DNA of 64,000 nt. It comes from Candidatus Jettenia caeni. Lineage in GTDB: Bacteria; Planctomycetota; Brocadiia; Brocadiales; Brocadiaceae. A model generated the notes under the pieces. It did no database searches and was not told the origin of the DNA. It was given only the letters and a program-made list of their open reading frames with translations. The stretch spans positions 186,401 through 250,400 of the forward strand of contig BAFH01000003.1 of the NCBI GenBank assembly GCA_000296795.1, read 5' to 3'. Positions 1 to 64,000 of the stretch are shown in pieces. Numbering within the stretch: the first letter of the stretch is position 1; each line of letters begins with the position of its first letter. Made by a program: the position numbers and the translations under genes.

Positions 1-149
1 GGAGGACCTCCCACCGGTATTGTTTCGTAAAACCGGGAAAGCTTTACGGACTGTATTCCTGCAAGAGAAATAATGCGATCGTAAGCATGCAACAAATTGC
101 TTGCCCGATTTCCAACATTTGAACCCAAACTAACGCAAACACGTACCAT
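1..149 (-). CDS. folK: FolK, HPPK (partial, runs off left edge)
   Basis: This is the N-terminal 49 residues of a 2-amino-4-hydroxy-6-hydroxymethyldihydropteridine pyrophosphokinase, the enzyme that pyrophosphorylates the pterin precursor in folate synthesis. The visible protein starts MVRVCVSLGSNVGNR, the family's SLGSN-x-G-x-R opening, and continues to SRFYETIPVGGPP, which matches the conserved S-x-x-YET-x-PVGGPP pterin-binding segment. The ATG at 149 has an AAAAGG Shine-Dalgarno 6 nt upstream. It lies about 100 bp downstream of the radical SAM gene on the same strand and may be the tail of the mre transcript. The C-terminal two thirds are outside the window. Confidence 0.85.
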   Translation of the reverse strand, partial: MVRVCVSLGSNVGNRASNLLHAYDRIISLAGIQSVKLSRFYETIPVGGP

Positions 150-247
150 GAATAACCTTTTCTGATTGAGAAATAAACAGGTTCTATAATTTTAAACTAC
201 AAATTTTAAATTACAAATCTTAAATAAATTCATGGTAGAGGAAATTT

Positions 248-2095
248 TCATTCTGCAGCGCAGAAATTTTTAGACCGCGCACAGCTTCCGCAATCGGGGC
301 AATTATCTGTACGACAATCCAGGGTGAATTCCCTGTTTGATGATTTCCGGTTTTCTTCTATAAGGAAGGGTTTTACAACGCCACAATTGATGTGATCCCA
401 GGGAAATACCTCGTCTTCGTTTCTTTGTCGGTGTGCGTAAAAGCTCCAGTCTATTCCGGCTTTATGAAATGCATCCAGCCATTTTTGAAATTTGAAATGT
501 TCTTCCCATGCATCAAACTTACATCCGTCCTGCCACGCCATAAAAATAACCTCGCCTAATCTTCTGTCCCCGCGTGCAAATATTCCTTCCAGAATACTCC
601 GTTCTGCATTATGGAATTTAATACGAATACACTTTCTCTGAATTCTCTTGAATAATGTATTTCTAATTTCTTTTATCCTTTCCAGGGTAATCATCGGTTG
701 CCACTGGAAAGGGGTGTGTGCCTTTGGCACAAAGGGCGCAATGCTGATATTGACTTGCCCAAAAGAGCCACAGACGCCTTTCCTTAAATCAGAGATATTA
801 TAGGCTAACCGTGCGATAGCATCGATATCATCATCTGTTTCTGTTGGGAGTCCAATCATAAAGTAGAGTTTAACAAGATTCCAACCCTGTTTAAAGGCTT
901 CTTCAATACCTCTGTAGAGATCTTCATCGGTAATGTTTTTGTTAATGATCTTTCGCAGATTCTGGGTTGCTGCCTCCGGCGCCAGGGTAAGTCCTGACTT
1001 GCGAACGGTATTTAGCATGGACGGCAAAAGGACAAGCTGTTCGTTTACCCGTAAGGACGGGAAAGAGATATTTACCTGTTTCCGGGTAAAGATACAATTC
1101 ATCTGTTCCATCAATGGCTTTAAGAACGGGTAGTCGCTAATAGAAAGAGATGCCAGGGAAATCTCGTTATGTCCTGTATTTGCATAGCTAAGTTCTGATA
1201 ACTTCAGGACATTTTCCACCGTACGAGGACGGGTAGGGCGCTTACTCATACCAGCCTGACAAAACCGGCACCCCTGTGTACAGCCACGCATGACCTCAAT
1301 GGTAATGCGATCGTGAATGGTTTTTACATAGGGTACAATAGGTTTTGTCGGATAATAGGTCTTATTTAAATCCCTGACGGAAGCAGAGCGTATCGTTGAT
1401 GGCAGACCGGATAATTTTGGACGTATCTCTCGCAGGGTATTATCCAAATGGTATGAGACAGTATAGAGAGAAGGAGTATAGGCATTTCTCAGGGTTTGTG
1501 CCAGAGAAATAATCCTCTCTTTCCGGGAGAGTCCTCGCTGCTTCATATCCTTATAGAGCTCAATAAGCTGCGGCAAGCTTTCTTCTCCGTCTCCTACAAG
1601 GAAGATATCGATAAAGTCTGCCATAGGTTCGGGAGAAATAGCGGCCGGGCCACCTGCAATGACAAGAGGATCTGTCTCATTTCGTTCCGATGCTATGATA
1701 GGAATTCCTGAGAGATCAAGCATGTTTAAAACATTTGTGTACGATAATTCATATTGGAGTGAGAAACCTACCATATCGAACTCTTTCAAAGGTGTGTAGG
1801 TTTCGAGAGAGAATAGGGGAATCTGGTGCTTCCTCATAAGCAATTCCATATCTTCCAAAGGGGCAAAGACCCTCTCACAAACAGTGTCCTTTCGGTCGTT
1901 GAGGAGCCCGTAAAGGATTTGAATGCCTAAATGAGACATACCGATACTATAGGTATCAGGAAACGCCAGCACAATTTTTACTTCGCTATCAGCATGGTCT
2001 TTCGTAATGGAATTCCATTCTCCTCCAATATACTGCCCGGGCATTTCCACGCATGGCAATATATTCTCTGTTACGAAATGTTTTAATGTATTCAT
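248..2095 (-). CDS. B12-binding radical SAM protein (TIGR03960-like)
   Basis: This 615-residue protein has an N-terminal cobalamin-binding-like region (residues about 40-190, with AGGPAAISPEPMADF and the FLVGDGEE segment) and a radical SAM core. The core's cluster motif, GCTQGCRFCQAG near residues 269-280, has the three cysteines in CxxxCxxC spacing that hold the 4Fe-4S cluster and bind S-adenosylmethionine. The C-terminus carries an extra Cys-rich patch (DCRTDNCPDCGSC) that could hold a second cluster. The family is widespread and often sits near RNase E/G or ribosomal protein genes, but its substrate is not established to my knowledge. Here it follows rodA, 131 bp downstream, so co-transcription with the shape operon is possible. 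The family call is firm; the function is open. Confidence 0.85.
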   Translation of the reverse strand: MNTLKHFVTENILPCVEMPGQYIGGEWNSITKDHADSEVKIVLAFPDTYSIGMSHLGIQILYGLLNDRKDTVCERVFAPLEDMELLMRKHQIPLFSLETYTPLKEFDMVGFSLQYELSYTNVLNMLDLSGIPIIASERNETDPLVIAGGPAAISPEPMADFIDIFLVGDGEESLPQLIELYKDMKQRGLSRKERIISLAQTLRNAYTPSLYTVSYHLDNTLREIRPKLSGLPSTIRSASVRDLNKTYYPTKPIVPYVKTIHDRITIEVMRGCTQGCRFCQAGMSKRPTRPRTVENVLKLSELSYANTGHNEISLASLSISDYPFLKPLMEQMNCIFTRKQVNISFPSLRVNEQLVLLPSMLNTVRKSGLTLAPEAATQNLRKIINKNITDEDLYRGIEEAFKQGWNLVKLYFMIGLPTETDDDIDAIARLAYNISDLRKGVCGSFGQVNISIAPFVPKAHTPFQWQPMITLERIKEIRNTLFKRIQRKCIRIKFHNAERSILEGIFARGDRRLGEVIFMAWQDGCKFDAWEEHFKFQKWLDAFHKAGIDWSFYAHRQRNEDEVFPWDHINCGVVKPFLIEENRKSSNREFTLDCRTDNCPDCGSCARSKNFCAAE

Positions 2096-2226
2096 ATGTA
2101 GTTTATATTAATAGGAAATCAGATATTAAGCAAGTATGTTTCATTTTAAAATGACAATTGGAACGCCACTTGGAATGGTGTACTGGATATCGATTGGGGA
2201 CGATATATTGGATTTCGGGCGGACTC

Positions 2227-3339
2227 TTAGTATCTCATTTCATAAAAGCGCCGGGATGCAAGGTCGATCTTTGAGCGCATTTTGACATTGAAAATAATGG
2301 AAAGGGCAACAAAGGATGTAAGCATAGATGACCCTCCATAGCTAATGAAAGGTAGTGTTACTCCTACGATAGGAGCTACTCCTAAAGTCATACCGACATT
2401 CACTACTATTTGGGTTGCAAACATTGTGACAAGACCAACTACGACAAGTCTTCCATAGGGATCTCGTGTATTCCTGGCAATACCGATACCACACGCAACG
2501 AAGGCGATGTAAAGAAGTAAGACAAGACAAGCCCGTAAGAATCCCCATTCCTCGGCAATAACGGCAAAGATAAAATCGGTATGGCGCTCGGGTAGAAATT
2601 TCATCTGGTTTTGGGTGCCATTTCCCCATCCTGTTCCGAATAGACCTCCTGAACCAATGGCGATAAGAGATTGGAGTCTATGATAACCGGCTCCCCAATC
2701 AGTAGTTTTTTCAGGCCAAAGAAAGCCGATAATTCTCAATTTTTGATACGATTTAAGCATAAACATCCAGAATAGTGGTGAAATAGCTAATCCTGTGCCG
2801 ATTAATATGAGTAAGTAAGAAAGCCGGATACCGGCAGCGTATAAAATAGAGAATAAGATAGGAACCAGAATTAACGCTGTACCCAGGTCTGGCTGTTTCA
2901 TAATAAGCGCCATGGGTATAAATGCCAGCAGGAGAGAAATTCCTATATCAAAGAATCCCAGTCCGTACTTCTTATACCTGAGAAATTTTGCGAGGGTAAG
3001 AACCAGGGTGATTTTCATAAATTCAGAGGGTTGGACAGAGAAAGAGCCAATAGAGAACCAACGCTGTGAGCCTTTTACAGAGCCTCCAATACTTAGTAGT
3101 AAAATCAAAAGAAAAAGAACTGATGCGTAGATAATATATGCATAATGTTCAAATGAAAGGTAATCAAAATAAAGAAGGGTAAAGAAAAGGGTGAATCCCA
3201 TTACAACCCAGATGATTTGTTTGAATAAAAATCTTTCGGACGATGCACTCCAAACGAAAAATACCCCTATCGTTAAAATGGTGCACAGTATAAGGAATAT
3301 CAGCCAATCAAAATTTCTTAGATTTACCTTGCTTGACAT
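2227..3339 (-). CDS. rodA: RodA, SEDS peptidoglycan glycosyltransferase
   Basis: This 370-residue polytopic inner-membrane protein of the SEDS family polymerises lipid II glycan strands for lateral wall synthesis with its partner PBP2. About ten hydrophobic segments are visible. Family landmarks include KQPDLGTALI, the PERHTDFIFAVIAEEWG loop containing the conserved Asp/Glu region, and the C-terminal GVTLPFISYGGSSML signature. Length is typical of RodA, and the gene lies directly downstream of the PBP2 gene, which argues for RodA rather than FtsW. The 252-bp gap to mrdA is unusually large for this operon and is filled by a dispersed repeat. Confidence 0.93.
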   Translation of the reverse strand: MSSKVNLRNFDWLIFLILCTILTIGVFFVWSASSERFLFKQIIWVVMGFTLFFTLLYFDYLSFEHYAYIIYASVLFLLILLLSIGGSVKGSQRWFSIGSFSVQPSEFMKITLVLTLAKFLRYKKYGLGFFDIGISLLLAFIPMALIMKQPDLGTALILVPILFSILYAAGIRLSYLLILIGTGLAISPLFWMFMLKSYQKLRIIGFLWPEKTTDWGAGYHRLQSLIAIGSGGLFGTGWGNGTQNQMKFLPERHTDFIFAVIAEEWGFLRACLVLLLYIAFVACGIGIARNTRDPYGRLVVVGLVTMFATQIVVNVGMTLGVAPIVGVTLPFISYGGSSMLTSFVALSIIFNVKMRSKIDLASRRFYEMRY

Positions 3340-3378
3340 AGATTCGTTCTAAAAAAGATTTTTCCTCTCATCCCTGTC

Positions 3379-3545
3379 TTGATGTAGGGCGAGGCTTTAG
3401 CCTTGCCTCCCCGCCTGAATACATGCACGCGGATAGCGTATGCATTAAGCGAAAAGTATCGTTCCCTACGAAAGGGGATTTCCCCTTGGAAAAATCGGGT
3501 TGCCCCTTTGCAAGACTGAAGCCTTGCCCTACATCGACTCTGTTG
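3379..3545. repeat. Dispersed inverted-repeat element between mrdA and rodA
   Basis: Two arms of the form GATGTAGGGCGAGGCTTTAG (3382 onward) and, inverted, GAAGCCTTGCCCTACATCGA (about 3520-3539) flank roughly 115 bp. Related sequence recurs near 11158-11190, 15229-15250, 25845-25870 and 32540-32560. It produces a spurious 111-residue reading frame on the minus strand. No transposase is present, so it is best described as a MITE-like or palindromic repeat that expanded the mrdA-rodA spacer without breaking either gene. Confidence 0.7.
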
Positions 3546-3591
3546 CTGCCAAAGGCAGCTTCATGAAAAATATTCAAGGATATACCTTTTT

Positions 3592-5520
3592 CTAGGATGC
3601 CTGGTTTATTTCCGGAAATAAATAAGATAAAAGTTCTCTGGCAATAGGACATGCAATGTCTGCGCCGTGTTTTGGTGTATGCTCCACGAGGATTACGAAG
3701 CAATATCGGGGATTATCATAAGGAGCATAGCCGGCAAACCAGGCGTGGTTGTCATTTTGACGCCTCGTTTCCGCTGTACCTGTTTTACCGGCAACCCTGT
3801 ATACATCCAATCCTCTGTCTTTTCCCGTTCCATAAACGATTACGTTCTGAAGAGAGGTGCGTATAATTTCGAGGATAGCAGGTTGTATGGATATTTTTTG
3901 TTTATTTTCAGAGGTAAAGGTTCTGATAACTTCTTCCTGACTATTCGTTATTTTTAATAACACATGAGGCTGGACTAATGTGCCACCATTTGCTATAGCA
4001 GCATAAACACGAACCATTTGAAGTGGTGTCGTGAGCAGATTTCCCTGTCCAATAGCAATATTCATGGTTGATGGTGCGGTGATTCTCTTAGGCAAATTTC
4101 CATCTTTTTCATAAGGAAGGTCGATGCCTGTTTTTTCACCAATCCCGAATTCTTTTGCAAGCGCGTATAAAGATTCTCCACCGAGAATCTTTGCAGTTTC
4201 AAAAAAGAAAACATTGCAGGAATAAGCAATGGCATCCCTTATAGTAACCAAACCATGCCCGGTACCCGACCAGCATTTTAAAATGATATTTTTGTACTTG
4301 GTATAACCATGACATTCAAAAACGGTATCGTCATTGATATGGTTTGCACTTAAGGTAGCAATTGCGGTAATAATTTTAAAAATAGATCCGGGAGGTAATG
4401 TGCCTTGTATAGCTCTATTGAGAAAGGGTTTGGAAGGCTGTTTGATAAGTTCACCAAAATTTTCGTTAAGGATATTGGGATTAAAACGCGGGTTATTAGC
4501 CATAGCCAGTATCTCACCTGTCCAGGGATCCATGACGATAATTGTCCCCATATTTGCGCCGAGTGATTTTTCTGCGTAAGCCTGAATTTGACTGTCAATG
4601 GTCAGATAAAGATTATTTCCGGCAACTGAGGGTCTTTCGAGTATTATCTTTTCAATCTGATTGTTTTTACAGGTAATTTCTTCAAATCTTTTACCACGCA
4701 TTCCGCGTAATTCATTTTCATAGTGTGCCTCAACGCCCGTTCTTCCTATCATATCGTTTTCGGCATAACCCTCATACAACAATGTGGAAGTTTCTGCGCC
4801 AGTACTGCTCGATGCCAGAAGAAAATTATTCCAGTTATTACTATATTCTTTCCATTCATCTTTGTTCAGTTTACCCATATATCCTAAAATATGTGAGGCT
4901 GATTCTTGTTCTGGATAAACCCTTTTGGGTTTCGGAGTGATACGTATGCCGGGAAAGTGATCTTGTTTAACCTCTATCTGGATAACCTTCTCCCATGCAA
5001 CATCAGAAACAACCGTATGATACTCGGTTTCCTCCTTAATTCTTATTTCTCTGCCCGACCTTTGCTCAACATTTTGCTTAAGTCTTTCCACCCTCTCAAC
5101 GACCTGTTTTACGTTGCTCAATAGCTTAGTCTGTGGAATTTCTAATAATCCGGATAATCTCTTTAACCATACATCCTGATTTTCGTGGCACTCTATACAC
5201 GATTTTTTTGTCTGGTTGTGTATCTTTAAATCGGTAATACGGGAGATTGTTTTATTACTATGGGTACTGTAGCAATAGAGTAGGTATTTATATTGTACCG
5301 AGACATCAAAGATGTGCTGGTCCATAGCCAATACCCTTCCGTTTCTGTCAAAAATGGAACCTCGTGTAGTTTCAAGGAGGGACGTATCTATGCGGCGACT
5401 GTTGGAGATGCCTTTATATTTATCACCTTCGATAATTTGAAGTTGAAAAAGGCGGACGGTAATGCCAATAAAAAGCAGGGCGAAAATAATTAATATAATT
5501 TTAAACCGGTAGGGATACAT
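3592..5520 (-). CDS. mrdA: PBP2, peptidoglycan transpeptidase with a CxxCH motif
   Basis: This 642-residue class B penicillin-binding protein cross-links lateral-wall peptidoglycan as RodA's partner. It has one N-terminal membrane anchor (residues about 7-24), a dimerisation/pedestal region, and a transpeptidase domain. The active-site serine lies in PPGSIFK (S379, K382), the SxN triad in AYSCNVFF, and the KTG box in VAGKTGTAE. An oddity is CIECH at residues 108-112 in the periplasmic pedestal, a canonical heme-c attachment motif embedded in a Cys-rich insert (LLYCYSTHSN ... KKSCIECHE). The gene overlaps nothing but starts 3 bp after mreD ends, so it is translationally close to mreD. The enzyme call is firm; heme binding is untested. 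Confidence 0.93.
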   Translation of the reverse strand: MYPYRFKIILIIFALLFIGITVRLFQLQIIEGDKYKGISNSRRIDTSLLETTRGSIFDRNGRVLAMDQHIFDVSVQYKYLLYCYSTHSNKTISRITDLKIHNQTKKSCIECHENQDVWLKRLSGLLEIPQTKLLSNVKQVVERVERLKQNVEQRSGREIRIKEETEYHTVVSDVAWEKVIQIEVKQDHFPGIRITPKPKRVYPEQESASHILGYMGKLNKDEWKEYSNNWNNFLLASSSTGAETSTLLYEGYAENDMIGRTGVEAHYENELRGMRGKRFEEITCKNNQIEKIILERPSVAGNNLYLTIDSQIQAYAEKSLGANMGTIIVMDPWTGEILAMANNPRFNPNILNENFGELIKQPSKPFLNRAIQGTLPPGSIFKIITAIATLSANHINDDTVFECHGYTKYKNIILKCWSGTGHGLVTIRDAIAYSCNVFFFETAKILGGESLYALAKEFGIGEKTGIDLPYEKDGNLPKRITAPSTMNIAIGQGNLLTTPLQMVRVYAAIANGGTLVQPHVLLKITNSQEEVIRTFTSENKQKISIQPAILEIIRTSLQNVIVYGTGKDRGLDVYRVAGKTGTAETRRQNDNHAWFAGYAPYDNPRYCFVILVEHTPKHGADIACPIARELLSYLFPEINQAS

Positions 5521-5523
5521 TGG

Positions 5524-6024
5524 TCACCTATCCCCAACTGAAAAAAGCCTTTGATTTGGTTGGAACTTGCCCAGTATCCAGAATAAGACAGGAATAATGA
5601 CGGCCGTATATAATGAACAGATAAAGATTATCCATAGTGTCGGTAAAAGATTTAGTGAATGAAAAGAGACGGCAACATATGCTGCATAGAATATATTATA
5701 AATAACCGAAAAAATAAAGGTAATCAAGACCTGGGTAATTAAATGTCCTTTATACAGTATTCCCCTGATTGACCAGATAAGCAAACCTATAGCAACAAAA
5801 AATACGGAGTTTATTCCAAGACTACCTTCTGAAAGCAAATCTTTTGATAAGCCTGTGAACCAATTGGTAATGGTATTTCGTTTTATATCTGTGAGAAAAG
5901 AATAAAATACTACCAATGAAAAATACAGATCAGGTACTGCAGACCCGATAGTAATCCATTGTATCATAGTCGATTGAAAGGCAGAAATGCATATCAGAAT
6001 GCAAAAGAATGTAAACCATCGCAT
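5524..6024 (-). CDS. mreD: MreD, rod-shape membrane protein
   Basis: This 166-residue protein has about five hydrophobic segments and the size and position expected of MreD, the small inner-membrane subunit of the elongasome. Sequence conservation in MreD is low; recognisable features are the PDLYFSLVVFYSF stretch and the GSLGINSVFF segment around residues 68-77. Its place between mreC and mrdA settles the identity. The gene ends 3 bp before the mrdA start. Confidence 0.85.
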   Translation of the reverse strand: MRWFTFFCILICISAFQSTMIQWITIGSAVPDLYFSLVVFYSFLTDIKRNTITNWFTGLSKDLLSEGSLGINSVFFVAIGLLIWSIRGILYKGHLITQVLITFIFSVIYNIFYAAYVAVSFHSLNLLPTLWIIFICSLYTAVIIPVLFWILGKFQPNQRLFSVGDR

Positions 6025-6057
6025 GATTATCTTCTTGAAAATTCTCTTATTATTGTA

Positions 6058-6888
6058 CTAATTTGTAAGGACTAATACACTCTCAATTTTTGAAATATTT
6101 ACCATTGGCAATACTTTTACCGACCGGAAGAGTGCGCCACCTTTTATTTCATTTTGCATAACAGTGCCAATAGGCAAAGAGGGCGGATAAAGCCCGCCTA
6201 TATCAGAAGAGACGATATCGTCTCCTTCTTTTAATTTCGCCCATCGTGGTATATATTTTAATTGGCAAAAAGCGGTAGCATTTCCCTCCACAATCACTTG
6301 CTCCCGTGTTTGGAGAATTCTTCCCGGTATGCGGGAGGCCGGATCGGTAATTAATTGAACCATACTGCTTCCACTCCCGACCGTAATGATCCTTCCAATC
6401 AGGGTATTATTTGATACCACAATATGATTAACTTTTACTCCCTGTTTTGAACCTGCATTGATCGTTATGCTTTTTCTAAAGTTTGATGTATCATATCCGA
6501 TAATATCCGCTGGTATCACGCTTGTTTTAACATTTTTATCCTCAATTTGGAACTTTGAGAGCATGCTTAATTTATTCTGGAGTTTATAGATAGTATCCTG
6601 TTGTTCTATGATCTTATTTGTTAGTTGGGAAATTTGTTCTTCCAATTGTTTTTTTGCCTGCGCATCCCGCCATGGAGAAATGATTTTATCAAAAAAGTTG
6701 CTGGCTGAATTACTGCAGAAACAGGTTGCCCATTGGAGAGGCCTTATCGGTGTAACGCAAGTTGCTTTTATCTGATTTGAAAGCTTTAATGGTAAAAATA
6801 ATAGTAATAAGGATATTGCCAGAAGGGGAATTATGATTACAAGGGGATTTTTTATAAGATTATGAAAATTAGGAGTGGAGATCCTCAT
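6058..6888 (-). CDS. mreC: MreC, rod-shape-determining scaffold
   Basis: This protein of about 276 residues links cytoplasmic MreB to the periplasmic wall machinery. A membrane anchor lies at residues about 15-33, a coiled coil follows (QLEEQISQLTNKIIEQQDTIYKLQNKL), and then the two beta-rich MreC domains (VIGYDTSNFRKSITINAGSKQGV, and later DDIVSSDIGGLYPPSLPIG). I chose the ATG at 6888, overlapping the end of mreB by 20 bp, because the reading frame upstream (to an ATG at 6948) lies inside mreB and adds 20 residues not expected in the family. Neither start has a strong Shine-Dalgarno, so coupling to mreB translation is likely. Confidence 0.88.
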   Translation of the reverse strand: MRISTPNFHNLIKNPLVIIIPLLAISLLLLFLPLKLSNQIKATCVTPIRPLQWATCFCSNSASNFFDKIISPWRDAQAKKQLEEQISQLTNKIIEQQDTIYKLQNKLSMLSKFQIEDKNVKTSVIPADIIGYDTSNFRKSITINAGSKQGVKVNHIVVSNNTLIGRIITVGSGSSMVQLITDPASRIPGRILQTREQVIVEGNATAFCQLKYIPRWAKLKEGDDIVSSDIGGLYPPSLPIGTVMQNEIKGGALFRSVKVLPMVNISKIESVLVLTN

Positions 6889-7924
6889 CCTGTAAAACAG
6901 CTTTATATAAATCCAGATTTTCGAGGAGATATCCCGTTCCTCGTGCAACGGCTGTTAAAGGATCATTGCCTACCTGAACAGGCAGTCCGGTATCTTCAGC
7001 TAATAGTCTATCCAATCCCCTGATCAAAGAGCCTCCGCCTACCAGCACCAACCCATTTGTTATGAGATCTGATGCCAATTCAGGTGCGGTTTTTTCCAAG
7101 GTTGATTTTACGGCGATTACAATCTTATCAATAGGCTCTTTTAACGCTTCGCGGATTTCTTCTGAGGTGATGGTTGTTGCCCTTGGCAAACCTGCAATAG
7201 TATCGCGCCCTCGTATTTCCAAAGTCAGCTCCTCTTCCAGAGGATAAGCAGAACCAATATGTATCTTTATCTGTTCTGCTGTGCGATGCCCAATCTCCAG
7301 GTTATATGTTTTCCGTATATATTGAACAATCGATTCGTCAAATTCATCTCCCGCAATTCTGAGACTTTCGTGCGTAAATATATCTCCGAGTGAAATGACA
7401 GCCACTTCTGTAGTTCCACCCCCAATATCCACTATCATACTGGCTACAGGCTCGCCAACGGGAAGACCCACACCAATCGCTGCTGCCTTCGGTTCGGAAA
7501 TAAGATAAACCTCTCTGGCGCCTGCACGCTCCGCTGAATTGACTACTGCCCGCTTTTCTACAGCCGTAATGCCAGAGGGAATGGCAATTAATATCCTTGG
7601 CCGAACCCCCCATTTACGCTTATGAACCTTTGTAATGAAGTATTTGAGCATGGCTTCGGTAATATCAAAATCTGCAATAACACCATTTTTTAGCGGACGC
7701 ACAACCGCAATACTGCTCGGCGCCTTTTCCAACATGGCTTTTGCAACATTTCCTACTGCATTACCATTCAAAAGAACTTTATTTGTCCCTGGTTTTACTG
7801 CTACAACAGATGGTTCCGATAACACGATTCCATGTCCGGGAATGCAAACAAGGGTGTTTGCCGTGCCAAGATCGATTCCCATGTCTGTTGAAACGAAACC
7901 TAATAAGAAGTCTAAAGGATGCAT
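6869..7924 (-). CDS. mreB: MreB, bacterial actin homologue
   Basis: This 351-residue cytoskeletal ATPase polymerises under the membrane and organises lateral wall synthesis. Actin-fold signatures are present: phosphate 1 GIDLGTANTLVCI near residues 16-28, connect 1, phosphate 2 IVDIGGGTTEVAVISLG near 164-180, and the adenosine motif GLVLVGGGSLIRGLDRLL near 290-307. Its length and N-terminus (LDFLLGFVSTDMGIDLG) match MreB, with the membrane-binding hydrophobic patch before the first motif. It is first in the operon, preceded by a strong promoter at 8080-8109. Some planctomycetes lack mre genes, so the complete set here is informative. Confidence 0.96.
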   Translation of the reverse strand: MHPLDFLLGFVSTDMGIDLGTANTLVCIPGHGIVLSEPSVVAVKPGTNKVLLNGNAVGNVAKAMLEKAPSSIAVVRPLKNGVIADFDITEAMLKYFITKVHKRKWGVRPRILIAIPSGITAVEKRAVVNSAERAGAREVYLISEPKAAAIGVGLPVGEPVASMIVDIGGGTTEVAVISLGDIFTHESLRIAGDEFDESIVQYIRKTYNLEIGHRTAEQIKIHIGSAYPLEEELTLEIRGRDTIAGLPRATTITSEEIREALKEPIDKIVIAVKSTLEKTAPELASDLITNGLVLVGGGSLIRGLDRLLAEDTGLPVQVGNDPLTAVARGTGYLLENLDLYKAVLQDEDLHS

Positions 7925-8079
7925 TATCGGTTATTAGTGAGAAAATAGTATCGGTTTTTACAAAGATTTATTTTTTTACGCCTTTTTACAGGCCGAATAT
8001 TTCTGAGGATTGTAGTATTTATTTCTTAACAATTTTTCACAAGTATTCTTGTTTTTTATAGTTACCTTCTAGAGGTCAG

Positions 8080-8109
8080 ATTATACGTTTAGTATTTATA
8101 AAATGTCAA
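8080..8109 (-). promoter_or_regulatory. Sigma-70-type promoter of the mre operon
   Basis: Reading the minus strand, TTGACA (8109-8104) is followed by 18 bp and TATAAT (8085-8080), both perfect consensus hexamers. It lies 155 bp upstream of mreB, and its -35 box overlaps the stop codon of lnt. Confidence 0.75.
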
Positions 8110-9701
8110 GGGGAAAGTGTCTTTTTGAAAGGAGAGAGTAAAAGCATGATGCCTGATGCTGTTGTACAAAGGATTGAAAACCAATCACCACAATTCGTAT
8201 AGATAGTATTCTGTTTTTCTATTAATTTTATAGAATCTGTAAGTGTGCCACTTATTTCTCTATACCTTCCTTTTTGATCTGTTAATTTCGCATAAATAGT
8301 ACCGTCAGGCGCTACAAAAGAAGATATTCCGGTATTAGCTGCGCGTGCCATGCAAATACGGTTTTCGACTGCCCGAAATACCATAATGGCGAGATGTTGA
8401 TCAAGTTCTGCACTGTTTCGAAACCAACCGTCATTTGTTATGTTCAGCATAAAATCGGCGCCATCCATTTTGAACTTGCGTATTAAAGAGGGCACCGTAT
8501 CCTCATAGCAGATAGATGAACCAAAGGTAAAACACCCGTTCTTTCCTGTATCTAAACGAAATAATACCCTCCTTTGGCCATGGGTTAACCCAATCTCGTA
8601 AGGTACCATGCCGGCAAGGAACGGGAAATACTCTTTCAATGGAGTAAATTCTCCAAACGGTACAAGATGGATCTTATCATAGCGATCTATGAATTTTCCT
8701 TCCTTACTATAGTAATAGGCGCTGTTAAAATACCGTTGCTCTTTTCCATCAAGGATTAATGCAATGGCTCCTAAAAGTAAATTGGTATTTAAATCCTGCG
8801 CTAGTTGCATAGCAGTAATCTGTGATAACATGTCAATCTTTCTTCCTGTGAGTTTGGGGTCAATATTGAGTAAGCCCGGCGCCATAGTCTCTGGCCATAC
8901 CAGGAGATCGATCACCTTGCCTTTCATGCTCATTGATAAACCGGAATACTTTTTTAAAATATCAATCTGATCTTCCTCCGTGGGTTCAAATTTTAAATCC
9001 TGAGGTATATTTCCTTGCACCATACATACGACAGGGCCCTCCTGTGGTTTATAATTCTTAAGCCAATAAAGACCATAAAATACGGTGGCTGCTAACAATA
9101 CGAAAGGGAAGATACCGATCAGACCAAAAAAGAGAAATTTCCGGTCTGGAAAAGGGATTATTTCATTGCGCTTAATAAAGCGATAGATTATAAAATCCGC
9201 AATACATGCATTCACCGTAATGATGATAAAAGAAACTCCATAGACACCCGCAATATCAGAGATTTGTATGAGCGGTAGATAGGTATATTGGGTATGCCCG
9301 ATAAAGAACCACGGAAACCCCGAGAGAAAAAATGATCGTATAAATTCCAATGCAGCCCATAAGCAGGGTGCGACAATAACAAGCGGCAATCTCAGCTTAA
9401 CGATAATGAACCGGGTACAGAGTGTAAAAAGGACAAAATATGCAGAACAGTATAAACTGAGTAAGACCCAGGCAATAATGGTGACATGGCGTAACCATGA
9501 AAGCTGAATAAAGAAGAATGCTGCGCCGGTAAACAAGGCGCTAAGATAAACGTATTTTTCCTCAGTTCGGATAAGAATGAACCATGGCACAAAGGCAATC
9601 CATGCTAAATAACCCAAATCTGCCGGTGGAAAGGAGAGACATAAGAGAATGATAGTAAGAAAGGAAAGGATAAAGACTTTTAAAAAATTTGTTGTATGCA
9701 A
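8106..9701 (-). CDS. lnt: Apolipoprotein N-acyltransferase
   Basis: This 531-residue integral membrane enzyme adds the third acyl chain to bacterial lipoproteins. About six to seven N-terminal membrane segments (residues 10-215) are followed by a periplasmic nitrilase-fold domain. The catalytic triad is visible as Glu in WPETMAPG (about 268), Lys in YDKIHLVPFGEF (about 339) and Cys in SSICYEDT (about 394), and a final membrane helix is present. Length is standard. The stop codon overlaps the mreB promoter. Lnt makes sense with the lipoprotein gene and Mla-type transport genes nearby. Confidence 0.93.
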   Translation of the reverse strand: MHTTNFLKVFILSFLTIILLCLSFPPADLGYLAWIAFVPWFILIRTEEKYVYLSALFTGAAFFFIQLSWLRHVTIIAWVLLSLYCSAYFVLFTLCTRFIIVKLRLPLVIVAPCLWAALEFIRSFFLSGFPWFFIGHTQYTYLPLIQISDIAGVYGVSFIIITVNACIADFIIYRFIKRNEIIPFPDRKFLFFGLIGIFPFVLLAATVFYGLYWLKNYKPQEGPVVCMVQGNIPQDLKFEPTEEDQIDILKKYSGLSMSMKGKVIDLLVWPETMAPGLLNIDPKLTGRKIDMLSQITAMQLAQDLNTNLLLGAIALILDGKEQRYFNSAYYYSKEGKFIDRYDKIHLVPFGEFTPLKEYFPFLAGMVPYEIGLTHGQRRVLFRLDTGKNGCFTFGSSICYEDTVPSLIRKFKMDGADFMLNITNDGWFRNSAELDQHLAIMVFRAVENRICMARAANTGISSFVAPDGTIYAKLTDQKGRYREISGTLTDSIKLIEKQNTIYTNCGDWFSILCTTASGIMLLLSPFKKTLSP

Positions 9702-9734
9702 GGTTTTGTAATTTCTTTGGGTATCTAGAATCTC

Positions 9735-10934
9735 TTAATCAAGAAGAATAACATCAACCAATTGCCCGGCAGCGAGTTTTTGCGCATCCTCACGGACGAT
9801 AAGGAGGCAATTGGCCCTGGTAGTGGCTAACAGGTCGGCCGAGCCATGCCATTCTACCGGTGAAACCTTCCATGTATTATCTCGCGCGCAGAAGAGCGCA
9901 GGCCGGTATTCGCGCCGTTTCCTTTTAACGAAGATATCTGTCTCCAACGTTGCCTGTATCGTTATTCTCTGTGGATTTGAGAATCCCATCATTTTCCGGA
10001 TAGCAGTATAAATAAACAATTCAAAGGTGACGAAAGAAGCAACCGGATTTCCCGGTAACGCAAAGATTAGCGTCTTATCCTTTCTGCCAAAAATAACAGG
10101 TTTTCCAGGCCTCAACGCTACCTTCTCAAAATAGATTTGAGTATGTAAATCCTTCATTACCTCTCCCACCAGGTCATACTCTCCCATAGAGACACCTCCG
10201 GAAAGGATTAAAATATCTTTCTTTAGGCCTTTTTGTAGCATGCCGGAGATTTCCTCTTTCGTATCTTTAACAATACCAAGTATCTCGACATCTGCCTTTA
10301 AACGCCTGGCTTGTGCAGCAAGGGAATAACCGTTGCTGTTTCTGATCTGTGCAACAGAGGGCTTCGATTCAACGTCCACGAGTTCACTGCCGGTAGAAAT
10401 AATACCTATCGTCGGCGTGGGAAACACTTCAACGTATGATTTTCCTACAGAAGCGAGGATACCAATTTCCTGGGGTCTGATAACCATGCCTTTGTATAGT
10501 ACTGTCTGCCCTATCTGAATATCTTCACCCTTTTTTGAAATGTTACTCCCTTTATCAATAGATCTGAGAATCTTTACGCGATTATCTGTCTGAATGTCCT
10601 CTGTTTCCTCAAACTTAACCACAGCATTAGCCCCTTCCGGTACGGCGGCTCCTGTCATAATCTTGGACGCCTGTCCGTGCGATACCTTTTTTGTGGGCAT
10701 GTACCCCGCGGCGATGCTCTCAATAACTGTTAATTCAACAGGTGCGTGAGCGGTATCTTCTGCAATAATGGCATAGCCGTCCATTGCTGAGCGGTCAAAA
10801 GGCGGCATATCAATGTCTGATTGCACATCCTGGGCAAGACAAAGCCCCATAGTATTCTCAAAGGGCACTGCCCTCGACTGCAACGGTTCTGTTTTATCGG
10901 TAACGATCTTTATGGCTGTATCGACTGAGATCAT
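9735..10934 (-). CDS. moeA: MoeA, molybdopterin molybdenumtransferase
   Basis: This 399-residue protein inserts molybdenum into adenylylated molybdopterin in molybdenum cofactor synthesis. Domain order is MoeA N-terminal/linker (residues 1-165, with PPFDRSAMDGYA near 39-50 and the TGAAVPEGANAVV segment), the MoCF-binding domain (about 175-320, with STGSEL, LSGGVSMGEYD and the LPGNPVASFVTFELF signature) and the C-terminal domain IV. Length and motifs are typical. It sits 33 bp upstream of lnt on the same strand and is probably co-transcribed with it. Molybdoenzymes such as nitrite oxidoreductase are expected in anammox bacteria. Confidence 0.95.
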   Translation of the reverse strand: MISVDTAIKIVTDKTEPLQSRAVPFENTMGLCLAQDVQSDIDMPPFDRSAMDGYAIIAEDTAHAPVELTVIESIAAGYMPTKKVSHGQASKIMTGAAVPEGANAVVKFEETEDIQTDNRVKILRSIDKGSNISKKGEDIQIGQTVLYKGMVIRPQEIGILASVGKSYVEVFPTPTIGIISTGSELVDVESKPSVAQIRNSNGYSLAAQARRLKADVEILGIVKDTKEEISGMLQKGLKKDILILSGGVSMGEYDLVGEVMKDLHTQIYFEKVALRPGKPVIFGRKDKTLIFALPGNPVASFVTFELFIYTAIRKMMGFSNPQRITIQATLETDIFVKRKRREYRPALFCARDNTWKVSPVEWHGSADLLATTRANCLLIVREDAQKLAAGQLVDVILLD

Positions 10935-11126
10935 AATTCACTTATGGTAAATGAATAGTAATCATATGTCAAGTATGTTACATAAAATTGATGGTATTCC
11001 TTTTGGAAAAAAGACTTGACAGGATGAAATCTAATGGTATAAGGGCAGATATAGTGGTCAACGATTGAAAACCAGACAGTGTGTGGCGGAGATGAAGTTT
11101 TGTAAACCTCATACCCTCCGGTATCG

Positions 11127-11230
11127 TGATCAATATTTACCATGGAAACACTCGCAGGGTCGATGTAAGGCGCGGCTTTAGCCTTGCCAGGCAACCCTAA
11201 AGGGTGCTCTACGGAATTGAAAATTTCTCA
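11127..11230. repeat. Dispersed repeat copy
   Basis: The segment around TCGATGTAAGGCGCGGCTTT (11159 onward) plus its left flank GATCAATATTTACCATGG matches the inverse of 15233-15295. The right part, with the ACCCTAAAGGGTGC core, matches the inverse of 25805-25835. It therefore combines two modules that occur separately elsewhere in the window. Confidence 0.65.
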
Positions 11231-11368
11231 ACGTTAAGCGCAGAGACACACGATGTTGCAATGGTACAGACGCAGGATTTTGGAGATGTAAGATGTTGCG
11301 TCTCTACTTTACTTAATCCCGTAGGGATGTCATGATTATAGAGAGATGTAAGCCGGTTTCCGGGGTGG

Positions 11369-11393
11369 CACTGACAAACTTTGTTTGTCAGTG
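11369..11393. terminator. Hairpin, possible terminator (first of a pair)
   Basis: An 11-bp perfect stem (CACTGACAAAC / GTTTGTCAGTG) with a TTT loop is followed by TTTT on the plus strand. A second hairpin of the same core (ACGGACAAAC / GTTTGTCCGT) lies at 11431-11452. No gene ends just upstream on the plus strand, so a repeat origin is as likely as termination. Confidence 0.4.
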
Positions 11394-11728
11394 TTTTGTA
11401 ATCCATATCCATGTACGTAGGTAAATAAGCACGGACAAACCCGTTTGTCCGTACCACCCGGTCTGGAATCCCAAAACCTCAATCTCGTATCCAGAATCAT
11501 TTGAAGATAGAGAGAAGTTCCCGTACAGAATAGGTTTTGGAATAGCTTCTAGAATCATTTCATCCCTTCAGGGTTGAATGCGGTATGTTCAGTTTCATAC
11601 AGAGAGTACTATAACTGAAGTCTTCGGTTTGTTCACTCGGAAGATGATTGAGCTAGCGAGGCAATTTACCTTTTAAGATTGACCATATTGGTAATCGCAA
11701 AGGATAGAGTAAACGATAAGGAGTAACA

Positions 11729-12268
11729 TTGTTGAGTTTATTTCGAAAGAAAAGTGTGACCCACTGGTTGAGTGTCTCGTGCCTTCTTTATATTATTTTA
11801 AATTTCTCCCTTCCTGGTTGTGCTTCATTACAAATCAGAGATAATATCTTTTCCTCTCCGGAAGAAGAATATACGGTACACATTCCTGAAAAAGGATGGG
11901 AACCAGTTAAGACAAGCGATGCAGATATGGTCTTGTGGAATAAGCAATATAACGCTATGATTGCCCTCATTTCCAGCGATAGAAAAAGTAAGGAATTTTC
12001 TCTGGAAATGCTGAATAAACAACTTTTTATTGGAATGAAAGACAAGGAAATATTTGTGAAGGAGTCTGTAGTAGTAGGTAATCAAAAGGCAATACATACT
12101 ATTTTGACATCGAAAATAGATGATTATACCTTAAAAATTGATTCTTACGTTATTGAGACAGATAATAAAATTTATGACCTGATGTACTGGGCTCCCCTTG
12201 ATTTATTTCATTATGCACAGAGCGATTTTGAAAATATGGTAGAAACCTTTAAATATAACCAACTTTAA
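11729..12268 (+). CDS. Predicted lipoprotein of unknown function
   Basis: This 179-residue protein has a signal sequence ending in a lipobox-like LPGC (Cys about 31), so it is probably exported and lipidated. I do not recognise the mature domain (YTVHIPEKGWEPV ... FENMVETFKYNQL); its alternating polar/hydrophobic pattern suggests a single globular alpha/beta domain of about 145 residues. I chose the TTG start at 11729 because AAGGAG lies 7 nt upstream and no ATG is available before the signal peptide. It is 70 bp upstream of the MlaE gene and may be the lipoprotein partner of that transporter, an inference from position only. Confidence 0.7.
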   Translation: MLSLFRKKSVTHWLSVSCLLYIILNFSLPGCASLQIRDNIFSSPEEEYTVHIPEKGWEPVKTSDADMVLWNKQYNAMIALISSDRKSKEFSLEMLNKQLFIGMKDKEIFVKESVVVGNQKAIHTILTSKIDDYTLKIDSYVIETDNKIYDLMYWAPLDLFHYAQSDFENMVETFKYNQL

Positions 12269-12338
12269 AAACGTGAACCTATTACTGGTGTCATTCTTGC
12301 GCGGGCAAGAAGCTATGTATTAGTAAATACTATTTCAA

Positions 12339-13115
12339 ATGAATATCCTCTTGTCTATCGATGTTGCTGTTAAGAAATTTATCCTTTCTGTAGGGCAGGT
12401 AACTTTACTGACGATTAAGGGATTTACCGGTATCTTTTTACCCCCATTTAACCTGAAGCTCGTGCTCCGGGAGATTGATAATTTTGGAGCCGGTTCGCTC
12501 TTGTTGGTTGATCTTATTGCGCTGTTTACAGGGATGGTGATGGCCCTTCAAACAATCTACGGGTTGAGTATGTACGGCGCAGAGATTTATGTTGGCGGTG
12601 TAGTTTCTCTTTCCCTTGTCAGAGAGTTGGGGCCTGTTATGGCATCTATTATGGTTGGCGCAAGAGTGGGGTCTGGTATTGCGGCAGAGATCGGCTCCAT
12701 GCAGGTAACGGAGCAGATCGATGCTATGCGGGCATTAGGGGCAAGTCCTGTTAAAAAACTGGTGACTCCAAAGATAATCGCAGCTATGGTTACCCTTCCT
12801 CTCCTCACGGTTACTGCTAATATTGTTGGTATTTTTGGCGGTATGATTATTGCCTTGTTCGAGCTTGATATAGACTATACTTTCTATATCAATTCCGTCT
12901 TAAATACCATTACAGTTTCAGATTTATTAAGCGGTGTTGGGAAGACAGTATTTTTTGGAATAATTATCGCTGTAGTTGGTTGTTATTTTGGATTAAAAAC
13001 TACAGGAGGTACCACGGGTGTGGGACGTTCTACAACAATTACTGTTGTCACTATATCAATCTTGATCTTGATTTCAGACTTTTTTCTGACAAAATTATTT
13101 CTGATTCTTTTTTAA
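12339..13115 (+). CDS. mlaE: MlaE-type ABC transporter permease
   Basis: This 258-residue membrane protein of the MlaE/YrbE permease family forms the transmembrane part of an ABC system that moves phospholipids between inner and outer membranes. Five to six hydrophobic segments are visible. The diagnostic stretch is LVRELGPVMASIMVGARVGSGIAAEIGSM around residues 93-121, followed by TEQIDAMRALGASP. It is followed by the ATPase and MCE-domain genes in the usual order. The planctomycete envelope has outer-membrane-like lipid traffic, which fits. Confidence 0.92.
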   Translation: MNILLSIDVAVKKFILSVGQVTLLTIKGFTGIFLPPFNLKLVLREIDNFGAGSLLLVDLIALFTGMVMALQTIYGLSMYGAEIYVGGVVSLSLVRELGPVMASIMVGARVGSGIAAEIGSMQVTEQIDAMRALGASPVKKLVTPKIIAAMVTLPLLTVTANIVGIFGGMIIALFELDIDYTFYINSVLNTITVSDLLSGVGKTVFFGIIIAVVGCYFGLKTTGGTTGVGRSTTITVVTISILILISDFFLTKLFLILF

Positions 13116-13319
13116 TTTTATAGTTTGAACACAGATAGCACAGATAAAAAATATCTGTTCATGAAACAGAGTTTCTTGACAATGGCGCTCTTAAACCATA
13201 TCTTCCTGAAAATTATAGAAGGGTTTGAGAATAAGCGTAAATATTCGCTATGATTCCCCTTTGTGGATTTTAGAAAATAATTCTCTGCGTTTATTGGTGA
13301 AAATCTGCGTCCTGATCTC
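13116..13319. other. Spacer with decayed repeat
   Basis: The 204 bp between mlaE and mlaF contain no gene. Segments such as CTGCGTTTATTGGTGAAAAT look like the degenerate short repeats common in such genomes. The gap is atypical for an Mla operon, so mlaF may depend on read-through. Confidence 0.4.
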
Positions 13320-14063
13320 ATGCCAAAAGTAATTATTGAATTTAAAGATGTGTATAAATCATTTAATGGAATTTTAGTCCACAACGGCATTAACCTGTCT
13401 ATAGTAGAAGGTGAAATTATGTCCCTTCTTGGAGGTAGTGGATCAGGGAAAAGTGTGCTTCTGAAGGAGCTTATTGGCCTTGTAATACCCGATAGAGGGG
13501 ATATTATCGTGTTGGGTAATACGGTAACTCAAATGAATGAAGAGTCACTGATTGAGCTACGGGAGCACGTGGGGATGCTGTTTCAGGGAGCTGCGCTTTT
13601 TGATTCGCTTACGGTATTTGAAAATATTGCCTATCCGCTCCGGGAACATCTAAAATTGACGGAGAAGGAGATTCGTGAACGGGTAGCCGAAAAATTGTAT
13701 CTTGTAGGATTAGGCGGTATTGAAAACAAGATGCCAAATGAATTAAGCGGTGGTATGAGGAAGCGCGTTGGACTGGCCAGGGCAATTGCAACGGATCCCA
13801 ATATTATTCTGTATGATGAACCCACAACGGGATTAGATCCCATAACTGCTCAACGGATTAATGAACTGATTATTGATTTACAAAAGAAGTTAGGGATAAC
13901 CTCCGTTGTAGTAACCCACGACCTGCACTGTGTTAAAACCGTTTCTAACCGGATTGCAATGCTTTACGAGGGGAAGATTGTTGCTGTTGGTACCTGGAAT
14001 GAGCTTATAACATCAGATATTCAGGTAGTAAGAGATTTTATCAGTGGTAATATTTGTGAGTAA
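13320..14063 (+). CDS. mlaF: MlaF-type ABC transporter ATPase
   Basis: This 247-residue ATP-binding subunit powers the lipid transporter. Walker A is GGSGSGKSVLLKEL near residues 39-52, the Q-loop is MLFQGAALFDSLTV, the ABC signature is LSGGMRKRVGLARAI near 142-156, Walker B is ILYDEPTTGLDP near 162-173, and the switch His is in VVTHD. The LSGGMRKRV signature and the QGAALFDS Q-loop are typical of the MlaF family. It lies 11 bp upstream of the MCE gene. Confidence 0.95.
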   Translation: MPKVIIEFKDVYKSFNGILVHNGINLSIVEGEIMSLLGGSGSGKSVLLKELIGLVIPDRGDIIVLGNTVTQMNEESLIELREHVGMLFQGAALFDSLTVFENIAYPLREHLKLTEKEIRERVAEKLYLVGLGGIENKMPNELSGGMRKRVGLARAIATDPNIILYDEPTTGLDPITAQRINELIIDLQKKLGITSVVVTHDLHCVKTVSNRIAMLYEGKIVAVGTWNELITSDIQVVRDFISGNICE

Positions 14064-14074
14064 AAGGGGCGTGT

Positions 14075-15013
14075 ATGGCAAGAGAACGATTTGCTGAATT
14101 ACGGGCAGGGCTTTTTACCCTGCTAACGTTAACGGGCTTTATTATTATGGTGTTTATCCTTGGCAGTCAGAAGGGATATTTTAAGTCTCAGATCACGATA
14201 AAGGCAAAATTCTCAAATGTGTATGGATTACAAGCCGGCGCCCCGGTAAGGTTTATGGGTGTAGGAATAGGTTATGTGAATGATATTTTCCTGCCCGATG
14301 AACTGCCTTGTACAGGAATTGTGGTATCGCTCCGGATCGATACTTCAGTCAAAAAGAATATAACTACAGACTCTACTGCCACTATTAAATGGCTGAGTTA
14401 TGTAACGGGGGATTCTTATGTAGAGATATCGTCTGGTCCCTGTCACGAACCTGTGGTAAAAGATGGAGATTTTATAAAAAGTACAGAACCGGTAGACTAT
14501 ACCGCAGTTATTGAAAATAGTACGAGTGTCATTGAATCCTTTTCAAATATCTCCAAAAAACTGGAAGAAGGTAATTTTGTAGAATTATTAAATAGTACTT
14601 TAGTATCGCTGAATGAGAGTTTGAGGGCTTTTCAGACGGGAAACGGCCTGCTTTATTCACTTATGTATGATCCTAAGGGAAAACAACTCTTGGAGAATTT
14701 TGCTGCAACTTCTGAATCTCTTAATGAGAGTGCGAAGGCCCTTCAAAAAGGTGAAGGATTGCTTCATTCTCTTATCTACGACCCCAAAGGAAAACAGGTC
14801 ATGGAAGATTTAATCTCAACTTCTGAATCTCTTAAAGAAATTATGGCAGGGGTTGAGAAAGGAGAAGGTACTCTTGGTGCTCTGATAGGAGACCCTGCCG
14901 TGTACGATAACTTAAAAAATCTCCTGGGCGGTACCAACCGCAGTTTTCTTTTAAGAAGTTTAATTCGGAAAAGCGTTGAGAGAGGTAAAGAAGAGGGTAA
15001 TTATTCAAAATAA
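14075..15013 (+). CDS. mlaD: MlaD/MCE-domain substrate-binding protein with tandem repeats
   Basis: This 312-residue protein has one N-terminal membrane anchor (residues about 12-31) and an MCE domain (about 40-135, with the GLQAGAPVRFMGVGIGYV signature), the periplasmic lipid-carrying ring component of Mla-type systems. After the domain come three imperfect repeats of about 40 residues, each with a SESLNES-type helix, a GEGLL-type turn and a DPKGKQ-type segment (starting near residues 168, 208 and 248). They probably form a helical extension beyond the ring. The gene follows mlaF by 11 bp. Confidence 0.9.
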   Translation: MARERFAELRAGLFTLLTLTGFIIMVFILGSQKGYFKSQITIKAKFSNVYGLQAGAPVRFMGVGIGYVNDIFLPDELPCTGIVVSLRIDTSVKKNITTDSTATIKWLSYVTGDSYVEISSGPCHEPVVKDGDFIKSTEPVDYTAVIENSTSVIESFSNISKKLEEGNFVELLNSTLVSLNESLRAFQTGNGLLYSLMYDPKGKQLLENFAATSESLNESAKALQKGEGLLHSLIYDPKGKQVMEDLISTSESLKEIMAGVEKGEGTLGALIGDPAVYDNLKNLLGGTNRSFLLRSLIRKSVERGKEEGNYSK

Positions 15014-15082
15014 TGTTAGACCTATTATAATAAAGAAACACCGTTGGTTGTTGTTCTCTCATTTACGGTCTCTTCTCATAAA

Positions 15083-15103
15083 AAACAGGAGGTGATGTAT
15101 GGC
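15083..15103 (+). promoter_or_regulatory. Orphan strong ribosome binding site at MITE edge
   Basis: AGGAGGTGAT, fully complementary to the 3' tail of the 16S rRNA in this window, lies 3 nt before an ATG, but the ATG runs directly into the MITE that starts at 15101 and stops after 10 codons. It looks like the start of a gene decapitated by the repeat. Confidence 0.5.
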
Positions 15104-15241
15104 AAGGCTTTACAGGTTGTCCGAGAATTAAGATTTTTAAAATTAGCATACGATATATTGTGCTTGTAAATATGATATGAATAATAAATGGTATCCTTAA
15201 AATTCTTAATTACATTCTCGGACAACCTGTAAAGCCTTGCC
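15101..15241. mobile_element. 141-bp MITE with 28-bp perfect terminal inverted repeats
   Basis: The left end (15101-15128, beginning GGCAAGGCTTTACAGGTTGT and ending TCCGAGAAT) is exactly the reverse complement of 15214-15241. The AT-rich centre has no coding capacity. The inner part of the inverted repeat (TGTCCGAGAAT) recurs at 25880-25892, 32428-32438 and 32525-32536, marking a family. The autonomous parent is not evident in the window. Confidence 0.85.
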
Positions 15242-15295
15242 CTACATCGACTCCGTGAGTGTTTTCCTGGTAAATATTGATCACTATGATTTCTC
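15233..15295. repeat. Dispersed repeat, inverse of 11127-11187
   Basis: Shared blocks include CTACATCGACTC, TAAATATTGATCAC and a short CCTGGTAAA-type linker. The copy overlaps the right end of the MITE and gives rise to an 85-codon spurious reading frame. Confidence 0.6.
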
Positions 15296-15437
15296 TTCTT
15301 TGCTTGCTGCAGTTTCTTGGTACTTATCTGTGTTAATCTATGTCCCATTGCATATCCTTACATCGCCAGAGATTCTCGTTTCCCGCTTTTTGGCGAAGAT
15401 ACGTTTTGTGGAAATGAGAAAGGTTGTATTCCTGTTT

Positions 15438-15842
15438 TTATTGAGATTTACCAAAAGAAAATTTTCCCTGAATACCTCCTACCGTCATAAATAGTTCTGA
15501 GTCGCTTTTTGTCAAAAAGAGGAGGACGCGTTCGTTGGTTTCAAAGACAGGACTATCTTCCATTCCCGGCGAGAAAATAACTTTTATCTCCGCACCGGCA
15601 GTGGGTTTTCCCTTAAGTATACATTCAACGAAAATAATAGCCTCCCGGTTGTCTCCCTTTGAATGAATCTCTTTAACCTCTCCGTATATAACGAGATCAG
15701 AACGGGCAATAAGTTCTGAGTTATCCATCCTCAACATAATACTATATGCTGGTGTGGAGGAAAAACTCCATAAATATAGAATAAGGAAGAGGAGGAAAAT
15801 CCCCCTCTTCCTTTTTTCCTTTTTATACTTTGCTAGCCACAT
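15438..15842 (-). CDS. Small exported protein of unknown function
   Basis: This 134-residue protein has a basic N-terminus (KYKKEKRKR) and a hydrophobic signal segment (residues 15-31), so it is probably exported or membrane-anchored. The mature part contains ELIARSDLVIYGEVKEI, a pattern seen in secreted beta-rich proteins of unknown function, then FVECILKGKPTAGAEIKVIFSPG. Its ATG directly follows the stop of the metalloprotease gene (no gap), so the two are translationally coupled. It may be an accessory to the protease; no function can be named. Confidence 0.7.
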   Translation of the reverse strand: MWLAKYKKEKRKRGIFLLFLILYLWSFSSTPAYSIMLRMDNSELIARSDLVIYGEVKEIHSKGDNREAIIFVECILKGKPTAGAEIKVIFSPGMEDSPVFETNERVLLFLTKSDSELFMTVGGIQGKFSFGKSQ

Positions 15843-17105
15843 TTAATGCTTTCCTTCATTATAAAAATTTGTTCCTATATCCCTGCTGCTGTTCTTTGGA
15901 TTTACAAATCTCACATTAAATGTAGCAACCTTAGAGGCGTCTCCCGGATTAACCACAATATCCCCAACTACAATTCCATTGAGAGAAACGCGAAGGGTCT
16001 CCGGGCCCAGAAGAATATTATCTGAAATAGTCAAAGTGACCTTGACCTGATCAATATCTTTATATGAACTGGAGAGTCTGTGTTGTGCCCGATAAAGATC
16101 TCCTATATGCCACCAATAACCGTCAAATTGGGAAACAAAAGGATCGCGTGAAAGTACACCATCTACATCGGCTTTTGACCCACCCGTATCTGTATCTGCG
16201 GTAGGTAAATGGCGAGTCGTATAGTTTGCAGTTCCTTTTTGTCTGAGCTGTACCTTTACATCTTTTTCACGAAGTCTGAAACTTCCGGAGCCAGGAGCTG
16301 GAATTGAAACAGATTCAATCTGAATAATCACATCTTCTGGCCTGGATCCATAAATCGCATAAATACCTGCAATATCATCATACGAAAGATAAGGTTTTCT
16401 TCCCGTGTAAAAAGGATACATAAGGGCATTGGGATCAGAGGAATGTGCCAATCCGAGGGAATGTCCGATTTCATGTGCCGCGACGGTAAGCAAATCAATC
16501 CCTGCCCCACCATAGGTTGGAGTTACCCATGTTTCATCTTCATCAAAGTGGACATCGCCAGCAATACATCCCCCATTGACGGGTGGTGGATACCACGCAT
16601 GTGCCAGCACACCGCCGGGTCCGTCAAAAGGATATCCGTCACCATGGTCTCCTGCTCCCCACCAGATACGGATGTCACCAGCACATGAGTTAGCCCCACC
16701 GTCTGCAACTTCTGTTGGTTTAACCTCTGCTACATTTGACCAGAGTCCGAATGCCTGTCCTATAACTCCCCGCTCCGATGCCCAGGAGATATCAGGACTG
16801 GTATTTCCAAAGCTGTAGGTAAAGCCAGCGATGGGCCAACTTCCACCGGTAAGAGCATAAGGAGCTAGTCCTGCAGGAAGGTCATCATAGAGACAGGGAG
16901 AGTCGCTGGTGCAGGGTGATGCTGATGCAGAGGGGGGAGGCGTTGGTTCTACCCGAAGGATTGTGCTATTGTTATTTGTTACAATAAAATTTTTTCCCTG
17001 ATATATATAACTAACACCTTCGGTGTCTGCTGCAATGGATAAGCTTCCCATCGTTCCCAGAGAAAACAGAGAAATAAACGATATACATATTTTTACATTT
17101 TTCAT
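15843..17105 (-). CDS. Secreted matrixin-like zinc metalloprotease
   Basis: This 420-residue protein begins with a signal peptide (residues 1-25, ending near SIAA). The catalytic domain holds the metzincin zinc site HEIGHSLGLAH near residues 211-221 and the following Met-turn ALMYPF, as in matrixin (M10) peptidases. Calcium-site-like sequence (HFDEDETW) precedes it. A C-terminal beta-rich region (about 255-410) may anchor or target the enzyme. It is presumably secreted and degrades protein outside the cytoplasm. A probable c-di-GMP riboswitch and terminator lie in its long leader (17354-17545), so expression may follow the second messenger that controls attachment. Confidence 0.88.
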   Translation of the reverse strand: MKNVKICISFISLFSLGTMGSLSIAADTEGVSYIYQGKNFIVTNNNSTILRVEPTPPPSASASPCTSDSPCLYDDLPAGLAPYALTGGSWPIAGFTYSFGNTSPDISWASERGVIGQAFGLWSNVAEVKPTEVADGGANSCAGDIRIWWGAGDHGDGYPFDGPGGVLAHAWYPPPVNGGCIAGDVHFDEDETWVTPTYGGAGIDLLTVAAHEIGHSLGLAHSSDPNALMYPFYTGRKPYLSYDDIAGIYAIYGSRPEDVIIQIESVSIPAPGSGSFRLREKDVKVQLRQKGTANYTTRHLPTADTDTGGSKADVDGVLSRDPFVSQFDGYWWHIGDLYRAQHRLSSSYKDIDQVKVTLTISDNILLGPETLRVSLNGIVVGDIVVNPGDASKVATFNVRFVNPKNSSRDIGTNFYNEGKH

Positions 17106-17248
17106 TGCCTTTTCCTTTATTTAAGGTTGTATTACGCAAGAGAAAAAATCCTTTCATTTCTTTTTCTTCATGAATATCATGCATGTTTCTTTAAAATAGG
17201 GAAAATACTTTACTCAGTTTTGACTTAAGCAATTCATTTCAATGTTTT

Positions 17249-17271
17249 TCAGGTCATTTGTATCACCTCCT
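17249..17271 (-). other. Strong ribosome binding site with a two-codon reading frame
   Basis: Minus strand: AGGAGGTGAT followed 4 nt later by ATG ACC TGA. The site is a 10-nt match to the anti-Shine-Dalgarno. It lies in the leader of the metalloprotease gene, 144 bp before its start, and may be a minimal leader ORF or the remnant of a lost gene. Confidence 0.4.
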
Positions 17272-17353
17272 GTTCATGAATAAGTGGCCATAAATCTCAG
17301 GAACATTTTACGGAGTACCGAGTAACTACAATTTTTAAAACTATTCCTGAAAA

Positions 17354-17406
17354 CAAAAAAGCCTTACTGCAAAGATATTCATGGAAAATATCTTCGGCAG
17401 TAAGGC
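17354..17406 (-). terminator. Intrinsic terminator in the metalloprotease leader
   Basis: Minus strand: GCCTTACTGC (17406-17397) pairs perfectly with GCAGTAAGGC (17370-17361), with further pairing inside (GAAGATATT / AATATCTTT), and is followed by six T. It sits between the predicted riboswitch and the metalloprotease start, the place of an expression platform. Confidence 0.85.
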
Positions 17407-17439
17407 TATCTTATTTCTATCGTGTCAGTTATAAGTGTA

Positions 17440-17545
17440 AGTGTCTGTTATTTATACTGACACTGTTTACGAACACTATCCACGGTTACAAGACCCTTTA
17501 CTTTGCGTCCTCCGATCACTCGGAGTTTACCTTTGTCGAATATTT
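17440..17545 (-). promoter_or_regulatory. Probable c-di-GMP-I (GEMM) riboswitch
   Basis: On the minus strand the sequence reads AAAGGTAAAC, then a 6-bp stem CTCCGA / TCGGAG closed by a GUGA (GNRA) tetraloop, then GGACGCAAAG (17510-17501), AAAGGGTCTTG and GGATAGTG. This order, AAAGGyAAAC - GNRA stem - GGACGCAAAG - GGGTCT - GGAYAG, is the conserved core of the GEMM / c-di-GMP-I class. The distal half is less conventional: a GTGTCAGT / ACTGACAC stem near 17424-17464 may form P3 or an anti-terminator. The downstream terminator at 17354-17406 suggests transcriptional control. Class I is likely; the exact ligand (c-di-GMP or cGAMP) cannot be settled by eye. Confidence 0.75.
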
Positions 17546-17742
17546 ACCGCACTACTATTTTGACCTTAATATGTCAATTTATAAACCAAAAATCAAGGAA
17601 ATTATTATTCTTTTGAACTACAAAAATTTTCCTGTGATAAATGGTAATCATACGAGATCTTACTTTTAATTAAAAAAAGGAATAGTTTATATTTTTTATT
17701 TTTCATGATATAGTATGAAAATAGTATTTCATTTTTAATAGA

Positions 17743-20451
17743 TTGATACTTAAAATATTGCTAAATTTGGCAATCAGGAATATGAATGAGAATAAAATAA
17801 AAAATATTTTCAAAAACATAATGGTACAGGGTGATACAGTGATAATAAGTTTATTATTGGCTGCCGTTATTATCGTACCTCTGTTCTTCGATATCCGCCT
17901 TTACAGTGTTTTCGACCTTAGCAAGGTGACTGCTCTCTATTTGTTAACGATAGCCATTCTCTTTGTATGGTCGATCATGTTTGCTTTGAATTCTCATCTT
18001 ACCTGTTCACATACTTCAATAGATATTCCTATCCTCGCCTATATAGGAGTTTTTATTATTTCATCAATTCTCTCTATAAACCCCATAATGAGTCTCTTTG
18101 GCACCTACAAGCGTTTTGAGGGTTTAACTGCCACGGTATGTTATATCTTTCTTTTTTATACTACGGTCAATTTTGTAACGACAAAAAAAAGGTTTTATTT
18201 CCTGTTAATCTCAATTATCACCGGCGCTGCCATCTCATCATGCTATGGAATTGCACAGCATATCGGGTTTGATATGTTCAAATGGAGTAGTTTTGAAGCC
18301 CGCCGGGTATTCTCAACCTTTGGGAATCCCGTATTTTTTTCGACCTACCTTGTTATGGCTTTACCATTAGCCGTTGTCTTATTTTTGGGTAACTCTTTCG
18401 AACGAAAAGAATCACCTCCGGTAAGAAGTCCTTATATCGTATGGTTTTTTTTTGCGTTATCCTTGATTATTTACACTACCTTTTGGCTTACCAATACCCG
18501 CGCATGTTTTGTGGCGCTTCTTGGAGGATTAATTCCTCTGTTCTTTTTTGTTTCCAAATGGCGCCTTACGAAAAGATATAAAAATGTAATTCTCATTGTT
18601 TTATATATCCTTATCGGGGTAGCATTTAACGTAAGGCATGAAACCTCGGTTATTAAGCATTTTACCGCTGATGTAAAGGCAGCCGATTCACCCGAATCTT
18701 CCGTGAGTAAAGGAGAATCGAAGGAATTGCCGGATTTTGATAATACGCAAAATAAATCAAGGCCGTGGATTACTGCCCACTTGTCCGTTGCCGGTTCATC
18801 TTTTTCCCGCATATTCCAATACCTGGCTGCTCTTGAGATTATGAAAGATTACCCTGTTTTTGGTATTGGACCAGATACTATAGGTATTATTTACCAAAAA
18901 AACCTTGCAAAGGTATTTTCACTGCGAGAAAGTGACCGGGGGTTTCCTTTTCCGAGACAGGATAGAATTCACAATGATATTCTCGATACGGTCGTCACTC
19001 GTGGTATTTTTGGCCTGGGTACTTACCTATGGCTGCTGGCAGCCTTTGGAATATATATTGGTAAAAATTACAAAAAGTTAACAAGTGAAAACAAATTGCT
19101 CATGCTGGGGCTTTTAACGGGAGTACTTTGTTATCTCATTCAAAATGAGTTTAGTTTTGGAAATACACCTATTGTTATGCTCTTTTGGATAATGATGGGA
19201 CTCTGTATCTCAATAATAAAGATGCAAGAGAGAGAGGAATGGGTAATAACTGGAAAATTCCGGAAAGATGCGAAGCTGCAAAGTCCAGGTAATGGGAAAA
19301 ATCAATATATTCAAACTCCTGCTTTCACAATTTCCCGAATTTCCAACTTTTCCAGATGGCTATGTTGTGGAATTGTGCTGACGGTATTAGGCTTCATTCT
19401 CATCTTCGTTATTCGGGTCTACAGGGCAGATGCATACTTTGAATATGGAAGGAGGGTCTTTGGGTTTGAGGATGAAAACGCTCACGGTAAAGTAGAAAAA
19501 GGACTCTATCTTATGAAACATGCTATACATCTCAATCCATACGAGACATTCTATCGCGATGAACTGTGCAGGGTATATATACAAATGGCATTTAAAACAA
19601 AAAACGAGGTATGGATACAGGGTACGTACGATGAGGCCAATAATTCTTTACAGTTAATTCCAGAACATTTTTTAAGCTTTTTCCAGCTAGGCGTAATATA
19701 TCAAATGTTAGCTGAAAATTTTAAACGGGATACTATAGACGATGCTATTACCTGTTATAAAAAGGCTATCGAGATGGATGCATTTCAAGCCCCTTTTCAT
19801 AGCAATCTTGCTTCTTTGTATGCTGGAAAAGGTGATTTTGATTCTGCAATTGAAGAACTTTATCAGGCATATCTGATTCGGCCTTATGAATTACCTTATG
19901 TGGAGCGTTTATCCAATATTTTTTTGCAAAAAGGTGATTGGGAGAGAGCTAGTATTTTCACAATGAGAGCTATTGAGCTTAATCCGGCAGAGCCAGGCAA
20001 TCATAATAAACTCGGGGTTATTCTTAACAAAAAGCAGATGTATGAAGAAGCCGTCATCGAATTTAAAAAGGCAGTGGAAATAAACCCGAAAGAGCCTATG
20101 TATACGCATAACCTGGCTAGTACGCTGGTTACTCAGGGTAAAGATGCTGATGCAGAACAGATTATTCAAATGTTCAACGAGATGCATCCTCATCACCGAT
20201 ATATACGTATCCGTTTGCTTTTAGCCAATATTTACTTAGGGAGTAACCATTGGGAAAAAGTAATCTCTGAATGCGGGCAAATTGTTAAGATAGACGACAA
20301 ATCAGCAGAAGCATATAAAATGCTTGGTATTGCCTATTATCGTATGCATCAATTTGAACTTGCGGGGAAAATGTTAAGCCATGCCCTTACGCTAAAAGCG
20401 GATGATCAGGAAATAAAAGATTTACTTACGGCGATTTCATCGAATAAATAA
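17743..20451 (+). CDS. O-antigen ligase-like membrane protein with C-terminal TPR domain
   Basis: This 902-residue protein is a fusion. The first half (residues about 25-560) has around twelve membrane segments and the Wzy_C/O-antigen ligase hallmark region: the periplasmic loop ending FPFPRQDRIHNDILDTVVTRG near residues 403-423, with the conserved His. Such proteins polymerise or ligate polysaccharide onto lipid or protein acceptors. After a last membrane segment near 545-565 the rest (about 600-900) consists of tetratricopeptide repeats (for example AIECYKKAIEMDAF-like units, YEEAVIEFKKAVEINP), probably binding partner proteins. The start is uncertain: TTG at 17743, or ATG at 17782 preceded by an AGGA. 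The acceptor is unknown. Confidence 0.85.
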   Translation: MILKILLNLAIRNMNENKIKNIFKNIMVQGDTVIISLLLAAVIIVPLFFDIRLYSVFDLSKVTALYLLTIAILFVWSIMFALNSHLTCSHTSIDIPILAYIGVFIISSILSINPIMSLFGTYKRFEGLTATVCYIFLFYTTVNFVTTKKRFYFLLISIITGAAISSCYGIAQHIGFDMFKWSSFEARRVFSTFGNPVFFSTYLVMALPLAVVLFLGNSFERKESPPVRSPYIVWFFFALSLIIYTTFWLTNTRACFVALLGGLIPLFFFVSKWRLTKRYKNVILIVLYILIGVAFNVRHETSVIKHFTADVKAADSPESSVSKGESKELPDFDNTQNKSRPWITAHLSVAGSSFSRIFQYLAALEIMKDYPVFGIGPDTIGIIYQKNLAKVFSLRESDRGFPFPRQDRIHNDILDTVVTRGIFGLGTYLWLLAAFGIYIGKNYKKLTSENKLLMLGLLTGVLCYLIQNEFSFGNTPIVMLFWIMMGLCISIIKMQEREEWVITGKFRKDAKLQSPGNGKNQYIQTPAFTISRISNFSRWLCCGIVLTVLGFILIFVIRVYRADAYFEYGRRVFGFEDENAHGKVEKGLYLMKHAIHLNPYETFYRDELCRVYIQMAFKTKNEVWIQGTYDEANNSLQLIPEHFLSFFQLGVIYQMLAENFKRDTIDDAITCYKKAIEMDAFQAPFHSNLASLYAGKGDFDSAIEELYQAYLIRPYELPYVERLSNIFLQKGDWERASIFTMRAIELNPAEPGNHNKLGVILNKKQMYEEAVIEFKKAVEINPKEPMYTHNLASTLVTQGKDADAEQIIQMFNEMHPHHRYIRIRLLLANIYLGSNHWEKVISECGQIVKIDDKSAEAYKMLGIAYYRMHQFELAGKMLSHALTLKADDQEIKDLLTAISSNK

Positions 20452-20457
20452 AATTAC

Positions 20458-21843
20458 ATGGAAACCTTTTTCAATCCTTCATCGGTTGCAATTATTGGTG
20501 CTACAGAAAAACCCGGAAGTCTTCCCGGTATTATTGTAAAAAATCTTCTTGATATGGGGTTTGGCGGTAGGATATATCCCGTTAATCCGAAATACGGGAA
20601 TGTCTTTGGTTTAAGATGTTTTCCTTCAATACTTGATATCCCCGATGAAATAGCATTAACGGTGATCGCTGTACCTGCCTTATTTGTATTGGATATTTTG
20701 AAGCAGCATGCCCTGAAGCAAATCCATTATTCTATAATCATCAGCGCTGGTTTTCGGGAGATGGGTCCGGAAGGTATTGAGATGGAAGAAAAGATCAGGC
20801 AAATTGCGATTGAAAACAAAATCCGAATCATCGGACCTAACTGCCTGGGTGTTTTCGATAATTATACAAATTTTACTACCTCCTTCTTGCCGGGAGAAAG
20901 GGTAAGTAAGCCGAAAAAAGGCTCACTATCGATCCTTTCTCAAAGCGGCGCCTTTGCTATCGCACTCTTAGATCTGGCAACACAGGAAGGGTTAGGCATA
21001 GCCAGAATGATAAATTATGGAAATAGAATTGATGTCGGAGAATCTGCCCTTTTGCCTTTCTTAACCAGTGACAGTTCTACAAAAGTTATTGCTCTCTACA
21101 TGGAATCAGTTGATCATGGGCGAAAGTTTATTGAAGTGGCCAGGGCATGCTCAAAGAAAAAACCTATTGTAGTATTAAAGGTTGGGAAGGGGGAGGCAGG
21201 CATCGCTGCTGCCAAATCTCACACAGGGGCTATCGCAGGAAAGTATGAAATCTATAAGGCTGCGTTTTTAAAATCAGGTATTATTGAAGCAAACGGTCTT
21301 GAGGAGTTTATTGATGGTGTCAAAGCGCTTTCCATGCAAAATCCGCCGAAAGGGAATCGGATCTTGATTGTTACAAACGGCGGTGGTTTTGGCGTTATTG
21401 TAGCCGATCACTGTTCGGAGAATGGTTTGGAAGTCCCGCCTCCATCCCGTCAGTTAAAAGAGAAGTTGAGAAGCAGGCTCTCAAAATTCTACGTAGTTAA
21501 TAATCCTGTTGATCTAACAGGAAGCGCCTCTGATGAAGATTATCGCATTGCGATACATACTTGCATGGCCGAAAGTGATGAATATGATGCCGCTATTATC
21601 ATACCCCTTATGGCTCCGCAGGGTATGACAGAAAAGGTAGTAGATCACATTGCTGATACGATGAAAGTATCAGGAAAACCTGGCGTTATTTGTACCGTAG
21701 GCGGTGTATTTACTATGAAGGTAAAACAGTTACTTGAAGAACGCATGTTTCCTGTTTATCCCTCTCCGGAACGCAGTGCAAGAGCTATGGCAATGTTGTT
21801 CAGAAGAAAAATTTTACAAGATGGTGTTTTACATTCATTATGA
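20458..21843 (+). CDS. Acyl-CoA synthetase (ADP-forming), alpha subunit type
   Basis: This 461-residue protein matches the length and layout of the alpha subunit of ADP-forming acetyl-CoA synthetase: an N-terminal CoA-binding Rossmann domain (SSVAIIGATEKPGSLPG near 8-24), a succinyl-CoA-ligase-like domain (IGPNCLGVFDNYTNFTTSF near 125-143, SQSGAFAIALLD) and the KSHTGAIAGKYEIYKAAF segment whose His is the expected phosphorylated residue. These enzymes convert acyl-CoA, ADP and phosphate to acid, CoA and ATP. The ATP-grasp beta subunit is not next door, so it must be elsewhere or the protein has another role. It starts 6 bp after the previous gene and ends at a strong hairpin region. Confidence 0.82.
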   Translation: METFFNPSSVAIIGATEKPGSLPGIIVKNLLDMGFGGRIYPVNPKYGNVFGLRCFPSILDIPDEIALTVIAVPALFVLDILKQHALKQIHYSIIISAGFREMGPEGIEMEEKIRQIAIENKIRIIGPNCLGVFDNYTNFTTSFLPGERVSKPKKGSLSILSQSGAFAIALLDLATQEGLGIARMINYGNRIDVGESALLPFLTSDSSTKVIALYMESVDHGRKFIEVARACSKKKPIVVLKVGKGEAGIAAAKSHTGAIAGKYEIYKAAFLKSGIIEANGLEEFIDGVKALSMQNPPKGNRILIVTNGGGFGVIVADHCSENGLEVPPPSRQLKEKLRSRLSKFYVVNNPVDLTGSASDEDYRIAIHTCMAESDEYDAAIIIPLMAPQGMTEKVVDHIADTMKVSGKPGVICTVGGVFTMKVKQLLEERMFPVYPSPERSARAMAMLFRRKILQDGVLHSL

Positions 21844-21853
21844 TAAAAATTAC

Positions 21854-21883
21854 TTGCATTTTTAGTCAGTGTACCGCTATAGT
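21854..21883 (+). promoter_or_regulatory. Candidate promoter of moxR cluster
   Basis: TTGCAT (21854-21859), an 18-bp spacer and TATAGT (21878-21883) lie just after the upstream gene's stop. A transcript from here would carry a leader of about 200 nt containing the hairpin at 21989-22066. Confidence 0.45.
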
Positions 21884-21988
21884 ATTTCTTTCCTGAAATT
21901 TCCATCTTGCCTGTCCGTTGATAGATTCCATAAATTTTAGATTTTCATTCACAAACAGGTTAATATTTGGTAGATTAAAAACATATAA

Positions 21989-22079
21989 AGCGTCGGTGTC
22001 GGGGAAAAGCCTTGGTTTTAACATGCTCAGTTTTGGGCTTATCTGAGCAGCTTCGGCACCAGCGCTCTTTTTATTTTTT
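21989..22079 (+). terminator. Long hairpin plus U-tract directly before moxR
   Basis: 21989-22004 pairs with 22051-22066 over 16 positions with one mismatch (counting G-U pairs). An inner 6-bp stem (GCTCAG / CTGAGC, 22025-22030 and 22043-22048) sits in the loop, and CTTTTTATTTTTT follows. It is a convincing intrinsic terminator for the upstream gene. However, the U-tract ends about 10 nt before the moxR ATG, so it may act as an attenuator on moxR. Confidence 0.75.
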
Positions 22080-22089
22080 ATGATAAATT

Positions 22090-23100
22090 ATGACTGTGAA
22101 TGAAATTGAGAAAACAGACCTTCAGGCTATCGATAAGATAGTTAAGGGAAGTTTAGAAATAAAAAAACAAATTGCAAAGGTTATTATAGGGCAAGAGAAG
22201 GTGGTTGAAGATCTCCTTATAGCCCTGTTTTGTAAAGGACATTGCCTCTTTGTGGGGGTACCGGGACTTGCAAAGACACTTCTCGTCAGCACCCTTGCAG
22301 AAGTTTTAAATCTGAAATTTAATCGTATACAATTTACCCCTGATCTCATGCCTGCGGATATCACAGGAACTGATATATTAGAACAGGATCATGCTACCGG
22401 GAAAAGATTTTTTAAATTTATCAAAGGCCCTATCTTCTCAAATATTCTCATTGCCGATGAAATCAACCGTACACCGCCAAAAACACAGGCAGCGTTGTTA
22501 CAGGCAATGCAGGAATATAAAGTCACCGCCAGCGGCACTACCTATGGGCTTGACCTTCCCTTTGTCGTCTTTGCTACCCAAAATCCTATTGAACAGGAAG
22601 GTACGTACCCCTTGCCCGAGGCGCAACTGGACCGATTTATGTTTCAGATCAATGTCCAGTATCCCTCTCAAAAAGAAGAAGTTGAAATTGTACGAACAAC
22701 TACATCGGCTTTTAAGCCAACGGTAGAGAAGATCTTTAATCCGGAAGAAATCAAGGAGCTTCAAGACCTTGTTACCAGAGTGCCTGTCGCGGATTATGTT
22801 ATCGAGTACGCCGTAAGATTGGTACGGGCATCCAGGCCGGAGGACCCAAGTGCGCCTGATTTTATAAAAAAGTGGATTAACTGGGGAGCAGGACCCCGTG
22901 CCTCTCAATATCTTATTCTCGGAGGCAAGGCACGTGCCTTGTTGAACGGTAGATACGCTGTTACCTGCAATGACGTCAGGGCAATTGCCAGGCCTATCTT
23001 ACAACACCGCATTATCACGAACTTCCACGCTGAGGCTGAAGGAAAGTCGTCCTTACACATCATCGACCAATTACTTGATACCGTAAAAGAGCACACATAA
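22090..23100 (+). CDS. moxR: MoxR-family AAA+ ATPase
   Basis: This 336-residue AAA+ chaperone-like ATPase of the MoxR group usually acts with VWA-domain partner proteins to assemble or activate other complexes. Walker A is GVPGLAKTLLVST near residues 57-69, Walker B ILIADEINRTPPKTQ near 119-133, sensor 1 VFATQNPIEQEGTYPLPEAQLDRFMF near 158-183, and an AAA lid domain follows. No clear Shine-Dalgarno precedes the ATG; the U-tract of a hairpin ends 10 nt before it. The next gene encodes a DUF58/VWA protein, and a BatA-like VWA membrane protein lies 8.5 kb on, the normal partners, now separated by mobile DNA. Confidence 0.93.
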   Translation: MTVNEIEKTDLQAIDKIVKGSLEIKKQIAKVIIGQEKVVEDLLIALFCKGHCLFVGVPGLAKTLLVSTLAEVLNLKFNRIQFTPDLMPADITGTDILEQDHATGKRFFKFIKGPIFSNILIADEINRTPPKTQAALLQAMQEYKVTASGTTYGLDLPFVVFATQNPIEQEGTYPLPEAQLDRFMFQINVQYPSQKEEVEIVRTTTSAFKPTVEKIFNPEEIKELQDLVTRVPVADYVIEYAVRLVRASRPEDPSAPDFIKKWINWGAGPRASQYLILGGKARALLNGRYAVTCNDVRAIARPILQHRIITNFHAEAEGKSSLHIIDQLLDTVKEHT

Positions 23101-23330
23101 TCAAAAGAAATAATGTGCAATTCTCTGGAGAGAACCGTAAGGACAGGTAATCCTCCTCGAATTCCCTTTAGAAAAGGGAATACCGGAATTTTTATCTTTG
23201 GAGTTATCCTGTTATCCTTTGTAAACCTTGCCAAAAAACGAAAATTCCTATACAATTTAGAAAAATGGGATAAAATCGTAATGTATAATCGTATTTGATT
23301 TTTATTTTTGGCTTATCCGGTCTTGTTTTT

Positions 23331-24236
23331 ATGGCAGAAAATCCTTTTGATCCCGTAACGTTATCAAAAATTGCCAATCTGGAGTTGCGCGCAAGAATTA
23401 TTGTAGATGGGGCATTGTCGGGTATTCACAAAAGTCCTTTTAAAGGTTCCAGTATAGAATTTCTCGAACACAAAGAATATTCTCCGGGAGATGAGATAAA
23501 ACACATTGATTGGAGGGTACATGCAAGGTCAGATAAATATTACATTAAGCAGTTTGAGGAAGAAACCAATCTTAAATGCTATATATTCCTTGATACGAGC
23601 GGGTCAATGGGGTATAAATCGACCGGTGTGAGTAAATCTGAATATGCCGCTACCCTTGCAGCATCATTGGCCTATCTCTTATTAAAACAGTCTGACCTTG
23701 TTGGGTTAATCAGCTTTAGCGATAAGGTATTGCAATACATTCCCCCGCGATCCCGCATTACGCACCTGCATGCCCTGGTAAATGTTCTGACAGAGGTAAA
23801 GACAGCAGGTAAATCAAATATTGGCGATGTACTAAAAGAATTTGTTGAAAAGATTGGGCGGCGTTCTTTGCTTATTGTTATATCTGATTTTTTTGATGAT
23901 GTTGAAAAAATAGTGCATCAATTAAAATCTTTTCAATTTAAGAAAAATGATATTATTTTATTCCATATACTCGATTCATATGAACTGACGTTTCCTTTTG
24001 AGACCATTACTTTTTTTGAGTCCATGGAAGACGAAAGGCGAATTCTGGCAGAGCCTAAGTCTATGAAAGAGCAGTATCTTTCCGAAATTAATCGTTTTAT
24101 TGAGCAATTCAGACAAACCTGTTATGAGAATCAAATAGACTACCTGCTTATTGATACCTCGACACCGCTAGATCAGGCGTTAATCAAATTTCTTACCAGA
24201 AGAGCAGCCACCCCGCGTCCGGCCGGTAAACCATAA
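23331..24236 (+). CDS. DUF58 / VWA-like protein, MoxR partner
   Basis: This protein of about 301 residues contains the DUF58 signature EYSPGDEIKHIDWRVHARSDKYYIKQFEEE (residues about 48-77), followed by a von Willebrand A-like fold whose metal site is visible as DTSGSMGY near 86-93. DUF58 proteins are encoded beside moxR in many phyla and are thought to be its substrates or adaptors. I start it at the ATG at 23331 (MAENPFDPV) rather than at 23295, as the extra 12 residues are not family-like. The 230 bp after moxR hold no gene. The original downstream neighbour is displaced to 32760. Confidence 0.88.
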   Translation: MAENPFDPVTLSKIANLELRARIIVDGALSGIHKSPFKGSSIEFLEHKEYSPGDEIKHIDWRVHARSDKYYIKQFEEETNLKCYIFLDTSGSMGYKSTGVSKSEYAATLAASLAYLLLKQSDLVGLISFSDKVLQYIPPRSRITHLHALVNVLTEVKTAGKSNIGDVLKEFVEKIGRRSLLIVISDFFDDVEKIVHQLKSFQFKKNDIILFHILDSYELTFPFETITFFESMEDERRILAEPKSMKEQYLSEINRFIEQFRQTCYENQIDYLLIDTSTPLDQALIKFLTRRAATPRPAGKP

Positions 24237-24250
24237 CATCAAACCTTTTG

Positions 24251-25786
24251 CTAGCGTGACTTTACTAAAGTAAAGTCAAAATAAAGTCCTAAGGTGTTGA
24301 GATATATGAGGAAAGCGAATTTTTTAGTTGTATACACTGAAAGGGATTGAAGACTTTTCTAGTGCATGAGATATTCCTAGAGCGTTTACAAGAGCTAAAA
24401 GGTCTTCATCCATTTCTTCAAGATGTTGAGTTGTCTTATATTTCCCTTTCGATTTCTCTGAAGGGCCTTCAATGAATGTTGCAAGCCTTATCGATGAGAG
24501 TTTCTCCAGGAGTGTAGAGATTGATCCCTGGAAACGTGCTTTTTCTTTGGCTCTTTTATAAGCAATCATGCCCAGAAGAAATGCAAGCACCCAAATAAAT
24601 CCATGAACTTCAATCTTCTGGTCTGTCCAGTGATACTGCGGCCGCACTGCCAAGTGAAAGGGATTTTTAAGATTTTTAAAAACATATTCCACCTTATGTT
24701 GTCCCCAATAAGCCAGGATAATCTCCTCTGTATCCCATTTATGACGGTTGGTGATTACTATACGACGCCCAAACCAATGTTCTTTCAAATACTCAAACCG
24801 CTCTTGCTCTATCCAAAAGTCCAGTTCAAATGCATCTCTTTTCCCATCTTCAATACGCCAGTCAATAAGACCCTCCGGTACGGAAGAAGCAATGAGTGCT
24901 GTTATTCTCGCTTCTAACTCCTCACGGTCTCTCTTTTTACCTCTTTGAGTCGGTGCCTTGATTTTTTCCTGAATACCCTTGAGTTTTTCAAAGAGTTTCT
25001 TTATGCTTTGCTCAACTCCTCTGAGTTGTCCCTGCCGAAGTTTCTCGGAAATATATACCACTACCGTAAGATCCATCTGCCAAAGGTTGGTTCTTATCCG
25101 ACAACAATCAACACTACGATCCTTTACCTGTATTTTGCTCATCGATCTATTGGCCTCTTCTATAAGAGACCTCTGGTGATAGGGTGATACAGAGCCGACA
25201 AAGCTCACTGTGCTGTTTACCTCTTGTAATATCTTCTTGGAGTTATTTCCCTGGTCAAATACCAGGGTTATGTCCTCTAATGAGCCGGAAATGGCTTTAA
25301 ATCGATTTACCATATCTCTGAATTGCTCTTGAAAAATCGTTCTATCTGAAAGATTTCCCTGATATATCTTATGAAAAAGGGGAATTTGATCCTGACGGGA
25401 AACTAAAAGAAATAATCCAAACTGCTTCAAGTCCATTCTCTTTTGTTTATTATATCCCCTCCGGGCAACATCGCACTGCCTGTTGCCAGAATCAATGTAG
25501 GTAAAAAAATTACTCGTATCACACAGCAAGGTATCAAGATTTATTTGCTGTTTATCAAGGAGCACTTTGATTATCTCTTCTTCGATGAAAGGTATTTCTT
25601 TTGGGTCAATGACGTCCATCTGATAATTATTGGATATATTTGCTTAATCCTACTCTCCTCTCCTATCACATCCTTTCCCCCTTATTGCTCTATATATCAG
25701 TGTATACACTCAAATTGCTCATCTTCTCCTTATATGTCAATATCTTATGACTTTGCTTCGGCTTTACTTTAGTAAAGTCACGCTAG
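24251..25786 (-). mobile_element. IS1634-family insertion sequence, 1,536 bp
   Basis: The ends are 25-bp perfect inverted repeats (CTAGCGTGACTTTACTAAAG... at 24251-24275 and its complement at 25762-25786). The repeat itself contains the palindrome CTTTACTAAAGTAAAG. One transposase gene fills the element on the minus strand. Flanking bases (CTTTTG left, ACGTTA right) show no obvious target duplication, so the insertion may have been rearranged afterwards. Confidence 0.85.
24324..25619 (-). CDS. IS1634-family DDE transposase
   Basis: This 431-residue transposase belongs to the IS1634 branch of the IS4-like DDE enzymes. Landmarks are the first catalytic Asp region (LLCDTSNFFTY near residues 32-42), the second (DITLVFDQGNNSKK near 116-129), and the C-terminal WGQHKVEYVFKNLKNPFHLAVRPQYHWTDQKIEVHGFIW region with the catalytic Glu, where the HWTD-x-I-x-x-H segment is typical. 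At 431 residues it is shorter than many family members, which often carry an extra N-terminal 60-100 residues; the 140-bp stretch before the start codon contains stops in all usable frames, so the protein may be naturally short or truncated. Confidence 0.88.
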   Translation of the reverse strand: MDVIDPKEIPFIEEEIIKVLLDKQQINLDTLLCDTSNFFTYIDSGNRQCDVARRGYNKQKRMDLKQFGLFLLVSRQDQIPLFHKIYQGNLSDRTIFQEQFRDMVNRFKAISGSLEDITLVFDQGNNSKKILQEVNSTVSFVGSVSPYHQRSLIEEANRSMSKIQVKDRSVDCCRIRTNLWQMDLTVVVYISEKLRQGQLRGVEQSIKKLFEKLKGIQEKIKAPTQRGKKRDREELEARITALIASSVPEGLIDWRIEDGKRDAFELDFWIEQERFEYLKEHWFGRRIVITNRHKWDTEEIILAYWGQHKVEYVFKNLKNPFHLAVRPQYHWTDQKIEVHGFIWVLAFLLGMIAYKRAKEKARFQGSISTLLEKLSSIRLATFIEGPSEKSKGKYKTTQHLEEMDEDLLALVNALGISHALEKSSIPFSVYN

Positions 25787-25799
25787 ACGTTAACGTTAA

Positions 25800-25925
25800 G
25801 GAATTTCAATTCCGTAGGGCACCCTTTAGGGTTGCTATCCTCGTATAGGTATTCAGGCGGGGAGGCAAGTCTGAACAGGCTGCCCGAGAATGCTTTCACA
25901 CGACAAATCTTATACTAATGGTTAT
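25800..25925. repeat. Truncated MITE and dispersed repeat next to IS end
   Basis: 25805-25835 matches the inverse of 11195-11230. 25845-25866 (ATTCAGGCGGGGAGGCAAG) matches the inverse of 3400-3420. 25876-25915 (GGCTGCCCGAGAATGCTTTC, then ACACGACAAATC...TATACTA) matches the left end of the MITE at 32427. The right half of that MITE is missing here. Confidence 0.65.
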
Positions 25926-25951
25926 CCATCTGACATTCGAGAGGTTTTTTC

Positions 25952-26784
25952 TTAAGCAGAAGAAAGAGTTTTTAACGGTTGATAGATTTCAACATCAAAG
26001 GAGAAATACCTGAGAATATCCGTATGCAGTTGCGTGAAATTGGTAATCTGCTTCAGGGTCGATTTACTCAGGGAAATAACAACCACCGCTATCCCCCTCA
26101 TATTCTGAAACAGTACACTCCCTGTTGGATTATCAGTATACCCCTTATTCCCCGGTAGTGTCTTCTGTGCCTGTTTCAGTGACTGTCTTATCTGCCGATG
26201 CATTAGCGTATAGACCATAAGGGCTACCAGATACACAAACCCCAAGACTGCAATTCTCTTTGGGTCCTTCAGGAAAACCGGGGCCACTGCTGCAGGATTC
26301 TTCGCCCATTTGAAGTTTGTCTCCACAGCAGACTGTCCCTTGTATGCCTTCAGTATCTCGGTATCGGTCATCCCGGAACAATCCAGAATATTCATTACCA
26401 GAATAAACGTATTGAGCTTCTCTCTGCTCTGAGAGAGACTCTAATGAAATCCCCCTGCTCATACGATACCTCCAGCGTAGGGGCAGCAAAAAATTTACTA
26501 TCGGAAACAAGGATGCTCTCAGATATATCAGGCACTATCTGTCTCAATGCCTCAAGGTTAAATCGGTTCCCGGTACTATCTGACGTATTCCCCGAGGTAA
26601 TCCTCCCCGTAAGGGGAACTCCTCCATCCCCACTGACCGTCATTCCAAAGATTACTTGAAGGAAGATGGTCAAGCCTCCCGGTAGTAAGAATTTCAACAA
26701 AGTCACTCCCCGGCATATCTTTTCCTTTCTTTTCTGATAGTTTTTACCGGGGAGATTACTCTGTCCCCCTAAAAAATCAATCAA
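25952..26784 (-). pseudogene. Decayed IS1634/ISNCY-type transposase
   Basis: Two overlapping frames together encode a transposase. The first part (26784-26395) contains VIFGMTVSGDGGVPLTGRITSGNTSDSTGNRF and ISESILVSDSKFFAAPTLE. The second (26395-25952) contains GQSAVETNFKWAKNPAAVAPVFLKDPKRIAVLGFVYLVALMVYTLMHRQIR, the C-terminal catalytic-Glu region. A frame change near 26395-26450 and the absence of the N-terminal third (no continuation above 26784) show it is non-functional. No inverted repeats could be recognised around it. Confidence 0.75.
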
Positions 26785-26821
26785 ATTTTACCTCTTCTCT
26801 GAAAAACCTCTTGAATGTCAG

Positions 26822-27975
26822 TTAGTAACACAATATTCCGCTGATTCTTACAAATCCACCGCTATACGTGTGTGACCAGGTGCTTGGTTCAGAATCGATG
26901 ACTTCATAGTTTCCTCCGGGTACATAGGTATTGGGAGATGATACCCAGAAACGAAAGTCGGTCGTTCCTGAAAATGGCCCATACATGAGAAATGAGTTGA
27001 GATTGTATAAAGAATGTGTTCCGGCAGGCTGGCCTCCATCGCACCAGTGATAGGTGCTGATTTCCGTAATATATACATCCTGGGGTATTGTTACCAATGT
27101 TGTGCCTGGATTACCGCAGGCAACCCCAAGAATATTATACGTATTCACGATTTCTGTAATCTCATACGAAGAACTAAGTTTATCGATCGTGTTAACGATA
27201 TCCTCAAGGATTTGTCTTTCAGCGTCATGATCAGAAAACATATAAGATTTTATAAAGTTATGGCCACTTAAATCAAACAGATTGATATAGGTGTTTGAGA
27301 AATTGTTAACATTCGAATCTAATGCGGTTGGAAGGCTGCCGATGATAAGATCTTCTTTAATCGTTGTATAGGGGACCTCCACCGGCAACGTAATCGTCTG
27401 GATTGGCCACCGATACGATACCGAATCTATCAAGATATTGCGGGTCTATACCAAGGTACGCAATATTGCCATACAGGTTGCCCTGAGAATGCGCAACAAG
27501 TACCACCTTCCTTGCCTTCACGTAAGTATGTATTATACTGTCCAATATGCTCTTGAACCGACGGGTTGGCGCTTACAATAGCGGCATTAACTATATTTGC
27601 AATCTCTTTCAATTTGTCTTGAAGGTAATCCGGCATAATATCCAAACCGGCAAGATATTCCCAGAGTTTACTATAATCGGTTTGCGCTTCTTGTTCAAAT
27701 GTCTCCAACAAATCCTCCAATGTACCTTCGGAGGGATTGTGAGCTAATTTGTATGTTATTATGCCGTCCAGATTCGTCCCTGATATGTGTGTTTCTAATC
27801 GATCCGTCAGTAAGAATGTACTTGCTTTGGCATTTTCCACGTCATTCCACACGCCGTTACAAAAAAAGACAACGCCACCAGGTTGACACGGCCGATCTTC
27901 TTCACCATAAACAACACCTGACATAGCAAGAAAGCTAACAAGAAGTACTGTATGAGATATCCATCGGATTTTCAT
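26822..27975 (-). pseudogene. Secreted alpha/beta-hydrolase (lipase-like) gene with two frameshifts
   Basis: The protein would begin with a signal peptide (MKIRWISHTVLLVSFLAMSGVVYG) and continue as GGVVFFCNGVWNDVENA..., a lipase-like opening. The nucleophile elbow VLVAHSQGNLYGN (GxSxG-type) lies in a second frame (about 27545-27370). The C-terminal half (PYTTIKEDLIIGSLPTAL ... GFVRISGILCY) lies in a third frame from about 27370 to 26822. Joining the frames gives one continuous protein of about 380 residues. The shift points are near 27510 and at a run of four C at about 27370. Start ATG overlaps the upstream gene's stop (ATGA), with an AGGAGGTG ribosome site. Either a recent pseudogene or sequence errors. 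Confidence 0.7.
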
Positions 27976-29144
27976 TGTTCACCTCCTGTATCGCCGACAT
28001 CAAATGAGCAACTGTCCTTCCATTCCTTCCTTGGTGCTAAAGAAATAATTCTTCCACCCAGACTATCGCTGTATTTAATGTATGCAATGCTGCGTTCCCT
28101 GGTATTCAGTATCTTGGCACGCAATGCACTACAAATATCTATGGATTCCTCTCCCTTAAGGTACCAAAGACATTCATCATTACGAACTATTTTCGTTGCA
28201 TGATCGTAAGCAGCCTCACGATCATTAGCATCTTTAAGCACGCCCTGAAACTCTTTGGCATAGTAACTAAGGGCCAATCGAAGTTTCTTATCATCGGGAT
28301 AGGTAAAGTATATGTACCGTTGAATGTCATCACGGACCCCATCTCCATCCGTATCTATCCCCAGCAATGTCTTCTTGCCTTCCCCCCCGGGATCGGGTGG
28401 AAGGTTCACTCCCGTATCATCATCCGGTGTCGATGTGTTACAGTCATCATCAACACCGTTCTTGTTTATCTCAGTAACTCCCGGATTTACCGCAGCATTG
28501 GTGTCGTCACAGTCGGTATTATTAGCAACATAGCCTGAAGGCTGGCTGCATGCCTTTATGGTAACCTGTGGGTTCCCATATCCATCACCATCGGCATCTT
28601 CATAAAATGTGGTTTTTAGCCCCTCGTCAATCTGTCCATTGCAGTTATTGTCCACGTCATCACATATTTCCTGAGCCTTTGGGTTTATAGAGAAATTTTT
28701 ATCATCACAATCCCCCTCGACTCTCGTAAAACCATCGCTGTCAAAGTCGATATCTCCATCTTCGGCAAGTACCTGGACGGTTAATGATCCTCCCGGTTTG
28801 CCTTTTACGGTAACTTCAATCGCATTTATTTTGCCATCAAGGGTCTTCTCTACGTCTATTACCTCTCCCTTTTTATTAAAATTGGATGAGTCGATGATGG
28901 CCTTTTTGTTTAATACAATATCTGCACTGCTTACCTTCCTGTTGTCTGCGTCCCCAAGACCGCCATTGGTTACCCGTATAGTAGTGAGGCCTTTAATGCC
29001 GGGGAATGTGTCTGTCTGCGTGACGGGTGATCCGGCATTGCGCACATAGGTGCGTTCAAAAACCGTAACGACATCTGCCATCAGGGTTGTTGCCAGAGAA
29101 AAAAGAAGAACCATTATGTTCGCGTATAGAATAAACTTTCTCAT
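27972..29144 (-). CDS. Secreted MopE-like metal-binding repeat protein
   Basis: This 390-residue exported protein (signal peptide to about residue 23) has a beta-rich N-terminal domain followed by two Asp/Cys-rich repeats of the MopE-type putative metal-binding family: GDCDDKNFSINPKAQEICDDVDNNCNGQIDEG and TDCDDTNAAVNPGVTEINKNGVDDDCN (residues about 144-240). These, with DSDGF and DTDGDGVRDD calcium-loop motifs, suggest calcium or copper binding outside the cytoplasm. A C-terminal domain of about 130 residues (IQRYIYFTYPDDKKLRLALSYYAKEF...) is unrecognised; I see it as possibly all-helical. It overlaps the downstream hydrolase gene by 4 bp, so the two formed an operon. Confidence 0.82.
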   Translation of the reverse strand: MRKFILYANIMVLLFSLATTLMADVVTVFERTYVRNAGSPVTQTDTFPGIKGLTTIRVTNGGLGDADNRKVSSADIVLNKKAIIDSSNFNKKGEVIDVEKTLDGKINAIEVTVKGKPGGSLTVQVLAEDGDIDFDSDGFTRVEGDCDDKNFSINPKAQEICDDVDNNCNGQIDEGLKTTFYEDADGDGYGNPQVTIKACSQPSGYVANNTDCDDTNAAVNPGVTEINKNGVDDDCNTSTPDDDTGVNLPPDPGGEGKKTLLGIDTDGDGVRDDIQRYIYFTYPDDKKLRLALSYYAKEFQGVLKDANDREAAYDHATKIVRNDECLWYLKGEESIDICSALRAKILNTRERSIAYIKYSDSLGGRIISLAPRKEWKDSCSFDVGDTGGEQ

Positions 29145-29720
29145 ATTTTGCTCCTGTCAGGATATCCATTGAAATAAAGGGGTTACGCTCCCGGTACGAT
29201 AAAGAACAACGAGACCACCTTTGATGGTACGCATAAACGGACTCCTTATCATGAAGGTTAATGGAGACTATTGTCAGGTGAGACGTATAACAACTGTATA
29301 TGATGAAATTATTCAACACGGATTTAAATTGTTTTTAGACAGGATTTACAGGATTTAAATTTATTGAGTAGAGATAAGGCAATGCCTTGTCTCTACCGAA
29401 AGACTGCATACATAAAATGAAAATTTCTATACAATCAAGTTCCTTGCTTCCTCTGTATGCTTTTTGGTCAGTGAGCACAAATGGTATTCCAAAGATGTTT
29501 TCAAGGGGAAAAAAGGTATAAAGTTTTTTAACGGTAAGAATGCTCAACGGTTAAAACAACCGAGTGGAAATAGTGGCAGGAAGAAAAACACAAAAAAGCA
29601 GATCACCAGGTACTTTTTTGTAATTTTCATGGCATTTCTGTGCAGAAAGTTATTTTTCCCTTAATTATGTAACTATTCAGGGAAAAAGATTAGGAGAGGG
29701 GACAAATCTTTATTCTTGGC
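29145..29720. other. Intergenic region with a palindrome
   Basis: No convincing gene in about 575 bp. A palindromic sequence at 29368-29396 (GTAGAGATAAGGCA / TGCCTTGTCTCTAC) and a tandem-like GGATTTACAGGATTTAAAT at 29342-29360 look like small dispersed repeats. A 66-codon frame at 29464-29664 has no recognisable similarity. Confidence 0.45.
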
Positions 29721-30289
29721 GTGCCCAGGGAAGGGTACTGCATTCTAGCGGGTGAAAGTCCCGTCATGGTAAAAGCCTGAGCCATGTAGCTTGGATGGCA
29801 GGAGGATAGGGAAACATTACCTTCTGAAGCCCATCGACAAAGTCGGCGTAAGGCCGGTGAGCAACTAGCCGGGTCGTAACGTACGTGAACGTAGAGGTAG
29901 CCTCGTAAAAGTCAAATACCACTGGCCGAGCCTGTCAATAGTAGGCGAAGGCGGAATTCTCTGACCTAAACTAGCTAATAGGAAAAGGACGGTGGCGGGG
30001 TATCAGCGGCGACACGGAGGGAAAGGAGAGGTAGCAACTGGGGAAACCCTCCTTGCCCCTGATAGAAATATCAGGAGCGAAGGTAAGCCCTATAAGTCCT
30101 ACGGCGAAATGGGCAGACAGACAAGAGGGTGGCGGATGAGTCCATAGTAGTGAGGATGGCAAGGACAACACAACCTTGCCGGAGCGAAGGGGCTCTGCTG
30201 TGTCTTAAATCTTTTCTATGGAGGTGAGGCAGGGAAGAATGACAAAGGCTTCTATAAATCTGCAGGAACTGAGGAGAAAGAGTAGTTAC

Positions 30290-30396
30290 TCAAAATACTG
30301 TTGGGTTATAGGAGGAGCAAACCTTGTGTTCGCCTTGTTTATGGGAAAGTGCAAAGGTTTTATGATTTGCAGGTTTAATTTTGCACCTTATTTTGA
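30290..30396. mobile_element. 107-bp MITE flanked by GTAGTTAC
   Basis: The segment has short inverted ends (TCAAAATA at 30290-30297, TATTTTGA at 30389-30396) and lies exactly between two copies of GTAGTTAC (30282-30289 and 30397-30404). It has no coding capacity. The shared 8-bp duplication suggests it transposed into the intron before or after the adjacent IS. Confidence 0.65.
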
Positions 30397-30404
30397 GTAG
30401 TTAC

Positions 30405-31798
30405 ACATAAGTTGCGCAGAAATAGGATAAATTTGTCCAAGAGTAGCCAAATACCAGGAAATTAAGGACCGTATGGCTGAAAAAGCCTGAAAAATAAGGG
30501 TTGAGAACAGTCCCAACGTATGGCATTCTTTATGAAAGAATAGTTCAAGTATTTTTCATAAGGAGAAGCCACCATGAAGAAACCATTCTCAATCCCTTTG
30601 CTTTCACAGATGCTGTTTCACCGTACCCCTAAATCCGTTCAGGAAAAACTTATTGCTGTTTATCTGTGGACACTAATGACTTATTGGGGTCATTTCAGTA
30701 TCAGCTTAGTTGCCCAATATCTCAAACGACATAAAGCACAAGTATCCAGACACATGAAGAACAATCTATTCTTAGATAATCTCTCTCAGAAAATGCTTCC
30801 CAAAGAACTCTCCGGAAGAATTGGGAAAAAGGCACATCTGATTATCGATTCTACAATGAAGGCCAAAAGAGGGAAAAAGCTCTGCAATCTTCAGAAGTTC
30901 AAGACTTCCCGTGGATTCATTATTGGCCACTGTTTTGTCTTTGCCCTGCTTATCTGTGAAGACAATTCATCATGGATTATAGCCGTAAAACCCTATCTTA
31001 CCAAAGCATTTTGTAGAAGAACCAACCAAGAGTTTAAGACCCAAAACCAATTAGCCGTAGAGATCTTACAGGAGGTCTCTCTTCCGTTAGAAACCCATGT
31101 CATCGTGGTTGCCGACTCTGCCTTTGTAGCGCACTTTATCGTATCAGAAATTACCACTCATCCCCAATGGTCATTTGTCAGTTCTTTAGACTCCAATCGA
31201 AAGATTACCATCAAGGGATACACCCGGCATACTGCTGATTTTAAGAAAGAATACTTACCAGCCCTTAAAAAGATATCCATTTCTTGTAATGGACGAAAAA
31301 ATACTTTAAAAGTTATGTCAATCAGCGCTGAAGTATCAAAGGTTGGCCCTGCCACCGTAGTGCTCTCTCAGCGTGATCGTCAAACCCTTGCCCTTATAGG
31401 TGTTGGTAAAAGACTTTCTCTCAGAGCAATCTGTTATGCCTATCTCTTGCGATGGAGAATAGAGATTCTCTTTAAGGAACTCAAACAGTATCTGCATTTT
31501 GGCTCGTATCATTGCAGAGATTTTGAAGCTTATATGAACCATATTCTTTTGGTGATTCTGGCATATAACATTCTGAAGTCTCTGTATCCAAAATTTTCAA
31601 TTGCTGAAGCGAAAAAACAGGTAAGTCAGTCTTCCCAAGCAGTATTTTTGTACGAACTGAAGCATGACTTAACAAAATTTCACGGCAATAGAATCGTTAA
31701 GAACAAGATTTTTCAGGCTCTCTCAGCCATGACTGCCATCTTTCCCTTATCTATGGCTGGTTAGCACGATTTTTGTCTGGTTTATGCGCAACTTATGT
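30405..31798 (+). mobile_element. IS4-type insertion sequence, 1,394 bp, with 8-bp target duplication
   Basis: Perfect 14-bp terminal inverted repeats (ACATAAGTTGCGCA at 30405-30418; complement at 31785-31798) are bordered on both sides by GTAGTTAC (30397-30404 and 31799-31806). One intact transposase gene lies inside. The element inserted into the reverse-transcriptase frame of the group II intron and appears structurally complete. Confidence 0.93.
30574..31764 (+). CDS. IS4-family DDE transposase
   Basis: This 396-residue transposase has the three catalytic regions: first Asp in HLIIDSTMKAKRG near residues 89-101, second Asp in VIVVADSAFVAHF near 176-188, and Glu in YLLRWRIEILFKELKQYL near 290-307. 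The last fits the YREK signature of IS4 relatives (Y-x2-R-x3-E-x6-K). The start has an AAGGAG ribosome site 8-10 nt upstream. The frame is intact and the ends of the element are perfect, so it may be active. Confidence 0.92.
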   Translation: MKKPFSIPLLSQMLFHRTPKSVQEKLIAVYLWTLMTYWGHFSISLVAQYLKRHKAQVSRHMKNNLFLDNLSQKMLPKELSGRIGKKAHLIIDSTMKAKRGKKLCNLQKFKTSRGFIIGHCFVFALLICEDNSSWIIAVKPYLTKAFCRRTNQEFKTQNQLAVEILQEVSLPLETHVIVVADSAFVAHFIVSEITTHPQWSFVSSLDSNRKITIKGYTRHTADFKKEYLPALKKISISCNGRKNTLKVMSISAEVSKVGPATVVLSQRDRQTLALIGVGKRLSLRAICYAYLLRWRIEILFKELKQYLHFGSYHCRDFEAYMNHILLVILAYNILKSLYPKFSIAEAKKQVSQSSQAVFLYELKHDLTKFHGNRIVKNKIFQALSAMTAIFPLSMAG

Positions 31799-32426
31799 GT
31801 AGTTACCAGGAAGGCGAAGACCGAGAAGCACTGGAGGTTTTGGGGGCTATACTGTCATGTCTGCAAGAAAGAAGTCCTGAGAGGGGCCTATCGATTGGCA
31901 AAGGCCAACGATGGTACGCCCGGAATCGATGGAAAGAGTTTTGCGGGCATCGAGGCAGAGGGAGTTGAGGGATTTCTGGAAGGGATAGGGCAGGACTCCT
32001 TAACCGGACGTACCGACCGTTGCCCAACAGAAGGGTCGAAATACCGAAAGGGATGGAAAGACCCGAATGCTTGTGATACCAACGGTCAAAGACCGGGTAG
32101 TGCAGGGGGCGTTAAAGCTTTTATTGGAACCGATATTTGAGGCGGACTTCAAGGACTGCTCGTACGGCTATTGTCCCAAACGACATGCACACCAGGCAAT
32201 CGACAGGGTGACGAAAGGGGTACTGCATGGCCTTACCAGGGTGGTGGATGTAGACCTGAGCGGATACTTCGACACCATAAGGCATCACCTGCTGTTGGAG
32301 AAGATAGCCCGGCGGGCGCAGGACGATGATATCATGCACCTGGTAAAACTCATCCTTAAGGCAAACGGGAAGAAGGGAGTGCCGCAGGTCGGGATCATAT
32401 CGCCGCTGCTGTCGAACCTTTACAGT

Positions 32427-32536
32427 CTGTCCGGGAATGCTTTCACACGGCAAATTCTATACTATATGCTGACAAAATATTAGCATGATAACAATATTTA
32501 GTATGGCATTTGTGGGTCGATTGAATTCTCGGACAG
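32427..32536. mobile_element. 110-bp MITE terminating the group II intron remnant
   Basis: The left end CTGTCCGGGAATGC (32427-32440) matches the complement of the right end GAATTCTCGGACAG (32523-32536) at 12 of 14 positions. The left 40 bp recur at 25880-25920. It belongs to the same TGTCCGAGAAT family as the element at 15101, with a different interior. Confidence 0.75.
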
Positions 32537-32759
32537 CCCGTGAAGCCTTGCCTTACATCTTACGGAGAGATAAAAGTAGCCGAAGGCCTATTTTAACTAC
32601 AAATATTTACAGAATCTCACCGGATTAAGATTTTGATTCAAAATACAAAAGTGATGGTTTCCTGGCTATATATTTTTGTATTTTAGCCTTTGATATGTTA
32701 TCCTTTAATTCAATAATATTCTCTGTCTTTCCAGCGACAAATTAAGGTAAAATTCAGCT

Positions 32760-34892
32760 ATGATCTCTTTTCTTAATCCCCTTTTATTACTCGGTATCCT
32801 GGGCGCCAGCATACCTGTCATCATCCATCTGATAAACAAGAAGAAGGCTATTTCTCATAGGTTTGCAGCCATTGATTTTCTCTTACAAACGAATAAGCGC
32901 ATTTCCGTAAAGTTCAAACTTCGCCAACTGATCCTTTTAATCCTGCGGGCTTCCCTGATTACCTTCCTTGCCCTTGCCCTTGCCAAACCATTTCTTAAAA
33001 CCTTTGGCGGTGGAGTCTCAGAAAAAAACGTTCCAACAAGCAATGTCATTATCGTGGACGACTCATACAGCATGCAGTATGTGAGCAATAGTGAATCATT
33101 ATTTGCCTCAGCGAAAACTGCTGCAAAGAAGATCGTTGATAGTTTAACGAAAGATGACGATGTTGCTATAATTACTTGTTCTGGTGTAGAATCACAAGCC
33201 CTGCCGGAACTCGATTACGATAAAAACACTGTTTTAAATCTTGCAGAACAATTACAAGTAACCTTTACAGCTACTCATATTACTCCTGCGTTGGATGCAG
33301 CAATAGAAATATTAACTAACGCAAAGGCATCTGTTAAAAGGATATTCCTGCTTACCGATATGACGAAGAATAGCTGGAATTTCGATTGGTTCAAGACGGG
33401 AAATGAACGGTTGCAGAGCCATATATCGGGTATTCATATCGTAGACCTTTCCAAAGGTGGAATGCTGAATAATGTAGCTATTACCCATATTGAGTCCGGG
33501 CTTGATATATCACAGAAAGACGGAAGAGGCTATATCAAAGTAACGGTGTCTAATTTCTCACCGGTAAGGGTAAAGAGTCTGCTGGTGCGCGTATTCCTGG
33601 ATCAAAAGAAAGTAACTCAGGGTTTTTTTAATATCGAGGGCAACGCATCAGAAACAAAGGAATTTTCCTTTACCCTGGAAAAAGGGAAAGATCATGAAGG
33701 TTGGGTTGAGATTCCTGACGATAATCTCGGTATAGATAATAAACGATATTTTACCATGCATGCAACACAGAAACTGGATGCCTTATTGGTTGATGGTGAT
33801 CTAAGAACCAATATCTATGAAAGTGAAACTTTCTATTTGGAGAAGGCATTAAATCCTGGCCGTGAACATATATCCTCTATCAGACCAACGCTATGCTCTG
33901 TTCATGAAGTGAACAACTTTCATTTTAGCGATTTTAACATAATCTTTTTATGCAATATCGAAACCTTTCCGTATGAAAAGATCCGAGAACTTGAGAAATT
34001 CGTGAAAGAAGGCGGATCCGTTATTTTCACACTTGGAAGTAAGGTTGATCCTGATTATTACAATAATTCATTTGGTGCATTACTGCCCCATCGGCTCCAT
34101 ACCACAAGAACCTTTTCCGGTGATAGTCCCCTGTCAGAAGATCAGCCTCTTCACTTGAAAGCGAAAGAGCCTGTACACCAGGCATTGCACGTTCTCTCTG
34201 AAACTGATATGAATACGTTGTCTTCTGCAAGATTTTATCGAATATTTTATGTCGATCCAACACCACAGGGAAGTAGCAAAACCATACTCTCCTTTTCCGA
34301 TGATACCCCTGCAGTTATTGAAAGACAGATAGAACGGGGAAAATGTATACTCTTTACATCGTCAATAGACAGGGATTGGACAGATATGCCGGTGAAACCT
34401 TTCTTTCTTCCCCTCATACAACAACTCTGCAGATACTTGTCAGGAACCATTTCAGAGGAGACACAAAATGGGATTCTCGTAAAACAAAGTTGGCAATCCC
34501 CTTGTCCGTATGATATCAATGCGATAGAAATAACCAATCCTGAAGGCACAAAAATTACCGTACAACCCCAACTTGCCAACAACGAAAAATCTTTTCACTA
34601 TACCAGGACAGATATTCCTGGAATTTATACTCTTACCGTAGATGGGAAGCCACTTCCCCAATTTCCCTCCTATTTTCCTGTGAATGTTACTACCGCCGAG
34701 TCTCGTTTGGATAAAATGGAGCAGAAAGATATTACAGCCCTTATGGGTGGTATCAACCTTACCATAACAACTTCTCCTATTGATGAAGGACGCGAAGTGC
34801 TTCTGGGTGAGGCTAAAAAAACTTTGTGGGGCTCCATTCTGTTCCTTGCCTTCTGTATCCTCGTCGTTGAGGCATTTGTTTCGAGAAAATGA
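32760..34892 (+). CDS. BatA-like VWA-domain membrane protein
   Basis: This 710-residue protein starts with the BatA N-terminal module (residues 1-80: LNPLLLLGILGASIPVIIHL, KFKLRQLILLILRASLITFLALALAKP), two membrane helices. A von Willebrand A domain follows (about 92-270) with the metal site DDSYSM near 98-103 and TDMTKN. A middle region (about 345-500) resembles a glutamine-amidotransferase-like fold often found in these proteins, and a last membrane helix sits at the C-terminus (ILFLAFCILVVEAF). Such proteins work with MoxR and DUF58 proteins. The partners lie at 22090-24236, so this is the third gene of a cluster split by mobile elements. Confidence 0.88.
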   Translation: MISFLNPLLLLGILGASIPVIIHLINKKKAISHRFAAIDFLLQTNKRISVKFKLRQLILLILRASLITFLALALAKPFLKTFGGGVSEKNVPTSNVIIVDDSYSMQYVSNSESLFASAKTAAKKIVDSLTKDDDVAIITCSGVESQALPELDYDKNTVLNLAEQLQVTFTATHITPALDAAIEILTNAKASVKRIFLLTDMTKNSWNFDWFKTGNERLQSHISGIHIVDLSKGGMLNNVAITHIESGLDISQKDGRGYIKVTVSNFSPVRVKSLLVRVFLDQKKVTQGFFNIEGNASETKEFSFTLEKGKDHEGWVEIPDDNLGIDNKRYFTMHATQKLDALLVDGDLRTNIYESETFYLEKALNPGREHISSIRPTLCSVHEVNNFHFSDFNIIFLCNIETFPYEKIRELEKFVKEGGSVIFTLGSKVDPDYYNNSFGALLPHRLHTTRTFSGDSPLSEDQPLHLKAKEPVHQALHVLSETDMNTLSSARFYRIFYVDPTPQGSSKTILSFSDDTPAVIERQIERGKCILFTSSIDRDWTDMPVKPFFLPLIQQLCRYLSGTISEETQNGILVKQSWQSPCPYDINAIEITNPEGTKITVQPQLANNEKSFHYTRTDIPGIYTLTVDGKPLPQFPSYFPVNVTTAESRLDKMEQKDITALMGGINLTITTSPIDEGREVLLGEAKKTLWGSILFLAFCILVVEAFVSRK

Positions 34893-35082
34893 TGGATTTT
34901 TACCGGAATGGAATTCAATGCAAGCTTACTACATTGTTCAAAAGTAGGGATGCGGAGCATCGCATTCTTTTACGCTTATTTCTTTTTTAAGAATATTGGT
35001 ATATTTTTATAACAAGCCCTCTTTTCCTGTTAAGGAAAGGTAAAAGATATGGGTAAAACTGTATTCCGGTGATTACTTTTCT

Positions 35083-35985
35083 TTATGCAAAAGCCATGCA
35101 CCGAACCGGTTGAAGTCCCTTAGCTGCAACAGACCAATTTTGACCTTTATCTAAGGAGACAAACACAAAACCATCTGAGGTGCCGAAAGATATACAGGAG
35201 TCCGATGCTGCCAGACAAAAAGTGTTAATGTTATCAGAGAACCATTCGGGCAGGCCTTGCCGGCATCGCTCGAAAGAAGCGCCTTCGTCCAGAGACTTGC
35301 GATAAATGGCAGCGCGATTCGTTGTTGGGCCTGTGGAGGCGGTAACAAAAACTGTCCGGTCGACAACTGCAACAGCCCGGAGATAATTACCATGCAGCCC
35401 ATCGGTAATAAATTTCCAGGACTCACCGCCATCATCGCTGATACCAAGTCCAAGAGCTGAAGCTGCAAGCACAAGGCCTGAATCCGGGTCGAAGATGACC
35501 TGATGAACATCGGCATGTATATCAATGGTGGGCTGCCATGATTTTCCTCCATCGGTAGAACGTAGTATTCCTCCAACATGCACATTCACGTAAATTGTAC
35601 CGGTAGGGTCCGCTGATATTGATCGCACATCGGGCGGCCCTCCCCATGGAGTATACCAATTCTGCCGTCCTTGTACTTCTTCAAAAGAGCGGACTATCTC
35701 AAAAGTTTTGCCCTTTAGTACAAAGAGATGGGCTTCTGAGGTTCCTATAAAAAGTCCATCCATAGTTACCAGTAAACAGTTTGCTTTTGCAGAATCGATT
35801 GAGGCAATATGTACCCATACGCCATTGATACCTGATTGCCAGATCTCCCGATGGTTAATGATAGCCCACCAACCAGGAGCGTTACTCGCTAACGATTTTA
35901 CCTCACGACCAGTAAATTGGATATACCGGTTCTCATGTACCTCATAGAGACCATTGTCTGTTCCGACTAAAATTCTCTGTTGCAT
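35083..35985 (-). CDS. BNR/Asp-box beta-propeller protein
   Basis: This 300-residue protein has repeated Asp-box motifs, STDGGKSW (about 131-138), SDDGGESW (about 180-187) and SLDKGQNW (about 282-289), spaced about 50 residues apart in beta-strand-rich repeats beginning RILVGTDNGLYEV. It should fold as a six- or seven-bladed propeller like sialidase/YCF48 relatives. No signal peptide is evident and no catalytic residues can be assigned, so a binding or assembly role is more likely than glycosidase activity. It is monocistronic and convergent with the BatA-like gene. Confidence 0.75.
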   Translation of the reverse strand: MQQRILVGTDNGLYEVHENRYIQFTGREVKSLASNAPGWWAIINHREIWQSGINGVWVHIASIDSAKANCLLVTMDGLFIGTSEAHLFVLKGKTFEIVRSFEEVQGRQNWYTPWGGPPDVRSISADPTGTIYVNVHVGGILRSTDGGKSWQPTIDIHADVHQVIFDPDSGLVLAASALGLGISDDGGESWKFITDGLHGNYLRAVAVVDRTVFVTASTGPTTNRAAIYRKSLDEGASFERCRQGLPEWFSDNINTFCLAASDSCISFGTSDGFVFVSLDKGQNWSVAAKGLQPVRCMAFA

Positions 35986-36286
35986 ATATCCTCCTTCCTT
36001 TGCTTTTTCATTATAATTTTAATGCGAGAATAATGGAAATGAAATACAGCGAGTTAGAAGCAACCCAGGAAGAGTAAAATTTGCAAAACAATACTACCTT
36101 AGTAGTCAAAAATTTCTTGGATTACATCCAAAGGATCGTTAAAATTAAGAACCTTACATCTTATTCTTAAACATTGTAAGCCCTTTAAATCTCTTTAGCA
36201 AAGAGAAAGATTTTTTTGGCTATCTGATATGATGTTTTTCGAAGAACTGAGTGGTTGGATATTGTGAATATTTATAGAGCTCTATT
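35986..36286. other. Intergenic region, nothing recognised
   Basis: About 300 AT-rich bases between divergent genes. They presumably contain the promoters of both, but I see no consensus pair, repeat or RNA that I can support. Confidence 0.3.
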
Positions 36287-37645
36287 ATGGTAAATTCTCC
36301 TGATTTTATTTATAAGGATCAGCAATACAAGACTGTCTTTTTTGAGACCTTTGGATGTCAGATGAATAAGCTCGATGCGGAGCTTTCGTTAGGTTTGTTA
36401 CAGGAAGAGGGTTATAGAATTGTCGATAACGTAAACGAAGCCGACGTTATTTTGTTCAATACCTGTAGCGTGCGTCAGCATGCAGAAGATAAGGTATATT
36501 CACATCTGGGATCTCTCAAAACACTGAAGAAAAGGCATCCCGATGTTATCGTGGGCGTCCTTGGATGTATGGCACAAAAAGATGGCGAGGCTATATTTAA
36601 GCGTATGCCACATGTAGATCTGGTTTGTGGGACACGGATGTTTTCACGGTTGCCCGAATTAATTTTGAAGATCAGGAGTCATGGGTCACATGTTCTTGCT
36701 ATAGACGAAGACCATATTGTTAACGTAAAGAGGGCGGTAACCTATCGGCCAAATATTCATCAGGCATTCGTTACCGTTATGCGGGGCTGTGATAATTTTT
36801 GCTCCTATTGTATCGTACCTTATGTACGCGGTCGAGAGGTTAGCCGAACAATCACCGACATAAAAGAAGAAGTTCAGGCGCTTATCGCAAATGGTTGCAA
36901 GGAGATTACTCTTCTTGGACAGAATATAAATTCGTATGGAAAAGGTTTACAAGGAGCTATTACTCTTGGAGATTTGCTGTCCGAACTAAACGACCTGGGC
37001 GGACTTGATAGAATCAAATTTGTAACCTCTCACCCGGCAGATATGTCACGGGATATTATCCGTACTATAAGCCGCTTAGAAAAGGTTTGTGAGCATCTGC
37101 ATATGCCTGCCCAGTCAGGCTCAGATCAAATTCTCAAAAGAATGCGCCGTGGATATACCTCAACGTATTATCGGGAATTGATTCAGTTTGCAAAAGAACT
37201 TATTCCTCATCTTACTGTGGCCAGTGATTTTATAGTAGGATTTCCGGGTGAAACGGAAAAAGATTTCCAGGAAACTGTAAAGCTAATGGAAGATATGCGT
37301 TTCCAGAACTGTTTTATATTCAAATACTCACCTCGTACCGGAACGAAGGCAGCCGAGCTTGAAGATGATGTACCGGACGAGATCAAAAGGGCAAGAAATA
37401 TAAGATTGTTGGAATTGCAAAAGTGTATCAGCCTGGAAGAGAATAAAAAGATAATCGGCAAGAACGTACAGGTACTTGTTGAAGGTGCTAGTAAATCAGA
37501 TCCTAACAGACTGTCAGGCCGAACAAAGCAAAACCACATCGTTGTTTTCAACAGTCCACGGAATCTTGTAGGGAGATTGGTGAATGTAATGATATATGAG
37601 GTAACGGATCTTACCTTATATGGTGAGCTAAAGAATTCACCTTAA
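36287..37645 (+). CDS. miaB: MiaB, tRNA methylthiotransferase
   Basis: This 452-residue enzyme adds the 2-methylthio group to isopentenyl-adenosine 37 in tRNAs. Three parts are visible: the N-terminal UPF0004 domain with its three cluster cysteines (FETFGCQMNKLDAE, NTCSVRQHAEDKVY, LGCMAQKDGE), the radical SAM core with GCDNFCSYCIVPYVRGREVSR near residues 167-187, and the C-terminal TRAM domain (about 390-450). EHLHMPAQSGSDQILKRMRRGYT is the classic MiaB stretch, which separates it from MtaB or RimO. It is monocistronic. Confidence 0.95.
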   Translation: MVNSPDFIYKDQQYKTVFFETFGCQMNKLDAELSLGLLQEEGYRIVDNVNEADVILFNTCSVRQHAEDKVYSHLGSLKTLKKRHPDVIVGVLGCMAQKDGEAIFKRMPHVDLVCGTRMFSRLPELILKIRSHGSHVLAIDEDHIVNVKRAVTYRPNIHQAFVTVMRGCDNFCSYCIVPYVRGREVSRTITDIKEEVQALIANGCKEITLLGQNINSYGKGLQGAITLGDLLSELNDLGGLDRIKFVTSHPADMSRDIIRTISRLEKVCEHLHMPAQSGSDQILKRMRRGYTSTYYRELIQFAKELIPHLTVASDFIVGFPGETEKDFQETVKLMEDMRFQNCFIFKYSPRTGTKAAELEDDVPDEIKRARNIRLLELQKCISLEENKKIIGKNVQVLVEGASKSDPNRLSGRTKQNHIVVFNSPRNLVGRLVNVMIYEVTDLTLYGELKNSP

Positions 37646-37696
37646 GTGTGTTTGCAAGAGGAAATGTATCAATTCTTTCAACAAATGCTATGATAC

Positions 37697-37733
37697 CACA
37701 GAGATACAAAGAAATTCAACCTCTCTGTATCTC
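37697..37733. repeat. Small inverted repeat after miaB
   Basis: CAGAGATACA and its complement TGTATCTCTG are separated by about 17 nt between the convergent miaB and yihY genes. No T-run follows, so it is more like a decayed dispersed repeat than an intrinsic terminator. Confidence 0.45.
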
Positions 37734-37771
37734 TGTAGTTACAATACTTTAAAAGCTATGCCGTATTACGT

Positions 37772-38905
37772 TTATTTCTTAGTAGGTTCTTTCGTTACAC
37801 CAACCTTCCGGCCGTTACGATTGCCGAGAGCCATACCAGCAATAAAGCAGAGAAATCCCAGGGCGTAAGAATCACTACGAGGTTTCTCGGATGACAGTAC
37901 CCCTTCTGCATAGCTTTCTCTACGCTCATGAGCATAAGCCGGGCGTGGAACTTCTCGCCGGCCTGTGGGCCTCGTTTTAACATCTTTGGTGCGAGGTATT
38001 CCCTGTTCAGAGCGCATCTCATCTGTTATGGGTATGGCATGTTCAGCAGGTGCGACGCGCGAGCCGTATTTATTGGCATAAACCTGAGTAAACTCCGCTC
38101 CTAAGAGCAGGATCATGGTAGCGTAATAATTCCAGAGTAATATAATGATAAACGATCCGGCTGCACCGTAAGCCGATGCGGTACTGCTGCGCCCAAGGTA
38201 CAAGCCAATAAGATATTTACCGATAACAAATAGCACTGCAGTCGTTACAGCCCCGATCCAAACATCATTCCAGGCAATTTTAACATCGGGCAGAAGCTTA
38301 AAGATCATTGCGAACAATAGGGTGACAATGGCAAAAGAAATGGCAAGGTTGAGAATTTGGAGAATGTAATCGAGGCCGGGCAATATGCCAATCAGGTACT
38401 CGCCAAAGGCTTCCAATCCTGCTGTCAGAATAAGTGATACCAGGAGTAAAAAACCAGTTCCCAGTACCAAGGTAAGAGAGAGAGATCGCTCACGTACAAT
38501 ACTCATAATACCACGCCCGGGCTTTGGTACAACTTCCCAAATGGTATTTAACGCATCCTGAAGCTGAGCAAATAATTTGCCTGCACCATACATTAACGCT
38601 GCAACACCAACAATGGTTGCAATAAGGCCTGATTTCGGTTTGCTGGCGGCTTCGATCATTGACTGCATGACTTTTGCACCACTCTCGCCGACGAGGCCTT
38701 GCATTTGTTCGACAATTTTACCCTGAGCTGCCTCTTTTCCAAACACAAAACCAATAATAGCTATAGCAATAATTAATAACGGTGCAAGAGAGAAAACGGC
38801 ATAGTATGCCATTGCTGCTGCTAAGCGTGATGCTTTATCCTCACCAAACTCGGAGAATATGGTTTTGATAAATTCAATTACAGATTTTAATTTTGCGAAC
38901 CTCAT
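37772..38905 (-). CDS. YihY/BrkB-family membrane protein
   Basis: This 377-residue protein has six membrane helices and the family signatures RLAAAMAYYAVFSLAPLLIIAIAI (residues about 25-48) and SAYGAAGSFIIILLWNYYATMILLLGAEFTQVYA (about 244-277). The family was once annotated as ribonuclease BN in error; its function remains unknown. A basic, hydrophilic extension of about 60 residues follows the usual C-terminus (AEHAIPITDEMRSEQG ... HERRESYAEG), and then a short hydrophobic segment (ALGFLCFIAGMALG), which could be an additional membrane contact. Confidence 0.88.
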   Translation of the reverse strand: MRFAKLKSVIEFIKTIFSEFGEDKASRLAAAMAYYAVFSLAPLLIIAIAIIGFVFGKEAAQGKIVEQMQGLVGESGAKVMQSMIEAASKPKSGLIATIVGVAALMYGAGKLFAQLQDALNTIWEVVPKPGRGIMSIVRERSLSLTLVLGTGFLLLVSLILTAGLEAFGEYLIGILPGLDYILQILNLAISFAIVTLLFAMIFKLLPDVKIAWNDVWIGAVTTAVLFVIGKYLIGLYLGRSSTASAYGAAGSFIIILLWNYYATMILLLGAEFTQVYANKYGSRVAPAEHAIPITDEMRSEQGIPRTKDVKTRPTGRREVPRPAYAHERRESYAEGVLSSEKPRSDSYALGFLCFIAGMALGNRNGRKVGVTKEPTKK

Positions 38906-39352
38906 AGCTTCGCTCCTTTCATAAAGAGATGATTGGGATAGAATTAATATTCTTGCCTTGTGCTATAGTAAACAACGTACATTAATCCCCTCCCTTAATC
39001 TCCCTTAATACAAGGGAACTTATTTGCTTATAATTAAATATATATACTCTATTATTAGTATAGTTTTGTATTTCAAGTCAATCAAAAATTCAAAATATTC
39101 AAGAAGTTATAAACGTAGTTAAACCATAAAAAAATCATGTTTTATTACCTTTGCTTGCCGGTCCGGTTGATTTTTTTGCGATACGTTCTTATACTTATTC
39201 TCATGGTATTTTTGAAATTTTTTTTACTTTTAGGTAATTTAGATGTTACAGTAAATAATAAAAATTGCATAAGTGATTTGTTATCTCTGCTAAGAATATC
39301 TCTTAACCCTGATATAATGAAAATTTCTCCATAAATATGAGGAGGTTGAATA
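38906..39352. other. Intergenic region between divergent genes
   Basis: About 450 AT-rich bases. A TATAAT at 39313-39318 lies 35 bp before the nfeD start but lacks a good -35. The nfeD gene has a strong GAGGAGG ribosome site. Nothing else is recognisable. Confidence 0.35.
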
Positions 39353-39799
39353 ATGCCTGTTACGGTTTGGTGGATATGGATGGTTTTTGCAGCAATCTTT
39401 ATTATTAGTGAGATATTTACTGCAGGATTTTTTCTTTTATGGTTTGGTATCGGAGCTGTGATAGCAGGTATCCTTGCGGTTCTCGGCATGAGCGAAGGCT
39501 GGCAGTGGGGGGCTTTTATAGGCATTTCGGCAGTACTTTTTATTACCTCACGAAGATTTGCGGAACGATTTACCATACAGCAGCCTTCGGGTGTTGGCGC
39601 TGACCGGTTTCTTGGTGAAAAAGGTATAGTATTGGAAGAAATTGATGCGATAAGAAATACCGGTATTGTCAGGATAAGAAATGAGCATTGGAGGTCGGAT
39701 AGCTATACAAATGAAACTATCCCGGCAGGGAAAAGGGTTGAAGTTGTAAAGGTGGTAGGAACACATCTCGTAGTTAAAACTTTATCAGAGGGAGAATGA
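39353..39799 (+). CDS. NfeD-like membrane protein
   Basis: This 148-residue protein consists of two to three membrane helices (residues about 5-75) and a C-terminal OB-fold domain (about 88-146, [17 protein letters not shown]... [17 protein letters not shown]). Short NfeD proteins are encoded with SPFH/stomatin-type proteins and are thought to work with them in membrane microdomain organisation or quality control. The neighbour is exactly such a gene, 1 bp downstream. A strong GAGGAGGT ribosome site precedes the ATG. Confidence 0.88.
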
Positions 39800-39800
39800 G

Positions 39801-40706
39801 ATGATAATACCAAATGAGATACTATTATTTATTATTGCAGCGATTGTAATCTTTGTAATTGCAGCGACAGGAATAAAGATTGTCAGGCCCTGGCAAAGAG
39901 GATTGATAGAGAGAATGGGGAAGTATCAACGCACAGCGAATAGCGGGCTTACCGTGATCGTTCCTTTTTTGGAGAGAATGATAAAGGTTGATATGCGTGA
40001 GCAGGTAGTCGATGTTCCCCCGCAGGGGGTTATTACAAAAGATAATGTTGTCGTTGAGGTAGATGCGGTAATTTATTATATGGTTACTGATCCGGTACAG
40101 GTTACCTATAACGTGGCCAATTATTACATGGCAATAACGAAACTTGCACAAACGAATTTGAGGAATCTCATCGGTGACTTAGCTTTAGACGAATCGCTTA
40201 CTTCACGAGAAATAATAAACACAAAATTACGCGAGATCCTGGATGCGGCTACTGATAAATGGGGCACAAAAGTTACCCGGGTTGAACTTCAGAGAATAGA
40301 GCCGCCGAAAGATGTTACCGAGGCAATGCACCGGCAAATGAAAGCAGAGCGGGAAAGACGGGCAACGATCCTCGAGGCTGAGGGACAAAAGAAATCTGCA
40401 ATCCTTAAGGCCGAAGGACAGGCAGAAGCGATAATGAAAGTTGCCGATGCTGATAAATATCAGAAATTAACGGTGGCAAAGGGAGAAGCAGAGGCAATTC
40501 AGACCGTTTTCAATGCTATTCACAATGGCAGGCCGACAAATGACTTGATTGCGATAAAGTATCTCGAATCTCTTGAAAAGATTGCCGATGGCAAGGCATC
40601 CAAAGTATTTTTACCTTATGAGGCCACGGGGATTCTGGGAAGTATCGCTGGAATCAGTGAGCTTTTAAAGGAAAAACAATCTCCAAAAAAGGATGAAGAA
40701 AAATAA
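39801..40706 (+). CDS. SPFH/Band 7 (stomatin-like) protein
   Basis: This 301-residue protein has one N-terminal membrane segment (residues 6-24) and an SPFH domain (about 25-200): [52 protein letters not shown], and [20 protein letters not shown] coiled-coil rich in Ala/Glu/Lys follows (about 200-255, [31 protein letters not shown]). It should form large membrane-attached rings with the NfeD partner. The pair is transcribed as an operon with 1-bp spacing. Confidence 0.93.
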
Positions 40707-40843
40707 ATACCAATGTATAGTCAAAAAATCTATTTTTCGAAAAGTTTTTATAGAATCTCTTGATTTTAAGCCCGATTCTGGCGCTGAAATTTATAATATC
40801 ATAGGTATTTGATTATAATATACATTTGGTTTTATTCAGGTTC

Positions 40844-41914
40844 TCACAACCACTTTTTCTTCTTGAAGTAAATTAACATAGAGACGCCCACGGCAACCAT
40901 TACGAGCAGGATGCTGGGATAGCCCCAGCGCCACTCAAGTTCTGGCATGTATTTAAAATTCATTCCATAGATTCCAGCAATAAAGGTGAGCGGCATAAAT
41001 ACCGTTGCAATCATTGTTAGTACTTTCATCACGGCATTCAGTCTGTTATTGATACTCGAAAGATAAATTTCAAGCATCCCGGAAACCATATCACGGAAAG
41101 TCTCCAGGGTATCAATTGCCTGAATTGTATGATCATAAACATCTTTAAGATATATCGTAGAGGAGTCTTTAATAAGTGGGGATTCTCCTCTTTCTAATTC
41201 ACTTATTACTTCCCTGAGAGGCCAAATAGACCTGCGTAGCAATACCATATCTCCTTTCAGCTTGTATAGTATACGTAAAATTTTAGGCGCCGGATGATCG
41301 ACGAGCTCTTCTTCTAACAATTCTATCCTTTCTGCCAGTATTTCCAGGACGATAAAATAGTTATCAACGATCGCATCTAACAGGGAATAAGCAAGATAAT
41401 CAGCCCCCATTTTTTTTATACGGCTTTTATTCCCTCTTATTCGTTCTCTTACCGGATTAAAAATATCCCCTTCCTTCTCCTGAAAGGAAATAAGAAAGTT
41501 TGATCCTAGCACTAGGCTTACTTGTTCCGCAACTATCTCATTAGTTTTATTATTATAGTAGAACATTTTAAGTACAATATAGATGTATTCGCCGAAATCC
41601 TCCATCTTTGGGCGTTGATCTGTGTTCAGAATATCCTCCATAATAAGGGGATGAATTCCAAAACAATTACCAATTTTTTCCAGAACCTCAATCTGATGAA
41701 TACCATCTATATTTATCCATGCTACAGTAAGTTTATTTTTATCATTGAAAGGGAAACATTCTTCAATTGTTTTCACTTCTTTTCCCAGGAAGTGAGTATC
41801 ATCATAATCTACGATGGTAATCTTTGCTTTTTCTGCCTTCCGTTCCCCGACATGGATGAGAGTGCCGGGAGGGAGGCCAGCTTTTTTTGACCTTTTTTTA
41901 ATCAGTTTTGCCAT
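40844..41914 (-). CDS. corA: CorA-type Mg2+/Co2+ channel
   Basis: This 356-residue protein has the large cytoplasmic CorA domain (residues about 40-290) and two C-terminal membrane helices. The diagnostic pore-mouth motif YGMN lies near residue 315 in GIYGMNFKYMPELEWRWGYP, and the loop PELEW between the helices fits CorA. Length is standard. It forms a pentameric divalent-cation channel in the inner membrane. It is divergently oriented to the rRNA operon. Confidence 0.93.
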   Translation of the reverse strand: MAKLIKKRSKKAGLPPGTLIHVGERKAEKAKITIVDYDDTHFLGKEVKTIEECFPFNDKNKLTVAWINIDGIHQIEVLEKIGNCFGIHPLIMEDILNTDQRPKMEDFGEYIYIVLKMFYYNNKTNEIVAEQVSLVLGSNFLISFQEKEGDIFNPVRERIRGNKSRIKKMGADYLAYSLLDAIVDNYFIVLEILAERIELLEEELVDHPAPKILRILYKLKGDMVLLRRSIWPLREVISELERGESPLIKDSSTIYLKDVYDHTIQAIDTLETFRDMVSGMLEIYLSSINNRLNAVMKVLTMIATVFMPLTFIAGIYGMNFKYMPELEWRWGYPSILLVMVAVGVSMLIYFKKKKWL

Positions 41915-42164
41915 AGTGAATTTTCTCTATTTGATGACCAAAATAGTTTGGATAAATCTTTATTTATCATCTTGAAGATGCAAAAAAGACAAGATTCAGA
42001 TTACCCCAAAGCTCTTTCTCTTGTCAAGGAATATTGAGATAAAGAGACGAATTGATTACCTGATGGGAAAAAGTGAACTTCAGAAATTTATTAGTAAGTA
42101 CAACTCAATAAAAATCTTAAATAGTAATTTAGGAGACAGGTGATAAAAATTTTTTTTCTTTTCC
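41915..42164. other. Upstream region of the rRNA operon
   Basis: About 250 AT-rich bases between corA and the first rRNA promoter. A-tract-rich sequence near 42140-42160 could act as an UP-like element. No gene is visible. Confidence 0.35.
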
Positions 42165-42192
42165 TTGACTATTAAAAAATTCAATATATAAT
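42165..42192 (+). promoter_or_regulatory. rRNA promoter P1
   Basis: TTGACT at 42165-42170, 16-bp spacer, TATAAT at 42187-42192. The spacer (ATTAAAAAATTCAATA) is nearly the same as in P2 and P3. Confidence 0.75.
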
Positions 42193-42325
42193 TAATCGCT
42201 TTTCCGGGTGTGTAGAAGATCGACTACTAGAGAGGAATTTAAAGAGCTCTATAGTTTGCCATGTGTTTTGGATCTTCTGTAATACAATACCTTAATTTAA
42301 AGATATAAAAAAATATTTTTTCCTC

Positions 42326-42353
42326 TTGATTTTTAAAAAATTTAATATATAAT
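42326..42353 (+). promoter_or_regulatory. rRNA promoter P2
   Basis: TTGATT at 42326-42331, 16-bp spacer, TATAAT at 42348-42353. It is a near copy of P1, 161 bp downstream. Confidence 0.72.
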
Positions 42354-42393
42354 ATTGAGCTTTGTTGATTTGTAAAAAAGTTATCGCAAGGCC

Positions 42394-42421
42394 TTGAATA
42401 TTAAAAAATTTGTTGTATAAT
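42394..42421 (+). promoter_or_regulatory. rRNA promoter P3
   Basis: TTGAAT at 42394-42399, 16-bp spacer, TATAAT at 42416-42421. It starts transcription about 130 nt before the mature 16S. Confidence 0.72.
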
Positions 42422-42453
42422 AACGAGACTTTGTAAGCAACTAGTTCTTTGGC

Positions 42454-42495
42454 AACATAAGAAGTCATAAGCGTGCGAGAAGTGAGTTGAATTGA
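42454..42495 (+). other. 16S processing stem, 5' arm
   Basis: Three blocks here, AACATAAGAAG, GCGTGCGAG and TTGAATTGA, are each complementary to blocks at 44168-44206 after the 16S (CTTCTTATGTT, CTCGCACGC, TCAATTCA) in mirrored order. They would form the long stem cut by RNase III to release pre-16S. Confidence 0.75.
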
Positions 42496-42560
42496 GTCGA
42501 GGAGTAAGCTAAGAGAGAGCTAGGCGAGAGCTTAGCGCTTTATATTCTATGTAATAATAG

Positions 42561-44157
<1,597 letters not shown>

Positions 44158-44167
44158 TAAAAAGAAC

Positions 44168-44206
44168 TGATTCAATTCAGCTCGCACGCGGAAGGCTTCT
44201 TATGTT
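44168..44206 (+). other. 16S processing stem, 3' arm
   Basis: Complementary to 42454-42495 in three blocks. It lies between 16S and tRNA-Ile and completes the pre-16S processing helix. Confidence 0.75.
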
Positions 44207-44298
44207 ATTTTATAAAAATACGTTTTCATTATCAGAGCTAAGGCAAGCAGTGATAGGAGTAAGGGAAGGTGCAGGCCCAAAGATATTGATACCATTTT

Positions 44299-44376
44299 GG
44301 GCCTATAGCTCAGTTGGTTTAGAGCATTCCCCTGATAAGGGAAAGGTCAGTGGTTCGAATCCACTTAGGCCCACCA
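44299..44376 (+). tRNA. tRNA-Ile (GAT)
   Basis: 78 nt including an encoded CCA. The anticodon stem-loop CCCCTGATAAGGG gives anticodon GAT, the T arm is GGTTCGAATCC, and the acceptor stem GGGCCTA pairs with TAGGCCC. It sits in the 16S-23S spacer as usual. Confidence 0.97.
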
Positions 44377-44409
44377 CTTCCGATTATGATGTATGGAGTT
44401 TTGGAAGCG

Positions 44410-44485
44410 GGGGATGTAGCTCAATTGGGAGAGCGCTGCCCTTGCAAGGCAGAGGTTGGCGGTTCGATCCCGCTCATCTCCACCA
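44410..44485 (+). tRNA. tRNA-Ala (TGC)
   Basis: 76 nt including an encoded CCA. The anticodon loop is in GCCCTTGCAAGGC, the T arm is GGTTCGATCCC, and the acceptor GGGGATG pairs with CATCTCC (one G-U). It has the G-U pair in the acceptor stem typical of alanine tRNA recognition in general, though not checked at position 3:70 in detail. Confidence 0.96.
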
Positions 44486-44611
44486 CTTTAAATCGGCATA
44501 AGGATTTAAGGTAATTAAAGAATACGTAAAATACTAAATTTTGTTCTTTGAAAAGTGAATACTTAACGGGTAGCAATTAGATCCTCTTTGGATAAGATGA
44601 TTACAAAAGTT

Positions 44612-47608
<2,997 letters not shown>

Positions 47609-47681
47609 TTTTGATTGCCTTATCCAAAAGTATCTGTTGTTACCGTTAAGATATTCATCTGTTCATCATATGTCCTTTATG

Positions 47682-47792
47682 TTCCGGTGGGCATAGTAAG
47701 AGTGAAACACCCGTTCCCATTCCGAACACGGTAGTTAAGCCTCTTACGCCAATGGTACTGGCGAAAGCCGGGAGAGTAGGTCACTGCCGGAA
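47682..47792 (+). rRNA. rrf: 5S ribosomal RNA
   Basis: About 111 nt. Terminal stem TTCCGGTGG pairs with the 3' CACTGCCGGAA; the internal CCGTTCCCATTCCGAACACGG stretch and the GAGAGTAGG segment are typical. It closes the rRNA operon. Confidence 0.93.
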
Positions 47793-47802
47793 TTACTCAC
47801 TC

Positions 47803-47849
47803 AAAGCCCATCCCCTTAACCTCATCACCTGGATGGGCTTTGCTTTTTT
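47803..47849 (+). terminator. rRNA operon terminator
   Basis: AAAGCCCATCC (47803-47813) pairs with GGATGGGCTTT (47831-47841), followed by GCTTTTTT. Confidence 0.9.
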
Positions 47850-48117
47850 ACTTATTGCACCCTTTTTATGGGAAAATACGTAGAACTTATCTTACCTGTA
47901 TCATCCATTCTTAATGTTCTTCCTTAAACACAGGTTACCTCTATGAAGTTTATTGAGTTACAGCCTTTTGATATCTAATCTTGTGTTCGTCGCTATTTTA
48001 TCCTAGTCTTATAGAATTAATACATGCTTACTAAGATAAAGCTTATAAATCGAGCAATTGATATATTCAGGCTTTTAATAGCCTCTTTATCACGAAAAGA
48101 AATCCGAGTAAAAAATT
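47850..48117. other. Intergenic region, nothing recognised
   Basis: AT-rich spacer between the rRNA terminator and the next gene; no promoter pair or repeat that I can support. Confidence 0.3.
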
Positions 48118-48966
48118 ATGAATATACAAAAAATAGGAATAATAGGCGCTGGAACGATGGGAGGTAGTATAGCCCAAGTAATAGCACAAAGCGGTTATGA
48201 GGTAGTACTTGAAGATATAAAAGAGGAATATGTGAGAGCGGGATTTGCAAAAATAAAAGACAGATTGGAAAAAAAGGTAGGCGCAGGAAAGCTTGAAAGC
48301 AAGGAGAGAGATAGAGCACTTTCAAATATAAAAACCGTTCAAAAATTGGAAGATTGTAAAGATGTGGATCTTATCATTGAGACTGTGACAGAAAAAGAAG
48401 ATGTCAAAAAACAAATTTTTAGGGAATTGGATATCCTGTGCGATGAAGAAGCAATTTTTACTACAAACACCTCGTCTATTTCCATAACAAGACTTGCCAG
48501 TACTACTGGAAGACCTGAACGCTTTGCTGGTATGCGTTTTATGAACCCCGCTTATGGTATGAAACTTATAGAAGTAGTTCGGGGATTGCATACCTCTGAG
48601 GAAACCATCGGTATACTTATAGCTGTTTCTGAGATAATAGGAAAGACACCTGTTGTTGTTCAGGATTTTCCGGGTTTTGTCTCAAACCGTGTACTCATGT
48701 CCATGATAAACGATGCAATTTACTGCCTGCAGGAAGGAGTTACTTCCAGGGAAAATATCGATACCATCATGAGACTCGGGGCAAACCATCCTATGGGGCC
48801 ACTTGAACTTGCGGATTTCATTGGCTTAGATACTTGCCTGATTATACTTGAGATGCTTTATACAGACTTAGGAGGAAGATATCGGCCTTGTCCAATGCTC
48901 AAAAAAATGGTGGCAGGTGGAAAACTTGGGAAGAAAAGCGGGGAAGGATTTTATGAATACAGATAA
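48118..48966 (+). CDS. hbd: 3-hydroxyacyl-CoA dehydrogenase (3-hydroxybutyryl-CoA type)
   Basis: This 282-residue monofunctional enzyme oxidises (S)-3-hydroxyacyl-CoA or reduces acetoacetyl-CoA with NAD(P). The N-terminal Rossmann domain has GIIGAGTMGGSIAQVIA near residues 7-23; TNTSSISITRLA carries the catalytic-region Ser/Asn, and MRFMNPAYGMKLIEVVRG near 139-156 is the family's catalytic-His region, here with Asn-Pro-Ala in place of the usual NPVxxM-type text. The C-terminal helical domain has MGPLELADFIGLDTC. Length is typical of Hbd rather than FadB. Substrate range cannot be told; a role in fatty-acid or butanoyl-CoA chemistry is inference. Confidence 0.87.
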   Translation: MNIQKIGIIGAGTMGGSIAQVIAQSGYEVVLEDIKEEYVRAGFAKIKDRLEKKVGAGKLESKERDRALSNIKTVQKLEDCKDVDLIIETVTEKEDVKKQIFRELDILCDEEAIFTTNTSSISITRLASTTGRPERFAGMRFMNPAYGMKLIEVVRGLHTSEETIGILIAVSEIIGKTPVVVQDFPGFVSNRVLMSMINDAIYCLQEGVTSRENIDTIMRLGANHPMGPLELADFIGLDTCLIILEMLYTDLGGRYRPCPMLKKMVAGGKLGKKSGEGFYEYR

Positions 48967-49099
48967 TACATTATCAAAGAAGCTATGGGAAAATGGGGTT
49001 TCAGAAATTGCCCTAGGCTTGCACACCATCACAATAACAGCTATTCTCTGACATATACTTCGGGCAAAGATACCTAAAATTTTTCATGTACGAAAATAT

Positions 49100-50005
49100 A
49101 TGGATTTTAACCTGAAATTAGAAAAGATAGATACCCTTATTCAATTAGCTATTCAGGAGGATATCGGAACAGGGGATATTACAACAGAGAACCTTATTCC
49201 GGACAATCTCTTTGTAGAGGGAGTATTTATTGCAAAAGAAAATGGAACTATAGCTGGATTGCCGGTTATTGAATACTTTTTTTCGAAACTTGATAAAAAT
49301 GTTCTTTTTAGACATTGGGTTAAGGATGGTATTTCCGTTAATAAAGGTGAAACCATTGCTACGATAAGCGGTAGTGCGAAGACATTGCTTTCTGGTGAGC
49401 GCATAGCTTTGAATTTCCTCCAAAGGCTTTCGGGAATTGCAACACATACGGCACAATTTGTTGAACGTATAAAGCCGCTAAAAACTCCTATCATGGACAC
49501 GAGGAAAACCATCCCTGGCTGGAGATATTTGGAAAAGTATGCAGTTGTAATGGGTGGCGGAGTGAATCATAGGATAGGTCTCTATGATCAGGTGCTTATT
49601 AAAGATAATCATCTTGATATTATGAAAAATAGATTATTCCTTGATCTTTCCACAGACAGCATTATTGAAAGGTCTGTATCTTTAGTACGGCGAAAAGTAA
49701 AACAAGGGATTTTGATTGAAGTAGAGACAAGAACACCAAAAGAGGTGAGAGATGCCCTTGGGGCGCGAGCGGATATAATCTTGTTTGATAATATGAATAT
49801 TGAACAATTGAAAGAGGCAGTAAAGATAGTGAAAGATTGGAAATCTGCCGGAGGTACACATTTGCCCGTTACAGAGGCATCTGGAAATATTACTTTGGAA
49901 ACTGTACACCTTGTGGCTCAAACGGGTGTGGACAGGATCTCTGCTGGCGCGATTACGCATTCAGCAAAGGCAATGGACATTTCACTCGATATGTCTAACT
50001 ACTAA
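49100..50005 (+). CDS. nadC: Nicotinate-nucleotide pyrophosphorylase (carboxylating)
   Basis: This 301-residue quinolinate phosphoribosyltransferase makes nicotinate mononucleotide in de novo NAD synthesis. Motifs are EDIGTGDITTENLIP near residues 20-34, LLSGERIALNFLQRLSGIATHT, MDTRKTIPGWRYLEKYAVVMGGGVNHRIGLYD near 132-163 with the active-site Arg and Lys, LIEVETRT and DIILFDNM. Length is slightly over standard because of an insert near 175-200. It follows the dehydrogenase gene on the same strand by 133 bp. Confidence 0.94.
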   Translation: MDFNLKLEKIDTLIQLAIQEDIGTGDITTENLIPDNLFVEGVFIAKENGTIAGLPVIEYFFSKLDKNVLFRHWVKDGISVNKGETIATISGSAKTLLSGERIALNFLQRLSGIATHTAQFVERIKPLKTPIMDTRKTIPGWRYLEKYAVVMGGGVNHRIGLYDQVLIKDNHLDIMKNRLFLDLSTDSIIERSVSLVRRKVKQGILIEVETRTPKEVRDALGARADIILFDNMNIEQLKEAVKIVKDWKSAGGTHLPVTEASGNITLETVHLVAQTGVDRISAGAITHSAKAMDISLDMSNY

Positions 50006-50141
50006 ATAAAATAAAAGAGATATTTTACGATACTCCGGAGTTTATTTACTTTGGATAAACCGAAGAGCCTTATTGAAGATATTTTTTGTTCTTCAGAATA
50101 AATAAAACCAATAAATAGGTAAATTGCAGTATTGATTTTAG

Positions 50142-51419
50142 TCAGCTTTTTCGGTACATAGCCTTTGCCCCGATATCTCTTCTGTAATGTGCCCCCTCAA
50201 AGGTTATATTTTGAATAGCACGGTAGACAGTCTTCTGCGCCTCCTGGATATCCTTTCCGATCGCTGTTACACCAAGAACACGTCCACCGTTGGTTACAAT
50301 CTTTCCATCCTTTGTAGCGGTTCCTGCATGAAGAACCTGGACGTTATCAAGTTCCCTGACTGTTTCAAGTCCCGAAATTTCAAATCCCTTTTCATATTTA
50401 TCTGGGTAACCCTTAGAGGTCATAACAACACAAATAGAAACACCCTTATTCCATTCAATTTCTATATTCTCTAGGGTATTTGTTGCAGTTGATAAGAGAA
50501 GCGGAACTAAATCGGTCTTCATCCGCATGAGAAGAACCTGAGTTTCAGGGTCGCCAAACCTGGCATTAAACTCAAGGACCTTTGGCCCGGTGCTGGTAAT
50601 CATTAATCCTGCGTAAAGAACACCTTTGTATGGCCGATTCTCTCTCTTCATGGCATGCACAATGGGTACGAGGATATTTTCCTCTATATAAAACTGTAGC
50701 TCACGGGTAATTATTGGTACAGGTGAATATGCGCCCATCCCGCCGGTATTGGGTCCTTTATCTCCATCGTTAACCGCTTTATGGTCTTGTACTGATGAGA
50801 GAGGAAGAATCGTTATTCCATCGGTAAGAGCAAGGATTGATACTTCTTCTCCTGAAAGGAATTCCTCAATAATAACTTTATCCCCTGCGGGCCCAAAAAT
50901 CTTATTTTCCAGGATATCATCTGTACATTTATTTGCTTCTTCCAATGTCTTGCATACAAATACACCTTTTCCTTTGGCCAACCCATCAACTTTAACAATC
51001 AAAGGAAACTCGCACATCGATACATGTTTTTTTGCTTGTGTTGAATCTTCGAATACCTTAAAGTCTGCTGTTGGAATACCGTGTTTTTTCATAAGATTTT
51101 TTGAGAAGACCTTACTTCCCTCAATAATCGATGCACGCTTATTAGGTCCAAATATTGTGAGGTTTCCCTCGTTAAATCTATCTACGATACCCGCTACCAG
51201 AGGGTCTTCCGGGCCAACAACGGTCAAATCTATTTTTTGTTTGAGTGCGAAACTATAAAGACCTTCTATATTTTCCACTCCGATATCTACACATTCAGCA
51301 ATTTCCGCAATTCCGGGATTTCCTGGTGCGCAGAATATTTTTTTTACCATGGGTGATTGCGCAATCTTCCATGCAAGGGCATGTTCTCTTCCCCCGCTTC
51401 CGATAATCAATATTTCCAT
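50142..51419 (-). CDS. purD: Phosphoribosylamine-glycine ligase
   Basis: This 425-residue ATP-grasp enzyme carries out the second step of purine synthesis, joining glycine to phosphoribosylamine. Its N-terminal domain starts MEILIIGSGGREHALAWKIAQSP, the hallmark of PurD. ATP-grasp landmarks are FPLIVKVDGLAKGKGVFV near residues 130-147, VIIEEFLSGEEVSI, and the metal-site region VLEFNARFGDPETQ near 278-291. I start at the ATG at 51419, with an AAGGTGG ribosome site upstream, rather than at the GTG 12 nt earlier. It is convergent with nadC. Confidence 0.95.
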   Translation of the reverse strand: MEILIIGSGGREHALAWKIAQSPMVKKIFCAPGNPGIAEIAECVDIGVENIEGLYSFALKQKIDLTVVGPEDPLVAGIVDRFNEGNLTIFGPNKRASIIEGSKVFSKNLMKKHGIPTADFKVFEDSTQAKKHVSMCEFPLIVKVDGLAKGKGVFVCKTLEEANKCTDDILENKIFGPAGDKVIIEEFLSGEEVSILALTDGITILPLSSVQDHKAVNDGDKGPNTGGMGAYSPVPIITRELQFYIEENILVPIVHAMKRENRPYKGVLYAGLMITSTGPKVLEFNARFGDPETQVLLMRMKTDLVPLLLSTATNTLENIEIEWNKGVSICVVMTSKGYPDKYEKGFEISGLETVRELDNVQVLHAGTATKDGKIVTNGGRVLGVTAIGKDIQEAQKTVYRAIQNITFEGAHYRRDIGAKAMYRKS

Positions 51420-51527
51420 CTGATTTACCACCTTAATTATTTCTTAAACAAATCTACATTTTTAATCTTTAAATTGTACAAAATGTTTTATGAAAATAAA
51501 AACTTTTTATTCTTTAATAGATTGGTA

Positions 51528-51556
51528 TTGACTCTGTAGTATATTATAGTTACAAT
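51528..51556 (+). promoter_or_regulatory. Promoter of the initiator tRNA gene
   Basis: TTGACT at 51528-51533, a 17-bp spacer, TACAAT at 51551-51556. The tRNA begins 73 nt downstream. No other plus-strand gene could use it. Confidence 0.65.
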
Positions 51557-51628
51557 GATTACGTTCTTATCGTATTAGGCACATTTATAGAAAGTATACG
51601 TAAAAACTAATTTTTGCATAGTGATGGA

Positions 51629-51705
<77 letters not shown>

Positions 51706-51711
51706 GTAAAA

Positions 51712-52791
51712 TCAAGGGATTACGGCTATCGCCGTAATCCCTTTTTTATGAGATTGTGCTAAATTTGTGCTAAAATTATTCTGCACCTTATCTAATATCT
51801 CAACTCCACTTCTTAAACTCTCAGCATAATGATGCGCATATCGCATAACCATTGATATAGACTTCCATCTGCCAAGTCTCTGAACAGCGTAAACATCGAC
51901 TCCATTCTGAATGAGCCTTGTTGCAAAGGTGTGCCGTAAATCGTGAAATCTGAATTTCTCAATACCTGCTTTTTTTACTGCTAGCCTGAAAGATCTATCT
52001 AAGTTATCAGGACCGATCTTATTGCCATTGTTGTTATAAAAGACAAAATCATTCTTGATCGATCTTATTTTATTCCTTGCCATGAGAATTTCTATGGCCT
52101 TTTCATTGAGGGGCAGGGTATCCTTGCATTTGTTTTTTTGTTCGAGGATAGTAAAGGTCTTTCTCTCTAAATCCACTCTATCCCACACCAGATCTATGAG
52201 CTCACCCCGTCTTAATCCTGTATTCAGGCAAAAAAGTATTATCTCTTGTAACCAATAGGGAGATGTTTCTAGTAATCTTTTTTCTTCTTCAAAGGTAAGC
52301 CATCTCTCAATTTGATTGCTTACCTTTTCCTTGGATACCTTACTTACGGGATTATCATTAACCCATTCCCACTCTTTTATTGCGAGATTAAAAGCATGTC
52401 CCATGAGAATTAACTCATTGTTGACCGTTTTTGGTGCGGCACATTCTTTTATTCGCTCAATCTTATAAGCATATATATCCTTTGGAGCAATCTTATTAAG
52501 CTTATAATGTCCAAAGTATCTGTTTAAATGGGCTACCAAACTTTTATCCCGCATATAAGTCTTAGGAGCCTTTTTAGGAGAGTATTCTAAAAGATATTTG
52601 TCCATCATCTCCTCAAAGGTATTATCTTCATGTTGATTGACCTCAAACCATTTACCCTCTGCTATTTTGGTCATAACCTTGCAATAGATCTTTTCAGCTA
52701 ACTTTTTTTCCGTTACTGTAGGCCTTCTTATTTGTTTACCATTATAGCTAAACCTCATCCACCAGATATTGCCACGTCTATAAAGTCCCAT
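51712..52791 (-). CDS. int: Tyrosine recombinase / phage-type integrase
   Basis: This site-specific recombinase of about 359 residues integrates and excises the element at the initiator tRNA. An N-terminal AP2-like DNA-binding region (MGLYRRGNIWWMRFSYNGKQIRR) and a SAM-like core-binding domain (residues about 55-145) precede the catalytic domain. The latter has Arg in NTGLRRGELIDLVW (about 190), His and Arg in FHDLRHTFATRL (about 279-290), and the nucleophile Tyr in MRYAHH (about 315). I start at the ATG at 52791, preceded by GGAAAGGAGAG; longer frames run into the upstream gene. The gene points at the tRNA and ends 6 bp from it. Confidence 0.93.
   Translation of the reverse strand: MGLYRRGNIWWMRFSYNGKQIRRPTVTEKKLAEKIYCKVMTKIAEGKWFEVNQHEDNTFEEMMDKYLLEYSPKKAPKTYMRDKSLVAHLNRYFGHYKLNKIAPKDIYAYKIERIKECAAPKTVNNELILMGHAFNLAIKEWEWVNDNPVSKVSKEKVSNQIERWLTFEEEKRLLETSPYWLQEIILFCLNTGLRRGELIDLVWDRVDLERKTFTILEQKNKCKDTLPLNEKAIEILMARNKIRSIKNDFVFYNNNGNKIGPDNLDRSFRLAVKKAGIEKFRFHDLRHTFATRLIQNGVDVYAVQRLGRWKSISMVMRYAHHYAESLRSGVEILDKVQNNFSTNLAQSHKKGITAIAVIP
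51716..51747 (+). terminator. tRNA terminator overlapping the integrase C-terminus
   Basis: An 11-bp perfect stem (GGGATTACGGC at 51716-51726, GCCGTAATCCC at 51731-51741) with a 4-nt loop is followed by six T on the plus strand. The same bases encode the last residues of the integrase on the other strand. Confidence 0.85.
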
Positions 52792-53158
52792 TTTCTTTTC
52801 TCTCCTTTCCGAGACCTTGACTTTGGCCTGGTTTCCCGTTGGCTGAATTATAACCCTTGCCTGTAGCATCATCAATAGCGTTTTTAACGATTCTATCTAT
52901 GTCATTACTATGTGCCTTTGTTGCCTTTTTTAAGGTCTTACGTGAAGTATCTGGTAAAGCTTTTGATTGTATTATCCATTTTTCAATTTCTTCTATATCA
53001 AATCGCCAAAGACCATTAAGTTTGTAAGACGGTAGTAAGCCATTCTTTGCCCAGGAATAGAGAGTTGATTCTTTTACATTTAGAAATTCAGCTATTTCTT
53101 GTATTTTTAAAAGCCTCATCGTGTTTAACCCTGCACTTTTATGTGAAGATTCTGACAT
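52778..53158 (-). CDS. xis: Excisionase-like helix-turn-helix protein
   Basis: This 126-residue protein (or 113 from the ATG at 53119, which has a better ribosome site) contains a MerR/excisionase-type winged HTH: MRLLKIQEIAEFLNVKESTLYSWAKNGLLPSYKLNGLWRFDIEEIEKWI. A basic, flexible C-terminal tail follows. It overlaps the integrase start by 14 bp, so the two are co-translated. Its position beside the integrase suggests it directs excision and possibly represses or activates the element; AlpA-type regulators of satellites have the same fold. Confidence 0.82.
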   Translation of the reverse strand: MSESSHKSAGLNTMRLLKIQEIAEFLNVKESTLYSWAKNGLLPSYKLNGLWRFDIEEIEKWIIQSKALPDTSRKTLKKATKAHSNDIDRIVKNAIDDATGKGYNSANGKPGQSQGLGKERKENGTL

Positions 53159-53265
53159 TAATATTTTAATACATTTGATTTCAACTAATTAAAAACCCCT
53201 AAAGTTCTTAATTCGTAAAGTCAGTTGAAAAAATTGTTTAGATTTCTAAATTCTTTATTCATTTG

Positions 53266-53613
53266 CTAATTAGGTATGAATTTTAAGATAAGATTTGTCG
53301 AAGCCTCCTCTGCTTGTTTCTTCGGCAATCCACCATCAAATTCCATTATTCCTGCTCGTTCCTCAAATAATTCTTTTAGGTGTCCATTAAAACCAGTAAC
53401 CCTTCCATCGAACATTTCCAAAACCTTCTCAACTATGCTTTTTGTATTTTGAGCGTATTCCTGATTTTTACATTTTACCTCTTTAATTTTGTATTCAGTT
53501 AAAAACCGGCTAGCTTTTTCTTCAGCAAGCTCAATTATTTGTCCCTGATGAAGGTTTATGATACCAACTTCTTTTGTTTTGATGGAAAATGGTATCATCA
53601 CTCTGTATTTCAT
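53266..53613 (-). CDS. Small hypothetical protein of the replication cluster
   Basis: This 115-residue protein is not recognised. It begins MKYRVMIPFSIKTKEVGIINLHQGQIIELAEEKASRFL, a beta-strand-rich segment like those in small phage proteins. A helical stretch then follows (EYAQNTKSIVEKVLEMFDGRVTGFNGHLKELFEERAGIMEFDGGLPKKQAEE). Its start overlaps the stop of the primase-helicase gene by 4 bp (ATGA), so it belongs to the same transcript and is probably a real gene. Confidence 0.7.
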   Translation of the reverse strand: MKYRVMIPFSIKTKEVGIINLHQGQIIELAEEKASRFLTEYKIKEVKCKNQEYAQNTKSIVEKVLEMFDGRVTGFNGHLKELFEERAGIMEFDGGLPKKQAEEASTNLILKFIPN

Positions 53614-55388
53614 ACTTCTATTCCTAGCTCATCCAAATTCACAAAATTTGCTGTTTCCCATGAATACTTTTTATTTCTTGTTTCTGACTCATCTGGCTGA
53701 TAAAATCGCTTAGAATCAAAATCGTACTTTAGACCGAACTCAACATCTTGTTTCCCTCTAAATCTGTTCTTGAAAACTTGTACTAATGTATCGAAACCAG
53801 CATATTTCTCTAAATATCCATCAGTATTTTTTTCTTCCATATTGAAACGATGTATGCCTATAACGTTATCAGCTCGATCTGTTATATTTCCTGAACCAGC
53901 AATATCCATTTTGTTGAGCATGCCAACTGTCTTCCTTGGATGTGCTACCAGATGAACATGCACATTGTATCGTTTTGTAAATTCAACCAATTTCCCAACA
54001 AAGATACTTTGCGATTGGTAATAATTATCACTCTTAATTCCATCACAACCAGTAGTCATAAGATTATCAATTAAGAATACCTTACAATCGTAGCGCCTGG
54101 CTGCAATCTCGCATAAATCCAATATCTTCATTGGCTCATTTGTTGTATAACTATCATAAACATAAAACATATCCTTGTACCAATTCTCCAATTTTGATAT
54201 TACTTCAGCTTTAACTTTTGCGATGTCGTGATTCTCTACATAATCATAAAAGAAATCGAGGTTTTCGGGTCCTACCATCTGTAAGTGGATCCATTCCTTG
54301 AATAAATGCAAGGTTAGTTCACCGCTGTATGCAAAAACTGGAAAGTCCTGATCTATTGACTCTACTAACATCTGACCTAAGAGCGTCGATTTTCCGCTTG
54401 AATTAAAACCAGTCCACACCGTTAACTCACCCATCCTGAAACCACCCAAAATCATATCAAGCTTCTTAATGTTAGACTGAACCCTTTCAATTTGGCTGTA
54501 ATCAAGCTTAGTAACATCGGCCAATCTTTTTATGCCTGCAACGGGAACCTCTCTTGCTGTTTCGACGGCTTTTCGAACACTTTCTGTACCTTCTTTCATG
54601 AGATGTTCATTGGCATCTTTGTATGGGCTATTGACAATAAAGCATCGAAATTGGCCTAGTCGAAGGATAAGTTTATCTACCATTTTCTTTCCTGCTTCAT
54701 CATTATCACCCCAGATTTTTATTTTCTTAAATTGGTTAAGCCACTCCCAACAATTCTCTATACAAGAGAGATCCTCTGCACCACTTGGTACACTGATAGC
54801 ATTTTTTATGTTACATTCATCAAGTGCAAGTGCATCAGGCTCTCCTTCGACAATGACTAATGGATATTGTGGATCGCACAAGTCCATCCCCCAGAATACA
54901 GGCTTACCTCCTTCTTCTCGCCAATGTTTCGGTTCCTTTTGTGGTGTTCTATACTTTACTAAGACCAATTTCCCCTCTTCGCGATATAAGAATGCAATGG
55001 CACCGTTACACTCTGATACTTCTCTTCTCTCTAAAGTTTGCTGTGATATCCCACGTTTCTTAAAGTATTCCCCTATTGTTTGTCCAAATGGTGTTAATGC
55101 TGTTTTGGGCATTATATACGCTTTGGGTTTTTTATAATTTCTTTGAGAATTAACCTCATTTCTGTCTGCTTCTTCTCCAAATTTCTCGCATAATTGACGG
55201 AAAGTCCCTTTTTTGTCGCAATTGTTTAACCGTTTACAATTGAAAGTCCTTTTTGTTACGTTAAGAGCGAATTTATATTTTTCGTTTTTTGGTCCACCTT
55301 TGCAAAATGGGCAGTACTCCGGTATGATCTCATCGCCATGAGTTTTATAGGGTTGTAGGTATTTATTAGCAAATTCTTCAATGTTCAT
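53610..55388 (-). CDS. Primase-helicase (toprim plus DnaB-like)
   Basis: This 592-residue fusion resembles T7 gp4/Twinkle-type primase-helicases. An N-terminal zinc-ribbon-like region (YCPFCKGGPKNEKYKF...CKRLNNCDKKG, residues about 21-62) precedes a toprim domain (LVIVEGEPDALALDE near 178-192, then IWGDNDEAGKKMVDKL near 222-237). A RecA-fold helicase follows, with Walker A GFNSSGKSTLLGQML near 327-341 and Walker B KVFLIDNLMTTG. GKQDVEFGLKYDFDSKRFY resembles the DnaB-family C-terminus. The protein should unwind and prime the element's own DNA. It lies in the minus-strand block between the replication-O-like gene and the small hypothetical gene. Confidence 0.9.
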   Translation of the reverse strand: MNIEEFANKYLQPYKTHGDEIIPEYCPFCKGGPKNEKYKFALNVTKRTFNCKRLNNCDKKGTFRQLCEKFGEEADRNEVNSQRNYKKPKAYIMPKTALTPFGQTIGEYFKKRGISQQTLERREVSECNGAIAFLYREEGKLVLVKYRTPQKEPKHWREEGGKPVFWGMDLCDPQYPLVIVEGEPDALALDECNIKNAISVPSGAEDLSCIENCWEWLNQFKKIKIWGDNDEAGKKMVDKLILRLGQFRCFIVNSPYKDANEHLMKEGTESVRKAVETAREVPVAGIKRLADVTKLDYSQIERVQSNIKKLDMILGGFRMGELTVWTGFNSSGKSTLLGQMLVESIDQDFPVFAYSGELTLHLFKEWIHLQMVGPENLDFFYDYVENHDIAKVKAEVISKLENWYKDMFYVYDSYTTNEPMKILDLCEIAARRYDCKVFLIDNLMTTGCDGIKSDNYYQSQSIFVGKLVEFTKRYNVHVHLVAHPRKTVGMLNKMDIAGSGNITDRADNVIGIHRFNMEEKNTDGYLEKYAGFDTLVQVFKNRFRGKQDVEFGLKYDFDSKRFYQPDESETRNKKYSWETANFVNLDELGIEV

Positions 55389-55410
55389 ACATAGTTCCTT
55401 TCGTAAAAAT

Positions 55411-56157
55411 TTAAATTAACTCCATTCCCGTTGAGCTTAGCTCACAATTTCGACCCACCGGTGGACTGCTATGCATTTTCGAAGCCAGCGTATCGTAATG
55501 CTTTTGAAGGCTCCCTGTAGACAGTATGTTATGGCACCAGAAATGATCTTGCTGGCACCATTCAATTACCTTCTCAATTTCTTCACTTGTTCTATTATCC
55601 CTTCTAATCATCAAGGCTATGTCTTTTGCCCATTCTTGTATGTCCGGTTTCTTGAAGTTAGGTAAGCGGTTTAGGATATGCTTTAATAAAAGATTCACTA
55701 GTCGGATTTCATTAGAATCCAACGGAAAGGTTTCTTTTGTAATAGTTTCTTTTGTATTATTTCTATTGTAGGTTACATTTTCGCTAACGTTTGATTTACA
55801 TTTTTGTAAATGATTGTTTGCTTTTTTGTTAATCGTTAGCTTTTTTGTTAATGGCTTCCAGGAACTGTAATCCTTATTAATTCGGTAACTATTGATAGGT
55901 GGAATAGCTTTTTTGTAAATAATCCTCATAGATTCAAGTAGTCTTATTGCTCTCACCACAGATGGTTTTAGAAGCCCTGTTGCTAGATGAAACTGTGATA
56001 GGGCAATTTTATCTTCTTCTTTCCCGAAACCCCATGTTTTCCTGATAATAACATCCAGCACTTGTCTTGCTTCTCCAGGTATTCTTATTCTTGCCAATGC
56101 CTCCAAAATATCATTTTCCAGGCGGGTGAAACCTTTTACGCATTTAGCTCTAGACAT
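55411..56157 (-). CDS. Phage replication protein O-like
   Basis: This 248-residue protein has an N-terminal winged-helix of the phage replication O type: KCVKGFTRLENDILEALARIRIPGEARQVLDVIIRKTWGFGKEEDKIALSQFHLATGL (residues about 6-63). That pattern of a replicase-loading protein that recognises the origin and recruits helicase is well known in phages. The basic linker (KKLTINKKANNHLQKCKS) and a C-terminal helical region follow. It is immediately upstream of the primase-helicase gene, as in many phage and satellite replication modules. The origin, if in the gene as in lambda, is not evident. Confidence 0.85.
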   Translation of the reverse strand: MSRAKCVKGFTRLENDILEALARIRIPGEARQVLDVIIRKTWGFGKEEDKIALSQFHLATGLLKPSVVRAIRLLESMRIIYKKAIPPINSYRINKDYSSWKPLTKKLTINKKANNHLQKCKSNVSENVTYNRNNTKETITKETFPLDSNEIRLVNLLLKHILNRLPNFKKPDIQEWAKDIALMIRRDNRTSEEIEKVIEWCQQDHFWCHNILSTGSLQKHYDTLASKMHSSPPVGRNCELSSTGMELI

Positions 56158-56161
56158 GTAC

Positions 56162-56447
56162 CTATTCCTTGATTCCTAGTAACTTGAGAATATAATCGAT
56201 GCTATTCACAATAGTGTTAAAGTTCGCTTTGTATAATTGATTTGAAATATTATGTATTTCCCTTTTGTTAGCCCTATGCCATTCACAGGGCCTGTGTTTC
56301 TTTTAAATTTTTCAAAAAGGCGTGAATTGTGTTTCTGAGTGTCTCCGAATTCGATTTCTCTAATTTTCTACTTACCTCAACTAACTCTAGATGTATCCGA
56401 ATTGGTATTAATCCCTGTATGAACTTATATCCCTCTTTTGACTTCAT
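56162..56447 (-). CDS. Small basic protein, apparently frameshifted at an A4 run
   Basis: From an ATG at 56447 one frame gives 54 residues (MKSKEGYKFIQGLIPIRIHL, then LVEVSRKLEKSNSETLRNTIHAFLKNLKETQAL, stop at 56283). After the A4 run at 56301-56304 (minus strand) the +1 frame continues without a stop as KKHRPCEWHRANKREIHNISNQLYKANFNTIVNSIDYILKLLGIKE to 56162, five bases before the next gene's ATG. One extra A would join both into a single protein of about 95 residues (KNLKKKHRP). The first part looks like a ribbon-helix-helix or coiled element. Either a real frameshift, or a sequence error at a homopolymer. Confidence 0.5.
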
Positions 56448-56459
56448 TTCCTTTATCCT

Positions 56460-56508
56460 AAAAAAAATCCCTTAAGACCGAGACACTTGACTCAGTCTTA
56501 AGGGATTA
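56460..56508 (-). terminator. Terminator after the 287-residue gene
   Basis: AATCCCTTAAGAC at 56466-56478 pairs with GTCTTAAGGGATT at 56495-56507; on the minus strand a run of seven or eight T follows. It separates the 56640-57503 gene from the replication block. Confidence 0.82.
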
Positions 56509-56639
56509 TTAGGAATTAATGAATTAATGTAAATGTATTTTTACCTTACCACAACCTTACCTTATTCTGGAATTCCTGTATTTTCAAGGTGAACATCACT
56601 GTTCTTGTTAGATCATAATAAGATTCTGGGTAAGGTTCG
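56509..56639. other. Intergenic region, nothing recognised
   Basis: About 130 AT-rich bases between the terminator and the 287-residue gene. Two runs GAATTAATGAATTAATG near 56512-56530 repeat once; no other signal is seen. Confidence 0.3.
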
Positions 56640-57503
56640 CTACCACTTTATTTCCACGGTTAGACAGTAAACTCCTTTCCCATTGCTTGCAATTATTACA
56701 TTATCTTGTTTCATTCCAAAATTATTACGCCATTTTGTATTAAATTTACATACAAACGTATCAAAATCACCTCTTTCAGCATCACGGATTTTTTTATACC
56801 CCTCACAATCCACATCGTAAAATTTTTTAAGTAGCCATGCAATAGGCCTTTGTTCTTTATTTAATGCTTTTAAAATACTGATCGTTTTTTTTCCTTTTAA
56901 TGACATCTTTTTACCGTTAAAAACTAAACAGTTCTTTGATTTATCATAAGCAAAAATAGGTTTGCTCTGTACTTTTTTTAACTCCTCAGCATATCCTAAC
57001 ACCTCTTCAGCAATAACTAGATCGGCTTCTAATGAACTACGATTAGCATCCATACCAAGTCCGTTCGATTCGATATTTTGATAGTCTCTCAACACCTTAT
57101 GGGCCCAGCTGATTGCATACAGTGTCACAATTCCGTAGTCAGTAATCTGCACGACTTCTGAAACAGACTGTTTATTCTTTTTTACTAAGAATATTACTTC
57201 TCTACATTTGTCGGGAATTGTAATCTCTATGTTTGATATAAAAAGGTTATTCATAGACCCAAAAGAAAGAATTTCATATTTCAAGTTATACATAATAATA
57301 TCTTTCCATATTTTTTGGATTAATTCTGCTTTATGGGATTGGTCTCCTTTGATCGAATGCTCCAAAATTTTTCGTGAATCTTCAATTATCTGAATTGCTC
57401 TTTTTGTTAAATTGGAACGCTTAAAGCGGCAAGGTATTTCACCGGATAGTGGCAACCATGAAGAGCCCAAATATTCGGCTAGGTTGCACGAAAGGCGTGT
57501 CAT
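56640..57503 (-). CDS. Unknown protein with OmpR-like winged-helix C-terminus
   Basis: This 287-residue protein is not recognised as a whole. The N-terminal 180 residues are mostly helical, with RAIQIIEDSRKILEHSIKGDQSHKAELIQKIWKDIIMYNLKYE and YGIVTLYAISWAHKVLRDYQ. The last 90 residues (KNCLVFNGKKMSLKGKKTISILKAL ... DTFVCKFNTKWRNNFGM ... ASNGKGVYCLTVEI) have the layout of an OmpR-type winged helix: an N-terminal strand pair, three helices and the closing hairpin with GKGVYCL. It may be a transcription or replication regulator of the element. It stands alone with its own terminator. Confidence 0.6.
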   Translation of the reverse strand: MTRLSCNLAEYLGSSWLPLSGEIPCRFKRSNLTKRAIQIIEDSRKILEHSIKGDQSHKAELIQKIWKDIIMYNLKYEILSFGSMNNLFISNIEITIPDKCREVIFLVKKNKQSVSEVVQITDYGIVTLYAISWAHKVLRDYQNIESNGLGMDANRSSLEADLVIAEEVLGYAEELKKVQSKPIFAYDKSKNCLVFNGKKMSLKGKKTISILKALNKEQRPIAWLLKKFYDVDCEGYKKIRDAERGDFDTFVCKFNTKWRNNFGMKQDNVIIASNGKGVYCLTVEIKW

Positions 57504-57686
57504 TGATCACCTCACTTTCTTTTCTTGTAATAAAACCATCTCCTCTGTCTATGAGAATTGAAGGGAGAGGTAGTAGAGATTGATTTTTCTAAGTCGATAT
57601 CCTATACCTTAATTGTTACATTCAATAGTCTAACACAAGATTGGATCGAATAAAATACGGATTAATCACAGTTATATAGTTTAGGT

Positions 57687-57727
57687 TCTTTTCACAGTTA
57701 GTTGTAAAAAGCAAAGGACTTTTAATG
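57687..57727. repeat. 41-bp direct repeat, left copy
   Basis: TCTTTTCACAGTTAGTTG and then AAAAAGCAAAGGACTTTTAA; the right copy (63747-63788) differs at four positions plus one indel. The left copy abuts the decayed IS5-type fragment. Confidence 0.8.
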
Positions 57728-58090
57728 GCGGATTAAAGGTATACGGAGAGGGTGAATGGAAGGTCAGATAGCAGGGATATACCAAGCGGAAAACGTGGAG
57801 AAAGATCCATCTTGGAATTACTCCCTATGGGGAATTGAAAGCTATAGAGTTAACGAAAAATAGCATAAGTGATGATGAAGCAGCAAGTAAGCTTCTCAGT
57901 CAAGAGGAATCAAGTATTGATACCTTTGTTGGTGATGGCTCTTATGATAAACGGAGAGTATATGATAGCTGCAAAGACCGAGAGATTGCCACAATTGTCA
58001 TTCCTCTCTCGGAATAATGCTAATATCTAGCAGTATGGCAATCGTGATGCAAAGCCTCATCCAAGAGGTAGGAATCTGAGACAAATCGGA
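57720..58090 (+). pseudogene. IS5-type transposase fragment
   Basis: In shifting frames the sequence encodes LKVYGEGEWKVR, GYTKRKTWRKIHLG, ELKAIELTKNSISDDEAASKLL, DTFVGDGSYDKRRVYDSC, ATIVIPL and NRDAKPHPRGRNL. These are consecutive blocks of an IS5-family DDE transposase (second catalytic Asp region GDGSYD). The first Asp region, the C-terminal Glu block and the inverted repeats are missing. It is an old scar at the edge of the helicase cassette. Confidence 0.7.
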
Positions 58091-58489
58091 ACTACTTCAA
58101 CGAAGACAAATGTATATCTAAAACTGACGCTAGAAACGTTAGGAACTATGAACAACTATATTGTAGATGGCTTAATTAGTACTGAAAGAGCGAAATATTA
58201 AAAATTCTTAAGTTCTTGATATTAGGCTGGTTTCCTGTTTTACCTTAAGATTAAGGTATTGTTGGCGTTATATCAATTCCATTCATTTCAATGAATTCTA
58301 TCTTTTGGATTAATTTTAGCACAAAATTAGTACAAATTATGACATAAGAATTAGTTAAAACACTTATTCTCGAACAGCCTGGAAAGATTCTCCCCCCGTT
58401 CTTTCTCCAAAAAAACGAAAAAAGCTTGCAATCTCTTCGTTTTTGTTTTACCATCTCCCCCAAGCTAAATAAGCAATTTCCTATCATTT

Positions 58490-58620
58490 TTTCAGGGATA
58501 TGCGGGAACTGTTGGATTTGAGGATTGAAAATATATTCACCGCCGGTGGGAGCGACAACAAGTTCTTCCAAATTTCTGTCCAGCTTGAGCGAGAGTTTAG
58601 GCTGAACTCCGGAAATGGAA
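58490..58620 (-). pseudogene. HipA-like toxin kinase fragment
   Basis: About 43 residues, ISGVQPKLSLKLDRNLEE, then VVAPTGGEYIFNPQIQQFPHIPE, match the N-terminal part of HipA serine/threonine kinases, where SGVQPKLSL and the GGEYILKPQ-type strand are conserved. The similarity ends at 58490 and begins exactly where the helicase reading frame starts on the opposite strand. The kinase core and the hipB antitoxin are absent. This is a remnant of a toxin-antitoxin locus, cut by the arrival of the helicase gene. Confidence 0.65.
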
Positions 58621-58629
58621 AAATTGTTT

Positions 58630-61600
58630 ATGCCTATAAATAAAATCACTAAGAATGGAAATAAAAAGAAACAAGAAGAGCTAATAGGACTCATCAATTC
58701 TCGCATAGAGAAGCTTCGCCCAAAATTACTGGACCTGAGTCGCCGAAATCCGCTTCTATCAACTCGATTCTCTGACAAATCCAATTCTCATATTAGAGTT
58801 GTAGACGAATTGCCTAATGTCTTGTTTCAAGAAATTGGCGAAAGGACGATGCAATTTTTACCTTTGCCGCCATTAGATGGTGATCCCAAGGATGAAACCA
58901 CGCGACAATTTAAGGATTCATTGGCTGATGCCTGTATAACAGATGACATTTATAAAAAGAATTTGGAATCAATTGATCCAGATGACTCAAATGCTCCTGA
59001 TAAATTGGCTCAAGCTGAACGGGAATTAAAAGATCGCGTTCGGGTTAAACTAGGAATGGCTCCACGGCAAACAATGAAAAATCTATCACTTGTTCAGCAC
59101 GCCAGAAACAACAACATTTCTCCAAGCTATGATTTGCCCTTGCCTAACGAAGCACATAAGGATGGACGGCACAAAGACAATAAAGTTCAAACACTACTAT
59201 TGCCCGATTTATTAGAACGGAGATTAAATGCGATTTTGTCGAAATGCACAACATGGATTCAAGAAACGGGCATTGACGTGCTTCGCGTTGCATTTGGCTT
59301 CTTAGAATGGAACGATACAAATGACTCTCGTCCGGCATTAGCCCCCTTGATGTTGGTTTCGGTTCAAATTGAAAAACATAAGACACAAAAAGGATTTCAG
59401 TTCACGATTACAAGCCTGGGTGATACTCCAGAATTCAATACGATTCTAGCGGAAAAGCTCAAAATCGATTTTGGTCTAGAATTACCAAAATTTAAAGAAA
59501 ATATAACTCCGGAAGATTACTTTCTTGAGGTTTCAAAATTATCGCCAAGAGGCCTGCAATGGCGGGTTAGAAGACAAGTAGCTATTGGAGTTTTTCCGTC
59601 TGCCAGAATGGCTATGTATCATGATCTGGATACTTCATCATGGGATTTTGGAAACCAACCCGTGATAAATAATTTATTTGGTGATGCGAGTTTGGCACAA
59701 GGAACTTCGCTTTTCGGTGATGAGTATGACATTGATGATCCCTCAATTGAGATTAAAGTTCCTCTCACCGTAATGGATTCTGACTCTTCACAATTTAGCG
59801 TAATGGTTGATGTCGCAGATGGGAAAAACATTGCAGTTGAAGGTCCTCCCGGAACTGGCAAATCACAAACAATCGTTAATACGATTGCATCAGCATTAGC
59901 GCAAGGCAAAAAAATTTTATTCGTGGCAGAGAAGATGGCCGCTTTAGAGGTTGTCAGATCACGTCTCGAAGCTTGTAAGTTGGGGCCATTTTTACTTACT
60001 TTGCAAGCAGTCAGGTCTGCTAAAGAACAAGTCGTAGACTCAATTCGAGATAGAATTTCTTTAGGGAATGAGATTAATCCAAGGAATTATGAGGAAACAC
60101 TAGAAGAATTTAAGAATACACGTACTAAATTGCAGAATTATATTCAAGTCATTTCGTCTGTATATGGCGAAACTGACATGACTGTTTATGAAATAATTGG
60201 GCACAGCATTTCAACACGCAAGCTTTTTAATGAGTTGCCGGAAGAAGTGCGATCCGCCCCTATCCCCAAACCGGGACAAATTAATAAACAAACCTTAAAG
60301 AATATTTCTTCCCTATGTGACTGTCTGGAAGAATCTTGGGATGAATCTAATTCACATAAAAAGTATTGGCGAGAAATTGGCGTGGCAAATGTGGATCTCT
60401 TTAGCGCTGACGAAATATTAAATTCTGCAGCCAAGGTTGCTAGGGAATTTAAACAGTCCGCGAATAAGCGGGGCCATCTATTAGAGATAGGTCTTAGCGA
60501 AGAGATGGAATGCTCTAAACTCAAAAAGATCTGGGAAGCATTGAATAAATTGCCAGCCAATCGAACAGAGATAAACATTCAATTAATAAAGCGGTTGTCG
60601 TCTAGTAGTGCTATTGATCAGACAAGAGGTTTTTTTTCAAAAATTGATAAATTCAAAAAAAGCAAAAATCTTATAAGTGCGATTTTGATCGATCCTTTGG
60701 AGCATAGTACAGCAAGCAATTTGTTAAGAATGAGCCAGTTGGCTAAAGAATTAAGTTTGTCTGAATTATCAGAGGAAGAAGCTAATAAAAAGCTTGCGAA
60801 AATGCGAGAGGATGAAAAGAAAATAAAAGCAGCGCTGGGCATTTATGATGAGCTGCGCAGGCAAGTAAAAGATATCGATTGTATTTCAATAAAATTCTTA
60901 ATCGCTCTATGTGAAGTAGCTCAAGACACAGAAAGAAAAATTCTTATATTAAGAGCTGCGCGATTTGAAAAGCCTGAGGTTAAAGATTTTCTCTTAAAAT
61001 ATAAAGCTGAAGCGAAATCTTTACAGGAAAGATATAAGGAATTATCAAAAATATTTAATTTATCCACATCGCCTTATGTGGATGATTTAGTGCGCCATTG
61101 CGAAGTCCTTTCGAAGGCTGGTTTCTTTTCTGTTCTATCGCCTAAATATCATGCTGCAAAAAGATTTTATAAATCAATCGCACAAACTGGGAAATGGGAT
61201 GGAGCCAAATCGGTTATTTTATTGAAACAATTAGTTTTATGGATTAGAGGAGAGAAATCGTTTGCTTGTGATGAGCAAATAAAAGAATTATTAAAATCCC
61301 ACTTTAACGGAATGAATACTAATTTTGAAATCTTTGAAAAATTATTGGACTTTTATGAGCTGGCAGAAAACAAGCTTAGAGGTCTTGGTAATAAGAATCT
61401 TCGAGGGTTTTTATTTTCCGCCCCTCTTGACTCAGTTATGTCGCTTCCAAAGTTGGATGCCGACAATCCTCTCTATCAGTTTCCAGACGAAACAATCGAC
61501 AGCCTTTTGTATAATGCTAGACAGATGAGAGAAGAAATAAACTTATACGAAAAATCACTGAGCGAGTTTATTGATTTATCAAGATTGTTTTGCTATCCAA

Positions 61601-63768
61601 AGGATGTTCATGTATCTGAATTAATTAAAATAGCCTGCCAGGTTGAGCAGCTTTATACGTTATGTCTCGAAATATCAAATGATCAGAATATGAAAAATCT
61701 CTTGGCCGAATATCATTCAGGAGTTGAAACAAATGCTGTTCTTGTTGAGCCATCGTTAAAAGTGGCAGAGATCGCAGTGGATTTAGGCGATAATTTTGGA
61801 AAAATTTATTTGAATTCCATAGAAAATGATTCGATTCAGAAGCATTGCGATGTTATAGAACAAATCCTAAAAGCTGATTCAGATGCAGAAGCGGAGTTGA
61901 AAAATTTGACATCACTAATAGAGTCTGATCCTCAATGCCTTCGCAAAGATATGAGCCGAATTGCCTTTTCAGAGTTTATGGCTGAGGCTTCATTGGATAA
62001 AGAAGGACTTATTGCTCATTCTGTGGTGGCTCAGAATATTAAAGATGCAGCCAATGAAGGATATGAAGCTGTCATAAAAGCTTTTTCGAAAACAAAAAAT
62101 TATTATCAGGACTTATCTAAAAATATTGTTGCATTGATAGCTCAGGCAATGGCTAGAGAAGTTTATAAAAGTCACGGCAAGGTTTTGTCCAGTTTTAATG
62201 GGATTAAATTAGATAAACTTCGTAAAGAAGTTGCAGCCCTTGATAAATCTATTCTCGAACTCTCCCGTAAACGCCTTCGGGTAAAATTGATAAAAGAAGC
62301 AAATCCGCCCGAAGGTAGTAGATCAGGAAAACGAAGCGAATGGACGGATATGAACCTCATCCAACATGAAGTATCAAAGAAAACCAGATTTGTTCCTGTC
62401 CGAGATCTAACGAGCAGGGCTGGCAGAGCACTTTTAGAGATCAAACCTTGCTGGATGGTTTCTCCTTTGGCGGTAGCACAATACATTCCTAAAGGCATAA
62501 TCGACTTTGATTTAGTTATCATTGACGAAGCTTCACAAATGACGCCTCAAGATTCTGTAGGTGCTTTAGTTAGAGCAAAACAAGCAATGATAGTAGGTGA
62601 TACCAATCAGTTGCCTCCGACAAGTTTCTTTCAAAAATTCATCGATGACGATGAGGAAGACGAAAACGAAGAAGTAATTACAGAAGAGTCTATTCTTGAA
62701 ATGGCAAATGCGGTTTTCCGCCCAGCAAGAAGGCTTAAATGGCATTACCGTTCAAGACATTCAGGCCTAATTGCTTTTTCAAACAAGTACGTATACGACA
62801 ACGATTTGGTAGTTTTCCCTTCCCCAGTCGAAAACCATCCACATATGGGAGTGTCCTATCGAAAAATCAATGGGCTTTATTCCAAAGGAACAAATCCAGT
62901 AGAAGCCAAAGTTATGGTCGATGCAGTCATTAATTTCATGCATCAGAATAAAGAGAAATCTCTTGGCGTAGTTGTTCTGAATCAGAAGCAAAAGGATTTA
63001 ATTATGCAAGAAATGGATCACGCCTTAGTTAATGATTCGATCGCACAAAAATATGTTGAGCATTGGGAGAAAAATCGGGATGGACTGGAGTCGTTTTTTG
63101 TAAAAAACCTTGAGAATGTCCAAGGCGATGAAAGAGATGTAATATTCATAGGAACGGTATACGGTCCAGAAAAAGAAAATGCTCCTGTGATGCAGCGGTT
63201 TGGCCCTATTAATGGTATCACTGGGAAAAGAAGATTGAATGTTCTCTTTACCCGTGCCAAACAGCAAATCGTTACTTTTTCATCAATGACTTCAAATGAT
63301 GTCCGTGCAGATAACAGAGTTAATGAAGGTGTATTAATGCTTAAGAAGTGGTTGGAATACGGTGCTACTGGACATCTCTTAGTAGATGAATTAAATATTT
63401 CTCGAGAACCGGACTCGATGTTTGAACAATATGTAATTGATCAATTAAAAGCCATGGGTTGTGAATTGATGTCCCAAGTAGGTGTTGCAGGATATTTTAT
63501 AGATATAGGTGTTAAACATTCTAATTGGTCGCACGGGTTCATAATGGGCGTTGAATGTGACGGCGCATCTTATCATTCCTCAAAGTCGGCTCGGGATAGA
63601 GATCGCTTACGCCAAGAAGTGTTGGTGGGGCTAGGTTGGCATTTACATCGTATTTGGTCTACAGATTGGTTTGATGATCCCATTCGACAAAGCGAACGCT
63701 TACGTGAAGCTGTTCAAAAAAGGCTTGAAGAATTAAAAAAAAGGGGTCTTTTCCCAATTAGTTGCTAA
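58630..63768 (+). CDS. DUF4011/SF1 helicase with C-terminal Vsr-like nuclease, candidate defence protein
   Basis: This protein of about 1,712 residues starts with a DUF4011 region (KLRPKLLDLSRRNPLLSTRFSDKSNSHIRVVDELPNVLF; residues about 20-60 onward, including QHARNNNISPSYDLPLP). A split superfamily I helicase follows: Walker A VEGPPGTGKSQTIVNTIA near 402-419, then about 850 residues of helical insert, then Walker B DLVIIDEASQMTPQDS near 1294-1309, GDTNQLPPTSFF, and motif VI RRLNVLFTRAKQQ near 1535. The last 110 residues (MFEQYVIDQLKAMGC ... IMGVECDGASYHSSKSARDRDRLRQEVLVGLGWHLHRIWSTDWF) are a Vsr/DUF559-like nuclease. Single-gene helicase-Vsr proteins such as Hhe are known anti-phage systems; this gene fits that class but function is unproven. 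Start: ATG at 58630, with 58615 as an alternative. Confidence 0.85.
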   Translation: MPINKITKNGNKKKQEELIGLINSRIEKLRPKLLDLSRRNPLLSTRFSDKSNSHIRVVDELPNVLFQEIGERTMQFLPLPPLDGDPKDETTRQFKDSLADACITDDIYKKNLESIDPDDSNAPDKLAQAERELKDRVRVKLGMAPRQTMKNLSLVQHARNNNISPSYDLPLPNEAHKDGRHKDNKVQTLLLPDLLERRLNAILSKCTTWIQETGIDVLRVAFGFLEWNDTNDSRPALAPLMLVSVQIEKHKTQKGFQFTITSLGDTPEFNTILAEKLKIDFGLELPKFKENITPEDYFLEVSKLSPRGLQWRVRRQVAIGVFPSARMAMYHDLDTSSWDFGNQPVINNLFGDASLAQGTSLFGDEYDIDDPSIEIKVPLTVMDSDSSQFSVMVDVADGKNIAVEGPPGTGKSQTIVNTIASALAQGKKILFVAEKMAALEVVRSRLEACKLGPFLLTLQAVRSAKEQVVDSIRDRISLGNEINPRNYEETLEEFKNTRTKLQNYIQVISSVYGETDMTVYEIIGHSISTRKLFNELPEEVRSAPIPKPGQINKQTLKNISSLCDCLEESWDESNSHKKYWREIGVANVDLFSADEILNSAAKVAREFKQSANKRGHLLEIGLSEEMECSKLKKIWEALNKLPANRTEINIQLIKRLSSSSAIDQTRGFFSKIDKFKKSKNLISAILIDPLEHSTASNLLRMSQLAKELSLSELSEEEANKKLAKMREDEKKIKAALGIYDELRRQVKDIDCISIKFLIALCEVAQDTERKILILRAARFEKPEVKDFLLKYKAEAKSLQERYKELSKIFNLSTSPYVDDLVRHCEVLSKAGFFSVLSPKYHAAKRFYKSIAQTGKWDGAKSVILLKQLVLWIRGEKSFACDEQIKELLKSHFNGMNTNFEIFEKLLDFYELAENKLRGLGNKNLRGFLFSAPLDSVMSLPKLDADNPLYQFPDETIDSLLYNARQMREEINLYEKSLSEFIDLSRLFCYPKDVHVSELIKIACQVEQLYTLCLEISNDQNMKNLLAEYHSGVETNAVLVEPSLKVAEIAVDLGDNFGKIYLNSIENDSIQKHCDVIEQILKADSDAEAELKNLTSLIESDPQCLRKDMSRIAFSEFMAEASLDKEGLIAHSVVAQNIKDAANEGYEAVIKAFSKTKNYYQDLSKNIVALIAQAMAREVYKSHGKVLSSFNGIKLDKLRKEVAALDKSILELSRKRLRVKLIKEANPPEGSRSGKRSEWTDMNLIQHEVSKKTRFVPVRDLTSRAGRALLEIKPCWMVSPLAVAQYIPKGIIDFDLVIIDEASQMTPQDSVGALVRAKQAMIVGDTNQLPPTSFFQKFIDDDEEDENEEVITEESILEMANAVFRPARRLKWHYRSRHSGLIAFSNKYVYDNDLVVFPSPVENHPHMGVSYRKINGLYSKGTNPVEAKVMVDAVINFMHQNKEKSLGVVVLNQKQKDLIMQEMDHALVNDSIAQKYVEHWEKNRDGLESFFVKNLENVQGDERDVIFIGTVYGPEKENAPVMQRFGPINGITGKRRLNVLFTRAKQQIVTFSSMTSNDVRADNRVNEGVLMLKKWLEYGATGHLLVDELNISREPDSMFEQYVIDQLKAMGCELMSQVGVAGYFIDIGVKHSNWSHGFIMGVECDGASYHSSKSARDRDRLRQEVLVGLGWHLHRIWSTDWFDDPIRQSERLREAVQKRLEELKKRGLFPISC

Positions 63769-63788
63769 AAGCAAAGGCACTTTTAATG
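63747..63788. repeat. 41-bp direct repeat, right copy
   Basis: TCTTTTCCCAATTAGTTGCT and then AAAAGCAAAGGCACTTTTAA. It includes the helicase stop codon, so the last five codons of the gene lie in the repeat. Confidence 0.8.
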
Positions 63789-63853
63789 ATCAGAGAAAAA
63801 TACCGAACATCATGAAATCCATAAGCCTTTCTTTTACAATAGTTTAGACAAAT

Positions 63854-64000
63854 TTAAGCGGCAATAGTGCCGTAATTTCTCAGTTCTTGATAAACTGATT
63901 GTATTTTTTCATTGTTAGGGTCAAGTTCTAATTTTGATAAAAATAAGTTGAGCAGGAATTCGTTCGTATAAGTTCGTTTGAGAGAGGCCAGAGAAAATCC
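63854..64000 (-). CDS. Partial gene at the right edge, product unknown
   Basis: The 48 C-terminal residues (GFSLASLKRTYTNEFLLNLF, then LSKLELDPNNEKIQSVYQELRNYGTIAA, stop) of a minus-strand gene. The sequence looks like a helical globular C-terminus. Nothing identifies it. It is convergent with the helicase gene, 85 bp away. Confidence 0.6.
   Translation of the reverse strand, partial: GFSLASLKRTYTNEFLLNLFLSKLELDPNNEKIQSVYQELRNYGTIAA

Follow-up and report, generated by a model that had tools for sequence, protein, structure and literature searches.

A c-di-GMP class-I riboswitch with an aptamer-overlapping terminator, predicted to act as an ON switch, ahead of a secreted matrixin gene in the anammox bacterium Candidatus Jettenia caeni

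What controls the matrixin-type protease gene of Candidatus Jettenia caeni, and in which direction would the control work? The gene lies on the minus strand of a 64,000-nt stretch of contig BAFH01000003.1 (the window), for which a preliminary description had proposed a GEMM riboswitch ahead of the protease. The whole window was compared with all 4227 Rfam families by cmscan, and positions 17393-17541 (minus strand) matched the c-di-GMP-I (GEMM-I) family RF01051 at 55 bits (cut-off 35; E 5.1e-8 for a search of this extent). The proposal thus passed the above-threshold Rfam check, and by covariance model the element at 17541-17393 classifies as a class-I c-di-GMP (GEMM-I) aptamer. A second model, RF03167 (c-di-GMP-I-GGC), aligned to 17392-17540 at 56.5 bits, below its cut-off of 59, so the score for membership of that family was not reached. 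By folding, the leader was more stable than 200 of 200 shuffled sequences (z -5.35). Searches of the complete genome (G000) with RF01051 detected 24 GEMM-I loci with E below 0.003, 18 of them over the cut-off, and two more matches at E above 2; RF03167 found the same 24 loci, and its cut-off was reached by 9, all other than the window copy. A candidate at C1:33628 (E 2.45) was dropped as GEMM-I because its GCAAAG core is missing. Elsewhere in the window, a group II intron domain match (RF02003, 114.4 bits) was observed at 29746-29884 (plus strand), as was a complete rRNA operon in which two tRNAs separate the SSU from the LSU (42561-47792, plus strand).

The aptamer is laid out as a P1-P2-P3 three-way junction with a long P3 arm, all on the minus strand. 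The P1 5' strand and J1/2 (ATTCGACAAAGGTAAAC, 17525-17541) contain the GG of the ligand pocket, which we take to be G20/G21 in Vc2 numbering, and are followed by a P2 hairpin with a GTGA (GNRA) tetraloop (17511-17524), in which three pairs vary on both sides among related copies, by the J2/3 core GGACGCAAAG (17501-17510) and by the P3 5' strand from about 17502. About 75 nt of distal arm lie between the P3 strands; this arm and the base of the P3 3' strand make up a 78-nt module (17406-17483), and the P3 and P1 3' strands (GATAGCCTTACTGCCGAA, 17393-17410) double as the 5' arm of a terminator. The core motifs first read from the letters (GGTAAAC, the GTGA-capped P2, GGACGCAAAG and GGGTCT) were confirmed at these positions. 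The GGATAG listed with them is present at about 17482-17477 but belongs to the distal arm, which is variable; GATAGCC at 17410-17404 is the conserved 3' strand of P3. As in RF01051 and RF03167, the three stems, the GNRA-capped P2, the pocket sequences (GG[C/T]AAAC and GACGCAAAG) and the P3 GAUAGCC strand are all present. The window element differs from these models in a P3 arm extending about 60 nt beyond the consensus and in a GGC-model score just short of the cut-off.

The pocket also bears on the identity of the ligand. GG before [C/T]AAA and GCAAAG were found in 24/24 GEMM-I copies of this genome, a combination that we take to be a c-di-GMP-type pocket by Vc2 rules. GEMM aptamers of the cGAMP type (GEMM-Ib) have an A at the Vc2 G20 position; the equivalent selectivity position, in Vc2 numbering, is G in all 24 copies and the cGAMP-type A is absent, which argues against binding of 3',3'-cGAMP. 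A search of the signal side that covered GGDEF and PilZ domains detected GGDEF at 10 places in the genome (one a partial domain right behind a riboswitch, C4:469774), which was counted as support for the c-di-GMP reading, and PilZ at one. We regard cGAMP as an improbable ligand for this aptamer, even though Geobacter GEMM-I RNAs can bind it (12 shown binders and 17 GEMM-I in G. sulfurreducens, in the accessible text of PMC8835794) and the nearest published architecture, pilM, is a cGAMP switch (PMC9262584, accessible part).

An intrinsic terminator had been described downstream of the aptamer. It is real, with a stem-loop at 17406-17361 and T6 at 17360-17355 (17355-17406 in all, minus strand, -28.3 kcal/mol), but overlaps the aptamer 3' strand instead of following the aptamer. 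Because the terminator 5' arm is the P3/P1 3' strand, aptamer and terminator are mutually exclusive, and an ON switch, in which c-di-GMP permits read-through, is predicted. When P1 and P2 were forced before the terminator 3' arm exists, the cost was 0.2 kcal/mol, and with this arm present and no ligand the terminator-containing fold was better by 18.8 kcal/mol; both are secondary-structure energies, which take no account of ligand or tertiary contacts, and P3 is drawn incorrectly when nothing is forced. MicroRNA-family matches on the terminator, all below cut-off, were rejected as chance hairpin matches. No convincing sigma-70 promoter was found, the 2 weak sites detected comparing with 3.5 expected by chance.

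In the proposed mechanism, the leader emerging from the polymerase would fold first into the P1-P2-P3 aptamer. When c-di-GMP is absent, the terminator 3' arm, once synthesized to its end at 17361, would capture the strand that closes P3 and P1 (17410-17393) as the 5' arm of a strong terminator, and transcription would halt about 250 nt ahead of the matrixin gene. When c-di-GMP is bound, the same strand would be held in the aptamer, the terminator would be blocked, and the matrixin and a small partner ORF would be transcribed. In the accessible portion of PMC9262584, the Geobacter pilM element is described as an ON switch in which aptamer and terminator exclude each other, and Cd1 of C. difficile as an OFF switch in which the two coexist. 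The arrangement that marks pilM-type ON switches, a terminator built on the aptamer 3' strand with mutually exclusive folds, was found in the window copy. The Geobacter metallireducens pilM switch differs from it in sensing cGAMP and controlling pili (PMC9262584), whereas the window element combines a c-di-GMP-type pocket with a protease.

The opposite polarity has a precedent in C. difficile, where class-I switches are mostly OFF and where, according to the accessible text of PMC6200980, a class-I riboswitch (Cdi-1-12) ahead of the secreted zinc metalloprotease ZmpI places this enzyme under negative control by c-di-GMP. Lowered matrixin expression upon c-di-GMP binding would parallel ZmpI, and six other copies in the Jettenia genome, which have a separate downstream terminator, could be OFF switches. 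At the window copy, by contrast, terminator and aptamer compete for one strand, the aptamer 3' strand, so that only one of the two can form, and neither a separate terminator nor an antiterminator was seen; this architecture predicts activation. Since the C. difficile class-I switches are mostly OFF, polarity is not transferable from there to the window copy, and we consider an OFF switch here to be unlikely. Our preferred reading, to which we give a probability of roughly 85%, is that the window element is a c-di-GMP class-I riboswitch acting as a transcriptional ON switch. The aptamer match, the terminator overlap and the conservation of the element with its gene across two genera are computed results, while c-di-GMP as the ligand, the ON polarity and a protease acting at the cell surface or within the granule matrix are readings that we infer.

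The controlled gene (15843-17105, minus strand) encodes a 420-aa protein with a matrixin (M10) domain (PF00413, 2.4e-45, 154.7 bits against a cut-off of 24), and the metzincin gene of the preliminary description is thus specified as a matrixin. The catalytic domain (residues 83-253) has the HExxHxxGxxH motif (HEIGHSLGLAH at residue 211) and the Met-turn (LMYP at 228), and a signal peptide is evident by eye. ZmpI is not known to be a matrixin. The nearest solved structures are karilysin (2xs4, 3.6e-43, the best match) and matrix metalloproteinases (MMPs), M10A enzymes with which the Jettenia protein shares the matrixin catalytic domain, HExxHxxGxxH and Met-turn, and from which it differs in its C-terminal region (about residues 260-420, no Pfam match) and in its environmental anammox host. 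The enzyme might act on matrix proteins or in the granule matrix. Immediately after it lies a 134-aa ORF (15438-15842, minus strand) with no Pfam match, which by tblastn is 95.5% identical in L108/L122, 91.8% in L121 and 62% in L109/L123 (Brocadia) and is likely, from this conservation, to be an operon partner of the matrixin. Between terminator and matrixin, at about 17272-17249 of the minus strand, a strong Shine-Dalgarno sequence (AGGAGGTGAT) precedes a two-codon ORF (ATG-ACC-stop) that is kept in the Jettenia leaders.

The pairing of switch and gene was compared among 33 anammox-family genomes. The matrixin was detected in four, namely G000, G016 and G017 of the same genus and G008 of another genus (64% identity), and a GEMM-I element lies upstream on the same strand in 4/4 (the window, L121, L122 and L123). 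Ca. Jettenia ecosi J2 (matrixin 96%) and Ca. Brocadia sp. AMX1 (63%) also have the riboswitch; in aptamer sequence they do not differ from L122 and L123, so these are probably the same genomes and were counted once. None of 10 non-anammox matrixin loci (L110-L119, one from another planctomycete) had an Rfam match over cut-off. The link between riboswitch and matrixin is thus strengthened by its retention in a second genus. A decayed, non-functional copy kept by chance, with the terminator as an ordinary attenuator, would fit the whole-genome search, in which the window copy scored 34.0 bits, one bit short of the RF01051 cut-off of 35, and a clearly degenerate copy without terminator does occur in this genome (C3:1304552). 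The 34.0 bits arose because the match ended within the long P3 arm, whereas cmscan aligns the entire element, and the full-length alignment (55 bits) is the better measure. The leader is moreover 98.5% identical to that of G017, and the Brocadia orthologue keeps the aptamer core and terminator although its distal arm and downstream leader differ, so that decay appears very improbable.

The unusual distal half had been suspected to define a variant. The long P3 arm is nearly limited to Jettenia, but the pocket sequences are of ordinary c-di-GMP type and no new aptamer was found. The 78-nt module has 10 matches in G000, all at its 10 long-arm GEMM loci (the window copy and nine others). Across the 33 genomes, the three of Jettenia have 10, 11 and 10 copies of it, G004 and G021 a single copy each, and the other 28 none. 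The arm was rejected as a mobile repeat or independent RNA, as the 10 places of the module in G000 are the 10 long-arm GEMM loci and the arm differs in Brocadia. When the window was compared to six of the nine other long-arm loci, the aptamer-terminator block was 85-89% identical (shuffle maximum 69), while the 100 nt downstream (49-61%) and the region 130-70 nt upstream of the anchor (47-64%) were at chance level. With the block conserved and the flanks at chance, copies within one genome resemble one another more in the arm than the matrixin switch resembles its Brocadia orthologue. We read this as a sign that an aptamer-terminator unit with the long P3 arm was copied ahead of several unrelated genes within Jettenia; gene conversion between GEMM copies is an alternative. 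Most GEMM copies have a single best partner in G017, and thus much of the copying would predate that split.

Covariation was assessed with 15 distinct copies, a set that leaves aside C4:582200 (here one base off C4:576126), L142 (shortened by the search pattern), and L138 and L139 (where the pattern missed GCACAAAG). Both sides change in 5 of 40 pairs: the three in P2 and two in the innermost arm helix (one sequence each). In the distal arm, further pair types among these 15 copies were not above shuffles (463/500 reach the count). An arm-shaped hairpin in distal P3 is likely, with thin support from covariation.

The overlapping terminator is one of several layouts among the 24 Jettenia copies: in 12 the terminator overlaps the aptamer (gap -13 to -18), in 6 it is separate (24-35 nt downstream), in 5 none is convincing and 1 copy is degenerate. 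In the Brocadia-like genome G006, the overlap layout was found in 27 of 30 copies read, from 56 matches. Jettenia targets were assigned by position only, from ORFs and Pfam. Those of the overlap kind include the matrixin, two very long secreted ORFs whose repeats look PKD-like by eye, a 1693-aa ORF that matched nothing in Pfam, a short-chain dehydrogenase, a DUF883 protein and, behind a transposase, a glycogen-debranching type enzyme. At C3:877264, Ig-like and beta-helix domains occur in a 1600-aa stretch that lies further downstream, and several copies have no clear gene. Separate terminators precede genes for a pseudopilin, PilM, a Tad pilus (prepilin peptidase, RcpC/CpaB, secretin), a glycosyltransferase and export cluster, an aminotransferase-type enzyme, and a HEAT-repeat protein with a subtilase. 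Copies without terminator precede beta-helix proteins, a histidine kinase and a response regulator-GGDEF-methyltransferase protein. By these assignments, pili, polysaccharide and large secreted proteins make up most of the targets. Three near-identical canonical copies without terminator lie at C3:537948, 542960 and 543302; two of them precede near-identical 633-aa beta-helix proteins, with GGAGGTGCTGGTATG close behind, and translational control and recent duplication appear likely from this arrangement.

For the six separate-terminator copies, complementarity between the aptamer 3' strand and the terminator 3' arm exceeded that of shuffles in 4 (reached by at most 19/500), with 54 and 197 of 500 shuffles reaching it in the other two; at one of the six, C4:87131, P1/J1-2 pairs strongly with the terminator 5' arm. 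Duplex and partition-function folding revealed no common antiterminator over the six, and OFF polarity for these copies is thus a guess. A second secreted protease, a subtilase (PF00082; L060:2833-5995, behind C4:531243), follows a GEMM-I of this separate layout, and the two proteases may therefore be oppositely controlled.

GEMM-I elements over cut-off were detected in 33/33 anammox-family genomes, with between 1 and 56 matches per genome (E up to 0.001). The 4.1-Mb genome G006 has 55 over cut-off, a few of which may be duplicates (tandem or assembly), as locus pairs about 22 kb apart are near-equal in sequence (C1:13664/35985 and 20403/42059). At L159 of this genome (C1:1909802, plus strand), a GEMM-I lies ahead of ORFs at 1756-1998 and 2025-3116, with a contractile-tail-sheath-like ORF recognized by eye (Pfam gave no match at 1e-4); c-di-GMP might here control a contractile injection system. 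In a draw of 246 Planctomycetota genomes, 76 of 235 outside the family had a match, with 1 to 5 each, 17 candidates being scored per genome under stricter filters than in the family search. Geobacter uraniireducens has about 30 GEMM-I. The comparison with Geobacter rests on published counts, which include 17 GEMM-I for G. sulfurreducens (PMC8835794), and the 12 class I and 4 class II switches of C. difficile 630 have been called a particularly large number (PMC6366702), both as given in the accessible text.

The window riboswitch belongs to a known class. In the openly accessible, partly available literature on anammox, Brocadiaceae and planctomycetes with c-di-GMP, riboswitches or GEMM, no description of anammox GEMM-I riboswitches was found, and the accessible text of PMC12452182, from the literature on riboswitch duplication or paralogs, does not mention planctomycetes; within this searchable literature, the expansion and the copying of the unit look new. 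We see about an even chance that riboswitches are the main receptors of a c-di-GMP programme in anammox bacteria (24 GEMM-I against a single PilZ in Jettenia, about 55 GEMM-I in the Brocadia-like genome), a programme that in Jettenia would have grown by copying of a self-contained ON-switch unit of about 180 bp before unrelated genes for secreted and surface proteins, and that would have a second, separate-terminator architecture at pili and polysaccharide genes. A riboswitch class that reaches dozens of copies per genome by way of one copied unit is a good case for the growth of an RNA regulon. Anammox bacteria form granules and biofilms in wastewater treatment, and for anammox granular sludge the accessible text of a review ties EPS to the level of c-di-GMP (PMC11224092). 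The riboswitch list provides candidate direct targets (pili, polysaccharide genes, large secreted proteins and proteases) that can be tested in vitro, with no need of the genetics that uncultured anammox bacteria lack. These copy numbers suggest that RNA switches of this kind give granule-forming anammox bacteria control over much of their cell surface.

What the first reader, a model, noticed from the sequence alone, without database searches (positions are those of the whole stretch)
58630..63768. DUF4011-SF1 helicase-Vsr nuclease as defence cargo of an integrated element
One very large gene combines a DUF4011 N-terminus, a split SF1 helicase core with intact Walker A and B motifs, and a Vsr-like nuclease with Cys/His-containing GVECDGASYHSSKSARDRDRLRQ. 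That architecture is known from single-gene anti-phage systems (Hhe class) and from other helicase-nuclease islands. Its location at the end of a tRNA-integrated element, beside a dead toxin gene and a transposase scar, is typical of defence cargo. Seen: domains and position. Known: helicase-Vsr proteins can protect against phage. Inferred: this one does.
Basis: partly seen in the sequence, partly recalled or inferred. Interest (0 to 1): 0.75.

Follow-up and report, generated by a model that had tools for sequence, protein, structure and literature searches.

The report
Helicase-nuclease defence gene in anammox island
A very large single-gene molecular motor fused to a DNA-cutting domain, probably an anti-virus weapon, sits inside a 37 kb mobile island packed with other bacterial defence systems; the kind of gene is already known, but this branch of the family and its presence in anammox bacteria add new members and a few testable clues.

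Summary
An intact 1,717-codon ORF (58615-63768, +) carries DUF4011, a split Upf1/DNA2-like SF1 helicase with intact motifs, and a C-terminal Vsr/MTES_1575 nuclease whose putative catalytic residues are nearly all invariant in relatives. It lies in a tRNA-Met-integrated element, but in the middle, not at the end: the tRNA 3'-end repeat recurs 36.7 kb downstream, beyond the window. A same-genus genome carries the tRNA joined directly to the right flank (empty site). The element also encodes an Olokun pair (OloA/OloB) and a BREX/Hma-like cluster. Another same-genus genome has a different element at the same tRNA, with complete type II CBASS. Defence cargo is therefore well supported; anti-phage activity was not tested. 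It is not a formal Hhe: it scores 1,208 bits against a cut-off of 2,000 (a Klebsiella Hhe scores 2,744), its best PADLOC model is the candidate PDC-S37, and it groups apart from Hhe in the tree. Relatives in Proteobacteria and Binatota end in a GreA/GreB-C-like domain that the planctomycete members lack. The ~650-residue helical insert evolves faster than the motor, as a sensing module might. New member of a known kind.

The parts
58615..63768 (+). helicase-nuclease gene, 1717 aa (alternative start 58630)
58723..59460 (+). DUF4011 domain (res 37-282)
   Evidence: Pfam 105.5 bits; AlphaFold pLDDT about 70-90 over most of it, no solved fold matched
59839..59865 (+). Walker A EGPPGTGKS (res 409-417)
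   Evidence: invariant G410 P411 P412 G413 G415 K416 S417
60175..62154 (+). about 650-residue mostly helical insertion inside the SF1 core (res 521-1180), fastest-changing part
62512..62538 (+). Walker B / motif II LVIIDEASQ (res 1300-1308)
62719..63279 (+). second RecA-like domain (AAA_12, res 1369-1555)
63421..63711 (+). Vsr/MTES_1575 PD-(D/E)XK-type nuclease domain (res 1603-1699)
   Evidence: Pfam 113 bits; invariant E1604 D1630 E1647 C1648 D1649 H1654 in 14 proteins
51629..51705 (+). tRNA-Met used as integration site; attL = its 3' end (about 51658-51705)
   Evidence: attR at C3:274782-274897
51712..52875 (-). tyrosine integrase of the element
   Evidence: Pfam Phage_integrase 135 bits
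52778..53158 (-). excisionase-like helix-turn-helix protein
   Evidence: TIGR01764 39.1 bits (cut-off 28.8)
53610..55388 (-). Toprim / DnaB-like primase-helicase of the element
55411..56157 (-). phage replication protein O-like initiator
   Evidence: PF04492 63.5 bits
57730..58041 (+). remnant of an insertion sequence
   Evidence: 73% to 18 other copies in the genome
58491..58634 (-). probable HipA fragment, antisense, overlapping the helicase start
   Evidence: phmmer to HipA_C proteins E 0.02, (weak)
57684..57727 (+). copy 1 of a 45-bp imperfect direct repeat (87%) flanking scar + gene
63744..63788 (+). copy 2 of that repeat; contains the stop codon; from 63747 part of an 89-bp intergenic repeat also at C4:448437-448525 (92%)

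Best explanation
A single-protein anti-phage (or anti-foreign-DNA) nuclease-helicase, carried as cargo of a 37 kb tRNA-Met-integrated defence island in an anammox planctomycete (family inferred). Most likely working: the SF1 motor, of the Upf1/DNA2 type, loads on single-stranded or end-containing DNA typical of replicating or recombining phage; the fast-changing helical insert and DUF4011 decide what is bound; ATP-driven movement releases or positions the C-terminal Vsr-like nuclease, which cuts the DNA. Shown here: architecture, intact motifs, purifying selection in relatives, island context, patchy distribution. Inferred: 5'-3' polarity, DNA as substrate, the sensing step, and protection itself.
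For: Domains; best defence-model matches PDC-S37 1071.8 and Hhe 773 bits, NCBIfam Hhe 1208 and ProA 973; closest solved helicases SEN1, SMUBP-2, DNA2, UPF1; invariant catalytic residues; alpha-beta-beta-beta-alpha-beta order in the nuclease model, low confidence; same element holds OloA 237 + OloB 547 bits and a SNF2 helicase / DUF1156 methylase / PglZ-like / DUF499 ATPase cluster; the same tRNA in a same-genus genome holds a different element with cyclase 544, E1-E2 644, JAB 196 and SAVED-nuclease 559 bits; empty site in G002; 4 of 33 family genomes have a relative at E 1e-50; the Loosdrechtia relative sits beside an AAA ATPase and a PD-Lambda-5_B-type methylase (373.6 bits); Hhe relatives on Klebsiella and Vibrio plasmids, one beside Qat. 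Control stretch of 31 window proteins: 3 PADLOC families matched, best only mad3 at 1e-27.
Against: No phenotype data. The PDC-S37 model is a candidate, with no paper found. A DUF4011 gene is a core gene present in every P. aeruginosa isolate (PMC10250203), so DUF4011 alone does not prove defence; the wider superfamily is common in Planctomycetota (101 of 392 genomes). Neighbours of several proteobacterial relatives gave no PADLOC match. The C-terminal domain of the proteobacterial relatives is missing here.
Confidence: 0.72

Rival explanations
1. A DNA-repair or recombination helicase-nuclease serving the host or the element's own replication, as DNA2 does, rather than a defence protein.
For: Closest solved relatives are cellular DNA/RNA helicases including DNA2; the element has its own replication genes (primase-helicase, replication protein O, a sliding-clamp-like protein, an AAA_24 ATPase); a DUF4011 gene is core in P. 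aeruginosa (PMC10250203).
Against: Absent from most relatives and not at a conserved locus; lies between the replication genes and a block of defence genes; best profile matches are defence models.
Confidence: 0.12
2. A weapon in competition between mobile elements: it mainly limits plasmids or rival integrating elements, not phage.
For: Carried by a mobile element at a tRNA where a same-genus genome holds another element; relatives are common on plasmids (414 records) and nearly absent from phages (1 record).
Against: No direct evidence of plasmid targeting; the neighbouring systems (Olokun here, CBASS in the sister genome) are known for phage defence.
Confidence: 0.1
3. Decaying cargo: the gene is no longer functional, having lost its C-terminal domain and its upstream region to transposon and repeat activity.
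For: IS remnant and HipA fragment upstream, repeat at the 3' end, IS about 68 bp downstream; GreA-like tail missing.
Against: 1717 codons open; all motifs intact; two other planctomycete relatives (L025, L077) also lack the tail and end at nearly the same residue, so the short form is probably natural.
Confidence: 0.06

Closest known systems
PADLOC candidate PDC-S37
   Same: Best defence model (1071.8 bits; three stretches, the best being residues 1010-1708 to profile 651-1346 of 1550)
   Different: A candidate family with no paper found in the library; function untested as far as could be found
Hhe (NCBIfam NF042953, single-gene DUF4011-helicase-Vsr anti-phage protein)
   Same: Same order of domains; 45-46% identity over motifs II-VI plus nuclease
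   Different: 1208 bits against a cut-off of 2000, while Klebsiella Hhe scores 2744; separate branch in the tree; insert only about 11-22% identical per block
ProA (NCBIfam NF058533, anti-phage protein)
   Same: Match over residues 21-1709, 973 bits
   Different: Below cut-off 1500; profile longer (1903)
More distant DUF4011 helicases of Planctomycetota (such as G010, G025)
   Same: Same core, about 39-42% over the C-terminal third
   Different: Extra C-terminal region, DUF3320-like by eye, not tested by profile; separate, strongly supported branch
Hachiman HamAB, Gabija
   Same: Helicase coupled to nuclease; in Hachiman the helicase senses damaged DNA and frees the nuclease (PMC12278908); functional analogy only
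   Different: Two proteins instead of one; no DUF4011 or Vsr architecture (own knowledge)
UPF1 / SEN1 / SMUBP-2 / DNA2 helicases
   Same: Same SF1 core
   Different: No DUF4011, no Vsr domain, no 650-residue helical insert at this place

Membership tests
Hhe (NF042953) | DUF4011 + SF1 helicase + Vsr/MTES_1575 nuclease in one protein | tested here: met
Hhe (NF042953) | score at or above the curated equivalog cut-off (2000 bits) | tested here: not met
   1208.5 bits; positive control Klebsiella Hhe 2743.8
Hhe (NF042953) | groups with known Hhe proteins in a tree | tested here: not met
   Query is in a 12-row clade (100/99) apart from the Hhe rows
Hhe (NF042953) | protects against phage | not testable with these tools
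   needs a plaque assay
PDC-S37 (PADLOC) | strong match to the model | tested here: met
   1071.8 bits, E 0, ahead of Hhe 773
PDC-S37 (PADLOC) | found in defence islands | tested here: met
   own element and Loosdrechtia locus; weaker for several proteobacterial relatives
ProA (NF058533) | score at or above the cut-off (1500 bits) | tested here: not met
   973.1 bits
SF1 Upf1-like helicase | Walker A, motif II DEAS, motif III GD.xQL and motif VI intact | tested here: met
PD-(D/E)XK / Vsr-like nuclease | domain match and conserved acidic residues | tested here: met
   PF18741 113 bits; E1604, D1630, E1647 invariant
tRNA-integrated mobile element | integrase next to a tRNA, repeat of the tRNA 3' end at the other boundary, empty site in a relative | tested here: met

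The most novel reading that the evidence does not exclude
The GreA/GreB-C-like domain at the end of the proteobacterial and Binatota members docks on RNA polymerase, so that this branch of helicase-nucleases attacks foreign DNA while it is being transcribed (transcription-coupled restriction). The planctomycete members, without the tail, would be an untethered version that allows a direct comparison.
Probability: 0.1. Interest if true: 0.7.

Novelty: new member of a known kind. Interest (0 to 1): 0.38.

Why it matters
It brings a single-gene DUF4011 helicase-nuclease to anammox bacteria, for which the searched library holds almost no anti-phage work (one paper, off topic), and shows a tRNA-Met site at which same-genus genomes differ: one with Olokun + BREX/Hma-like + helicase-nuclease, one with CBASS, one empty. 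If the tail idea held, it would tie a nuclease defence to transcription. The contrast between a conserved motor and nuclease and a fast-changing helical insert makes the specificity module easy to test by comparing or swapping inserts between relatives.

Tried and rejected
Truncation of the gene by the downstream IS: rejected, since IS homology starts at window 63836, about 68 bp after the stop, and two relatives end at nearly the same place. The C-terminal GreA-like domain surviving out of frame downstream: tblastn of relatives' tails found nothing beyond the gene. Fold of DUF4011: no solved structure below E 0.1; model only partly confident (mean pLDDT 68.9). Model of residues 520-1717: pTM 0.33, helical part confident, motor and nuclease poor; SMC-type hits are coiled-coil matches and were ignored. 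Close relatives on viral contigs: none. Near-identical DNA on plasmids: none. Literature for PDC-S37: none; for ProA: nothing relevant. dN/dS between the query and Loosdrechtia: synonymous sites saturated. The first tree suggested nesting inside Proteobacteria; with one more planctomycete added the branching order within the clade is unresolved, so no donor is claimed.

Full report
What is there. The window is G000:C3:186401-250400 of a 4.09 Mb genome. The family is inferred to be Candidatus Brocadiaceae (anammox planctomycetes), because the same-family genome G005 carries the gene also found in Candidatus Loosdrechtia aerotolerans (identical hit lengths and scores; lineage shown). The ORF at 58615-63768 (+) is open over 1717 codons. 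Pfam places DUF4011 at 37-282, SF1 helicase domains around 393-452 and 1297-1555, and an MTES_1575 (Vsr-like) nuclease at 1603-1699. The motifs are intact, and in 14 aligned proteins the key helicase and nuclease residues are invariant; one more distant relative, L077, departs at C1648 and H1654, so these two are not universal. Closest solved helicases by sequence are SEN1, SMUBP-2, DNA2 and UPF1.

Anatomy. Between Walker A (409-417) and Walker B (1300-1305) lie about 880 residues. AlphaFold models residues 520-1180 as a mostly helical insertion with pLDDT mostly 75-89, while the motor and nuclease parts of that model are poor. This insert is the least conserved part: identity per 60-residue block is 20-58% to Loosdrechtia and 13-30% to the other clade members, whereas motor and nuclease blocks reach about 59-92% and 44-83%. 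In two close pairs of relatives dN/dS is 0.12-0.17 in the insert and 0.03-0.065 in motor and nuclease: all parts are under purifying selection, the insert least. A role in specificity is an inference from this pattern.

The element. tRNA-Met (51629-51705) is followed by an integrase (51712-52875), an excisionase-like protein, a primase-helicase and a replication protein O-like gene. A copy of the tRNA 3' end plus following sequence (116 bp, 89.7%) lies at C3:274782-274897, about 36.7 kb away. In same-genus genome G002 the left flank and tRNA (95.7% over 2.75 kb) run straight into the sequence that in G000 follows the second repeat (87.7% over 820 bp), the expected empty site. In same-genus G001 (97% at the neighbouring purD) the tRNA carries another element of about 19 kb bounded by a perfect 47-bp repeat.

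Defence context. On the same element, PADLOC profiles match OloA (237 bits) and OloB (547), hence an Olokun pair, and a cluster of SNF2 helicase (HmaA 355, BrxHI 341), DUF1156 methylase (HmaB 144), PglZ-like (26) and DUF499/HmaC-like ATPase (47/38), best called BREX/Hma-like. The G001 element has a complete type II CBASS set and a type III methylase. As a control, 31 proteins from the housekeeping part of the window gave three PADLOC family matches, the best to mad3 at 1e-27. So the site is occupied by different defence cargo in related genomes.

Distribution. In 33 family genomes, 4 have a relative at E 1e-50, of which only G005 is close; neither same-genus genome has one. The wider superfamily is common in the phylum (101 of 392 genomes at 1e-100), mostly as more distant proteins. 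Relatives occur in 414 plasmid records, many Klebsiella, and one phage record. Some relatives sit beside what look like integrases or recombinases by sequence (L026, L032, L035, L027, read by eye) or defence genes (L025; Vibrio plasmid Hhe beside Qat), but several proteobacterial neighbourhoods gave no PADLOC match, so the neighbourhood argument is strongest for the anammox loci.

Family. Trees from the C-terminal third put the query with Loosdrechtia (100/100) in a 12-row clade (100/99) with Proteobacteria, Binatota and one further planctomycete; Klebsiella and Vibrio Hhe fall in another supported branch. NCBIfam Hhe gives 1208, 1187, 1158 and 1176 bits for four clade members and 2744 for Klebsiella Hhe, against a cut-off of 2000. 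I therefore do not file it as Hhe; it works like Hhe by architecture and best matches the PADLOC candidate PDC-S37.

The tail. Nine non-planctomycete clade members end in a conserved domain matching GreA_GreB C-term (Bradyrhizobium 33.2 bits, cut-off 26.9; two others 24.8 and 25.6, just below), and a profile of the tails finds solved GreA at E 0.0003 as its best match, among other weak hits. The three planctomycete members lack it. Whether it was gained or lost is unresolved. GreA's C-terminal domain binds RNA polymerase (general knowledge), so a transcription link is a hypothesis only.

Likely working. A motor that moves on nucleic acid coupled to a nuclease is the logic of several defence systems; in Hachiman the helicase senses damaged DNA and frees the nuclease (PMC12278908, which also lists Hhe among defence helicases). 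By analogy the query should detect phage DNA intermediates and cut them. Polarity, substrate and protection are inferred. A caution: a DUF4011 gene is a core gene flanking a defence hotspot in every P. aeruginosa isolate (PMC10250203), so the domain itself is not proof.

Verdict. Real, correctly read in its main points, strengthened by context, and of a known kind. Interest is moderate: a new branch member in an under-studied host, a clear defence hotspot, and a testable tail and insert.

Noticed in passing
G001:C1 about 2817273-2836564 (L061, L067): Same tRNA-Met in a same-genus genome carries another element with complete type II CBASS (cyclase, E1-E2, JAB, SAVED-nuclease), a WYL regulator and a type III methylase: a defence hotspot.
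   Followed up: yes
L003:1584-11386 (C3:251584-261386): BREX/Hma-like cluster: SNF2 helicase, 142-aa unknown protein, DUF1156 methylase, short PglZ-like protein (324 aa), DUF499-like ATPase. The combination fits no single PADLOC system cleanly.
   Followed up: partly
L003:11890-15344: OloA and OloB (Olokun) pair on the element.
   Followed up: partly
L028, L035, L065 and other relatives, C-terminal about 90 residues: GreA/GreB-C-like domain fused to DUF4011 helicase-nucleases in Proteobacteria and Binatota, absent in planctomycete members.
   Followed up: partly
L004:310-1626 (C3:270310-271626): Element-borne DNA polymerase III beta (sliding clamp)-like protein, near an AAA_24 ATPase and a DUF932 protein.
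   Followed up: no
window 57684-57727 and 63744-63788; C4:448437-448525: Imperfect 45-bp direct repeat flanks the IS scar + HipA fragment + helicase gene; the second copy belongs to an 89-bp intergenic repeat found elsewhere in the genome and contains the gene's stop codon.
   Followed up: partly
window 58491-58634, minus strand: HipA-like fragment runs antisense up to the helicase start codon, so the gene's 5' junction lies at a recombination scar; which promoter drives it is unclear.
   Followed up: partly
window 56640-57503, minus strand: 287-aa ORF between the replication block and the helicase with no Pfam or PADLOC match.
   Followed up: no
Planctomycetota: DUF4011-helicase-Vsr relatives are very common in the phylum (101 of 392 genomes), often with open frames near 2000 aa.
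   Followed up: no
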